From assembly GCA_937928015.1 (NCBI GenBank), contig CALFXA010000113.1:1-37640 (forward strand): DNA of 37,640 nt. The letters are read 5' to 3'. This DNA is from an uncultured Anaerolineales bacterium (GTDB lineage: Bacteria; Chloroflexota; Anaerolineae; Anaerolineales; Villigracilaceae). A program made the position numbers and the translations under genes. The notes beneath the pieces were generated by a model that saw only the letters and a list, made by a program, of their open reading frames with translations, searched no databases and was not told where the DNA came from. Numbering within the stretch: the first letter of the stretch is position 1; every line of letters begins with the position of its first letter. Below are positions 1-37,640 of the stretch, in pieces.

Positions 1-1253
1 CGGCCCTCGATCAGCACCAGGCCGTCGATCTCGGGTGCGTCGCGGTAGGAGCGGCCGATGCTGATTCCGTTGTCGAAACCTTCCACCAGCACGTCCAGCG
101 TCTTGCCCACGTATCCCTGGTTGACCTGCAGCGAGATATTCTGCTGTAATTCTATGATGCGCTCATAGCGCTCCTGCTTGACCTCGGCCGGGACCGGGTC
201 ACCCAGCGGCTCGGACGTGGTGCCAGGCTCGAACGAGAACTGGAAGGCGCCCACGCGGTCGAAGCGCGTCCCCTCGACGAAATCCACCAACGCCTGGAAC
301 TCTTCCTCCGTCTCGCCCGGATACCCGACGATGAACGTGGTCCGCATGGCCAGGTTGGGAATCTTCGCGCGCATCTTGGACAGCGTGTTGTGTACCCAGT
401 CCATGTTGGAGGGACGCTTCATGCGATAAAGCGTCTTGGGATGCGCATGCTGGAGCGGCATATCGAGGTAGGACAGGATCTGTTTCTGCGAGGCCATTAC
501 ATCGATCAGGCGGTCGGTGACGTAGCCCGGGTAGGCGTACATCACGCGGATCCAGTCCAGGTCGGGGACCTGGGTCGTCAGAGTTTCGAGTAGCACAGCC
601 AGGCCGTCCTTCATGCCCAGGTCGTGACCGTAATCGGTGGTGTCCTGCGCGATCAAGATCAACTCGCGGATGCCGTCGTCGCGCAGGAGTTTGGCTTCCT
701 CGATGATCATCTCCAGCGGGCGGCTGACCGCCGTACCCTTGATAAGCGGGATGGCGCAGAACGCGCACGGACGGCGGCAGCCATCCGCCACCTTGAGATA
801 GGCGCTGGCCCCCGTAATGGACGCACGCACCGCGCCGCCCTCGTCCGCGCCGACGGTGGGCGCCTCGGGCAGGTGATACAGCGGCTCGGGGTGCGGACCC
901 TTGCGCAATTCGCGCACCACCTGGACGATGTCCATCCAGCGACGGGTGCCCAGCACCCCGTCCACGCCGGGGACCTGCTGGGCCACCTCCGCGCCGTAGC
1001 GCTGGGTGAGGCAGCCCGCCGCGATCAGCACCTGGTCCTCGCGCTTGGACTCGGCCAGTTCGCGCAGCACGTCCAGCGATTCCTGCTTGGCGGGGCCGAT
1101 AAATCCGCAGGTGTTGACGATCAGCACGCTGGCGCGCTCGGGCGTCTCGACCATGCGGTAGCCGTCGTTCATGAGCAATTGCGCCATCGAGTCGGAGTCA
1201 ACGGTATTTTTGGCGCAGCCTAAAGATACAAGATGAAAGGTTCGTTTCGACAA
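1..1253 (-). CDS. rimO: Ribosomal protein S12 methylthiotransferase RimO (3' end outside window)
   Basis: Radical SAM enzyme predicted to methylthiolate the conserved aspartate of ribosomal protein S12 in the cytoplasm. The reverse-strand reading frame is open from about 1253 to the window edge (about 417 codons; the family usually has 430-470). The N-terminal domain carries three cluster-binding cysteines at about C13 (SLGCAKNTVDSDS, a RimO hallmark), C49 (NTCGF) and C81 (AAGC). The radical SAM CxxxCxxC is in GCRRPCAFCAIP (around bases 755-783), and a TRAM-like domain begins before the edge. No ATG precedes the conserved start. I chose the TTG at 1251-1253 because an AGGAAA Shine-Dalgarno lies just upstream and it gives MSKRTFHLVSLGC, the usual N-terminus. 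It sits 38 bases downstream of the RodZ-like gene, so the two are probably co-transcribed. MiaB is the main alternative, but the TVDSD signature favours RimO. Confidence 0.93.
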   Translation of the reverse strand, partial: MSKRTFHLVSLGCAKNTVDSDSMAQLLMNDGYRMVETPERASVLIVNTCGFIGPAKQESLDVLRELAESKREDQVLIAAGCLTQRYGAEVAQQVPGVDGVLGTRRWMDIVQVVRELRKGPHPEPLYHLPEAPTVGADEGGAVRASITGASAYLKVADGCRRPCAFCAIPLIKGTAVSRPLEMIIEEAKLLRDDGIRELILIAQDTTDYGHDLGMKDGLAVLLETLTTQVPDLDWIRVMYAYPGYVTDRLIDVMASQKQILSYLDMPLQHAHPKTLYRMKRPSNMDWVHNTLSKMRAKIPNLAMRTTFIVGYPGETEEEFQALVDFVEGTRFDRVGAFQFSFEPGTTSEPLGDPVPAEVKQERYERIIELQQNISLQVNQGYVGKTLDVLVEGFDNGISIGRSYRDAPEIDGLVLIEG

Positions 1254-1291
1254 GTTGGTTTTCCTATAAAGTGTTCGATCCACGCGGGGAA

Positions 1292-3241
1292 CTATCCCTG
1301 CGGGGTGGACGTGGGTTCAGGGGTGGGAGTCCGCGTGGGAGAGGGAGTCGGCGAGGGCGTGGGCGATTCCTTCGGGGTGGCGGTCGCTGTCGGCGGTGCG
1401 GGCGGAGTGGGCGTCACGATCCCATCGGCGGTGTAGATGTAATCCACCACCTGACCGAAGTTCCCGAGAAGGCCCATATCGCGGCCGTTGTAGGTTACGC
1501 GCAAGGCCGCGCCATTGCCCGTCAACACCTGCACGCTGACCGATCCTTCGTAGGGATAGGCCGCGCCTGGCACCACGCGCCCGTTGAAGACCTCCTGCCC
1601 GTCCACCAGCACGCGCATAAAGGTCCGCTCGGTGATGATGACGTTCAGGGCCACGTTGATGTTCGGGTTCTGGGTGGGAACCTCGGGCGTGGTGCCGTCG
1701 GGCGTAGCGGTCTCGGCCAGCGCAAAGGGCGTGTCCACGGCGGGGATCAGGGTCACTTCCTGCGCCACGGTCGGCAGGGGCGTGCCTGCCAGCGCCTCCG
1801 AAATGGACGGCACGGTCGGCAGGGCCACCTGCGTGGCGCGCTGATTGAAGACCTGGATCAGGCCCCAGACCGCCATCACCACCAGCATAACCACGATGCC
1901 CAACCCGAAGAACAGGTCGCCCGCCATGAAACTGCGCAGCGAGGGCAGGGTCGAGCGGACCTTGGGCGTGCGTTCGCCGCCCGGCTTTTCAGGGAAACGC
2001 TCGCGATGCCTGGCCTGCAAGGCGTCGGCATAGCGCAGCAACAGGGCGTCGGTGTCAAGGTCGAGGAAGGTAGCGTAGGTGGTCAACATGCCGCGCGTCT
2101 GCACGGTGGATGGCAATTGGTCAAAATTGCCCTCCTCCAGCGCTTTTGCAAAGACCGCCCGCACGCGTGTGTGACGCTCGATCTCTTCGAGCGTCAGGCT
2201 GAGCAGTTCGCGGCGTTTGCGGAGCTGCCCGCCGATCTCGGCAAAGATTTCCTCGGGCGCGACGGCTGGCTCGGTGGGAATGGGGAGCGGCGGAAGGACG
2301 TCCACCTGGCCCAAGGTTTCAGTCGGCTGGACCTCATCGACAGGCGCGGGAGACTCTTCCTTCGGGATTGTTTTTCCTACACGAAAGTTGAAAATGGACT
2401 TGATTGCGCCGCCGACTCGCGTCAACAGGCTGGGCTCGGCCCCCACAATTTGGACCTCGGCCTGCTCCCCCGCCTTAGGCGGAATCTCCGCCTCGGGCTG
2501 GGACTCAACGACCGTCGGCTCGGGCGGAGTCAACTCCGCGGGAGATTCGACGAGCGATTCGGCTGGCTCGGATTCAGGCTTTTTTTTTCGGCGTACGCTG
2601 GTGGCGGGTTCCTGCACGGCAGGCACCTCCCCCACCTTCTTCGTGGAGCGGCGCTTGCGCGTAGGCGGTTCGGACACGGCAGGCACATCCTCGACCTTTT
2701 TCTTGCGTCCGCGCGGTTTGGAGGGCGGCTCAAGGATGGCGGGCGTGTCTTCTTCCACGGCGGCGGGCAGGTCGACGGTCGGCGGCTCGGGCTGAGACTC
2801 AACCGCGATAACGGGAACCACCTCGGGAATGGTAGGTGGTTCCGCGGAAATCGGCTCGGGCGTGGGTTCGGGCTTGCGGGCACGGTCCAGCCAGGAACGC
2901 CAGAAGGGACGTTTGGCAGGCTCCTCGGCGGCAGGCGGATTGGCGCCCGCTTCGGGCGCGGGCGGAGCCAGATCCACCTGGGGCAGCGGTCCACTGACAG
3001 GCTCGGCGGGCTGGGCCGCCTGCAATTCGGTCAGGATGGCTTGCAGGTCCAGGTTCAGAAAATCGGCGTAGTTGCGCAAAAATCCGCGCGCCTGCGCCGC
3101 CGACGGCATCACGGAATAATCATCCGCCTCCAGCGCCTGGAGGTAGTGCGGACGGATGCGCGTGGCCTCGGCCGCCTGCTCAATGGAGAGGCGGCGGTCC
3201 TGGCGGGCAAATTTGAGTCGCTGGCCGATGGATTCTGGCAT
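1292..3241 (-). CDS. RodZ-like membrane protein with two helix-turn-helix domains and a Thr/Pro tail
   Basis: 649 residues. A RodZ-type HTH_25 domain occupies about residues 3-75 (IGQRLKFARQ ... RGFLRNYADFL). A long Pro/Glu/Lys-rich linker (about 76-325) includes a degenerate repeat built on DVPAVSEPPTRKRR / EVPAVQEPATSVRR (about 160-220). A second HTH of the same family follows at about 330-410 (EIGGQLRKRRELLSLTLEEI ... RGMLTTYATFL). One membrane helix is seen at about 441-465, then a DUF4115-like beta domain at about 527-605, then a Pro/Thr/Ser-rich tail. RodZ proteins link MreB to the membrane in rod-shape control, and that is the likely role, with the N-terminus cytoplasmic. Two full HTH copies on one chain are unusual. 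It lies between rplI, from which it is separated by a terminator, and rimO, a common neighbour of this family in many genomes. A second role in DNA binding is possible but not shown. Confidence 0.85.
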   Translation of the reverse strand: MPESIGQRLKFARQDRRLSIEQAAEATRIRPHYLQALEADDYSVMPSAAQARGFLRNYADFLNLDLQAILTELQAAQPAEPVSGPLPQVDLAPPAPEAGANPPAAEEPAKRPFWRSWLDRARKPEPTPEPISAEPPTIPEVVPVIAVESQPEPPTVDLPAAVEEDTPAILEPPSKPRGRKKKVEDVPAVSEPPTRKRRSTKKVGEVPAVQEPATSVRRKKKPESEPAESLVESPAELTPPEPTVVESQPEAEIPPKAGEQAEVQIVGAEPSLLTRVGGAIKSIFNFRVGKTIPKEESPAPVDEVQPTETLGQVDVLPPLPIPTEPAVAPEEIFAEIGGQLRKRRELLSLTLEEIERHTRVRAVFAKALEEGNFDQLPSTVQTRGMLTTYATFLDLDTDALLLRYADALQARHRERFPEKPGGERTPKVRSTLPSLRSFMAGDLFFGLGIVVMLVVMAVWGLIQVFNQRATQVALPTVPSISEALAGTPLPTVAQEVTLIPAVDTPFALAETATPDGTTPEVPTQNPNINVALNVIITERTFMRVLVDGQEVFNGRVVPGAAYPYEGSVSVQVLTGNGAALRVTYNGRDMGLLGNFGQVVDYIYTADGIVTPTPPAPPTATATPKESPTPSPTPSPTRTPTPEPTSTPQG

Positions 3242-3255
3242 GGAGTGTGGGGTAA

Positions 3256-3299
3256 TAAAACATCACCGGTTCCCCCGCGTTGGGCTGAACCGGTGATGT
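3256..3299 (-). terminator. Rho-independent terminator after rplI
   Basis: A perfect 13-bp stem (3260-3272 pairs with 3287-3299, core CATCACCGGTTC) encloses a 14-base loop. Read on the minus strand it is followed by TTTTATTA. It lies between the rplI stop and the start of the RodZ-like gene, so the latter probably needs its own promoter or read-through. Confidence 0.85.
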
Positions 3300-3313
3300 G
3301 GACGCGCTGGAGG

Positions 3314-3871
3314 TTAGGCCTCTGCGGCTTCGGTGGACTCGGCGGCAGGTTCAGCGGGGGCGGCTTCTTCGGCCTTCTTGCCCTTGCGCTTGGATTTATC
3401 CTCGGCGGGAGTGCCGTCGGCCGATTCGCCCTCACGGTGAACGATAATCTTGATCTCGGGCATCAGGTCCATCGTCAGGCGGACGTGGGCAGAGAACTCA
3501 CCCAGTTCGCGGATGGGCTGCATGTCCATCTGCTGGCGCTTGACCTCGAAGCGGACCTTCTCCTGGAGAGCGGTGGCCACGTCGGCGGTGGTGATGGAAC
3601 CGTACAGTTTGCCGGTCTCGCCAGCCTTGGCGGCAAAGGTCAGCACCACCCCGTTGATCTGGTCAGCCAGACCTTTGAGTTCGCTGTTGAGTTCGGTGCG
3701 GCGGATCTCGGCCTGGGCCTTGATGCGCTCGGCCTGCTTCATGGCGCCGGGGGTGGCCAGCACGGCCAGGCCCTGCGGGAGCAGGAAGTTACGGCCGAAA
3801 CCGTCGGCCACTTTCTTGACCTCGCCGGCGCGGCCCAGTTTGTACACATCCTTGACAAGCAATACTTTCAT
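3314..3871 (-). CDS. rplI: 50S ribosomal protein L9 with acidic/basic C-terminal extension
   Basis: Binds 23S rRNA at the base of the L1 stalk in the large ribosomal subunit. The N-terminal L9 signature is clear: MKVLLVKDVYKLGRAGEVKK, then DGFGRNFLLPQGLA, with the long connecting helix and C-terminal domain ending near residue 148 (IKIIVHREGE). The total is 185 residues, about 35 more than the usual 147-150. The extra C-terminus is made of Lys/Arg and Ala/Glu/Pro (KSKRKGKKAEEAAPAEP). The frame stays open 23 codons further upstream, but the ATG at 3869-3871 matches the family start exactly. A weak AAAGGG lies upstream of it. No rpsF, ssb or rpsR, the frequent L9 neighbours, is adjacent here. 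Confidence 0.96.
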   Translation of the reverse strand: MKVLLVKDVYKLGRAGEVKKVADGFGRNFLLPQGLAVLATPGAMKQAERIKAQAEIRRTELNSELKGLADQINGVVLTFAAKAGETGKLYGSITTADVATALQEKVRFEVKRQQMDMQPIRELGEFSAHVRLTMDLMPEIKIIVHREGESADGTPAEDKSKRKGKKAEEAAPAEPAAESTEAAEA

Positions 3872-3930
3872 GGGATTTAAGCCCTTTCGAAATGGATTTT
3901 GTGGGCGAAGGGTACTACGCCCGGGGGCGA

Positions 3931-3939
3931 ATTGTACCA
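3931..3939 (-). promoter_or_regulatory. Possible extended -10 promoter for rplI
   Basis: On the minus strand the bases read TGGTACAAT, an extended -10 (TGnTACAAT) about 60 bases before the L9 start. I found no convincing -35. The same divergent gap (3872-4006) holds a small inverted repeat GTAGC/GCTAC (3963-3967 and 3974-3978) in front of the HD-GYP gene, which could be a regulatory site or chance. Confidence 0.4.
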
Positions 3940-4006
3940 CACCGGATTGTCGTGTGGGAAAGGTAGCGAAAAAGCTACTCTTATGCTATCCTAGTGCCAT
4001 TGTGAA

Positions 4007-7000
4007 ATGAGGCAAAGATCCTTCTTTACACTTAGCGTCCTGGCCGCCGGGATCTTATGGCTGGCGGGAGAAAGTATTCTCCTGATCCCGTCACGGACGC
4101 AAGCCCTCCTGGAAAGCCTTTCAGCCCTCCCGGTTACCTTCCTCGGAGTGCTTTTTATTTTATCGGCGCTGGCCAATGTCTTGGCGTTCTTCATCCCTGC
4201 CCGCCCGCGTCCGCGCGTAACATTGCTGGCGATGAGTACCGCCATGTTGAGCCTGCTCACCTGGCTATACCTGCGGGCGGGACTATACGTCGAGACCTTG
4301 CTGCTTTCGGCTGTGGTAGCCGCCCATCTGATGATCCTGGCCTATCGTGGGGAAAGTGGTCAATTCGAGAAGAAAGCCATGGTCGGCTCGATCCTGGTGG
4401 CCAATGGAGCCATCGGCATCCTGCTTTTCATGAATCAGGCCGTCCCCAGCAACCCGGTCTACGAAGCCTATGAGTCGTTTCGAATATTCCTGGCCTGGAC
4501 CTTCCTTGGGTCCTCGCTGCTGGCGGGGTTGACCTCTTTCCAGCCCAATCCACGCGCAAGTGGATTTTTCGAAAAATCGCTGACCATCCCGTGGATGTTG
4601 TGGATCCTGATTTTCGCCAGCATCCCCAGCATCCCGTGCGTACTGCCCCCCCTCATGCTGATTGTCATCCTGCTGGCAGGACCCTCCGTCCCGTGGGTCG
4701 ACTTCATCCTCCCCGAGGATGATATGCTGGGACGACGTCTGATCCTGCTCGCCAGCATTGTGATGTGTATTGCCATCGGCTTCGTCGCCATCCTGCTGGA
4801 CGTGGTAGACCATTCGCTCCATTCAGTGGGAGTCGATCCGAGCAGGCTGCTCATCCGTGAGGCCAGTTTCGTGCTGTTCAACCTGGCTACCTTCCTGGTG
4901 GGCTACGGGGTGACCATCGTATCCATGACCATCAATGGCTTGATGCGCGAATCCGAGTCGAGCACGGCACCCGTGGTAAAGGATACTTCCTGGAGCCGAC
5001 GTGTGGCCCGCTATCTCAAGCCCTTCTCGCTGACGCGCGAAGGGCTCCACGCGCGGCTGGAAGCTCAAGCCGACCAGATCAATGCCCTGTCCCGTCAAGT
5101 AGCGGCCGAGAGACACCGCGCCGAACAATTGAACCTGTTGGTCGAACTGAGCCAGCAATTGGAAGCCCAACTCGACCAGCCCGTGGCGGCACAGTTAACT
5201 ATCAACACCCTCGAACGGGCCGTCCCCAGCAGTTTCATCTGCCTGTATTTGCATGAGCCCGAACGGCGCGAGTATGTGGTGCTCGCCACTGCCGGGCGGA
5301 TGATGCATCGCATCCCGGCTGGCTATCGTCAAAACATCACCCAGGGGGTGCTCGGGCGCGCCACCCGCACCCGCAAAACCCAGGTAGTCAGCGACACCAG
5401 TCTCGATTCCGATTATCTGCACACGGGCGAAACTTTCGCCCGATCCTGCATCATCGTTCCGCTCATTTACACGGGTCACATCAAAGGCATGATCGAGATC
5501 GAAAACGATCAGCCCAATGCCTTCTCCAGCGGAGACGTGGCCCTGGCCGAGACCATGTGCATGGAACTGGTCCGCGCGTGGGAGCGCTCCAGCTATCACC
5601 ATCGCTTGATGGAATTGATCCAGGCGGGCATTTCTCTCTCCACGATGGTGGACCCCGAGGCCACCGTGCAGGAGATCGCCACCATCGCGCGTCAAACCCT
5701 GGAGGCGCGCTTCACGTACGTATCCTTGTTGTTCGACCGCGAAGGCAACCTGACCCAGAAAGCGTACTCGGGCCAGGCGCCGCGTTTGCTCGAATCGCTG
5801 GAGAACGACCCCAGCCGCGACTCCCTCCTGCGGGCCAGCATCAACGCCATGCAACCCTTCCGTGTGCGCGACATCCGCAAGTATTCGAGTAAGTCGCGCA
5901 TCGACCTCGACCACAATGGATTGCGCAGTCTGCTGGTGGTGCCCATCCGCCTGCATCGTCTGAACATCGGCTCGATCCTGGCCTTCGGCAAACATGGCGA
6001 AGTCTTCTTTACCGAGAACGACGAGGCCCTGGCCAACCTGCTGGCATCGGAAGCCGCTGCGGCCATCGAAAGCGTGTGGCTGCAACAGGAACTGCGCGCC
6101 ACCCTGCGCACCACCCGTTTGCTCTATGAGTTGAGCTATCAAATCATCCAGGCCGAGGAACTGAGCGACGCGGCGCGCCACATTGCGGAGATGGCCCACC
6201 GTCTGGCTGAAGCGGCGGTCACGGGCATCGTGTTGTTCCGCCCCGACCGACAGGTGGAAGCCGAACTCGAAGTAGACTCGAATGGGGTGCGCACCAATCC
6301 CGACCATCCCATGGACATGATCGAAAAGGTCATGAAAACGGGACGGGTCATCTACCAGTCCATCGATCAGAACTTCTCGCGCGTGTGCCTCCCCATCCAG
6401 ACGCCGAGACGCAAATATGGCGTGCTCTGGCTGACGGTCCACGAAACGCGCGGATATAAATCGGGCAGCCCCGCCGACTTGCAGACCCTCGCCAACCAGG
6501 CCGCCCTCGCGCTGGAACGCGCCATCCTACTGGTCGAGTCGCGGCGGCAGGCCCAGGAGATCGAGGCGGCCTACCGTGAATTGGAACTGGCCTACGACCG
6601 CACGCTGGCCGCGCTCATGTCCGCGCTGGATGCCCGCGACCGCGAGACCGAGGGTCATAGTTCACGCGTCAGCCAATTGGCAGTGCGGCTGGGAGAGTCC
6701 ATTGGTCTGCCCGCTGCACAGTTGAAAGCCCTGGAACGCGGTTCGCTTCTGCACGACATCGGCAAGATCGGCAGCAGCGACACCATCCTGCACAAGCCGG
6801 GTCCATTGAACGAGACCGAGTGGGCCAGTATGCGCCTGCATCCCGATATCGGCGCGCGCATCGTCGAGGGGATTCCCTTCTTGCAGGAAACCCTGCCCGT
6901 CATCCGCTATCACCAGGAACGCTGGAACGGCAGCGGTTATCCGATTGGTCTGAAGGGCGGCGACATCCCGATCCTGGCGCGCGTCTTTGCCGTGGTGGAC

Positions 7001-7168
7001 GCCTTCGACGCCCTGACGAGCAACCGTCCCTACCGCCAGAAGATTTCCACGACAGAAGCCATTGCCTACCTCAAGGAAGAGGCAAGCATCCTCTTCGACC
7101 CCGACATCGTAACCGCCTTCGAGAAATTGGTACTGGAGGGGGGAGCAGACTTCCTCCATGACCAATAG
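4007..7168 (+). CDS. Membrane-anchored GAF-HD-GYP protein, predicted c-di-GMP phosphodiesterase
   Basis: 1053 residues. About 320 N-terminal residues form several hydrophobic helices (an MASE-like membrane sensor with no family I can name). A coiled-coil linker at about 350-385 is followed by GAF-like domains at about 385-530, 540-690 and 700-850, and a C-terminal HD-GYP domain at about 865-1045. Metal and substrate residues are in place: H884 (EGHSSR), H916-D917 (LLHDIGKIG), H969 and GYP 977-979 (HQERWNGSGYP), then the typical FDALTSNRPYR. HD-GYP enzymes hydrolyse cyclic di-GMP to pGpG or GMP, so activity should lower c-di-GMP in response to membrane or GAF ligands. The ligands cannot be read from the sequence. 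The stop codon overlaps the next gene, a GGDEF protein, so the two opposing enzymes are translationally linked. Confidence 0.93.
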   Translation: MRQRSFFTLSVLAAGILWLAGESILLIPSRTQALLESLSALPVTFLGVLFILSALANVLAFFIPARPRPRVTLLAMSTAMLSLLTWLYLRAGLYVETLLLSAVVAAHLMILAYRGESGQFEKKAMVGSILVANGAIGILLFMNQAVPSNPVYEAYESFRIFLAWTFLGSSLLAGLTSFQPNPRASGFFEKSLTIPWMLWILIFASIPSIPCVLPPLMLIVILLAGPSVPWVDFILPEDDMLGRRLILLASIVMCIAIGFVAILLDVVDHSLHSVGVDPSRLLIREASFVLFNLATFLVGYGVTIVSMTINGLMRESESSTAPVVKDTSWSRRVARYLKPFSLTREGLHARLEAQADQINALSRQVAAERHRAEQLNLLVELSQQLEAQLDQPVAAQLTINTLERAVPSSFICLYLHEPERREYVVLATAGRMMHRIPAGYRQNITQGVLGRATRTRKTQVVSDTSLDSDYLHTGETFARSCIIVPLIYTGHIKGMIEIENDQPNAFSSGDVALAETMCMELVRAWERSSYHHRLMELIQAGISLSTMVDPEATVQEIATIARQTLEARFTYVSLLFDREGNLTQKAYSGQAPRLLESLENDPSRDSLLRASINAMQPFRVRDIRKYSSKSRIDLDHNGLRSLLVVPIRLHRLNIGSILAFGKHGEVFFTENDEALANLLASEAAAAIESVWLQQELRATLRTTRLLYELSYQIIQAEELSDAARHIAEMAHRLAEAAVTGIVLFRPDRQVEAELEVDSNGVRTNPDHPMDMIEKVMKTGRVIYQSIDQNFSRVCLPIQTPRRKYGVLWLTVHETRGYKSGSPADLQTLANQAALALERAILLVESRRQAQEIEAAYRELELAYDRTLAALMSALDARDRETEGHSSRVSQLAVRLGESIGLPAAQLKALERGSLLHDIGKIGSSDTILHKPGPLNETEWASMRLHPDIGARIVEGIPFLQETLPVIRYHQERWNGSGYPIGLKGGDIPILARVFAVVDAFDALTSNRPYRQKISTTEAIAYLKEEASILFDPDIVTAFEKLVLEGGADFLHDQ

Positions 7169-8723
7169 AATTCTCAAAGAACGTCTGGACGCGCTGGGTT
7201 TCACTCCGCAGGAACAACTGGTCCCCGTCATTCCCTCTGGCCTGGCCAGCATCTTCCTGCTGATCGTCATGCTGTTTACGGGATTGAGCCTTAAGTTAGG
7301 GGATATCAACCATCTCGCCCTGATCTGTTATTCGGTCAGCAACATCCTATTCCTGACCCACTTTCACTTCATTCTGCTTCCATCCCCGCAACTGCGCCCC
7401 ACCCATGTGTGGACCTTTGCAATCGTCCAGGTGGCGGGCTCGGCGCTGATCGTCGGCTTCCTGCCCAAAGGCATGGATAACTACATCGGCGGACTGATGA
7501 TTCTGTTATGCATTACCGCCTCCATCATCGCCGACCGAAAACCCGCCAGACTCATCCTGAGCGGGATGACACTTGTCCTAGTGTTTCACAATCTACAACT
7601 CCTCGCGACATTCGACAACTGGGCACCGCTATTGGGGGCAACGCTGGTGGCGGCCGTCGCGAACGAGGCCATTCATCAGTTCAAGACTCTCGCCACCCGC
7701 AACATCACCCGCCTTCGCATCGTCAACGACTTCAGCCGCAAGATCTCATCCTCGCTCGAAACGGAGCAGGTGCTCAACTTGTTGAGCGCCGCCATCCCCA
7801 ATGCCCTCTCCGCCGATAGTTACTTCTTCGGGCTGGCGGAGGGGAACGAGATCCGTCTGAGCCTGCTCTATGATGATGGGGAGTATTACGACAACGTGCG
7901 GACCTCGATGGACGGCACGCTCTCGGGCTGGGTCATCCGCAATAAGAAGGAATTGTTCCTGACCGACCTGCGCCACAACATCGACCTGACGGGCGTGGAT
8001 CTGGTCATCGTCGGCAATGGAAGGACCAGCCTCTCGTGGATGGGCGTCCCCATCGACGGCGTCCATGTGCAGGGTGTGATGGCATTCGCCTCCTATCGCC
8101 CCAACGCTTTCAACTATAGCGACCTGGAATTGATGCGCAACCTGGCCATGCACGCCGCCCTCGCGCTGGATAACACCTTCCACCACGCCGAAGTGGAAAA
8201 GCAATCCCAACTCGATAGCCTGACGAGCGTGTACAACCACGGATATTTCCTGAATCTATTGAAGAAATTCACCGAAGAAGCACGCTTCAAAAGACGTCCC
8301 CTCAGCCTGATCATGCTCGACGTGGATTATTTCAAGCAATACAACGATACCTATGGTCACCTGGCGGGTGACGAGATTCTGACTGCGCTGTGCAAGACGA
8401 TCCGCCGTCACATCAAACACACGGACATCGTCGGGCGCTGGGGCGGCGAAGAATTCGTCATCGCGCTGCCAGGCGCGAGCGGGAAACAGGCCCAGCGGGT
8501 GGCGCAGCGCATCCACGAGAGCATGGCTACGCTCAAGATCAAATCCATGCGGAAGAGTATCGCCGCTCCCACCCTCAGCCAGGGCATCGCCCAATTCCCA
8601 GACGAAGCCGACGAGACCATGAAACTGGTGGACCTGGCAGATCGCCGCCTGTACATCGCCAAGGATCGCGGCCGCAATCAGATCGAGCCTGCCGCCAGTC
8701 ATTGGGACAAATTGATCTCCTGA
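7158..8723 (+). CDS. Membrane-anchored GAF-GGDEF protein, predicted diguanylate cyclase
   Basis: 521 residues. Hydrophobic helices fill about residues 25-170, a GAF domain covers about 185-335 and a GGDEF domain about 345-515. The active-site loop reads GRWGGEEF (G429-F433), an accepted catalytic form, and metal-binding LDVDYFKQYNDTYGH is intact, so cyclase activity (two GTP to c-di-GMP) is predicted. The allosteric inhibitory site, normally RxxD five residues before the loop, reads KHTD (K420-D423). The conservative Arg to Lys change may weaken product inhibition. The gene starts inside the last codons of the HD-GYP gene (11-base overlap), implying coupled translation, and is followed by a strong terminator. 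Confidence 0.93.
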   Translation: MTNRILKERLDALGFTPQEQLVPVIPSGLASIFLLIVMLFTGLSLKLGDINHLALICYSVSNILFLTHFHFILLPSPQLRPTHVWTFAIVQVAGSALIVGFLPKGMDNYIGGLMILLCITASIIADRKPARLILSGMTLVLVFHNLQLLATFDNWAPLLGATLVAAVANEAIHQFKTLATRNITRLRIVNDFSRKISSSLETEQVLNLLSAAIPNALSADSYFFGLAEGNEIRLSLLYDDGEYYDNVRTSMDGTLSGWVIRNKKELFLTDLRHNIDLTGVDLVIVGNGRTSLSWMGVPIDGVHVQGVMAFASYRPNAFNYSDLELMRNLAMHAALALDNTFHHAEVEKQSQLDSLTSVYNHGYFLNLLKKFTEEARFKRRPLSLIMLDVDYFKQYNDTYGHLAGDEILTALCKTIRRHIKHTDIVGRWGGEEFVIALPGASGKQAQRVAQRIHESMATLKIKSMRKSIAAPTLSQGIAQFPDEADETMKLVDLADRRLYIAKDRGRNQIEPAASHWDKLIS

Positions 8724-8734
8724 CTTCTCGAATC

Positions 8735-8768
8735 AAAAAACCGCTGCTCTTCAGAGCAGCGGTTTTTA
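8735..8768. terminator. Bidirectional terminator between the GGDEF gene and ltaE
   Basis: A perfect 9-bp stem CCGCTGCTC/GAGCAGCGG (8741-8749 and 8754-8762) with a TTCA loop is flanked by six As on the left and five Ts on the right. It can therefore stop transcription from both convergent genes. Confidence 0.92.
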
Positions 8769-8769
8769 T

Positions 8770-9810
8770 TTATGCCTTCAGCACATCTGCAAAGGCCTGC
8801 ACCGTACGGTCCACGGCCGCGTCGTCGATCCAATAATGCGTCACCAGGCGGAAGCGGGTATAGGTCTCGGGACCAACCAGGATGCCGCGGTCCTTGAGCT
8901 GATACATGATCTGCTCGGCGTTCAGCGGGGCATCCTTCGTCAGGTCGAAGTACACCATGTTGGTGTAGGGCGAACCTTTGTCGATGACGATACCCTTGAC
9001 CTGGCTCAGACCCTCGGCCAGCTTCCGCGCCCGGGCGTGATCCTCGTCCAGACGCTCGATCATCGACTCGAGCGAGATAATCCCCGCCGCCGCGACAATT
9101 CCCACCTGACGCATCCCGCCACCCAGCATCTTGCGCAGATGCCGCGCCCGCTTGATGAACTTCGCCGACCCCACCAGCATGGACCCGATGGGCGCAACCA
9201 ACCCCTTGCTCAGGCAGAACATGACCGAGTCCGCGGGAGCGGCTAATTCCTTCGCCGAGACATTCTGCGCCACCGCCGCATTGAACAGGCGCGCCCCGTC
9301 AATGTGCAGCGCCAGATTATTGGCATGCGCCAACTCGCCCACCTGACGGGTGTACTCCGCCGTCAGCGGGACTCCGCCGCAGATGTTCTGTGTGTTCTCG
9401 ATACAGACCAGGCGTGTGATGGTGTGATGCACATCCTCGCCCTGAATCGAGGCGCGGATATCATCCAGGGCCAGCGTGCCGTCGGCTTGATTGTGGACCG
9501 GGTGCGGGTGAATCCCACCCAGCGCCGACATCCCGCCCGCCTCGTTGGCATAGATATGCGACTGGTCGCCGACGATAACCTCATCCCCGCGCTGACAGTG
9601 AGTCAGCAGCGCCAGCAGATTGCCCATCGTCCCCGAGGGAACGAAGAGTGCGGCTTCCTTGCCGAGCAAGGCTGCCGCCATCTCCTGTAATTTGTTGACG
9701 GTGGGATCGTCCTCGTACACGTCGTCCCCCACCGGTGCCTTGGACATGGCCTCGCGCATCTCAGGCGTGGGCTGGGTGACGGTATCCGAACGCAGGTCGA
9801 TGATTTCCAT
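8770..9810 (-). CDS. ltaE: Low-specificity L-threonine aldolase
   Basis: PLP-dependent enzyme of the beta-eliminating lyase family that cleaves L-threonine or allo-threonine to glycine and acetaldehyde. Hallmarks are [12 protein letters not shown] at the N-terminus, [18 protein letters not shown] and the PLP lysine in [12 protein letters not shown] (about K202). At about 346 residues it has normal length. A start five codons further upstream is possible, but the ATG at 9808-9810 has AAGGAAT at good spacing and matches family N-termini. It is the last gene of the minus-strand operon, 35 bases after rluD, and stops at the bidirectional terminator. Confidence 0.93.
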
Positions 9811-9845
9811 AAGATTCCTTTCCATTCAAAAACGCAAAGGCGCGG

Positions 9846-10778
9846 TTACTTGTTGCGCAACTCCGCCAGCACCTCTTCCAAATCCTCGGGCAACGGCGCC
9901 TCGAACTGACGGGGTTTCTTCTCGCCAGGCAAGGTGATCTTCAGACGGGCCGCGTGCAAAAAATGACGGTCCAACTGCACAGACTGGCTCTTGCGGCCAT
10001 ACACCTTGTCGCCCACGATGGGACATTCCAGGAAGGCGCAATGTAGGCGGATCTGATGTGTGCGCCCCGTCAGCGGATGGAACTCCAGCAACGTGTGCGC
10101 CTTGAACGATTCAAGCGTCTTATATTCGCTGACAGCCTCACGTCCCTTACCAGGCGGCAGGATGGCCATCTTCTTGCGATGACTCGGGTCGCGGCCGATG
10201 GCGGCCTCCACGCGGCCTGTCGGTGTGGGTGGAGCGCCATCCACCAGGGCCAGATAGACCTTCTCCACCTTGCGCAGGCGGAACTGGTCTTGCAGCCAGT
10301 GATGGGCGGCGTCGTTCTTGGCCATTACGATCAGGCCCGAGGTTTCCTTGTCGAGGCGATGGACCACGCCCGGGCGTTCTTCGCCGCTGATCTCGCCGAA
10401 CTCGGGATCGTATCCCAGCACGGCATTGACCAGCGTGCCCGAACTGTGTCCCGCCGCGGGATGGACCACCATCCCTGCGGGTTTGTTGACCACCAGCAGG
10501 TCATCGTTTTCGAAGACAATATCGAGCGGAATTTCCTCGGCGATCAACCCCGTCGGCTCGGGCGGCGGGATGCGCACCTCCACCTCGGTCCCCACCTCGA
10601 TCATCTGCCCCGATTTCTTCGCAGGGACGCCGTTCACACGCACGAAGCCGTCGGCGATCAGCCCCTGCAGGCGCGCGCGCGAAAAATCGGGCAGGCAGCC
10701 GACCAGGAACTTGTCGAGCCGCTCGGCCGCGTCCTTCTCGAACCGAAAGACCAATACCTGGTCACTCACGGGGTTCAC
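9846..10778 (-). CDS. RluD-family 23S rRNA pseudouridine synthase
   Basis: 310 residues. An S4 RNA-binding domain (about 15-70: AERLDKFLVGCLPDFSRARLQ, then VRVNG) precedes a pseudouridine synthase catalytic domain with the HRLDKETSG motif (catalytic aspartate near D143), and RTHQIRLH further on. It isomerises uridines in structured RNA, probably the helix 69 uridines of 23S rRNA. The exact target (RluC, RluD or a relative) cannot be settled from sequence. The start is GTG at 10776-10778 inside the end of lspA (17-base overlap). The lspA-rluD order is common in bacteria and supports the call. Confidence 0.92.
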   Translation of the reverse strand: MNPVSDQVLVFRFEKDAAERLDKFLVGCLPDFSRARLQGLIADGFVRVNGVPAKKSGQMIEVGTEVEVRIPPPEPTGLIAEEIPLDIVFENDDLLVVNKPAGMVVHPAAGHSSGTLVNAVLGYDPEFGEISGEERPGVVHRLDKETSGLIVMAKNDAAHHWLQDQFRLRKVEKVYLALVDGAPPTPTGRVEAAIGRDPSHRKKMAILPPGKGREAVSEYKTLESFKAHTLLEFHPLTGRTHQIRLHCAFLECPIVGDKVYGRKSQSVQLDRHFLHAARLKITLPGEKKPRQFEAPLPEDLEEVLAELRNK

Positions 10779-11307
10779 TTACCTGTTCTTCCGCAGGTTG
10801 GGTATCCGCCTGCGGTTCGGTCTTCTTCTCTTGGCGTTCCTTCCACCATACGCCGAGCAACAGCACCACCACCCCCATCGTGATACTCGAATCGGCTACG
10901 TTGAACACGGGGAAATTCATCACTGAAATAAAGTCCGTCACCTTGCCGCCCAGGGTCAGGCGGTCAATCAGGTTGCCGAGCGCGCCCGCCAACTGCATCC
11001 CCATCGCCAGGCGCAGCGGCCAGTCGTCTTCCTCCACGCGCGGGAAATAATAAATGATGGCGATCACCACGATCACAGCCAGGATCGCGAACACACCGCC
11101 GCCCTGCTGGAACATGCCGAAGGCCGCGCCGCTGTTATACCAATGCACGATGCGTGCATACGGCATCAGCCATTCCATGCCCGCAGGCAGCCACGCGCCG
11201 GTAAAGGGGATGTTCGTGCGCACCAGCCACTTGGTCCACTGGTCGAGCGAGACGATCACCGTCACCACCAGCGCCAGGATCAAATAATCTTTCGTCAATC
11301 TCTTCAA
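10762..11307 (-). CDS. lspA: Lipoprotein signal peptidase (signal peptidase II)
   Basis: 181-residue inner-membrane aspartyl protease that removes lipoprotein signal peptides after lipid attachment. Four hydrophobic helices are visible. The two catalytic aspartates lie in GNLIDRL (D115) and NVADSSI (D139), and the family-typical VHWYNSGAAFGMF is present. A charged, Gln/Glu/Pro-rich C-terminal tail of about 25 residues follows the last helix. It overlaps rluD and lies 38 bases after alr, so it belongs to the same operon. Confidence 0.95.
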   Translation of the reverse strand: MKRLTKDYLILALVVTVIVSLDQWTKWLVRTNIPFTGAWLPAGMEWLMPYARIVHWYNSGAAFGMFQQGGGVFAILAVIVVIAIIYYFPRVEEDDWPLRLAMGMQLAGALGNLIDRLTLGGKVTDFISVMNFPVFNVADSSITMGVVVLLLGVWWKERQEKKTEPQADTQPAEEQVSEPRE

Positions 11308-11345
11308 AATTCACCTCAACTTGGAAATCGCCCGCCTATTGTACT

Positions 11346-12443
11346 CTACTCGGTTACGAACACACGCGGCACGCGCGCGCTGATATTGGTCAACGGCTCG
11401 TAATTGTCGGTGCCCGCCCACACCGCGACGCCGTCAGCCGAGAGGCCTTGCCCCAGCAGGGTGCCCTCGTCACCGACTTGCACGTCATCCTCGCCCACAT
11501 CGACCATGAACTGGTCCATGCAGATGCGCCCGACCTGTGGATAGCTCTTCCCGCCGATGACGACCCGCGCCCGGTTGGTCATGTTGCGGAAGTAGCCATC
11601 GTCATAACCGCACGGGATGGTGACAATGCGGGTCGGAGCCTCAGCCTGCCACAACGACCCATAACTCACCGGCCGCCCGGGCGGCGTGATCTTGGAATAG
11701 ACCACCCGCGAGTGCCAGGTCAACGCGGGTTTGACCTTCACCGTGCGCTGGACATCCTCGCCAGGATAGTAACCGTATAACATAATGCCGGGCCGCACCA
11801 TGTCGAGGTGACCCTCGGGCAATTGCAGGATGCCGCCCGAGTTGCACAGGTGACGCAAGGCAGGCATGGGCGCGCCCAGTTTGTCGTACAGCGCCAGCAC
11901 ACCCTGGAAGCGCTCCAGTTGCAGGCGCGCGTGGACCAGATCAGGCATTTCAGAATTCGCCAGGTGGGTATAGATGCCTTCCACCTCGACGTGCCTACAC
12001 GCAAGCGATTCCTCGATGAAAGGCTTCGCGTCCGTGTCGCGCACGCCCACGCGTTCCATGCCCGTGTCGATCTTCAGGTGGGCGCGCAGACGCCTCCCTG
12101 TGGATTCGGCCAATTGCTCGGCAGCCCGCAACAGGTCCACAGAAGAGGCGGTCAGGGTCAGGTCATGTTCGAGGAAGGCTGGCAATTGCTCGGCCAGAGT
12201 CCCGCCCATCACCAGGATCGGCTTCTGGATGCCCAGCCTGCGTAGGTAAATGCCCTCCTCCACTAGGGCAACGCCGAGATAATCAGCAAAAGGTTCGAGG
12301 AAAGGCCCGACGCCGTCCACGCCGTGGCCGTAGGCGTTGGCCTTGACCACCGCCAGCACTTTGGCGGGCGCGACGTGTGCGCGGATGGCTTCAAGGTTGC
12401 GCTGAAGCTGACTCAGGTTGACTTTGACGTAGGTGGGGCGCAT
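11346..12443 (-). CDS. alr: Alanine racemase
   Basis: PLP enzyme interconverting L- and D-alanine to supply peptidoglycan precursors in the cytoplasm. The PLP lysine is K34 in AVVKANAYGHG. The second catalytic base is the tyrosine of VSYGSLW (about Y261), and MVRPGIMLYG and CMDQFMVDV are also present. About 365 residues, normal for the family. The frame stays open 47 codons upstream into the GNAT gene, but the ATG at 12441-12443 gives the standard MRPTYVKVNLSQL start. Only two bases separate it from the GNAT stop codon, so translation is likely coupled. Confidence 0.95.
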   Translation of the reverse strand: MRPTYVKVNLSQLQRNLEAIRAHVAPAKVLAVVKANAYGHGVDGVGPFLEPFADYLGVALVEEGIYLRRLGIQKPILVMGGTLAEQLPAFLEHDLTLTASSVDLLRAAEQLAESTGRRLRAHLKIDTGMERVGVRDTDAKPFIEESLACRHVEVEGIYTHLANSEMPDLVHARLQLERFQGVLALYDKLGAPMPALRHLCNSGGILQLPEGHLDMVRPGIMLYGYYPGEDVQRTVKVKPALTWHSRVVYSKITPPGRPVSYGSLWQAEAPTRIVTIPCGYDDGYFRNMTNRARVVIGGKSYPQVGRICMDQFMVDVGEDDVQVGDEGTLLGQGLSADGVAVWAGTDNYEPLTNISARVPRVFVTE

Positions 12444-12445
12444 GG

Positions 12446-12901
12446 TCACTCGGGGCGATACCAGTGATACTCGACGTCGGGTTCGTTCTCGGGCGCGGGG
12501 CTGGTGCCGAACTTCTTGGCGATGAAACCGTTTTTCTCGTAGAAAGCGCGCGCCATCGAATTGGCAACGTGCGTGTACAGCCACAAATGATCGTGCGATA
12601 GGTCGCGGGCGTGCTCAAGCATGAACTGTCCGATACCCTGGCGATGATAATCGGGGGCGACGTAGAGATAATCGATGAAGTCGTTCTTGATACCCATGAA
12701 GGCCACGATGACGCCATCTCTCTCGACCACCCATAGATCGCAGGCCGCGACGATGTGTTCGGCGAAATGGGCCTGGTCGGTTTTGAAGCTGTACCCCATG
12801 CGCGCGGTCAGTTCGGGCACGGCGGCCTCGCGAGCGCGGCGCCACAGGCGTGTAACAGGCTCGAAGTCGTCGGCGCGGTAAAAGCGGATATGTAAGGTCA
12901 T
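12446..12901 (-). CDS. GNAT-family N-acetyltransferase
   Basis: 151 residues with the acetyl-CoA binding motif A (YVAPDYHRQGIGQFML, about residues 85-100) and a C-terminal strand typical of GNAT enzymes (ARAFYEKNGFIAKKFG). It transfers an acetyl group from acetyl-CoA to an amine, but the substrate is unknown. RimI-like protein acetylation or small-molecule acetylation are both possible. The ATG at 12899-12901 is preferred over one five codons upstream because AAGGAGAG lies six bases before it. First gene of the alr-lspA-rluD-ltaE operon. Confidence 0.85.
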   Translation of the reverse strand: MTLHIRFYRADDFEPVTRLWRRAREAAVPELTARMGYSFKTDQAHFAEHIVAACDLWVVERDGVIVAFMGIKNDFIDYLYVAPDYHRQGIGQFMLEHARDLSHDHLWLYTHVANSMARAFYEKNGFIAKKFGTSPAPENEPDVEYHWYRPE

Positions 12902-12978
12902 GTCTCTCCTTAACAAGTGGGGCTATTTTACTGTGCGTTGAGACTTCGCGCCATGCGGCCGTGGCGACCAAAACCCGT

Positions 12979-13007
12979 TTGCAGTCCGGGCGGCGCTGCG
13001 CTATAAT
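12979..13007 (+). promoter_or_regulatory. Sigma-70-type promoter of the 75-codon gene
   Basis: TTGCAG (12979-12984), 17-base spacer, perfect TATAAT (13002-13007). Transcription would begin near 13014, leaving a leader of under 20 bases that contains the AAGGAG ribosome site before the ATG at 13031. Confidence 0.75.
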
Positions 13008-13030
13008 CAGAAATAAGTAAGGAGACTCTT

Positions 13031-13258
13031 ATGGCTGAAAAAACGTCCCGCACCCGCAAGTCGCACGAAGAACAAATTCCGTCCGAAGCGCGTGAGCACA
13101 TGCGCGCAGCCCGTGAAGAGATGCGCAAGAGTTTCGAAACGATCCTGCCGCCAGGCTTCAAGGAGCATCGCCGCGCCGCCCGCAAGGAGATGCTGCTGGC
13201 CTTCCGCAGCATGATCGACGCCGCGCTCGAACACGTGGAAGAAAAGAAGACTGCATAG
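13031..13258 (+). CDS. Small charged helical protein with an internal duplicated motif (unknown function)
   Basis: 75 residues, rich in Glu, Arg, Lys, Ala and Met, with no signal peptide or membrane segment; it should be almost entirely helical. Two copies of one motif are visible: EHMRAAREEMRKSFETIL (about 22-39) and EHRRAARKEMLLAFRSMI (about 45-62), sharing EHxRAAR-x-EM and a Phe at the same position, joined by PPGFK. I do not recognise the family. A near-consensus promoter, an AAGGAG ribosome site and a strong terminator frame it as a single-gene unit, which suggests strong expression. A helical-hairpin adaptor or nucleoid- or membrane-associated protein would fit, but no function can be assigned. 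GC content matches the neighbourhood. Confidence 0.8.
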   Translation: MAEKTSRTRKSHEEQIPSEAREHMRAAREEMRKSFETILPPGFKEHRRAARKEMLLAFRSMIDAALEHVEEKKTA

Positions 13259-13265
13259 AAGACCA

Positions 13266-13299
13266 CCGCCCCGTCAGTTTGACGGGGCGGTTTGCTTTT
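13266..13299 (+). terminator. Rho-independent terminator of the 75-codon gene
   Basis: A perfect 10-bp stem CCGCCCCGTC/GACGGGGCGG (13266-13275 and 13281-13290) with an AGTTT loop, followed by TTTGCTTTT. It starts eight bases after the stop codon. Confidence 0.92.
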
Positions 13300-13346
13300 A
13301 ATTTCGTGTTGAACGGAGTCGAGACACATATACATTCATCATCGCA

Positions 13347-13396
13347 CCCTTCGACTACGCCGCGCTAAGAACACGCGGCTCCGCTCAGGGCGAAGG
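13347..13396. repeat. REP-like palindromic element
   Basis: Nested inverted repeats: outer CCTTCG/CGAAGG arms and inner GCCGCG (13359-13364) with CGCGGC (13374-13379), in the form CTTCGACT...CCGCTCAGGGCGAAG seen in dispersed REP-like elements of many genomes. A TGAACGGAGTCGAGAC fragment of the same style lies just upstream (about 13309-13324). An adjoining 9-bp hairpin, GAAGGATTT/AAATCCTTC (13392-13412), runs over the stop codon of the UbiB-family gene. Confidence 0.6.
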
Positions 13397-13398
13397 AT

Positions 13399-15090
13399 TT
13401 ACAAAATCCTTCTGCGACGGATGAAGAAGAGGGTATAGACCAATGCCAGGCCAGACGCGCCCATCAGGACGTAGGCCAGCGTCTCGTTCGACGGCAGGAC
13501 GATGGCTCCCGCCAGCAGCAAGCCAACGAAGGTCAACACGCCTGTCAAGCGGTTGACCGCCTGCTCGACGAACGCAATCTGACGGTTGACCAGTGGCATC
13601 TGCACGTTCAGCTCGCCACGCTCGACCAGGGTCAGCACACGGTCAGTCCGCCCAGGCAGGGCCAGCAGTAGCTTGAACAGATTCCCCGCCTCGTCGAGGA
13701 CGGTGTCGAAGATCGAGCCGCCTTCCTTTTCATCCGAGACCAGCTTGCCCGCGTAGGGTCCGATTTGCGCCCACAGGTTGAAGTCGGGATTGAGGCCCGT
13801 GCACATGCCCGATAGAATCGCAACCGTCCGCCCGAGTAACAACAAGTTCTCGGGCAACTGGAAGGGCATGTTGTACATCAGTTCGCGGAATTGCATGGCG
13901 AACTGCATCATCTCAGCATGGTTGACCGAGCGCAGTTCGCTCATGCTCATGCCCCAGAAGCGGTCGAAGAGTTGAGCCTCGGCACGCTCGATCAAGTTCA
14001 GGTCGGCGGTGGGCAACAAGACGTTAAGCAGTTTGTAGGCTTTGACCGTACGAGTCGCGTCACGCGTGCCGACGGCGATGATCAACTCGCGCAGGCCTTC
14101 GCGCACCCCGTCGGGCATGCGGCCGACCATGCCGAAGTCCACGAAGGTCAGTTTCCAACGGACCTGGCCGTCCGCGTCCTTTTCCAGCGGGGTGACAAAC
14201 AGGTTGCCAGGATGCGGGTCGGCGTGGAAGAAGCCATCTTCGAAGATCTGCTTGAGGTAAGTTTCCAACAGGCGGACGGCTACCTCGTCGCGGTCGATGC
14301 CCGCGGCGGTGATGGAGTCATAGTCGGTGATCTTGATGGCGAAGACGTCTTCGAGTGTGAGCACCCGTCCCGTGCAGTGACTCCACACCACGCGCGGCAC
14401 ATGGACGTTCTCGTCATCCTGGAAGTTGGCGGCGAAGGTCTCGGCGTTGCGGCCCTCGGCCAGATAGTCGATCTCCTCGCGGACGGTGGCGGCAAATTCC
14501 TCGATCAGGGCGCGCACGTCGGCGCGGTCACGGATGGGACGATACTTCTCCAGCCAGCCGCCGACCCGCCGCAAGGCGGAGAGGTCCACTTCCACCAACT
14601 GCTCGATGTGCGGACGCTGGATCTTGACCACGACCTTCTCGAAGCCTGCCTTCTCGGCATCCTGCGGAAGCAAGCGCGCGCGATGGACTTGCCCGAGGGA
14701 GGCGGCCGCCAGGGGCGTTTCGTCGAAGGCGGCAAACTTCAGGTCCAGGCGGGACCCAAGCTCGGATTCCGCTTTGGCGCGGATGGCGGCGAAATCCTCC
14801 GCGGGGACCTCATCCTGCAAGCCCGCCAGTTCTTCGGTGATCTCAGGCGGCAGGACATCCAGCCGCGAGGAAAGGAACTGTCCCACCTTGATCATCACAC
14901 CGCCCATGCGGATGGCCAGCGCGCGGAAACGAACCGCGATGTCGGTCATGCGCTTCGAGCGGGTGCGGCGGGTGAGGCCGCTCAGAAAGATGCGCGGCAG
15001 GAGGAGTTCCCAAAAGATGAAGCCCAGGGTGACCCAGGCGAAGAAGGCGACGATGCGCCAATAGCGGGCGCGCAGCAAAGACGGTTTCAT
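13399..15090 (-). CDS. ABC1/UbiB-family atypical kinase
   Basis: 563 residues with all UbiB hallmarks: the KxGQ motif (K68-Q71, MIKVGQFLSSR), the Ala-rich nucleotide loop (PLAAASLGQVHRA, about 126-138), VVVKIQRP lysine near K156, HADPHPGN (about 289-296) and metal-binding VDFG (about 317-320). Two hydrophobic segments at the C-terminus (about 508-555) and one near the N-terminus (about 10-35) suggest membrane association. The family has ATPase activity and supports isoprenoid quinone or lipid metabolism. No ubi or men genes are adjacent, so the pathway is unclear. The ATG at 15088-15090 is preferred over one 18 codons upstream because of GGAGG five bases before it. Confidence 0.92.
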   Translation of the reverse strand: MKPSLLRARYWRIVAFFAWVTLGFIFWELLLPRIFLSGLTRRTRSKRMTDIAVRFRALAIRMGGVMIKVGQFLSSRLDVLPPEITEELAGLQDEVPAEDFAAIRAKAESELGSRLDLKFAAFDETPLAAASLGQVHRARLLPQDAEKAGFEKVVVKIQRPHIEQLVEVDLSALRRVGGWLEKYRPIRDRADVRALIEEFAATVREEIDYLAEGRNAETFAANFQDDENVHVPRVVWSHCTGRVLTLEDVFAIKITDYDSITAAGIDRDEVAVRLLETYLKQIFEDGFFHADPHPGNLFVTPLEKDADGQVRWKLTFVDFGMVGRMPDGVREGLRELIIAVGTRDATRTVKAYKLLNVLLPTADLNLIERAEAQLFDRFWGMSMSELRSVNHAEMMQFAMQFRELMYNMPFQLPENLLLLGRTVAILSGMCTGLNPDFNLWAQIGPYAGKLVSDEKEGGSIFDTVLDEAGNLFKLLLALPGRTDRVLTLVERGELNVQMPLVNRQIAFVEQAVNRLTGVLTFVGLLLAGAIVLPSNETLAYVLMGASGLALVYTLFFIRRRRIL

Positions 15091-15189
15091 AAGCCTCCAC
15101 GACTTCGGGTCGATTGTAATCTCAAATCGCGGCCCCGGAATCAAGAAGCCTGGCCGCTGGGCCAGGCTTGGATCCGACGCGAATTCAAT

Positions 15190-15837
15190 TTATTTGACGA
15201 TCTTGAAATTGAAATCGACGGTACCCAATTTCCTCTGCAAGGAAATCCACAGCGGCAGGAGCATCTCCATGCCGCGCGCGTTGGAAATATCGCCCAGGTC
15301 GATGACCGACTTCCAGCCGAACCAGTCGGTCAGAATCTCGGTGACGGTGTTCTTGGCGAGGTCGTCGTTGCCGCAGATGAACACGTCGTGCGGCTCGCGA
15401 AGGCGGTCGGGATGCACCATCACGTCCACGTTCATGGTGTTGAGCGCCTTGACCACCCGCAGCAGCGGATGCATGCGCTGGATCTGCTCGGCCAGCGAGT
15501 CGGTGTTACTGACGGTCAGCGTGGGCGGCATGCCGCGCGAGAAGTCGAGCGGATTGGCAACATCGATCAGCACTTTGTTGTTGAGGTCGGCCGCGCTCGG
15601 GAATTCGAGCGCCGAAAGCGAGCCCATGCCCGAGGTACAGTTGAAGAGGATCTCGCCGAACCTGGCGGCCTCGGCGAAGGTCCCATGCGAGGCCTGGCTG
15701 CCATTCACATGGACCCAGGCGCGGCCCTTTTCGTTGTTGGACAGGCGCGAGCCAAGCATCACATGATGTCCAAGATCGATCAGGCGCGTGCCGATGGTCT
15801 GACCAACCATTCCAGTTCCCAAAATACCGATATTCAT
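15190..15837 (-). CDS. NAD(P)-binding F420-dependent-reductase-like oxidoreductase
   Basis: 215 residues. Rossmann fold at the N-terminus with GILGTGMVGQTIG (about 4-16), then HVMLGSR as the likely NADP phosphate site, and an F420_oxidored-type layout (DVANPLDFSRG, VKALNTMN, GWKSVIDLGDI). Family members reduce F420 or other cofactors or substrates using NADP(H). The true substrate is not evident, and no F420 biosynthesis genes are in the window. The ATG is preceded by AGGAAAGG. It lies 67 bases after the cystathionine beta-synthase gene on the same strand. Confidence 0.82.
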   Translation of the reverse strand: MNIGILGTGMVGQTIGTRLIDLGHHVMLGSRLSNNEKGRAWVHVNGSQASHGTFAEAARFGEILFNCTSGMGSLSALEFPSAADLNNKVLIDVANPLDFSRGMPPTLTVSNTDSLAEQIQRMHPLLRVVKALNTMNVDVMVHPDRLREPHDVFICGNDDLAKNTVTEILTDWFGWKSVIDLGDISNARGMEMLLPLWISLQRKLGTVDFNFKIVK

Positions 15838-15904
15838 TTTTTTCCTTTCCCCGCCGAGGATTGCTTGCGGCGGATGAACCTATCTATCGACGGGACAACG
15901 ACGG

Positions 15905-17317
15905 TTAAATCTTACCAGCCACGTAATCGAGCACGTCGATCTTGGTCAGGATGCCGATCGGTTTGGCGTTCTCGGCCACGATCAGGGCGTAGCCCGCCGT
16001 CAGCGAGGGCATAGCCTCCTCCAGCGGCGTCTCGGGCGGGAAGACCGCGCCCGCGTTCTGCACCAGACCGTCGATGGTCTCATCGTTGGTGTGCTCATGC
16101 TTTTCGAGCATGTGATTGAGCAGGTCCACTTCCTCGATCAGACCCGCCAGCGCCCCATCCGCGCCGACGACGGGCATCTGCGAGATGCCGTGCTGGTGCA
16201 TGACCGACACCACCTTGCGGATCGAGTCGCCCAGCGCGGCGGTGAACATGGACTTGTTCGGCTTGGCGATCAGCAGGTCGCCGAGAGTCGTCTCGCCGAA
16301 CTCGGTGGTCAGGAAACCGAACTCGCGCATCCACTTGTCGTCGTAAAACTTGGAGAGATAACGCGAACCCGAGTCGGGCAGAATCACCACAGGGATGCGG
16401 TCGGCCGTCAGCCTGCGGCAATATTTGATGGCACCCGCGATGGCCGAACCCGACGACCCGCCCGCGAAGATGCCCTCCTGCCGCACCAACTGGCGCGCCC
16501 AAAGGAAGGACTCGCGGTCGCCCGCGCGCTCGATCCAGTCCACCACCGAGAGGTCGGTGGCCGAGGGCAGGAAGTCCTCGCCGATGCCTTCCACCTTGTA
16601 GGTCTTCGGGTACGCGCCCTGGGGGATTTTGCCTTTATTCTGCCAGATCTCGGTCAGGATCGAGCCTTCGATGTCCACGCCCACAATCTGGATATTGGGA
16701 TTCTTCGACTTGAGATAGCGTCCCACCCCGCTGATGGTTCCGCCCGTGCCCATGCCGATGATCACATCCGTGACCCGCCCCTGGGTCTGGTCCCAAAGCT
16801 CGGGGCCGGTGCTCATCTCGTGCGTCTTCGGGTTGTCGGGGTTGTGATACTGGTTGGCGAGGATGGCGTTGGGCGTCTCGCGCGCAAAGCGCTTGGCCAC
16901 CTCATAATACGAGCGCGGATCTTCGGGCGCGACCGCCGTGGGCGTGATGACCACCTTGGCCCCGTAGGCGCGCAGCAGCAGAATCTTCTCGTTGCTCATC
17001 TTGTCGGGCATGACGAAGATGGTCTTGTAGCCCTTGAGCGCCGCCGCGATGGCCAGGCCCACACCCGTGTTGCCCGAGGTGGCCTCGACCACCGTCCCAC
17101 CTGGGACCAGTTCCCCGCGCTTCTCGGCCTGCTCGATGATGTTGGCCCCCACGCGGTCCTTGACCGAGCCGCCCGGGTTCATGAATTCCAATTTGGCATA
17201 CAAGGGCACGGGCAGGTCCCGCCCGATCCGCTCCAGCTTGACGAGCGGCGTATTCCCCATCGCCCCCAGGATGTTGTTGAAGACACGCAATTCCTTCGAT
17301 TCCAGTAATCCCGACAT
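15905..17317 (-). CDS. Cystathionine beta-synthase (PLP domain plus CBS pair)
   Basis: 470 residues. A fold-type II PLP domain fills about residues 10-335: PLP lysine K53 in PGGSVKDR, ATSGNTGVG, the phosphate loop GMGTGGTISG, and SGSRYLSKFYDDKWM near its end, which is characteristic of cystathionine beta-synthases rather than plain cysteine synthases. A regulatory pair of CBS domains follows at about 345-465. It condenses serine (or O-acetylserine) with homocysteine or sulfide. The AAAGGAGA ribosome site is at good spacing. MoeZ and a CysO-like carrier lie further upstream on the same strand, hinting at a sulfur-metabolism neighbourhood. Cysteine synthase activity is the chief alternative. 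Confidence 0.9.
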   Translation of the reverse strand: MSGLLESKELRVFNNILGAMGNTPLVKLERIGRDLPVPLYAKLEFMNPGGSVKDRVGANIIEQAEKRGELVPGGTVVEATSGNTGVGLAIAAALKGYKTIFVMPDKMSNEKILLLRAYGAKVVITPTAVAPEDPRSYYEVAKRFARETPNAILANQYHNPDNPKTHEMSTGPELWDQTQGRVTDVIIGMGTGGTISGVGRYLKSKNPNIQIVGVDIEGSILTEIWQNKGKIPQGAYPKTYKVEGIGEDFLPSATDLSVVDWIERAGDRESFLWARQLVRQEGIFAGGSSGSAIAGAIKYCRRLTADRIPVVILPDSGSRYLSKFYDDKWMREFGFLTTEFGETTLGDLLIAKPNKSMFTAALGDSIRKVVSVMHQHGISQMPVVGADGALAGLIEEVDLLNHMLEKHEHTNDETIDGLVQNAGAVFPPETPLEEAMPSLTAGYALIVAENAKPIGILTKIDVLDYVAGKI

Positions 17318-17366
17318 GTTTTCTCTCCTTTGGTTGAGGGTATTTTACCGCAAGAGAGGGAAGGGA

Positions 17367-17455
17367 CCTGACAGGTTTCACGGGATTCGGGTTGACAAGG
17401 TACATCGCGACGCGAGGATGTCTGATTGTCAGTTGTCCTGATGAAACCTGCCAGG
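17367..17455. repeat. Inverted repeat pair downstream of the TIR-FGE gene
   Basis: CCTGACAGGTTTCA (17367-17380) and TGAAACCTGCCAGG (17442-17455) are 14-base inverted copies with one mismatch, 61 bases apart. Each arm itself contains the short palindrome CCTG(A/C)CAGG. This gap of 163 bases between the cystathionine beta-synthase and TIR-FGE genes holds no coding sequence I can support. It may be a small non-autonomous element or a dispersed repeat. Confidence 0.55.
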
Positions 17456-17480
17456 TTTTGGAAATTATAGAAAACAAGAG

Positions 17481-18770
17481 CTACCTGAGCGAGGAGAACG
17501 CCACCACACGAAAACCAAAGTGGTACCAAGGGATTGACGGGGGATTGTATTTGCGAGCGGACACACACGCGACGTCCCGATTGTGATGCCATGATCCGCC
17601 GCGCAGACCCATGCAATCAGCCTCCTTACTATAGACGTTCGCCTGCCATTCCCAGACATTGCCAGCCATATCCAACACTCCAAATGGACTTCTCCCAAGT
17701 GGATAAGCATTGACAAGCGTCGTATGCCAAATTCCACTATCGCTAATATTGGCACGCCGTAGAATTTCTTTTAAAGAGGTCGTGGTCTTTCCAGCCTCAT
17801 CCCAGGGGTAACGCCTGTCTGGTTTTTCACCGCCCGCTGCAATAGTCCACTCAGTTTCCAAGGGAAGACGAATCGCTTGCGGTTTCAAGGCGGGGTTAAC
17901 CCTGACCTCTGGTTGTCGTTCCCAATTCTGACACAACCATTCGGCATACGCGCAGGCTTCATACCATGAGACTCCCACGATAGGGTTGTTGGGATTAGAT
18001 TTTCCAAATTCCCCAACATCCCAATAACGCGGCAATAATACTTTAGAATTTGCCTTCTTCAATTCCTCACGCAGCCAATCTATGCCTGACCTACCCCAAT
18101 CCCCCATCGGTTGACAGTCCTCGTCAAATTTTGGAAATTCCAGCCAATAAATAGGATTGGCAAAATCAGGCGCATTCAAGAAACGCTCGTATTGCGCGTT
18201 AGTGACGGGATATTTGCCGATCCAAAAGGGATAATTCACTTTCGAGCTCGGCTGCGGCGGAATTTCGATGAAGCGATACAAGTCCAGGCTGTCGTCGGCA
18301 ACAGGTTTCGGAGTTTGGGGAACGACTTCCTTTGGGGTGATTTCGATCTTCAGGACCTCGGCGCGCAGTTGTAAAGATTTGATCAACCGCTCGTGCGCGC
18401 CAGGCTCGTAATAATTTACCCACTGGTATTTCTTCAACTTTTCGAAAGAAGGCGTGCAGTCATCGAACTTGACAGGGATGATGTAGATCGCGCCTTCGGG
18501 CTTTTCGTCGGCCGCATCCAGCGCGCGGCGGATTTCCTTGTTGAGGTAGCCCGATTTGGTCACCGAGGTCTGCGACATGCAGATTAGGATAGCGTCCGAG
18601 TCACGCAGGGTCTTGTAAATTTCCAGGTCGAAGTCCTGTCCGGGCAGCAGGTCTTCCGTGTCCATCCAGGGCTGGATCCACGGCTCGGCAGCGAGTTTTT
18701 TGTATAACTCGCGGGTGGCGGGTCGATCTTCGGTGGCGTGACACAGGAAGACGCGCAATTTTCGATTCAT
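17481..18770 (-). CDS. TIR domain - formylglycine-generating-enzyme-like (SUMF1) fusion
   Basis: 429 residues. A TIR_2-type domain spans about 1-140: LRVFLCHATEDRPATRELYK, then the helix with SVTKSGYLNKEIRRAL, where E79 matches the catalytic glutamate position of TIR NADases. A short linker leads to an FGE-sulfatase domain (about 165-429) with PFWIGKYPVTNAQYERFL, VGVSWYEACAYAEWL, RLPLETEWTIAAGG, FGVLDMAGNVWEW, GLRGGSWHH and a C-terminal YHFGFRVV. The cysteine pair of true formylglycine-generating enzymes is not evident, so this domain may bind ligands rather than oxidise. A role in NAD-based signalling or antiphage defence is an inference from the TIR family. Its DNA appears somewhat less GC-rich than the flanks and it is framed by palindromic repeats, which fits later acquisition. 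Preceded on its strand by a terminator and a TATAAT. Confidence 0.88.
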   Translation of the reverse strand: MNRKLRVFLCHATEDRPATRELYKKLAAEPWIQPWMDTEDLLPGQDFDLEIYKTLRDSDAILICMSQTSVTKSGYLNKEIRRALDAADEKPEGAIYIIPVKFDDCTPSFEKLKKYQWVNYYEPGAHERLIKSLQLRAEVLKIEITPKEVVPQTPKPVADDSLDLYRFIEIPPQPSSKVNYPFWIGKYPVTNAQYERFLNAPDFANPIYWLEFPKFDEDCQPMGDWGRSGIDWLREELKKANSKVLLPRYWDVGEFGKSNPNNPIVGVSWYEACAYAEWLCQNWERQPEVRVNPALKPQAIRLPLETEWTIAAGGEKPDRRYPWDEAGKTTTSLKEILRRANISDSGIWHTTLVNAYPLGRSPFGVLDMAGNVWEWQANVYSKEADCMGLRGGSWHHNRDVACVSARKYNPPSIPWYHFGFRVVAFSSLR

Positions 18771-18802
18771 GACATTTTCCCGCAGAACGATGATATGAAA
18801 AG

Positions 18803-18840
18803 ATTATAACAAAATCTCCCACCACGGCTGATGGGAGATT
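18803..18840 (-). terminator. Terminator downstream of moeZ with adjoining -10 for the TIR-FGE gene
   Basis: AATCTCCCA/TGGGAGATT (18813-18821 and 18832-18840) forms a 9-bp stem. Read on the minus strand it is followed by TTTTGTTATAATC. The same bases contain a perfect TATAAT (18803-18808) about 33 bases before the TIR-FGE start, although no good -35 is seen. The arrangement would end the CysO-MoeZ transcript and restart transcription for the TIR-FGE gene. Confidence 0.6.
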
Positions 18841-18873
18841 CTTTGTCTTTCCACTTTCTACTTTCCACAAACA

Positions 18874-18915
18874 CGAGATTGCTTCGGGCGGAAGAACGCC
18901 GCCCTCGCAATGACG
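18874..18915. repeat. REP-like palindrome
   Basis: ATTGC (18878-18882) pairs with GCAAT (18907-18911), and GGGCGG (18886-18891) with CCGCCC (18899-18904). The GAGATTGCTTCG...TCGCAATGACG form is a commonly seen dispersed bacterial repeat. It ends two bases before the moeZ stop codon. Confidence 0.6.
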
Positions 18916-18916
18916 G

Positions 18917-20089
18917 TTAGTAAATAGGCAGTGTCGTGTCCACTTCCCTGGCCCAGGCGTTGATTCCGCCTTTCAGGTTCCTGACCTTCTTGAAGCCCGC
19001 GCTGACCAGTAGTTCGAGGGCGCGCGCCGAGCGGGTGCCTGCCTTGCAGAAGACGACCATCTCACGGGCCGAGTCCAGTTCGGAGAGGCGCGAGGCGAGT
19101 TGTCCCAGCGGGATGTTGAGAGCGTGGGGTAACGCGGAAATCTGCAACTCGTGAGGTTCGCGCACGTCGAGCAGGAGCAGGTCCGCGCTGAGCGAAGTCG
19201 AAGCGCCCGAGTTGAGGCGGGAAGCCAGTTCTGAAGCCTCGATGTCCCAATCCGCGCCCGCCGAGCCGTCCTCGTGGTCGTGGCCTGGGACGCCGCAGAA
19301 TTCCTCGTAGTCGATCAACTCGTGGATGTCGGCGCTCGGTCCGCACACGCGGCATTTCGGATTTTTCTTGAGTGTGACGAAATCAAAGGACATGTCAAGC
19401 GCGTTGTAGAGCAACAGCTTGCCGATCAGCGGATCGCCCATCCCGAGCAGGAGTTTGAGCGCCTCGGTGGCCTGCAGCGTGCCGACCGTGCCAGGCAGGA
19501 CGCCCAGCACCCCGCCCTCCGCGCACGAGGGGACCAACCCAGGCGGCGGCGGCTCGGGGAACAGGCAGCGGTAGCACGGTCCGCGGCGGGCATCGAAGAC
19601 ACTGACCTGCCCGTCGAAACGGAAGATTGAGCCGTACACGTTGGGTTTGCCGAGGAAGACGGCCACGTCGTTGGAAAGGTAACGCGTCGGGAAGTTGTCG
19701 GTGCCGTCGATCAGCACGTCGTAATCCTTGGCAATGCGCATGGCATTCTCGGACGTGAACGGCTCGTTGTAGACGTCCACCTGGATGTCCGAGTTGAGGT
19801 CGAGCATCTTCGCGCGCGCACTCTCGACCTTGAGCTGGCCTACCGTGGACGCGCCGTGGATGACCTGCCGCTGCAGGTTGGTCTGATCGACCACGTCATA
19901 GTCCACCAGGCCGATGCGGCCCACGCCCGCCGCCGCCAGGTAGAGTGCCACCGGCGAGCCGAGTCCGCCCGTGCCGATGACCAGCACCGACGAGTTCTTC
20001 AGTTTTCGCTGCCCGTCCAGACCCACCTCGGGGATGAGCAGGTGGCGCGAGTAGCGCAGAATCTCTTCATGAGAAAGTTCAGGGAGCAT
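18917..20089 (-). CDS. moeZ: E1-like sulfur-carrier adenylyltransferase/sulfurtransferase (MoeB domain plus rhodanese)
   Basis: 390 residues. The ThiF/MoeB adenylation domain (about 8-250) has the nucleotide loop GTGGLGSPVALYLAAAG, two zinc CxxC pairs (C172/C175 and C246/C249) and the conserved cysteine C189 (VPSCAEGGV). A rhodanese domain follows (about 285-385) with active cysteine C348 in VVFCKAGTRS. It activates the C-terminal Gly-Gly of a ubiquitin-like carrier with ATP, and its rhodanese domain transfers sulfur to give a thiocarboxylate for molybdopterin, cysteine or other sulfur transfer. The carrier gene lies immediately upstream with no intergenic bases, and its Gly-Gly codons act as the ribosome site for this gene. 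Confidence 0.93.
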   Translation of the reverse strand: MLPELSHEEILRYSRHLLIPEVGLDGQRKLKNSSVLVIGTGGLGSPVALYLAAAGVGRIGLVDYDVVDQTNLQRQVIHGASTVGQLKVESARAKMLDLNSDIQVDVYNEPFTSENAMRIAKDYDVLIDGTDNFPTRYLSNDVAVFLGKPNVYGSIFRFDGQVSVFDARRGPCYRCLFPEPPPPGLVPSCAEGGVLGVLPGTVGTLQATEALKLLLGMGDPLIGKLLLYNALDMSFDFVTLKKNPKCRVCGPSADIHELIDYEEFCGVPGHDHEDGSAGADWDIEASELASRLNSGASTSLSADLLLLDVREPHELQISALPHALNIPLGQLASRLSELDSAREMVVFCKAGTRSARALELLVSAGFKKVRNLKGGINAWAREVDTTLPIY

Positions 20090-20362
20090 TTATCCTCCAG
20101 CCGCAGAAGCCATCAGAATCACTTTGTCGCCGTCCGTGAGGGGCGTGTCCATGCCGTTCAGGTCGCGGATGTTCGCGCCGTTGACGAAGATATTGAAATG
20201 TCGGCGCAGGTTGCCCTCCGCATCGAACAGATGCGGGCGCAGAACGGGATACCGTGCCAAGATGCCACTCACGAGTTCGGCCATGCTTGCGGCAGGAATG
20301 GTGATCTCGTGTTGATTGTCCACGTAATATCTCATCAGGGTGGGAAATCGGACAGTAGGCAT
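20090..20362 (-). CDS. MoaD/ThiS-family sulfur carrier, CysO-like
   Basis: 90 residues with a ubiquitin-like beta-grasp fold ending in the required Gly-Gly (ILMASAAGG). The central HFNIFVNGANIRDLNGMDTPL and the final DGDKVILMASAAGG resemble mycobacterial CysO more than MoaD of classical molybdopterin synthase. As a C-terminal thiocarboxylate it would hand sulfur to cysteine or molybdopterin synthesis. The adjacent MoeZ is the expected activating enzyme. No Mec-type JAMM protease or CysM is seen here, so the pathway end point is uncertain. The stop codon TAA abuts the moeZ ATG. Confidence 0.88.
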   Translation of the reverse strand: MPTVRFPTLMRYYVDNQHEITIPAASMAELVSGILARYPVLRPHLFDAEGNLRRHFNIFVNGANIRDLNGMDTPLTDGDKVILMASAAGG

Positions 20363-20397
20363 ACAGATATTTTACCCCTGTACTGGCCCCCCTCTCA

Positions 20398-20439
20398 CCC
20401 TCCCCCCAAATTCCAAGAACATGGAATTTGGGGGGAGGG
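20398..20439. repeat. Long perfect inverted repeat
   Basis: An 18-bp uninterrupted stem (20398-20415 with 20422-20439, core CCCCCCAAATTCCA/TGGAATTTGGGGGG) around a six-base AGAACA loop. It lies between the CysO-like gene and the EF-G terminator. No T-run follows on the plus strand, and on the minus strand a weakly pyrimidine-rich stretch follows, so it may be a repeat element rather than a terminator. Confidence 0.75.
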
Positions 20440-20447
20440 GAAATTGA

Positions 20448-20476
20448 AAAGTCCCGAAGCAGGGCCTCGGGACTTT
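20448..20476 (-). terminator. Terminator of the EF-G-like gene
   Basis: A 10-bp stem AAAGTCCCGA/TCGGGACTTT (20448-20457 and 20467-20476) with a nine-base loop. On the minus strand it ends in GGGACTTTTCAATTT. It lies 18 bases past the stop codon of the EF-G-like gene. Confidence 0.8.
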
Positions 20477-20494
20477 GATCTCGTCGAGGGGGAA

Positions 20495-22576
20495 TTACTC
20501 TTCCCTTCTGGCTTCCATTTCCTTCTTGTGCGCCTCGATGATCGGGGCGGCGATGTGCGAAGGAACGGTCTCGTAGTGATCGAATTCCATCGTGAAGTAG
20601 CCGCGTCCGCCCGTGATAGAGCGGATCTGCGTGGTATAGCGCAGCATTTCGGCCATCGGCACATGCGCGATGACGGTGGTGGTACCGCGCTCGGTCTCGG
20701 TGCCCTGCACGCGTCCGCGGCGGGTGTTGAGGTCGCTCATCACGTCGCCCATGTGGGCATCCGGGACGTAAACGTGCACCATCATGATCGGCTCGAACAG
20801 CACGGGACCCGCATCCTGTACGGCCAGCTTGAAGGCCTCGCGGCCCGCAATTTCGAAGGCCACCGGCTTCGAGTCGACGGGGTGTTCCTTGCCGTCGTAC
20901 ACGATGACCTTGACGTTGCTCATCGGGTAGCCCGCGAACGCGCCGTGGTCCATGGTGGCCTTGATGCCCTTTTCGATGGGCGGCAGGTACGACTTGGACA
21001 GGTTCATGCCGACCAGTTCATCGGTGAACTCGAAATCAGCCTCAGGATAAGGCTCAATGCGCAGATGGACTTCGCCGAACTGACCCGAACCACCTGATTG
21101 CTTCTTATGGCGATACTGAGCCGCCGCCTTGCGGGTGATGCCTTCGCGATACGGGACCTTCGGCTCCATGGTCACCAACCCAACCTGGAACTTGGTCTGC
21201 GCGCGATGGATGGCCACGTCGATGTGTTGGTCGCCCATGCCCTGCAGGATGGTCTGGCCCGTGGATTTCTCGTTGTGCCAGGAGAGGGTCATGTCCTCTT
21301 CGCACAGACGGGTCAGGGTCGGGGTGATCTTGGCAGCATCGGCCTGGGTCTTGGGAGAGACTGCCACCTGATACAGGGCGGCTGGGAACTTCGGAGCAGC
21401 AACCGTGAGCGGATGATTCTTGTCGCAGAAGGTGTCGCCCGTGGTGGTGACCGTCAGCTTGGACACGACGCCCAGATCACCCGCATGCAGGGTCTTGACG
21501 GCGATGGATTCCTTGCCACGCTGGAGGTGCAGGCCCGAGATGCGCTCATCGGCGGACTTGGTCTGGTTCCAGAAGTGACCTTCAGCCTGGACCGTGCCCG
21601 AGTACACGCGGAAGTAGGTCATCTTGCCGACGAACGGGTCGGCGGTCGTCTTCCACACGTAGGCGGCCAGCGGAGCATTGTCTTCGGGCTTGAGGGCCTC
21701 TTCGCCGTCCTTACCCTGCGCAGCGCGTTTGGGGGCATTCTTTGGGGAGGGCATCAGGTCGATGATGTCGTTCAGCAATGCGATGGCGCCGATTTCGTGG
21801 CCGCCCGCCGCGCAGAACACAGGGACGAACTGCCCCGCATAGACCACATCTTCGAGACCGCGCACCATTTCCTCGTCGGTCAGGGAGCCGTTCTCGAGAT
21901 ATTTTTCCATCAGGGCGTCTTCACCCTCGGCGGCGGCTTCCACCAGCTCGAAGTGAGATTTTTCGGCGGCTTCCTTCAGGTCAGCGGGGATCTCGGCAAT
22001 GGTCTTGCCGTCGCCCATGTAGGACTTCATGCCAATGATATCGACCACGCCCTTGAAGGCTTGTTTTTGGCCGATGGGCAGGTGCACCTTGAGGGCGCGT
22101 TTGCCGTGCAGACGCACGAACTCGTCCACGGCGGCGTAGGTCTTTTCGAAGTCGGCGTTGTCGCGATCCATCTTGTTGATGACGAAGAAGCGCGGCAGGT
22201 TGAACTCGTCGGCGTAACGCCAGGCCAGTTCGGTGCCGACCTCGATACCCGAGACGGCATCCACTAAAATAATCGCGCCATCTGCCACACTCAGGGCCGA
22301 GATGGTCTCGCCCACGAAATCAGTGTAGCCTGGCGCGTCGATCACGTTGATCTTGTGGTCACGGTGTTCGACCGGGATCACGCTGGAATAGATGGAAAGT
22401 TTTCGACGGGTCTCCTCGTCATCATAGTCGGAAACCGTCGTCCCGTCCTCGACCTTGCCGAGGCGGGTGGTCGCCCCCGTCACGTGCAGAAAAGCCTCCG
22501 CCAGCATGGTTTTGCCAGCCCCGCCGTGCGAGACAAGCGCAACGTTGCGGAGGAACTCGGTGGTATACTCTTTCAT
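20495..22576 (-). CDS. EF-G-like translational GTPase (EF-G2 type)
   Basis: 693 residues, close to normal EF-G length. The G domain has P-loop SHGGAGKT (16-23), DAPGYTDF (G3) and NKMD (G4). EF-G domains II-V follow, including the domain IV region LRIEPYPEADFEF...SYLPPIEKGI and a domain V ending GRGYFTMEFDHYETVP. The P-loop reads HGGAGKT in place of the GHVDHGKT/GHIDAGKT of ordinary EF-G. This is characteristic of the EF-G2 paralogue group, whose exact role (ribosome-stimulated GTPase, stress or recycling) is not settled. It is therefore probably not the main elongation factor. No rpsL, rpsG or tuf lies nearby. AAGGAAGGG precedes the ATG. Confidence 0.92.
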   Translation of the reverse strand: MKEYTTEFLRNVALVSHGGAGKTMLAEAFLHVTGATTRLGKVEDGTTVSDYDDEETRRKLSIYSSVIPVEHRDHKINVIDAPGYTDFVGETISALSVADGAIILVDAVSGIEVGTELAWRYADEFNLPRFFVINKMDRDNADFEKTYAAVDEFVRLHGKRALKVHLPIGQKQAFKGVVDIIGMKSYMGDGKTIAEIPADLKEAAEKSHFELVEAAAEGEDALMEKYLENGSLTDEEMVRGLEDVVYAGQFVPVFCAAGGHEIGAIALLNDIIDLMPSPKNAPKRAAQGKDGEEALKPEDNAPLAAYVWKTTADPFVGKMTYFRVYSGTVQAEGHFWNQTKSADERISGLHLQRGKESIAVKTLHAGDLGVVSKLTVTTTGDTFCDKNHPLTVAAPKFPAALYQVAVSPKTQADAAKITPTLTRLCEEDMTLSWHNEKSTGQTILQGMGDQHIDVAIHRAQTKFQVGLVTMEPKVPYREGITRKAAAQYRHKKQSGGSGQFGEVHLRIEPYPEADFEFTDELVGMNLSKSYLPPIEKGIKATMDHGAFAGYPMSNVKVIVYDGKEHPVDSKPVAFEIAGREAFKLAVQDAGPVLFEPIMMVHVYVPDAHMGDVMSDLNTRRGRVQGTETERGTTTVIAHVPMAEMLRYTTQIRSITGGRGYFTMEFDHYETVPSHIAAPIIEAHKKEMEARREE

Positions 22577-22618
22577 CTGAAAGAACCCTTCCTTATATGG
22601 GATAAAACCAGTTGCGTG

Positions 22619-22647
22619 ATTCTAAAAGAAACGCACTGAATTGTCAA
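22619..22647 (-). promoter_or_regulatory. Sigma-70-type promoter of the EF-G-like gene
   Basis: On the minus strand a consensus TTGACA (22642-22647), a 17-base spacer and TAGAAT (22619-22624). The predicted leader is about 35 bases and carries AAGGAAGGG before the ATG at 22576. Confidence 0.8.
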
Positions 22648-22707
22648 AGAGCACTGTCACCTCCTCCGTCACCATTCCCAACATTACATCTGTCATTCAC
22701 CCTCCCC

Positions 22708-23190
22708 ATGAACGTATTCTTCAACCACTATTCCTTCCTGATCCTCTCGGTGGGATTGATTCTCGTTGCGGGCCTGGTTCTGCTTACGCGCAAGCCGAGA
22801 TGGAACGATTTCCTGGCATTCGGCGTGATCGCGCTCGGGCTGGTGATGGCGTGGAGCGTCCTGCATCCGCGCCAGACGCCGCTGATGGATGATGCCAAAG
22901 AGGTGCAGGCCATGATCGGCGCGGGCACGCCCGTGCTGTTGGAATTCCAGTCGCCTTACTGCATCTCCTGCACGGCCATCCGTCCCACGGTGGACGAACT
23001 CGAAGAGGAACTCGGGGATCGCGCCCACGTCATCCGCTTGAACATCCAAGACTCCGTCGGCCGTGAGTTGGCGGGCTACTACGGCTTCGACTTCACGCCC
23101 ACCTTCATCTTCTTCGACGCCCAGGGGACGGAACTGTGGAGACAAATCGGCGACCTCGACCCGCAGCGCGTGCTCGACGCGGCCCCATGA
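22708..23190 (+). CDS. Membrane-anchored thioredoxin-like protein
   Basis: 160 residues. Two hydrophobic helices (about 8-26 and 34-52) are followed by a thioredoxin fold with the redox motif CISC (C85-C88, in SPYCISCTAIRP) and the cis-proline strand DFTPTFIFF. It is probably a thiol reductase or oxidase facing one side of the membrane. Topology is uncertain because the two helices would put the domain back on the N-terminal side. The open frame extends 32 codons upstream, but the ATG at 22708 gives a clean membrane start. Its ribosome site is poor. The stop overlaps the next ATG (ATGA). Confidence 0.85.
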   Translation: MNVFFNHYSFLILSVGLILVAGLVLLTRKPRWNDFLAFGVIALGLVMAWSVLHPRQTPLMDDAKEVQAMIGAGTPVLLEFQSPYCISCTAIRPTVDELEEELGDRAHVIRLNIQDSVGRELAGYYGFDFTPTFIFFDAQGTELWRQIGDLDPQRVLDAAP

Positions 23191-23750
23191 ATTTCCTCCA
23201 ACGCCTCGGCTTCAACTTTTCCTACTTCGGCAGTCCGCCCTGGGATACGGGCATCAGTCCGCCTGAATTGCTGGACTTCATCGCCAGCCACCCTGCGGGC
23301 CGCGCTCTCGACTTGGGCTGTGGCACGGGCACCAACGTCATCACCCTGGCGAAGGCAGGCTGGTCGGTGACAGGCGTGGATTTTGCTTCACGCGCCATCG
23401 GCCTGGCCCGCAAGAAGGTCCGCGCGGCCAAGGTGCAGGCCGAACTGCGTGTGGGAGACGTCACCCGCCTGAGTGGAATCGAGGGTCCCTTCGACCTGGC
23501 GCTCGACATCGGCTGTTTTCACAATATGGCTGACCATGCTGCTTACTTGCGCGAATTGGACCGCGTCCTCGCGCCGGGCGGCTTCTGGCTGATGTACGGC
23601 TTTCTCCAGGCCCCAGGCACGCCCTTCGGCCTGAGCGAAGCGGACCTTGAGTTGGTCTGCCAGCCCCTGACCCTCCTCCACCGCCAGGACGGCGCTGACC
23701 GCGGAGCGCGTCCCTCGGCCTGGTTTTTGTATCAGAAAATAAGACCCTAA
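23187..23750 (+). CDS. Class I SAM-dependent methyltransferase
   Basis: 187 residues. The Rossmann-like fold has motif I ALDLGCGTGTNVITLA (about 41-56), VTGVDFAS for the ribose-binding acidic residue, and LDIGCFHNM as motif IV. Substrate unknown; the overall look is that of the methyltransf_11/25 group. The ATG overlaps the TGA of the thioredoxin gene, so the two are translationally coupled, and the metalloenzyme gene follows 25 bases later. Confidence 0.87.
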   Translation: MNFLQRLGFNFSYFGSPPWDTGISPPELLDFIASHPAGRALDLGCGTGTNVITLAKAGWSVTGVDFASRAIGLARKKVRAAKVQAELRVGDVTRLSGIEGPFDLALDIGCFHNMADHAAYLRELDRVLAPGGFWLMYGFLQAPGTPFGLSEADLELVCQPLTLLHRQDGADRGARPSAWFLYQKIRP

Positions 23751-23775
23751 AGGTTTTGGAAGGAATTTTAGCGGT

Positions 23776-24693
23776 ATGCGCGTTCTCTTTCTATTTTTAG
23801 ATGGCATCGGGCTGGGGGCGGACGATCCCGAGATCAATCCCCTTTCCCGCGCAAACATGCCCACCCTGCGAGCCCTGCTCGACAGGCGCAGGCTGTTGGC
23901 CGATTCCGCGCCTTACGAAAATGACCGCGCCAGCCTGCTCGCACTGGATGCAGGCTTGGGCGTGAAAGGTCCGCCACAATCCGCCACGGGACAGGCCGTG
24001 TTGCTGACGGGCCGCAACATCCCCGCCGAGTTGGGCTATCACTACGGCCCCAAACCCAACCCCGAGGTCGCCGCCACGCTGACAGACGGCGGGCTGTTCG
24101 GGCGACTGAAGGCGGCGGGCAAAACCTCCGCCCTGCTGAATGCCTATCCGCCGCGTTACTTCGACGGCATCGACTCGGGCAAGCGGCTGTACTCGTCCAT
24201 TCCGCTGGCGCTCACTAATGCAGGCTTGCCGCTCTTCACCGAAGCGGACTTCTTCGCGGGCCGCGGTCTCTCTGCTGATTTCACGGGCCAGGGCTGGCGC
24301 GACATGCTCGGCTATCCCGAAGCATTGGTCATGGACGCAAACGAAGCGGGTCAAAAACTGGCAAAGTTGGCGATGCAATACGACTTCGCCTTCTTCGAAT
24401 ATTGGGCCAGCGATTATGCGGGCCATAAACAGGATATGCCTTGGGCCGTGCATCAAATGGAGACCTTCGATGGCGTGCTGGCGGGTCTGCTTGAAGCCTG
24501 GGACTTCGACAACGGCCTGATCCTGCTTACCTCCGATCACGGCAACATGGAAGATCTCTCGGTGCGCAAACACACACACGCGCCCGTGCCCGGGCTGGTC
24601 ATTGGTCGGTCCGAAGCGCGGAAGAAATTCACCGCAGGCATGAGTGACCTCACGCATGTCGCGCCTGCGGTTTGGCAGGCAATTGTCGGTTAG
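23776..24693 (+). CDS. Alkaline-phosphatase-superfamily metalloenzyme (phosphoglycerate-mutase-like)
   Basis: 305 residues. Metal ligands of the alkaline phosphatase / cofactor-independent phosphoglycerate mutase superfamily are visible: LFLDGIGLG at the N-terminus, SDHGNMED near residues 254-261, YAGHKQDM, and KHTHAPVPGLV near the C-terminus. The nucleophile is likely within the SATGQAVLLTG segment. It lacks the large inserted phosphotransferase domain and the length (about 510) of true iPGM, so it is better named a metalloenzyme domain protein. It probably hydrolyses or transfers a phosphate or related group. The AAGGAA ribosome site and close spacing to the methyltransferase suggest one operon. 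Confidence 0.85.
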   Translation: MRVLFLFLDGIGLGADDPEINPLSRANMPTLRALLDRRRLLADSAPYENDRASLLALDAGLGVKGPPQSATGQAVLLTGRNIPAELGYHYGPKPNPEVAATLTDGGLFGRLKAAGKTSALLNAYPPRYFDGIDSGKRLYSSIPLALTNAGLPLFTEADFFAGRGLSADFTGQGWRDMLGYPEALVMDANEAGQKLAKLAMQYDFAFFEYWASDYAGHKQDMPWAVHQMETFDGVLAGLLEAWDFDNGLILLTSDHGNMEDLSVRKHTHAPVPGLVIGRSEARKKFTAGMSDLTHVAPAVWQAIVG

Positions 24694-24723
24694 TAAAAAT
24701 GAAAGTGGGAAACGAACAGAATA

Positions 24724-25965
24724 TCAGGCAATAAACTGCATGAAGACCTGATTCCCCAGCAGCCGTCCGCGTTTCGTCAACCGCAGACGGTTGTCGCTCC
24801 ATTCGAGCAAACCTTTGCGGGCCAGGTCTTCGATCTCCCGCCCGAACGCCTCAGTCAACCCACGCCCAAACCTGGACCTGAAATCTGGTTCCGCGATACC
24901 TGCTTTGGTCAGGCGCAGGCCCGTCATCATGAACTCGCCCATGTCATCGGTCTCGGTCTGGCGGTGGTGATTGACGGTGGCAGGAGTAAGGGGAAAAGGT
25001 AAAGCTAGGAATCGGGAATCGGGGGATTGGGAATCGATAACTCGGTCAATGTAGGTTTTGATACGCAAAGCGTTCGAGTAGCGGTAACCTGCCGCGTATC
25101 CGTGCGCGCCTGCGCCAAATGCTAAATATGGAAGCGAACGCCAATATTGCAGATTGTGACGGCAGGCATGGGACGGAATCTCACGGTCCTCGGTCCTCGG
25201 TCCACGGTCGATGGCCCAATTCGAGATTTCATATTGAACATATCCGTTGGCCTCGAAATAGTCATCCGCCCACTCGTACATCTCGGCGGCCAGGTCGGGG
25301 TCGGGCAAGGGGAGCAATCCACGCGCGGACCAGCGTCCAAAGGGTGTACCGTGTTCGAGGGTCAGTGCATAGGCGGAGATATGCTCGGGGTGCAAGTCCA
25401 CGACGCGGCGGACGGTGGTCTGCCAGCTTTGCAGAGTCTGTTCAGGCAGGCCGTAGATCAGGTCGAGATTGAGGTTGTCAAAACCCGCCTGGCGCGCGGT
25501 GTGGACGGCTTCGATGACGGTGAAAAAATCGTGGATGCGTTCCAACATGCGCAGTTCTTCGGTGTTGGCCGATTGCACCCCGAAGCTGATGCGGCTGATG
25601 CCCGCCACGCGGATGGCGTCCAGTTTCTCGGGCGAGATCGTACCTGGGTTGGCCTCGATGCTGACCTCGGCGTCGGCGGTGAGGGAAAAGGCGGCGCGCA
25701 GGGCCTTCATAATGGAATCAAATTGAGGCCCGGAAAGCAGGGAGGGGGTCCCGCCGCCGAAGAAGATAGTGTGGGCAGTGGATGGAGAGGTCGCAAATTG
25801 GGAATCGGGATTCGGGATTCGGGAGCCGACGTAGTCAATTTCGCGGATCAGGGCATCCACGTAGGCGGGAATCGAATCACCCTGGCCTGCGTAGGTGTTG
25901 AAGTCGCAATAGGCGCAGCGGTGTTTGCAAAAGGGGATGTGGAGATACAAACTATAAGGGATCAT
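24724..25965 (-). CDS. hemW: HemW-like radical SAM protein (heme chaperone family)
   Basis: 413 residues. The radical SAM cluster motif is CKHRCAYC (C13, C17, C20), and the HemN/HemW family traits FFGGGTPS, LIYGLPEQT, EHGTPFG and CRHNLQYW are all present, ending in a HemN_C winged domain (GLRLTKAGI, LLEWSDNRLRLT). HemW is a heme-binding chaperone and not a true coproporphyrinogen oxidase. It is longer than many homologues because three in-frame surface segments (IPNPDSQFAT, DRGPRTEDREIPS, DSQSPDSRFLAL) are coded by short tandem repeats. The Shine-Dalgarno-like GAGGG lies in a REP-like element upstream of the ATG. Convergent with the metalloenzyme gene, 30 bases away, with no terminator between. 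Confidence 0.92.
   Translation of the reverse strand: MIPYSLYLHIPFCKHRCAYCDFNTYAGQGDSIPAYVDALIREIDYVGSRIPNPDSQFATSPSTAHTIFFGGGTPSLLSGPQFDSIMKALRAAFSLTADAEVSIEANPGTISPEKLDAIRVAGISRISFGVQSANTEELRMLERIHDFFTVIEAVHTARQAGFDNLNLDLIYGLPEQTLQSWQTTVRRVVDLHPEHISAYALTLEHGTPFGRWSARGLLPLPDPDLAAEMYEWADDYFEANGYVQYEISNWAIDRGPRTEDREIPSHACRHNLQYWRSLPYLAFGAGAHGYAAGYRYSNALRIKTYIDRVIDSQSPDSRFLALPFPLTPATVNHHRQTETDDMGEFMMTGLRLTKAGIAEPDFRSRFGRGLTEAFGREIEDLARKGLLEWSDNRLRLTKRGRLLGNQVFMQFIA
25008..25036. repeat. GGGAATC-type short tandem repeat inside hemW
   Basis: Three imperfect units of the form GGAATCG/GGGATTG (about seven bases each) lie within the coding sequence and encode part of a polar segment (IDSQSPDSRF on the protein). 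The same unit occurs again at 25795-25824. Confidence 0.7.
25182..25214. repeat. CGGTCCT/CGGTCCA short tandem repeat inside hemW
   Basis: Four units of about seven bases (CGGTCCT, CGGTCCT, CGGTCCA, CGGTCGA) in frame with hemW, encoding the polar stretch DRGPRTEDRE between EISNWA and HACRHN. Confidence 0.75.
25795..25824. repeat. GGGATTC-type short tandem repeat inside hemW
   Basis: Four units GGGAATC, GGGATTC, GGGATTC and GGGA... in frame with hemW, encoding SRIPNPDSQF between EIDYVG and the conserved IFFGGGTPS strand. Related to the repeat at 25008-25036. Confidence 0.75.
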
Positions 25966-25971
25966 GGTATG

Positions 25972-26005
25972 CCCTCACCCTGGCCCTCTCCCATAGGGCG
26001 AGGGG
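25972..26005. repeat. REP-like CCCTC element at the hemW start
   Basis: CCCTCTCCC (25984-25992) pairs with GGGCGAGGG (25996-26004) with one mismatch, preceded by CCCTCACCCTGG, a common dispersed bacterial repeat form. It abuts the hemW ATG and supplies its only Shine-Dalgarno-like bases. The remaining gap to 26109 shows nothing I can support. Confidence 0.6.
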
Positions 26006-26109
26006 ACTCAGGATAGTGTGGGAGTTCGATGATAAGCGCGATTGGGCCGAGCATCAAGAGCCAAGTCGAATTTGATAGGAAGATTAACAAAAGCTACAAA
26101 TGGGATGAT

Positions 26110-26856
26110 TCAGTAGATGGAAATATGCGTTGCAAAGAAAGCCAAATACATATGGCTGGCGGTCAGGATTACTTCAGGGTGGGATTCTGCAAAGGCACGC
26201 AGATGCGGCCAATGGGGCCCGAGCACCAGGCGGATCAGCCAGTCTGGCGCAATATTATTTTCAATATCCACACCCGCGTCGGCAACATGAAAGAGCCAGC
26301 CAGAGGTGGTCTTGATGGCTACGCCGCATAATCCACGCGAATGGCCAAAGAGCGGAATGAAATACATTTCAGGCTGAAATGGCAGGCGAATGGCATTGAA
26401 CTCATACCATTTCGAGTCCACACTGTCATAAAGCACGACTTCAGGCTGGTGTGCAAGGTTGCGTGGAATGTATGCGGCGTTCCTCCAATCGAAGCCATGA
26501 CCTGTAAATGCTTCGTATTCGCGTCGATGTACGTGGATACTGGCGTGTGGAAAATCGGGCAGGCCGCCGCAATGATCGAAGTGCATGTGGGTCAGAACGA
26601 TATGGCGAATTTCCTCAGGGCGATAGCCGATTGCCCGTATCTGATGAAAAGCCGCTTCCTCGGCGCGAAACGGCATTTCAGTAAGGATCCGAAAGAATTG
26701 TGTGAACCAGGTCGGGGTAGAGTAATCGCGCAACCCCAGACCAGTATCCACCAACACAGGGCCTGCATCTGTCTCGACCAGCAGGCAGAGTGTACCCGTC
26801 TTCATCGCACCGACACGTGCATTACAGGTGAAACAGTTTAGCAGATGGATCGTCAT
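26110..26856 (-). CDS. MBL-fold metallo-hydrolase
   Basis: 248 residues of the metallo-beta-lactamase superfamily. The metal motif THMHFDHCGG (H90, H92, D94, H95) is complete, VLVDTGLG precedes it, and later ligands fit PLFGHSRG, VADAGVD and TASHM. The general type resembles N-acyl-homoserine-lactonase or glyoxalase-II-like hydrolases, but the substrate cannot be told. The start at 26854-26856 lacks a good ribosome site; an ATG at residue 18 would still keep the metal core but lose the first strand. It is divergent from the first Tat-leader gene. Confidence 0.87.
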   Translation of the reverse strand: MTIHLLNCFTCNARVGAMKTGTLCLLVETDAGPVLVDTGLGLRDYSTPTWFTQFFRILTEMPFRAEEAAFHQIRAIGYRPEEIRHIVLTHMHFDHCGGLPDFPHASIHVHRREYEAFTGHGFDWRNAAYIPRNLAHQPEVVLYDSVDSKWYEFNAIRLPFQPEMYFIPLFGHSRGLCGVAIKTTSGWLFHVADAGVDIENNIAPDWLIRLVLGPHWPHLRAFAESHPEVILTASHMYLAFFATHISIY

Positions 26857-26922
26857 GCAGATATTTAACCAGAGGCAGACCAGGCTGAACAGGGGAAAAT
26901 CCTAGCCGCCCGCAGCCCCACA

Positions 26923-26931
26923 TGATAAAAT
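26923..26931 (+). promoter_or_regulatory. Extended -10 promoter of the first Tat-leader gene
   Basis: TGATAAAAT (TGnTAAAAT) at 26923-26931, followed about 15 bases later by an AGAGGAG ribosome site (about 26945-26951) and the ATG at 26962. No clear -35 box. The second Tat-leader gene has the same kind of promoter. Confidence 0.55.
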
Positions 26932-26961
26932 AACTTCATTATTCAAGAGGAGATTCAGCCA

Positions 26962-27471
26962 ATGACTGACCAGAAATCAAAGACATTGTCCCGCCGCGAC
27001 ACCATCAAGGTCCTAGCAGCCGCCGTCGGCGCGGGAGCTTTGGCCAATCTGCCTGGCAAGTGGACCAAGCCCGGCCTGGACTTCGGTGTCCTCCCCGCGC
27101 ACGCGCAGACTTCGCAGACCGTCCACACCCTGGTAGCGGGTGCGGATGCACAGATCGACAACAACGTGGAACAGCCGCCCATCACCATCAATAGTACGGT
27201 GCAAATCACACCGCCCACGCCTGGCATCCTGATGCGCTATTCCATCGTGCTCGATGAGCCTCAGTTTGGGGTGCGTCCAACCGCCATCGATATCCCTGCC
27301 GAAAGCACGGGGACCGTCCCCACCAACGATACCGGGTTGGGGACCCTGCCCATCACCTACTCGAACCTGTGGTTCAGTTCCACCATCACCGTCACTTGGA
27401 GTTTCGAGAATCCCAGCGACGGCACGGGCACCGACGACCAGGTCTTCAAGACCCCTGAACTCCCCAAGTAA
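26962..27471 (+). CDS. Tat-leader secreted protein 1 (beta-rich, unknown function)
   Basis: 169 residues. The leader has LSRRDTIKVLAAA (twin arginines R11-R12), a hydrophobic core, KWTKPGLDFGVLPAHAQTS and an AxA signal-peptidase site (AHA, 46-48), predicting cleavage before Q49. The mature part of about 120 residues is rich in Thr, Val, Ile and Pro and looks like an Ig-like beta sandwich (INSTVQITPPTPG, RYSIVLDEPQFGVRP, STITVTWSFENPS). It has no cysteine. It shares its leader, but nothing else, with the next Tat-leader gene. Codon use is GC-rich like the host. Directly downstream lies a truncated pqqD-like fragment. Function unknown; it may be the substrate of the PqqD/kinase/nucleotidyltransferase set. 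Confidence 0.85.
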   Translation: MTDQKSKTLSRRDTIKVLAAAVGAGALANLPGKWTKPGLDFGVLPAHAQTSQTVHTLVAGADAQIDNNVEQPPITINSTVQITPPTPGILMRYSIVLDEPQFGVRPTAIDIPAESTGTVPTNDTGLGTLPITYSNLWFSSTITVTWSFENPSDGTGTDDQVFKTPELPK

Positions 27472-27488
27472 CCCAAGGTTACATACAA

Positions 27489-27602
27489 GACATCGTCCCT
27501 ATCCCCGTCGAAGGATTCCACATGGAGACCCTCGACGGGGAAACTATTTTGCTCCATCTTGCCCGCAGCCTCGTCATCTCCGAGAGTGAAATCACGGATT
27601 AA
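27489..27602 (+). pseudogene. Truncated PqqD-like gene remnant
   Basis: Reading from 27489 gives DIVPIPVEGFHMETLDGE, then TILLHLARSLVISESEI, ending at TAA (27600-27602). This aligns over about 35 residues with the intact PqqD-like protein at 28308 (IPAPVDGFYLETLDDEIVLL...). Shared are the P-V-[E/D]-G-F-x-x-E-T-L-D-x-E core and LLH. It breaks off just where the intact copy continues into the winged-helix part (IGALIWRLCDG). No start codon fits the 5' end. The fragment is GC-rich, unlike the AT-rich intact copy, so it looks like the left-over 5' end of an older resident pqqD gene. Confidence 0.75.
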
Positions 27603-27684
27603 GATTCTCGTTCCTTTCTCATTTTTATTATCACTTTGGTGAAAAATAGTCTGCTCTAATCCATACTTTGTTCACTTCTGCATG

Positions 27685-27693
27685 TGATATAAT
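27685..27693 (+). promoter_or_regulatory. Extended -10 promoter of the second Tat-leader gene
   Basis: TGATATAAT (TGnTATAAT, a perfect extended -10) at 27685-27693 in an AT-rich gap, 39 bases before the ATG at 27732. No convincing -35. Confidence 0.6.
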
Positions 27694-27731
27694 TGCAAAA
27701 AAAATTAGGAAACCTTTTTGGGAAAAATAAA

Positions 27732-28250
27732 ATGGATAACAAATCTTCAAAAAATTTGTCGCGTCGTGATGCACTAAAAATACTGGCAGCGGCTGCAGGA
27801 GCTGTCACGTTAGCAAATCTTCCTTCAAAGTGGAATACCCCTGAATTAACTGCCGGGGTGTTGCCCGCACATGCGCAAACGTCCATGACTCTTGTTTGCG
27901 ATCCTCCCTTTTACCTTTACATTCCACCTCAGTATCTCCCCGTTTATGCCTATGGTTATCTTGGAACCACTTTTCCAGGTGTAGGGGCAAATTTTGAGAT
28001 CGATTACGAATTGTCAGCTTCCAATGGTGTCCATATTATTTCCCCATTGAATGGAATAGCCATAACTGATGCATCGGGTTATGCAAGGACGCCTTTGACT
28101 GAGGTAACGGTATTTACCGTTCCAAGCACTTTAACTTGTACATTTAGTACAGGCGGACTATCATGTTCAGCTGTTGTTGAATTCTTAGATATATCCACCC
28201 CAGGGAACAACGCAGGCAACAAGCCCTTTACTGGTTCATGGAACGACTAA
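27732..28250 (+). CDS. Tat-leader secreted protein 2 (beta-rich, unknown function)
   Basis: 172 residues. The leader is aligned without gaps to that of the upstream paralogue: LSRRDALKILAAAAGA, then SKWNTPELTAGVLPAHAQTS, twin arginines R11-R12, W34 and AHA 46-48, with about 34 of the first 51 residues identical. The mature part differs completely (CDPPFYLYIPPQ..., IDYELSASNGVHI, NGIAITDASGYARTPL) and resembles an Ig-like (Big-type) domain with three cysteines. A TTG 13 codons upstream is also open, but the ATG at 27732 matches the paralogue's start. The DNA is markedly more AT-rich than the neighbours. It is followed after 57 bases by pqqD. Confidence 0.85.
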   Translation: MDNKSSKNLSRRDALKILAAAAGAVTLANLPSKWNTPELTAGVLPAHAQTSMTLVCDPPFYLYIPPQYLPVYAYGYLGTTFPGVGANFEIDYELSASNGVHIISPLNGIAITDASGYARTPLTEVTVFTVPSTLTCTFSTGGLSCSAVVEFLDISTPGNNAGNKPFTGSWND

Positions 28251-28307
28251 AAGCCAAGGGATGTTCCTGGCATGTGACCAGATGAGATAGGATATGACTT
28301 CATAACT

Positions 28308-28571
28308 ATGACCATCCCTGCACCTGTTGATGGTTTCTATCTTGAAACGCTGGATGATGAAATTGTTTTACTACATCCTCACCAGAACATCATGATCTAT
28401 AGCAACCAAATAGGTGCTCTCATTTGGCGTTTGTGCGATGGGCATCGATCCGTTGACCAGATTGTCGAAATCTTGGGTGAGGCCTATCCTGAAGATGCCG
28501 ACCAAATTCGAGTGGATGTTACCACCTTCATACAATCTCTCATAAGTCGAGGCGCGTTGGAAGAAAAGTGA
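28308..28571 (+). CDS. PqqD-like peptide-binding (RRE) protein
   Basis: 87 residues with the RiPP recognition element fold of the PqqD family: an N-terminal beta hairpin (PVDGFYLETLDDEIVLLH), then IGALIWRLCDGHRSVDQIVEIL (helices of the winged-helix part), and FIQSLISRGALEEK. PqqD-like proteins bind leader peptides and present them to modifying enzymes. In front of an HprK-like kinase and a PF14907-type nucleotidyltransferase it matches the layout described as the HPr-rel-A system. Its stop overlaps the GTG start of the kinase. It has a truncated sister copy at 27489-27602. Confidence 0.88.
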   Translation: MTIPAPVDGFYLETLDDEIVLLHPHQNIMIYSNQIGALIWRLCDGHRSVDQIVEILGEAYPEDADQIRVDVTTFIQSLISRGALEEK

Positions 28572-29401
28572 ATTTAGATATTGCACAAGATCGGTCGATA
28601 TTTTTTGCAGGTAATGCAATTAAAGTAAGTACCGACCTTTCATCTCTTCTAGACTTAATTGACTCACACCTCAAATATTGCATTACCGAACCTCAGCCAG
28701 TTGTCGCAGAGTATAAACTTACCGTCGCGGGTGATAATACGTTCTTATTATCACACAACGACGGTAAGTTCTTTTTTAAAGGGACTTTGCAAGTTTTGTT
28801 TTACTTAATGCAGGATGGAATTACACGCCTGAACGGAGCTGCCCGCCTGGGACCTGTCATCCACGCCGCGGCGCTGACCCACCATGACCGAGGCTTGATT
28901 CTGTGTGGCGAAAGCGGTAGCGGCAAATCCACGCTGACGGCCTGGCTGGCCGCTCATGGTTTCGGCTACCTGACCGATGAGGTTATCTGCCTCGAAGGGG
29001 AGGAAATCAGCGGCCTGACGCGTTCCATCGTCCTCAAACGCGGATCAGCCTTCGTCTGGCAACACTGGCTGGGAAATCCACCTGCCGAGGGTTTTCTGCA
29101 ATTCGCCGACGGTACCACCTGGATCAACCCAACCCTCTTCGGCGCGGATGTATGTTCGCGGGCAACGCCGCACACCCTGATTTTCCCCCGTTATATTCCC
29201 AACGCAGCATTGCACGTCGAGCCGCTCAAGCCTGCCGATGCGCTCTTCCGATTAATGAAGGGATTGGTCAATGCGCGCAACTTCCCCGACGGCGGCCTGG
29301 CCGCGGCCTCGCGTCTCGCGAAGCGGGTCCACGCCTGGCAGCTCACCTATTCCGACCTCGAAAGCGCCACCGCATGGCTTCAGCAAACGCTCGCGGACTA
29401 G
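28568..29401 (+). CDS. HprK-related kinase
   Basis: 277 residues, GTG start overlapping the pqqD stop. The P-loop CGESGSGKST (Walker A, 114-122) follows IHAAALTHHDRGLIL, and LTDEVICL (D137) is the likely Walker B region. The C-terminal half resembles HPr kinase/phosphorylase but lacks a clear HprK signature for HPr. In lasso-peptide clusters, such kinases phosphorylate a C-terminal serine of the peptide; here the target is unknown. The first about 80 codons are AT-rich and the rest is GC-rich, with a sharp change near 28820-28850. This is the sign of a recombination joint inside the gene. Confidence 0.85.
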   Translation: MNLDIAQDRSIFFAGNAIKVSTDLSSLLDLIDSHLKYCITEPQPVVAEYKLTVAGDNTFLLSHNDGKFFFKGTLQVLFYLMQDGITRLNGAARLGPVIHAAALTHHDRGLILCGESGSGKSTLTAWLAAHGFGYLTDEVICLEGEEISGLTRSIVLKRGSAFVWQHWLGNPPAEGFLQFADGTTWINPTLFGADVCSRATPHTLIFPRYIPNAALHVEPLKPADALFRLMKGLVNARNFPDGGLAAASRLAKRVHAWQLTYSDLESATAWLQQTLAD

Positions 29402-30489
29402 CTTATCGTCTGCTTGCGCTTTGCGCCCGCGCCTCGGGCCATGACGCGCTCTACGCCGAACTCACGCGCCAGCTTGCCAATTTCCACAATTGGCAGGAAC
29501 TGATCGCGCAGGCTGAAGTCCACGGGATGGCGCCGCTATTTTGGCATCACGTCCAGCAGTCGGGCGCGGAGATTCCCGTCGATGTGGCCCGCATGCTCAA
29601 GGGGTTATATCTGCGTCATCGGCGTAACAATCAAGTCCACGCGCAGGTGTTGCTCGAGATCGTCGATCTGCTCCAGGCGGCGGATATTCATCCGCTGGTG
29701 CTCAAGGGACTCGGCCTGGCCTACAGCCTTTATCCCGACCCAGCCCTGCGCCCAATCAGCGACCTGGACCTATTGCTCCAGCGCGACGAGATTCGTCCCG
29801 CACTGGAGGTGCTTCGCACGGCCGGATTCTCCACGCCTGCCCTACCCCTCGACGATGGGCCCGCTCCCAAAGAACTGACGGTCGACTCACCCCCGCGCGA
29901 TGGACTGCGCGTTCACGTAGAATTGCACCATTACGATCCACGCCAACGCGACGATGAGTTCGCGGGCTTTGCCTCTCCGCCGCAAGCGATCCGAGTCGAG
30001 GGTGGCACGGTCCTCATCCCCGCGCCGATGGACAACCTGGACTATCTCACACGGCATTTCACCCGCCACCTCTTCGAGGCGCGGACCGATAAGCCCCTGC
30101 AACTCAAATGGATTGCCGACATCCTCAGCCTGGTCGAGCAGCACGCGGAAAGCATCGACTGGTCACGGCGTACAGAATTTCTGCAACGGCTGGATGTCTT
30201 CTACAGTCTCACGCCGTTGCCTGAGTCGCTGCGTGGCATGATTCCTCTGGCGCAAAATCCAACGCCCGAGGGCGTGAATCAATATCCGCAGGGCTGGCCG
30301 CAGGAGAAGTTCGAGCGCAGTCGACAGGTTGGGTTAGGGAATTTCGTCGCGCAGACATTCCGCGCCCCCTCGGAGTGGTGGCTCAGGCTGTATTATGGGA
30401 TCAGGCCCGGGTCCACGGGCTGGTACGGGCAGGTCGTCCACCGCGCGAGACTGCTCGGGCTGATGATCCGCCGGCTGGCACGGAGATAA
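29374..30489 (+). CDS. Nucleotidyltransferase-family protein (NTP_transf_5 type)
   Basis: 371 residues. The core LVLKGLGLAYSLYP, then ALRPISDLDLLL is the metal-binding nucleotidyltransferase signature (two aspartates in SDLDLLL) of the uncharacterised PF14907 group, followed by ELHHYDP and a helical C-terminus. The family is often next to HprK-like and PqqD-like genes and to lasso or peptide clusters; the nucleotide acceptor is not known. The open frame extends upstream, but the ATG at 29374 gives MASANARGLAYRLLALC and overlaps the kinase gene by 28 bases, as expected for a tight operon. GC-rich, host-like codon use. Confidence 0.85.
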   Translation: MASANARGLAYRLLALCARASGHDALYAELTRQLANFHNWQELIAQAEVHGMAPLFWHHVQQSGAEIPVDVARMLKGLYLRHRRNNQVHAQVLLEIVDLLQAADIHPLVLKGLGLAYSLYPDPALRPISDLDLLLQRDEIRPALEVLRTAGFSTPALPLDDGPAPKELTVDSPPRDGLRVHVELHHYDPRQRDDEFAGFASPPQAIRVEGGTVLIPAPMDNLDYLTRHFTRHLFEARTDKPLQLKWIADILSLVEQHAESIDWSRRTEFLQRLDVFYSLTPLPESLRGMIPLAQNPTPEGVNQYPQGWPQEKFERSRQVGLGNFVAQTFRAPSEWWLRLYYGIRPGSTGWYGQVVHRARLLGLMIRRLARR

Positions 30490-30507
30490 ATCCGCTTCAT
30501 AAAAAGA

Positions 30508-30535
30508 TTGACATTCTGGCAGGACATAGTATAAC
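30508..30535 (+). promoter_or_regulatory. Sigma-70-type promoter of speH-speE and its leader
   Basis: Consensus TTGACA (30508-30513), 16-base spacer, TATAAC (30530-30535). The resulting leader of about 120 bases has a GGGTT/AACCC hairpin (30632-30636 and 30648-30652) just before the GGAGGTG ribosome site. I do not recognise a known riboswitch in it. Confidence 0.7.
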
Positions 30536-30663
30536 TGCCGCCACAAGAGTCTATTCAGGGACGGTTTCGTTCGTTACGCAAGGCCAACATCTTGCGGATC
30601 GGGCTGAAATGGGAAGATCATGTTCCTGGATGGGTTCTTTATATTTTAACCCTGGAGGTGTGA

Positions 30664-31047
30664 GTGAACGCGACTTTGAAACTTGGAGAGCACTATATTT
30701 TCGATCTCTCCAACTGCAACCATGAGATTCTCATGGATGGCGAGCGGGCATACTCGCTGTTTGCGCAGGCCGTACGTGATAGTGGCCTGACGGTTGTGGA
30801 TGAGGGCTTTTACAAGTTCAGCCCACATGGCTTTACCTGCTTTTTGCTCCTCGCAGAGTCGCATGCAAGTTTGCATGCCTGGCCCGAATACAATTATTGC
30901 GCCATAGACTTGTTTACCTGCGCCATTGGCAAGGACCTCCTGCCGCTGATCCAACAGATCAAGGATGCGCTCGGGGCTGACAATTTCAGCCTGCGCAAGC
31001 TGGACCGTGACGCAGAGATCGAGACCCGCATGCCTGTAGCGATTTAG
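30664..31047 (+). CDS. speH: S-adenosylmethionine decarboxylase proenzyme (class 1b)
   Basis: 127 residues, GTG start after GGAGGTG. The self-cleavage site is Ser66 in LLLAESHAS, which becomes the pyruvoyl group, with LHAWPEY following and the catalytic cysteine in DLFTC (about C86). It decarboxylates S-adenosylmethionine to give the aminopropyl donor for spermidine. The size is normal for the prokaryotic form (also called SpeD). It is followed after seven bases by speE, the consumer of its product. Confidence 0.95.
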   Translation: MNATLKLGEHYIFDLSNCNHEILMDGERAYSLFAQAVRDSGLTVVDEGFYKFSPHGFTCFLLLAESHASLHAWPEYNYCAIDLFTCAIGKDLLPLIQQIKDALGADNFSLRKLDRDAEIETRMPVAI

Positions 31048-31054
31048 GAGACAC

Positions 31055-31882
31055 ATGAGCATCTGGTTCACGGAAGAACTGCATCCATACTACCGCAAAG
31101 GCATCCGCGTGAAGCGCGTGCTGGCCGACGAGCAGACGCAATATCAGCACCTGCAATTTGTCGAGACCGAGTTCTTCGGCAATGCCATGATTCTGGATGG
31201 CATCATCCAACTCACCGAGCGCGACAACATGGGTTACCACGAGATGATCGTCCATGTGCCGATGCTGGCGGTCGGAAAGCCGAAGCGCGTGCTGATCGTC
31301 GGCGGCGGGGATGGCGGATCACTCCAACAGGTGCTGCGCCATCCGTCGGTGAAGCAGGCCGTGGTGTGCGAACTGGACCAGCGCGTGGTGGACCTCTCGC
31401 GCCAGTTCTTCCCCGCCTTCGGTGACCCGTGGTCCGATCCGCGCACCACGCTGTTGGTGCGGGATGCCTTCGGCTACCTGGAGGAGAATCCAGGTCAGTT
31501 CGATGTCATCATCTCGGACACCACCGACCCCATCGGCATGGCCGAGCGCCTGTTCTCGGATGAGTTCTACAAGCTGATGGTGCGCGCCCTGGTCCCCGGT
31601 GGTGCCGCGTCCACGCAGTGCGAGCAGCCTTATTTCGACACGGCGCTCATCCAGCAGATCTACCAATCCGCCAAAACACTGACGAAGAATCCCGCCTACT
31701 ATTACGCCAACATCCCCACCTACCCAGGCGGCGGGATCGGTTTCATGTACGTCTCGGACACGCCCTGGGAGAACGGCCTGAAGACTCCCCTGCCCCCGGG
31801 TATGAACAATTACATCAACCCTGAGATGCACAAGGCGGCCTTTGCGCTGCCCGAGTTCTTCAGAAGGGAATTGTACGGCTAG
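31055..31882 (+). CDS. speE: Spermidine synthase
   Basis: 275 residues. Transfers the aminopropyl group from decarboxylated SAM to putrescine. The N-terminal strand domain WFTEELHPYYRKGIRVKRVL, the nucleotide loop IVGGGDGGSLQQVLRH, the acidic ECELDQRV-like strand (VVCELDQRVVDL) and the substrate gate SDTTDPIGMAERLF are all complete. AGGAGA lies seven bases before the ATG. Co-transcribed with speH. Confidence 0.96.
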   Translation: MSIWFTEELHPYYRKGIRVKRVLADEQTQYQHLQFVETEFFGNAMILDGIIQLTERDNMGYHEMIVHVPMLAVGKPKRVLIVGGGDGGSLQQVLRHPSVKQAVVCELDQRVVDLSRQFFPAFGDPWSDPRTTLLVRDAFGYLEENPGQFDVIISDTTDPIGMAERLFSDEFYKLMVRALVPGGAASTQCEQPYFDTALIQQIYQSAKTLTKNPAYYYANIPTYPGGGIGFMYVSDTPWENGLKTPLPPGMNNYINPEMHKAAFALPEFFRRELYG

Positions 31883-31888
31883 TACCCG

Positions 31889-31920
31889 AAGGTCACGCGT
31901 AAGGCGTGACCTTTTGTTTT
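31889..31920 (+). terminator. Terminator after speE
   Basis: GGTCACGC (31891-31898) pairs with GCGTGACC (31904-31911) across a five-base loop, extended by AA/TT, and is followed by TTTTGTTTT. The bases TATAAT at 31920-31925 right after it could be the -10 of the next gene, but no good -35 is seen. Confidence 0.92.
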
Positions 31921-32021
31921 ATAATCGAGTCGTCATCGAACCAATGGGGCAAATTCTCCGTCTTTATTGCAAGTCAGACCGTCCCCGAAGAAGGCCGCGG
32001 GGAACTCAGAGAAGGACACTT

Positions 32022-34868
32022 ATGCGTTCCAGACCCTCGAACCTCTCCTCTTATCTTGTGACCACGTTGCTGCTTGCGGCACTGTTGGCTGGCTTCCTGC
32101 CCGGGGCCTCTGCCCAGGCGGCAGGCGCGACGGCGTTTACCAAAATCGAGCTGATCCCAAACATCGAGACCGTCGGCGTACTCGTCAGCGGGATGGCCCT
32201 GCCCAAGTCGGCTACGTTGATGTACCAGAAGAATGGTGAAACAGACTGGCGCACGGGCCAGCCCGTTGTGCTCAGCAACAACGTACGTCTGGCAGGCAGT
32301 CTGTTCGGACTCGCGCCCGCCACGCAGTACAACGTCAAGGTGGTGGCGGGGACGACCGAGATCAGCGGTTCGGTCACGACCCAGCCCGAGGAGTTGCAGT
32401 TCACCCCCGCGGGAGTCCTCTACGTGGACGACGATGCCGCGGCAGGCGGAGACGGCTCCAAGTCCAAGCCCTTCAAAACCATCCAGGAGGCCGTCAACCG
32501 TGCCACGCCCGGGACACAGGTGCTGGTGGCCGACGGCGTGTACCATGAAGCGGTCAGTTTCCCCACCTCGGGCGCAGAGGGCAAGTGGATCCAGGTCAAG
32601 GCCGAGGGTAGCGGCGCCATCCTCGATGGGTCGATCACCCTCAGCGGCAACATCTGGAAGGTCTATCAAAAGAACAAGATCTGGTACACCACCTCGCCCT
32701 ACGTCAAATACCTGGCCCGCGACGGGCAGCGCTTCTATAACTATGACAACATGAAAGGCCTGACGGACTCGCGCGGCCACAACAAGGTACCGATGAACGA
32801 GGGCTGGTACATGCGCCCCAACAGCAGCCGCCTCTACGTCCGCAGCCTGGACGACCCGTCCAAACACACCTGGCAGGTGCCGCGCTACAACCATGCCTTC
32901 GACGTCTCGGGCCGCGACTGGATCTGGATCGAGGGCTTCGAGATGCGCTACTACGGCGTGATCGACGGCTGCGGTGTGTGCGCGAAGAACGCCTCGCATC
33001 TGGTGGTGCGCAAGAACAAGATTCACAACATGCAATTGGGCGTGTATGTCAACTGGACCGGGACCGAGTCCCAGGGCAACGACACGCGCATCGAGTCGAA
33101 CGAGATCTCCGATCCGCCCGTCAACGAGTGGCCGTGGGCTGCGGTCAAAGGCTCGACGATGGAGGGCACGGCCATCGTCCTGCGCGGACATATCGGGGCC
33201 ATCGTCCGCGACAATGAACTGCATCACATCTTCAACGGCGTGTACTCGGGGACGTCCGCTTCCGCGGCGCTCGAAAATTACGCCGTCGCACTGGATGTGG
33301 ACGTGTACGACAACCGCATCCACCACATCGGGGACGACGCGCTCGAACCCGAAGGTGCCGCCGTCAACCACCGCTTCCGCAACAATCGGATCGACTCGAC
33401 CCTGGTCGGCGTGTCGTTTGCACCTGTCACGCACGGCCCTGTGTGGGTGCTGCGCAATCAGATCAGCAACTTCACCAGCACCAGCCTCAAATGGGACTTA
33501 TACTCCGACGGCCCGGTCTTCCTTTATCACAACACCAGTTGGACCAACGCGAAGGACCTCAACGCGATGAGCGTCATCCGCCCCGTGTACAACGTGACCA
33601 TGCGCAACAACATCTTCCAGGGCAATGGCTTCGCCTTCGAGAGTCCCATCACGGGGCTGACGGGTCACAGTTGGGATTACGACAACTGGTACACCACCCG
33701 CACGAGCGGACCGCACTTCAAATGGGAGAAGCTGTCTTACAACACCATCGCGGAGTTGTGCGCCGCCACCACGCTGGAATGCAACGGACATGAGTCCGCG
33801 CCCGGCTTCGTCAACCCGACGGGCGGTGACTTCAGTCTGCAAACTGCCAGCCCCAACGTGGACCGTGGCGTGTTGCTGCCAGGCATCGACGATGACTTCC
33901 AGGGCAACGCGCCCGACCTCGGGGCCATCGAGTCGACCTTCGACCGCGCCCCCACGGTGACGTCCATCCTGCGCGTCGACCAAAATCCCACCAACGCCGC
34001 TAGCGTGAAGTTCACGGTCAAGTTCTCGGAGACCGTCAGCGGGGTGGACGCGGGCGACTTCGCCCTCTCGACCAGCGGCAGCCTGACGGGTGCATCCGTG
34101 ACCGAGGTCAGCGGCGCGGGAGCTGAGTACACCGTCAGCGTGGACACGGGCAGCCAGGACGGCGGCATCAGCCTCAAGGTCCAGGACGACGACAGCATCC
34201 TCGACTCAGTGGGCAATCCGCTCGGGGGCGCAGGAACAGGCAACGGCGATTTTTCCGCAGGGGAGGCTTACGCGGTCATTAAGTCCGCGCCCATCGACCT
34301 CGCCTCGGCCACCTTCGTCTCCAACAAGACCAACGACGGGTACGTGATCGAGTCGAGCGAGAACAGCAATGTCGGCGGCGGGATCGACGCCACCGCCGCC
34401 ACCTTCTACGTGGGCGATAACGCCGAGGACCGCCAGTTCCGCGCCATCCTCGATTTCAACACCGCCTCCCTGCCCGATAACGCGGTGATCGTCCGCGCCA
34501 CGCTCAAGATCAAACGCCTGAGCGTGACGGGCACCGACCCATTCCTCACGCACCAGAAGCTGGTGGTGGACATCAAGGGCGGGACCTTCGGGCGCGGCGT
34601 GCTGGAGGTGCCCGACTATCAAACCGAAGCCAGCCTCGACATGGCGGGCTTCTTCCCCAACACCCCCGCCGACAACTGGTTCGCGGCGACGATGAGCGAA
34701 CCCGCCCTGGAATTCGTCAACAAGACGGGCGAGACGCAATTCCGCCTGCGCTTCCAACTGGACGACAACGACGACATGGGTGCCGACACCATCAAGTTCT
34801 ACAGCGGCGACGCCGCCACGGCGGCCTATCGCCCGGTGTTGGTGGTGGAGTATTACGTGCCGCAATAA
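32022..34868 (+). CDS. Secreted right-handed beta-helix protein with Ig-like and carbohydrate-binding-like C-terminus
   Basis: 948 residues. A Sec signal peptide covers about 1-34 (LVTTLLLAALLAGFLPGASAQA). A short fibronectin-like domain (about 35-125) is followed by DUF1565/pectate-lyase-type parallel beta-helix repeats (about 130-610: LYVDDDAAAGGDGSKSKPFKT, then IHNMQLGVYVNWTG, LHHIFNGVYSG, IHHIGDDALEPEG). An Ig-like domain lies at about 645-755 (TVTSILRVDQNP..., DDSILDSVGNPLGG), and the C-terminal beta-sandwich at about 765-948 resembles CBM96/DNRLRE modules (RAILDFNTASLPDNAVI, ending YRPVLVVEYYVP). It is probably a polysaccharide-binding or -degrading exoprotein. No catalytic residues of a named lyase or hydrolase family can be assigned. 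No LPXTG or membrane anchor. The upstream frame is open, but the ATG at 32022 follows GAAGGA and starts the signal peptide. Confidence 0.87.
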   Translation: MRSRPSNLSSYLVTTLLLAALLAGFLPGASAQAAGATAFTKIELIPNIETVGVLVSGMALPKSATLMYQKNGETDWRTGQPVVLSNNVRLAGSLFGLAPATQYNVKVVAGTTEISGSVTTQPEELQFTPAGVLYVDDDAAAGGDGSKSKPFKTIQEAVNRATPGTQVLVADGVYHEAVSFPTSGAEGKWIQVKAEGSGAILDGSITLSGNIWKVYQKNKIWYTTSPYVKYLARDGQRFYNYDNMKGLTDSRGHNKVPMNEGWYMRPNSSRLYVRSLDDPSKHTWQVPRYNHAFDVSGRDWIWIEGFEMRYYGVIDGCGVCAKNASHLVVRKNKIHNMQLGVYVNWTGTESQGNDTRIESNEISDPPVNEWPWAAVKGSTMEGTAIVLRGHIGAIVRDNELHHIFNGVYSGTSASAALENYAVALDVDVYDNRIHHIGDDALEPEGAAVNHRFRNNRIDSTLVGVSFAPVTHGPVWVLRNQISNFTSTSLKWDLYSDGPVFLYHNTSWTNAKDLNAMSVIRPVYNVTMRNNIFQGNGFAFESPITGLTGHSWDYDNWYTTRTSGPHFKWEKLSYNTIAELCAATTLECNGHESAPGFVNPTGGDFSLQTASPNVDRGVLLPGIDDDFQGNAPDLGAIESTFDRAPTVTSILRVDQNPTNAASVKFTVKFSETVSGVDAGDFALSTSGSLTGASVTEVSGAGAEYTVSVDTGSQDGGISLKVQDDDSILDSVGNPLGGAGTGNGDFSAGEAYAVIKSAPIDLASATFVSNKTNDGYVIESSENSNVGGGIDATAATFYVGDNAEDRQFRAILDFNTASLPDNAVIVRATLKIKRLSVTGTDPFLTHQKLVVDIKGGTFGRGVLEVPDYQTEASLDMAGFFPNTPADNWFAATMSEPALEFVNKTGETQFRLRFQLDDNDDMGADTIKFYSGDAATAAYRPVLVVEYYVPQ

Positions 34869-34872
34869 AAAG

Positions 34873-34907
34873 ACCTCGGAAGTTTGAAACTTCCGAGGTT
34901 TGCTTTT
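34873..34907. terminator. Bidirectional terminator between the beta-helix gene and tetR
   Basis: A perfect 12-bp stem ACCTCGGAAGTT/AACTTCCGAGGT (34873-34884 and 34888-34899), followed on the plus strand by TTGCTTTT and on the minus strand by CTTTTTATTG. It serves both convergent genes. Confidence 0.92.
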
Positions 34908-34928
34908 CATGCCGACCTTGTCAGGGGT

Positions 34929-35543
34929 TTATTGACTGGTCTTTCCCTTTAGCATATCCATCATCACGCGAAATAATCCCGCCATATCGATCTTGTCGGG
35001 CTCCATCAGCCATTGCACCTGCAGGCCGTCCATCATGGCAAACATCAAGATGACCAGCGTCTCGGCGGGAAGGTCTGACCGCACCTCCCCGTTTTGCTGC
35101 GCCCGCGCAATGGCCTGGATGCATTGTCCGCGTTCGCGCTGATAGCGTTCGATGAAGAACTCATGCGCGGGATGATCGGGGGAAATACTTTCCGCCACGA
35201 GCAGGTTGAACAATTGCACCAACCCGGGGACGGTCTGATTGTGTTCGACCAACTCGGCCTGTGCATCCAAAAAGTGGTATCCGTTCTTTTGCAGGGTGAC
35301 CTGCATCCGCTCGCTGTCGATGCGGTCGCGCTCCTTGAGCACTTCCATTAACAAATGCGTCTTGCTGGGAAAATGATGCAGCAGCCCGGGCTCGGTCAGG
35401 TCGGCGGCTTTGGCGATGTCGGCCATCTTCGCGCCGCGGAATCCCTTCTGGGCGAAGGTCTCCGTGGCCGAGCGGATGATCTTCTCGCGGCTGGCACGGG
35501 TCCGTTCTGCCTGGGTGCGTCGGGGAGGCTGCGTATTTTTCAT
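34929..35543 (-). CDS. TetR-family transcriptional regulator
   Basis: 204 residues. The N-terminal helix-turn-helix (about 15-65) reads REKIIRSATETFAQKGFRGAKMADIAKAADLTEPGLLHHFPSKTHLL when read in pieces, a canonical TetR pattern. The helical C-terminal ligand domain is of the TetR_C type, with ligand unknown. It is divergent from an MFS transporter across a palindromic operator, so it most likely represses itself and that transporter. A TTG six codons upstream is also open; the ATG at 35541-35543 was chosen because it follows the gene's own promoter region without disturbing the operator. Confidence 0.9.
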   Translation of the reverse strand: MKNTQPPRRTQAERTRASREKIIRSATETFAQKGFRGAKMADIAKAADLTEPGLLHHFPSKTHLLMEVLKERDRIDSERMQVTLQKNGYHFLDAQAELVEHNQTVPGLVQLFNLLVAESISPDHPAHEFFIERYQRERGQCIQAIARAQQNGEVRSDLPAETLVILMFAMMDGLQVQWLMEPDKIDMAGLFRVMMDMLKGKTSQ

Positions 35544-35566
35544 AAGTTGATTGTACCCCAAAACTT

Positions 35567-35602
35567 ACTTACCTTGCATTAGGTAAGTTATGGATGTAAA
35601 AT
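35567..35602 (+). promoter_or_regulatory. Promoter of the MFS gene overlapped by a TetR-type operator
   Basis: ACTTACCT/AGGTAAGT is a perfect 8-bp inverted repeat (35567-35574 and 35581-35588) with a six-base centre. It straddles the -35 TTGCAT (35574-35579), which has TAAAAT (35597-35602) at a 17-base spacing. A TetR dimer on this site would block RNA polymerase for the MFS gene and probably also tetR. Confidence 0.78.
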
Positions 35603-35647
35603 AGTCAAAGTTCCAAGCATCTCCTAGCGTTTATAAGGACAATTTGC

Positions 35648-36889
35648 ATGAACATCTGGACCAAGATCAAGCAGTATCCCAAACTCGGCCTGGTCATCCT
35701 GGCCTTTGTCGCCTTCGTCGCCCTGGGATTGCCAGACGGCCTGCTGGGGGTGGCCTGGCCCTCGATCCGAACGGGATTCTCCATCCCTTTGGATGCTCTC
35801 GGGATTTTGCTGATCGCAGGCACGGCGGGCTACATGACCTCCAGCTTTTTGAGCGGCCCGGTAGTGGCGCGGATCGGCGTCGGCAGGGTCCTGGCCGCCA
35901 GTTGCGCCATGACAGGCACCGCGTTGCTGGGCTACACCCTCGTCCCGCAGTGGTGGATGATGGTCCTTCTGGGCGTGGTGGCAGGCCTGGGGGCGGGCGC
36001 CATCGACGCCGGGTTGAATACCTACGTTGCGGCGCATTTCAGCGAGGGGCTGATGCAATGGCTGCATGCCAGTTGGGGCGTCGGAATCACCCTGGGCCCG
36101 ATCATCATGACCATGGGGCTGACGGCCACCCACTCGTGGCACACGGGCTATCGCATCGTCAGCGGATTCCAGTTTGCGCTGGCCGCCTGCTTCGTGCTGA
36201 CCCTGGCGATGTGGAATCAAAAAGACAAGTCGGCGGAGAAAGAGGAGACCAAACGCCTGACCGACTACAAGACGCCCATGAGCGAAACCTTCCGCCAGCC
36301 CAGGGTGTGGTTGAGCATCAGCCTGTTCCTGATGTATGTCGGCGGGGAAGCCACTCTGGGCACCTGGGTCTACACCCTGTTGACCGAATCGCGCGGAGTG
36401 GATCCGACGGCGGCGGGCTTCTGGGCAGGCAGTTATTGGGGCACCTTCACCATCGGGCGCATCCTGGCAGGGCTGTTTACCAAGCGGGTGGGAGTCAACC
36501 GCCTGGTGACGGGCGGTCTGGTGGGGGCCGTGGTAGGTGCGCTGCTGCTGGTCTGGAATCCGTCTGAGGCGGTCAACCTTCTGGCAGTGACGCTGATCGG
36601 TTTTTCCATCGCGCCCATTTTCCCTGCCATGATGTCGGGCACCAGCACACGGGTGGGTGACCATTTCGCCGCCAACACCATCGGCATGCAAATGGCGGCC
36701 GCGGGACTGGGGACGGCCACCATCCCTGGCCTGATAGGCGTTTTCGCCCGTCGGATTTCGCTGGAGATCGTCCCGGTTTGCCTGCTGGCAGTATATGCAG
36801 GGCTGCTCGGTTTGTACTTATTGTCGGCGAAATACTCGGCCCTGCAACCTGCGGCAGCATTGAAATCCAATGAGCAATCGGCTCAATAA
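35648..36889 (+). CDS. MFS transporter
   Basis: 413 residues with about twelve hydrophobic helices and a charged loop in the middle (KDKSAEKEETKRLTDYKTP, about 197-215) splitting two halves of six. The N-half has GLPDGLLGVAWPSIR and the FSEGLMQWLHASWGVG segment typical of sugar-type or FucP-like MFS proteins. The substrate is unknown. TetR-controlled and directly followed (23 bases) by a family 3 glycoside hydrolase, so uptake of a sugar released by that enzyme, or export of a toxic compound, are the two likely roles. Confidence 0.88.
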   Translation: MNIWTKIKQYPKLGLVILAFVAFVALGLPDGLLGVAWPSIRTGFSIPLDALGILLIAGTAGYMTSSFLSGPVVARIGVGRVLAASCAMTGTALLGYTLVPQWWMMVLLGVVAGLGAGAIDAGLNTYVAAHFSEGLMQWLHASWGVGITLGPIIMTMGLTATHSWHTGYRIVSGFQFALAACFVLTLAMWNQKDKSAEKEETKRLTDYKTPMSETFRQPRVWLSISLFLMYVGGEATLGTWVYTLLTESRGVDPTAAGFWAGSYWGTFTIGRILAGLFTKRVGVNRLVTGGLVGAVVGALLLVWNPSEAVNLLAVTLIGFSIAPIFPAMMSGTSTRVGDHFAANTIGMQMAAAGLGTATIPGLIGVFARRISLEIVPVCLLAVYAGLLGLYLLSAKYSALQPAAALKSNEQSAQ

Positions 36890-36912
36890 TCGAAAAAATA
36901 AAAGGAGATCAC

Positions 36913-37640
36913 ATGAATAAGGCAAAGAAGTCTGGAACGACCTCCGCCCTGTCGGAAGCGGAAGTCACCAAACGGGTTGACGTACTGCTGGCCAAGATGA
37001 GCCTCGAAGAAAAGGTCGGGCAGCTCAACCAGGTCGGCGGGGCGGAATTCGCTCCGGGGCCGAAGGCTGAGGACCAGATCCGCAAAGGCGGAGCGGGGTC
37101 CGTGCTGTGGCTCAACGACACGAAGAAGTTCAACGAGTTGCAGAAGATCGCCGTCGAGGAAAGTCCCTCGGGCATCCCGCTGCTGTTTGCGCTGGATGTG
37201 ATCCACGGCTACCGCACCATCTTCCCCGTGCCGCTGGCGATGGCTTCCTCGTGGGACCCGAACGTGCCCGAGAAGTCTCAGACCGTGGCTGCCCGGGAAG
37301 CGCGCGCCGCGGGTCTGCACTGGACCTTCGGCCCGATGCTCGACATCTGCCGCGACGCCCGCTGGGGCCGCATCGTGGAAGGCGCAGGCGAGGATCCGTT
37401 CCTCGGCGCGGCAATGGCCTCCGCCCAGGTGCGCGGATTCCAGGGTGGCGATTTCGCCGACCCCGAGCGCGTGCTGGCCTGTGCCAAACACTTCGCAGGT
37501 TACGGCTATTCGGACGCGGGCCGCGACTACGATCCCGCCTACATCTCTGAGACGCAATTGCGCAACACCGTCCTGCCGCCCTTCAAGGCCGCCGTCGATG
37601 CGGGCGTGGCCACCTTCATGAGCGCCTACATGGACCTGAA
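36913..37640 (+). CDS. Glycoside hydrolase family 3 (beta-glucosidase type), 3' end outside window
   Basis: The first about 242 codons. An N-terminal (alpha/beta)8 GH3 domain is clear: LLAKMSLEEKVGQLNQ, then IPLLFALDVIHGYRTIFPVPLAMASSWD, REARAAGLHWTFGPMLDICRDARWGRIVEGAGEDP and CAKHFAGYGYSDAGRDY. The last four words match the KHF-(A/V)-AYG and D-x-ARDPRWGR regions of beta-glucosidases. The nucleophile aspartate (SDW motif) lies beyond the window. No Sec or Tat signal peptide is visible, so the enzyme may be cytoplasmic. The ATG at 36913 follows AAAGGAG. It is preceded by the MFS gene with only 23 bases between. Confidence 0.93.
   Translation, partial: MNKAKKSGTTSALSEAEVTKRVDVLLAKMSLEEKVGQLNQVGGAEFAPGPKAEDQIRKGGAGSVLWLNDTKKFNELQKIAVEESPSGIPLLFALDVIHGYRTIFPVPLAMASSWDPNVPEKSQTVAAREARAAGLHWTFGPMLDICRDARWGRIVEGAGEDPFLGAAMASAQVRGFQGGDFADPERVLACAKHFAGYGYSDAGRDYDPAYISETQLRNTVLPPFKAAVDAGVATFMSAYMDL

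Follow-up and report, generated by a model that had tools for sequence, protein, structure and literature searches.

The window analysed here, a stretch of 37,640 nucleotides, carries genes for an RRE protein, an HprK-like kinase and a PF14907 enzyme, which probably form a RiPP-style tailoring cassette that tags Tat-exported proteins by docking onto their leaders and acting at Ser(+3). RRE-guided modification has so far been known for peptides that are turned into natural products. If the proposal is true, RiPP logic would extend to protein tagging and export, with an RRE motif embedded in an export signal and shared by many cargoes. The proposal also predicts the modification site to a single residue, Ser(+3), and gives the pairing of HprK-like and PF14907 enzymes a substrate to act on and a biological context. 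The genes concerned follow one another in the order Tat1, truncated PqqD, Tat2, PqqD, HprK-like kinase and PF14907 enzyme:

26962..27471, + strand: Tat1, a Tat-leader protein of 169 aa with an eight-strand, all-beta cargo domain (TIGR01409 over its cut-off)
26962..27114, + strand: Tat1 leader plus QTS, with RR at 11-12, W34 (-15), P37 (-12) and L39 (-10) (alignments A2 and A4)
within 26962..27114, + strand: end of the Tat1 leader, AHA at 46-48, and Ser51 (+3) (alignments and position counts)
27495..27602, + strand: remnant of a truncated PqqD, with some 33 residues of the N-terminus before a stop (E 1.3e-10 against the intact PqqD)
27732..28250, + strand: Tat2, a Tat-leader protein of 172 aa with cargo unlike that of Tat1 (TIGR01409 over its cut-off)
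27732..27884, + strand: Tat2 leader plus QTS, with the candidate acceptor Ser51 at 27882-27884 (position counts)
28308..28571, + strand: PqqD-like RRE protein (PF05402, E 1.2e-19)
28568..29401, + strand: HprK-like kinase with His99, P-loop GESGSGKS at 114-121 and Asp137-Glu138 (TIGR04352, E 8.5e-27; model pLDDT 92.8)
29374..30489, + strand: NTP_transf_5 enzyme with an RPISDLDLLL (D-x-D) motif (PF14907, E 1e-42)

These coordinates and profile matches bear out the preliminary description, which had reported two Tat-leader genes followed by PqqD, HprK-like and NTP_transf_5 genes, the last three overlapping (by 4 bp for PqqD and kinase, and by 28 bp for kinase and NTP_transf_5), and had correctly given the leader length as 51 residues. 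It had also found no lasso cyclase, B2 peptidase or transporter here, in agreement with our Pfam scan of the 28 larger window ORFs, which returned no asparagine-synthetase-type cyclase, PF13471 B2 peptidase, MsbA-like ABC exporter or S26-type/SpI-like signal peptidase. An MFS transporter is encoded at 35648-36889, 5 kb from the cassette, and neither Rfam nor tRNA scans of the window gave a match. The relic behind Tat1, missed in the earlier account, shares 45% identity with the intact PqqD over residues 3-35 of the latter, and suggests an earlier duplication of a Tat-PqqD unit. Further PqqD relics in the corresponding gaps of two related loci (L002 and L003) were considered, and the comparison gave no support for them.

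Both window proteins score as Tat substrates, and TatC was found in all 23 related cassette-bearing genomes tested. The hydrophobic part of the signal stops about 18 residues ahead of the presumed cut, a gap that is longer than usual for signals. P(-18), W(-15), P(-12), P(-4) and A(-1) are each present in 113 of 113 leaders, the spacing from W to A is 15 in every one, and position -10 is L, V, I, F or A in 107. Leaders end in PxHA (112) or PxFA (1), followed by xx[S/T]. Position +3, which precedes the variable cargo, is Ser in 110 and Thr in three, in a set fetched nearly entirely by queries that contain the xxS (the exceptions being two from G602 and five close relatives); at +1 and from +4 to +12, Ser and Thr together account for 5-21%. 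A model shortened by the last three positions retrieved 116 distinct leaders that reach A(-1), a set overlapping largely with the first, and their +3 residue was Ser in 113, Thr in three and nothing else. A homologue search with part of one Desulfobulbales leader protein returned five close relatives only. Downstream of the leader the cargo varies between proteins; the Tat1 model (pLDDT 82.5 overall, >90 across most of the cargo) gave generic beta-sandwich matches only in Foldseek (TM <=0.44), and some Desulfobulbales leader open frames are longer than 200 aa, up to 337 aa. The stretch W(-15)xxP(-12)xL(-10) of the Tat leaders has a register identical to that of the lasso precursor PbaA, whose leader residues W-15, P-12 and L-10 are gripped by the RRE PbaB1 in a crystal structure, according to the available text of PMC13381572. 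Judged by its sequence, the Tat leader is more than a plain Tat signal, holding a known RRE-docking motif in its known register.

The association of Tat-leader gene and cassette, raised in the preliminary description from one locus, recurs in two phyla, Chloroflexota and Thermodesulfobacteriota. The leader was found in six of the seven Chloroflexota genomes with a strong kinase match (E <1e-100) vs none of the 393 others in a sample of 400, and in 13 of 15 kinase genomes (E <1e-30) vs none of 131 in a sample of 146 from the order of Desulforhopalus, in scans that scored the best candidates of a first look (17 per genome, or six in one scan) and may thus have misses. Fisher p values (1.3e-12 and 8e-17, respectively) are only a guide, because of relatedness among the genomes and of E limits chosen after the lists had been viewed; at an E limit of 1e-8, kinase-like matches occur in 26 of the 146 genomes, and 13 of those genomes also have the leader. 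No genome in either sample had a leader without a kinase. Desulforhopalus singaporensis (type strain DSM 12130) gives ten leader matches. In the seventh strong-kinase Chloroflexota genome (G255) a neighbouring gene is cut by the contig end, and its 98 visible residues match the C-terminal part of a leader protein, P0151. Two genomes, G537 and G425, have kinases at E <1e-30 and no leader was found in them; the G425 kinase falls outside the clade described below, and that of G537 lies 234 bp from a contig end. Strong leader matches were limited to G009 and G438 in a 198-genome sample of the phylum of G009, where five further weak matches all end at column 41 or earlier, and 299 Pseudomonadota yielded a single weak match ending at model column 38 of 49. 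At E 1e-3 none of 21 genomes of other phyla had the leader, a count that taken by itself says little; some of the loci concerned are weak kinase matches. Inherited synteny may account for part of the linkage, because some neighbourhood is common to the loci: a spermidine synthase adjoins the cassette in the window and in L217, and the window shares nearby Big_12/beta-helix proteins with L001 and L004. Of 23 cassette-bearing genomes, 10 have a PF13471 match over the cut-off, each time on another contig or >90 kb from the leader cassette.

By sequence, the nearest solved structure to the window PqqD is TbiB1 (5v1u, E 8.5e-6). On TIGR03859, the model for PqqD of PQQ biosynthesis, it barely passes (46.2 bits, cut-off 46), and among its relatives L003 and L188 fall under the cut-off and L202 lies over it at 51.2 bits. 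Structure comparison assigns the kinase model to the HprK/PEPCK fold, and the catalytic His, Lys and Asp are retained in all 27 stand-alone kinases of its clade; the catalytic His is missing in the three clade kinases fused to glycosyltransferases (3/3). For the kinase tree, 164 rows were first reduced by 22 whose best match was short (L006 included), and merging of identical rows left 103; the 69-row tree was obtained by removing five duplicates and 29 rows, almost all of the latter from Sphingomonadales and their relatives. Of the 69 rows, 31 fall on one branch (100/99), and 30 of these come from leader genomes; 37 rows were labelled as lacking the leader, nine of them by locus alone (L013, L019, L033, L043, L044, L052, L056, L066 and L067). 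An exact clade of the 30 leader rows is rejected by an AU test, because G537 falls among them. The PF14907 enzyme had no match to solved structures by sequence. Its D-x-D pattern is passed by 16 of 28 homologues, and 11 of the 12 failing it show an RPxxDxD stretch, the remaining one being L188.

We propose that the precursor would carry a Tat signal in which W(-15)xxP(-12)x[L/I/V](-10) lies within the long stretch before the cleavage site, and that the PqqD protein would bind this stretch, possibly delaying export in the manner of Tat proofreading chaperones. Such chaperones, TorD and DmsD, are cytosolic and hold a Tat signal until maturation is complete; they share with the role proposed for PqqD the binding of a Tat signal by a cytosolic protein, and differ in their unrelated fold, in that the presumed docking stretch here follows the hydrophobic part and precedes the cleavage site, and in that maturation here would be a covalent modification. 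PqqD would then present the precursor to the kinase for phosphorylation of Ser(+3), or Thr in a few, and the PF14907 enzyme may elaborate the phospho-serine; the group added would probably be a hexose or a nucleotidyl, and glycosyltransferases of some Desulfobulbales could extend it. Finally, Tat would export the protein and a signal peptidase would cut after A-H-A, placing the tag at the third mature residue. The preliminary description had proposed both recognition of the Tat leader by PqqD and phosphorylation or nucleotidylation of the exported protein; linkage and the RRE motif in register favour the former, analogy favours phosphorylation as the first step, likely at Ser(+3), and the recognition and modification events themselves are what we infer.

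We regard it as fairly likely that the cassette is a variant of the lasso B1-K-N or LPP kind with whole Tat-exported proteins as substrates. As described in the available text of PMC13381572, LPP loci bring together a discrete RRE, an HprK-like kinase and an NTP transferase, as do the window and its relatives' loci, and often lie within polysaccharide loci; their precursors have a conserved N-terminus, a variable C-terminus and 35-200 aa (169 and 172 aa in the window), an aromatic-xxP RRE motif and signal-peptidase-type cleavage, and are modified at core Ser3, in line with the invariant Ser/Thr at +3, the candidate acceptor here. In contrast, LPP systems are mostly from Bacillota, have the leader YxxPxVLxHQxIxFETxxS with Y-16 rather than a WxxP (113/113) inside a Tat signal ending in AHA, and use a dedicated SpI-like LppS and an MsbA-like exporter (PMC13381572), neither of which is among the 28 larger window ORFs scanned; the Tat1 cargo, for its part, is modelled as a folded domain. 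Paeninodin/pseudomycoidin-type and Bradymonadales lasso peptides likewise combine a PqqD-like B1, an HprK-like K and a nucleotidyltransferase N, as far as the accessible parts of PMC9266682, PMC8498205 and PMC10368454 describe them, and share the W-15 xxP-12 xL-10 of PbaA; unlike them, the cassette has no cyclase (window ORFs scanned) or B2 beside it, and its substrates would be exported proteins, mostly of ~145-340 aa, sent through Tat. The HPr-rel-A cassette (TIGR04352/TIGR04353) also pairs an HprK-related kinase with a PqqD-like partner, but the window kinase reaches 94 bits on the TIGR04352 equivalog (HprK-related kinase A; cut-off 200) and four relatives 78-102 bits, compared with 339 and 297 bits for the true members L014 and L020. 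The combination of a Tat signal with an RRE-kinase cassette was not found in a literature search of titles and abstract starts that covered few subscription papers.

The acceptor can, by analogy, be narrowed to Ser(+3) as the likely residue. In the accessible parts of the respective reports, BsfK and LppK, both from RRE-kinase-NTP-transferase clusters, phosphorylate core Ser3 (PMC10368454, PMC13381572); BsfK is boosted by its RRE (B1), tolerates S3T and was not stopped by T2A (PMC10368454), and LppK rejects S3T (PMC13381572). An unlikely alternative is that PqqD binds the leader and the modified residue is Thr(+2) or lies elsewhere in the cargo, Ser(+3) being kept for peptidase or export reasons. 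Thr is indeed common at +2 (104/113), and a further Thr (column T121) reaches at least 90% in alignment A4, whose 33 cargoes are mostly of the beta type. The opening residues of the mature protein are contacted by signal peptidase, and this contact could conserve Ser(+3). Against this stand the demonstrated Ser3 sites of the two related systems, the variation of +2 to G, S, V, Q, C and A whereas +3 varies to Thr alone, and Ser51, the sole fully invariant Ser/Thr past the presumed cut in A4 even though cargo differs among leaders. It is quite improbable that the kinase homologue acts as something other than a protein kinase, and that a small molecule or glycan is put directly on the exported protein with no phospho-serine involved. 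Such a reading would fit the pseudokinase-glycosyltransferase fusions and the polysaccharide cluster of G602, as well as the structure searches, where Foldseek ranks PEP carboxykinases over HPr kinases (chains of the latter from E 1.4e-5) and VIA-align has PEP carboxykinases only among its best 50 matches; yet a common HprK/PEPCK fold says nothing on function, the best solved match of the kinase sequence profile is the HPr kinase 3tqf, His, P-loop and Asp-Glu are retained, and the characterised lasso and LPP homologues are, in the available texts, Ser kinases.

That the Tat-leader proteins are functionally irrelevant neighbours, with the cassette acting on another, unseen peptide, seems very improbable: several leaders are distant from cassettes (those of G455 and G505, and most of the ten matches in G009), but leader presence tracks the kinase genome-wide in two phyla, most scanned flanking genes differ, and the leader itself contains the RRE motif in register. 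We give scarcely any credence to the leader being an ordinary Tat signal whose conserved c-region is lineage-specific and retained by descent. The signal is alanine-rich with an RR, and six long open frames resembling ordinary Tat proteins match the leader model weakly, but these align only up to columns 29-44 of 52 and do not reach PAHA-x-x-S; the motif is ungapped across two phyla, despite an identity of only 33-46% between Desulfobulbales leaders and those of the window, and it was seen in none of the 393 and 131 genomes without a kinase match at the limits given above.

Within the proposed tailoring route, elaboration by the PF14907 enzyme is a weak step, because deleting LppN changed nothing visible in the LPP study (PMC13381572), which did not identify the final product of the HprK-like/PF14907 pair. 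PsmN is credited, in the accessible part of PMC9266682, with hexose addition to phosphorylated Ser in vivo, a host glycosyltransferase being possible as well. Among 10 flanking genes scanned at eight Chloroflexota loci there were no glycosyltransferases; in several Desulfobulbales and G602 they are fused to, or lie beside, cassette or leader. A broader reading, which we hold tentatively and with some doubt, is a general covalent tagging of exported proteins, in which PqqD would hold back export and direct the kinase, phospho-serine would anchor glycans, and inactive kinase domains would serve as readers. Those domains that are fused to glycosyltransferases in Desulfobulbales could bring sugar enzymes to the same substrates, of which up to ten may be scattered per genome, and one such fusion also carries a sulfotransferase.

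Two Tat-leader genes, a PqqD gene, an HprK-like kinase gene and a nucleotidyltransferase-type (PF14907, NTP_transf_5) gene follow one another in the window, and the last three overlap, as the preliminary description had it; the overlaps measure 4 bp (PqqD and kinase) and 28 bp (kinase and PF14907 gene):

26962-27471, + strand: Tat1, Tat-leader protein
27495-27602, + strand: truncated PqqD relic after Tat1
27732-28250, + strand: Tat2, Tat-leader protein
28308-28571, + strand: PqqD
28568-29401, + strand: HprK-like kinase
29374-30489, + strand: PF14907 enzyme

The relic points to an earlier tandem duplication of a Tat-PqqD unit. A gene of the metallo-beta-lactamase fold (- strand) lies 5' of the cassette, and genes for S-adenosylmethionine decarboxylase and spermidine synthase lie 3' of it. 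A Pfam scan of the 28 larger window ORFs returned no lasso leader peptidase (B2), cyclase, ABC exporter or S26 peptidase, in agreement with the earlier remark that the window holds neither lasso cyclase nor B2. Elsewhere in the window we noted a large right-handed beta-helix protein (PF13229; 32022-34865, 3' of the cassette) and a gene (17481-18770, - strand) whose product combines a TIR domain (PF13676) with an FGE-sulfatase-type domain (PF03781); at other loci, a beta-helix/Big_12 protein (L004) and a Big_12 protein (L001) lie near the cassette.

A profile built from 32 kinases matched at least 77 loci in named genomes; among the matches listed, every Chloroflexota locus (seven, L001-L007) has leader genes adjoining the cassette, as do two Desulfobulbales loci (L008, L009), and the 68 others, the weakest of which are probably chance matches, have none there. 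Across 400 Chloroflexota genomes, six carry the leader, and the seven with a kinase at E < 1e-100 are these six plus G255, whose 3.3-kb contig stops within the upstream gene, the 98 visible residues matching the C-terminus of leader protein P0151; in seven further genomes, which lack the leader, all kinase matches are weak (E 1e-16 to 2e-29). Of 146 Desulfobulbales genomes (the order of Desulforhopalus), 13 have the leader and 15 the kinase (E < 1e-30), namely the same 13 plus G425 and G537; the leader is absent from 11 more whose kinase-like matches are weaker. Sampling the order of G001 more densely (151 genomes) brought in one more genome, G602, where two leaders, PqqD, PF14907 enzyme and kinase all fall inside 8 kb. 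The proposed linkage of the Tat-leader gene to pqqD-hprK thus recurs in two phyla, all 6 Chloroflexota and 13 Desulfobulbales leader genomes having the kinase. Adjacency of the two held for 7/7 Chloroflexota loci and for 11/13 Desulfobulbales genomes, in which at least one leader gene adjoins, or lies one small ORF from, a PqqD, kinase, kinase-glycosyltransferase or PF14907 gene (in G473, a 153-codon ORF separates it from the PF14907 gene; in G009, Desulforhopalus singaporensis, the neighbouring gene is on the opposite strand); it failed for G455 and G505, which have no leader gene that close. Other Desulfobulbales leader genes are scattered, for example in G009, which has ten leader matches, one with an internal stop. 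Plain synteny is not the main source of the linkage, since a scan of 10 flanking genes in 8 Chloroflexota loci showed mostly different genes from locus to locus; those recurring as in the window encode spermidine synthase (L217) and Big_12/beta-helix proteins (L001, L004). One G009 leader gene (L178:3640-5610, contig C43) lies ~330 bp 3' of a phage terminase large-subunit gene.

The leaders share the motif W(-15)xxP(-12)x[L/I/V](-10), counted from a presumed cut after A(-1). Of the 113 distinct leaders that we aligned, 67 are database homologues, 44 come from loci and 2 from the window. The alignment was anchored on W..P and P.[HFYQ]A, the gap between them being free, and left out four rows without the motif (three cut by the locus end, one diverging after W..P). 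W(-15), P(-12), P(-4) and A(-1) were fixed by the search pattern; independent of it are the spacing (W and the last A 15 residues apart in 113/113), P(-18) (113/113), H(-2) (112/113) and L/V/I/F/A at -10 (107/113). Position +3 is Ser in 110 leaders and Thr in 3; Ser and Thr together make up 5-21% at +1 and +4 to +12, but 94% at +2. Clustering at 70% identity left 37 leaders (Ser 36, Thr 1). With a profile lacking the last three positions, searched against 35,993 sequences, made up of locus ORFs and 72 database proteins, 116 distinct leaders reached the last A, with Ser in 113, Thr in 3 and no other residue at +3; these overlap largely with the 113, and nearly all had been retrieved by queries containing the xxS part. 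The two G602 leaders, retrieved without xxS in the query, both have Ser at +3. Six probable ordinary Tat proteins match the leader model only to column 29-44 of 52. We regard both the leader motif and the leader-cassette linkage as near certain. Beyond +3 the cargo is variable, with a modelled all-beta domain in Tat1, an F5/8 type C domain in L006, and no known family in others. One G539 leader (L142:1441-1701), normal through W..P and then off-motif, is possibly a decayed copy.

The closest named relatives of the window kinase are from Chloroflexota, which suggests that the host belongs to that phylum; the kinase model (pLDDT 92.8) has a predicted HprK/PEPCK fold. A 69-kinase tree contains one branch (bootstrap 100, SH-aLRT 99) of 31 rows: leader genomes of the two phyla supply 30 and G537 the remaining one. 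The opposite side holds a distant second paralogue of G473 and 37 rows without a leader (for 9 of them judged from the locus alone); the G425 kinase falls outside the leader-kinase branch. All 27 stand-alone clade kinases examined retain the catalytic His, P-loop Lys and Asp; in the glycosyltransferase-fused ones the His is lost in 3/3 and the P-loop altered or missing in two. In two cassette-bearing genomes (G418 contig C85, G473 contig C18), a PF13471 peptidase ~5 kb or less from another HprK-like match probably marks a separate kinase-bearing lasso cluster.

By sequence, the nearest solved relative of the window PqqD is TbiB1, a lasso RRE. The PqqD would bind the leader, which we consider quite likely: in PMC13381572, the lasso leader PbaA occupies the cleft of the RRE PbaB1 in a W-15, P-12, L-10 register, identical to that of the Tat leaders. 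The kinase would then phosphorylate Ser(+3), a prediction made by analogy and with somewhat less confidence, because of the position, its invariance and two precedents. BsfK phosphorylates core Ser3, aided by its RRE and tolerating S3T (PMC10368454), and LppK phosphorylates core Ser3 and rejects S3T (PMC13381572), both coming from RRE-kinase-nucleotidyltransferase clusters. By analogy, the cassette would work like the tailoring of linear polyphosphorylated peptides (LPP) and of lasso clusters with RRE, kinase and nucleotidyltransferase genes (B1-K-N), although it fails the LPP leader motif and, unlike lasso systems, has no adjoining B2 or cyclase. Equivalog identity of the window kinase with TIGR04352 was ruled out by score. 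The window PqqD reaches 46.2 bits on TIGR03859 against a cut-off of 46, so automatic annotation could label it a PQQ protein.

After phosphorylation, sugar or nucleotidyl elaboration might follow, a step we put forward tentatively. The precedent is PsmN, which PMC9266682 credits with attaching one or two hexoses in vivo to the phosphorylated Ser, although an enzyme of the host may be responsible; LppN had no visible effect in PMC13381572. Three Desulfobulbales genes beside a leader gene encode His-less kinase-like domains fused to glycosyltransferases:

L183:3359-6610: fused to GT2, GT25 and sulfotransferase
L171:1258-3681: fused to GT2
L189:4141-6021: fused to GT2

A 1497-residue multi-glycosyltransferase adjoins the leader in G438, one of 1328 residues is close to it in G543, and four GT2 genes lie 3' of it in G514. 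The G602 cassette and leaders (L202, contig C540) sit inside a polysaccharide cluster with flippase, WecG-, GT2- and Wzy-/O-antigen-ligase-type genes; where flanking genes were scanned at other Chloroflexota loci, no glycan-type genes were seen. Together, the fusions, the glycosyltransferases of G438, G543 and G514 and the G602 cluster suggest glycan chemistry. Near the PqqD-kinase pair of D. singaporensis we also observed TPR-sulfotransferase and RimK-like ATP-grasp genes (L009:5090-8842).
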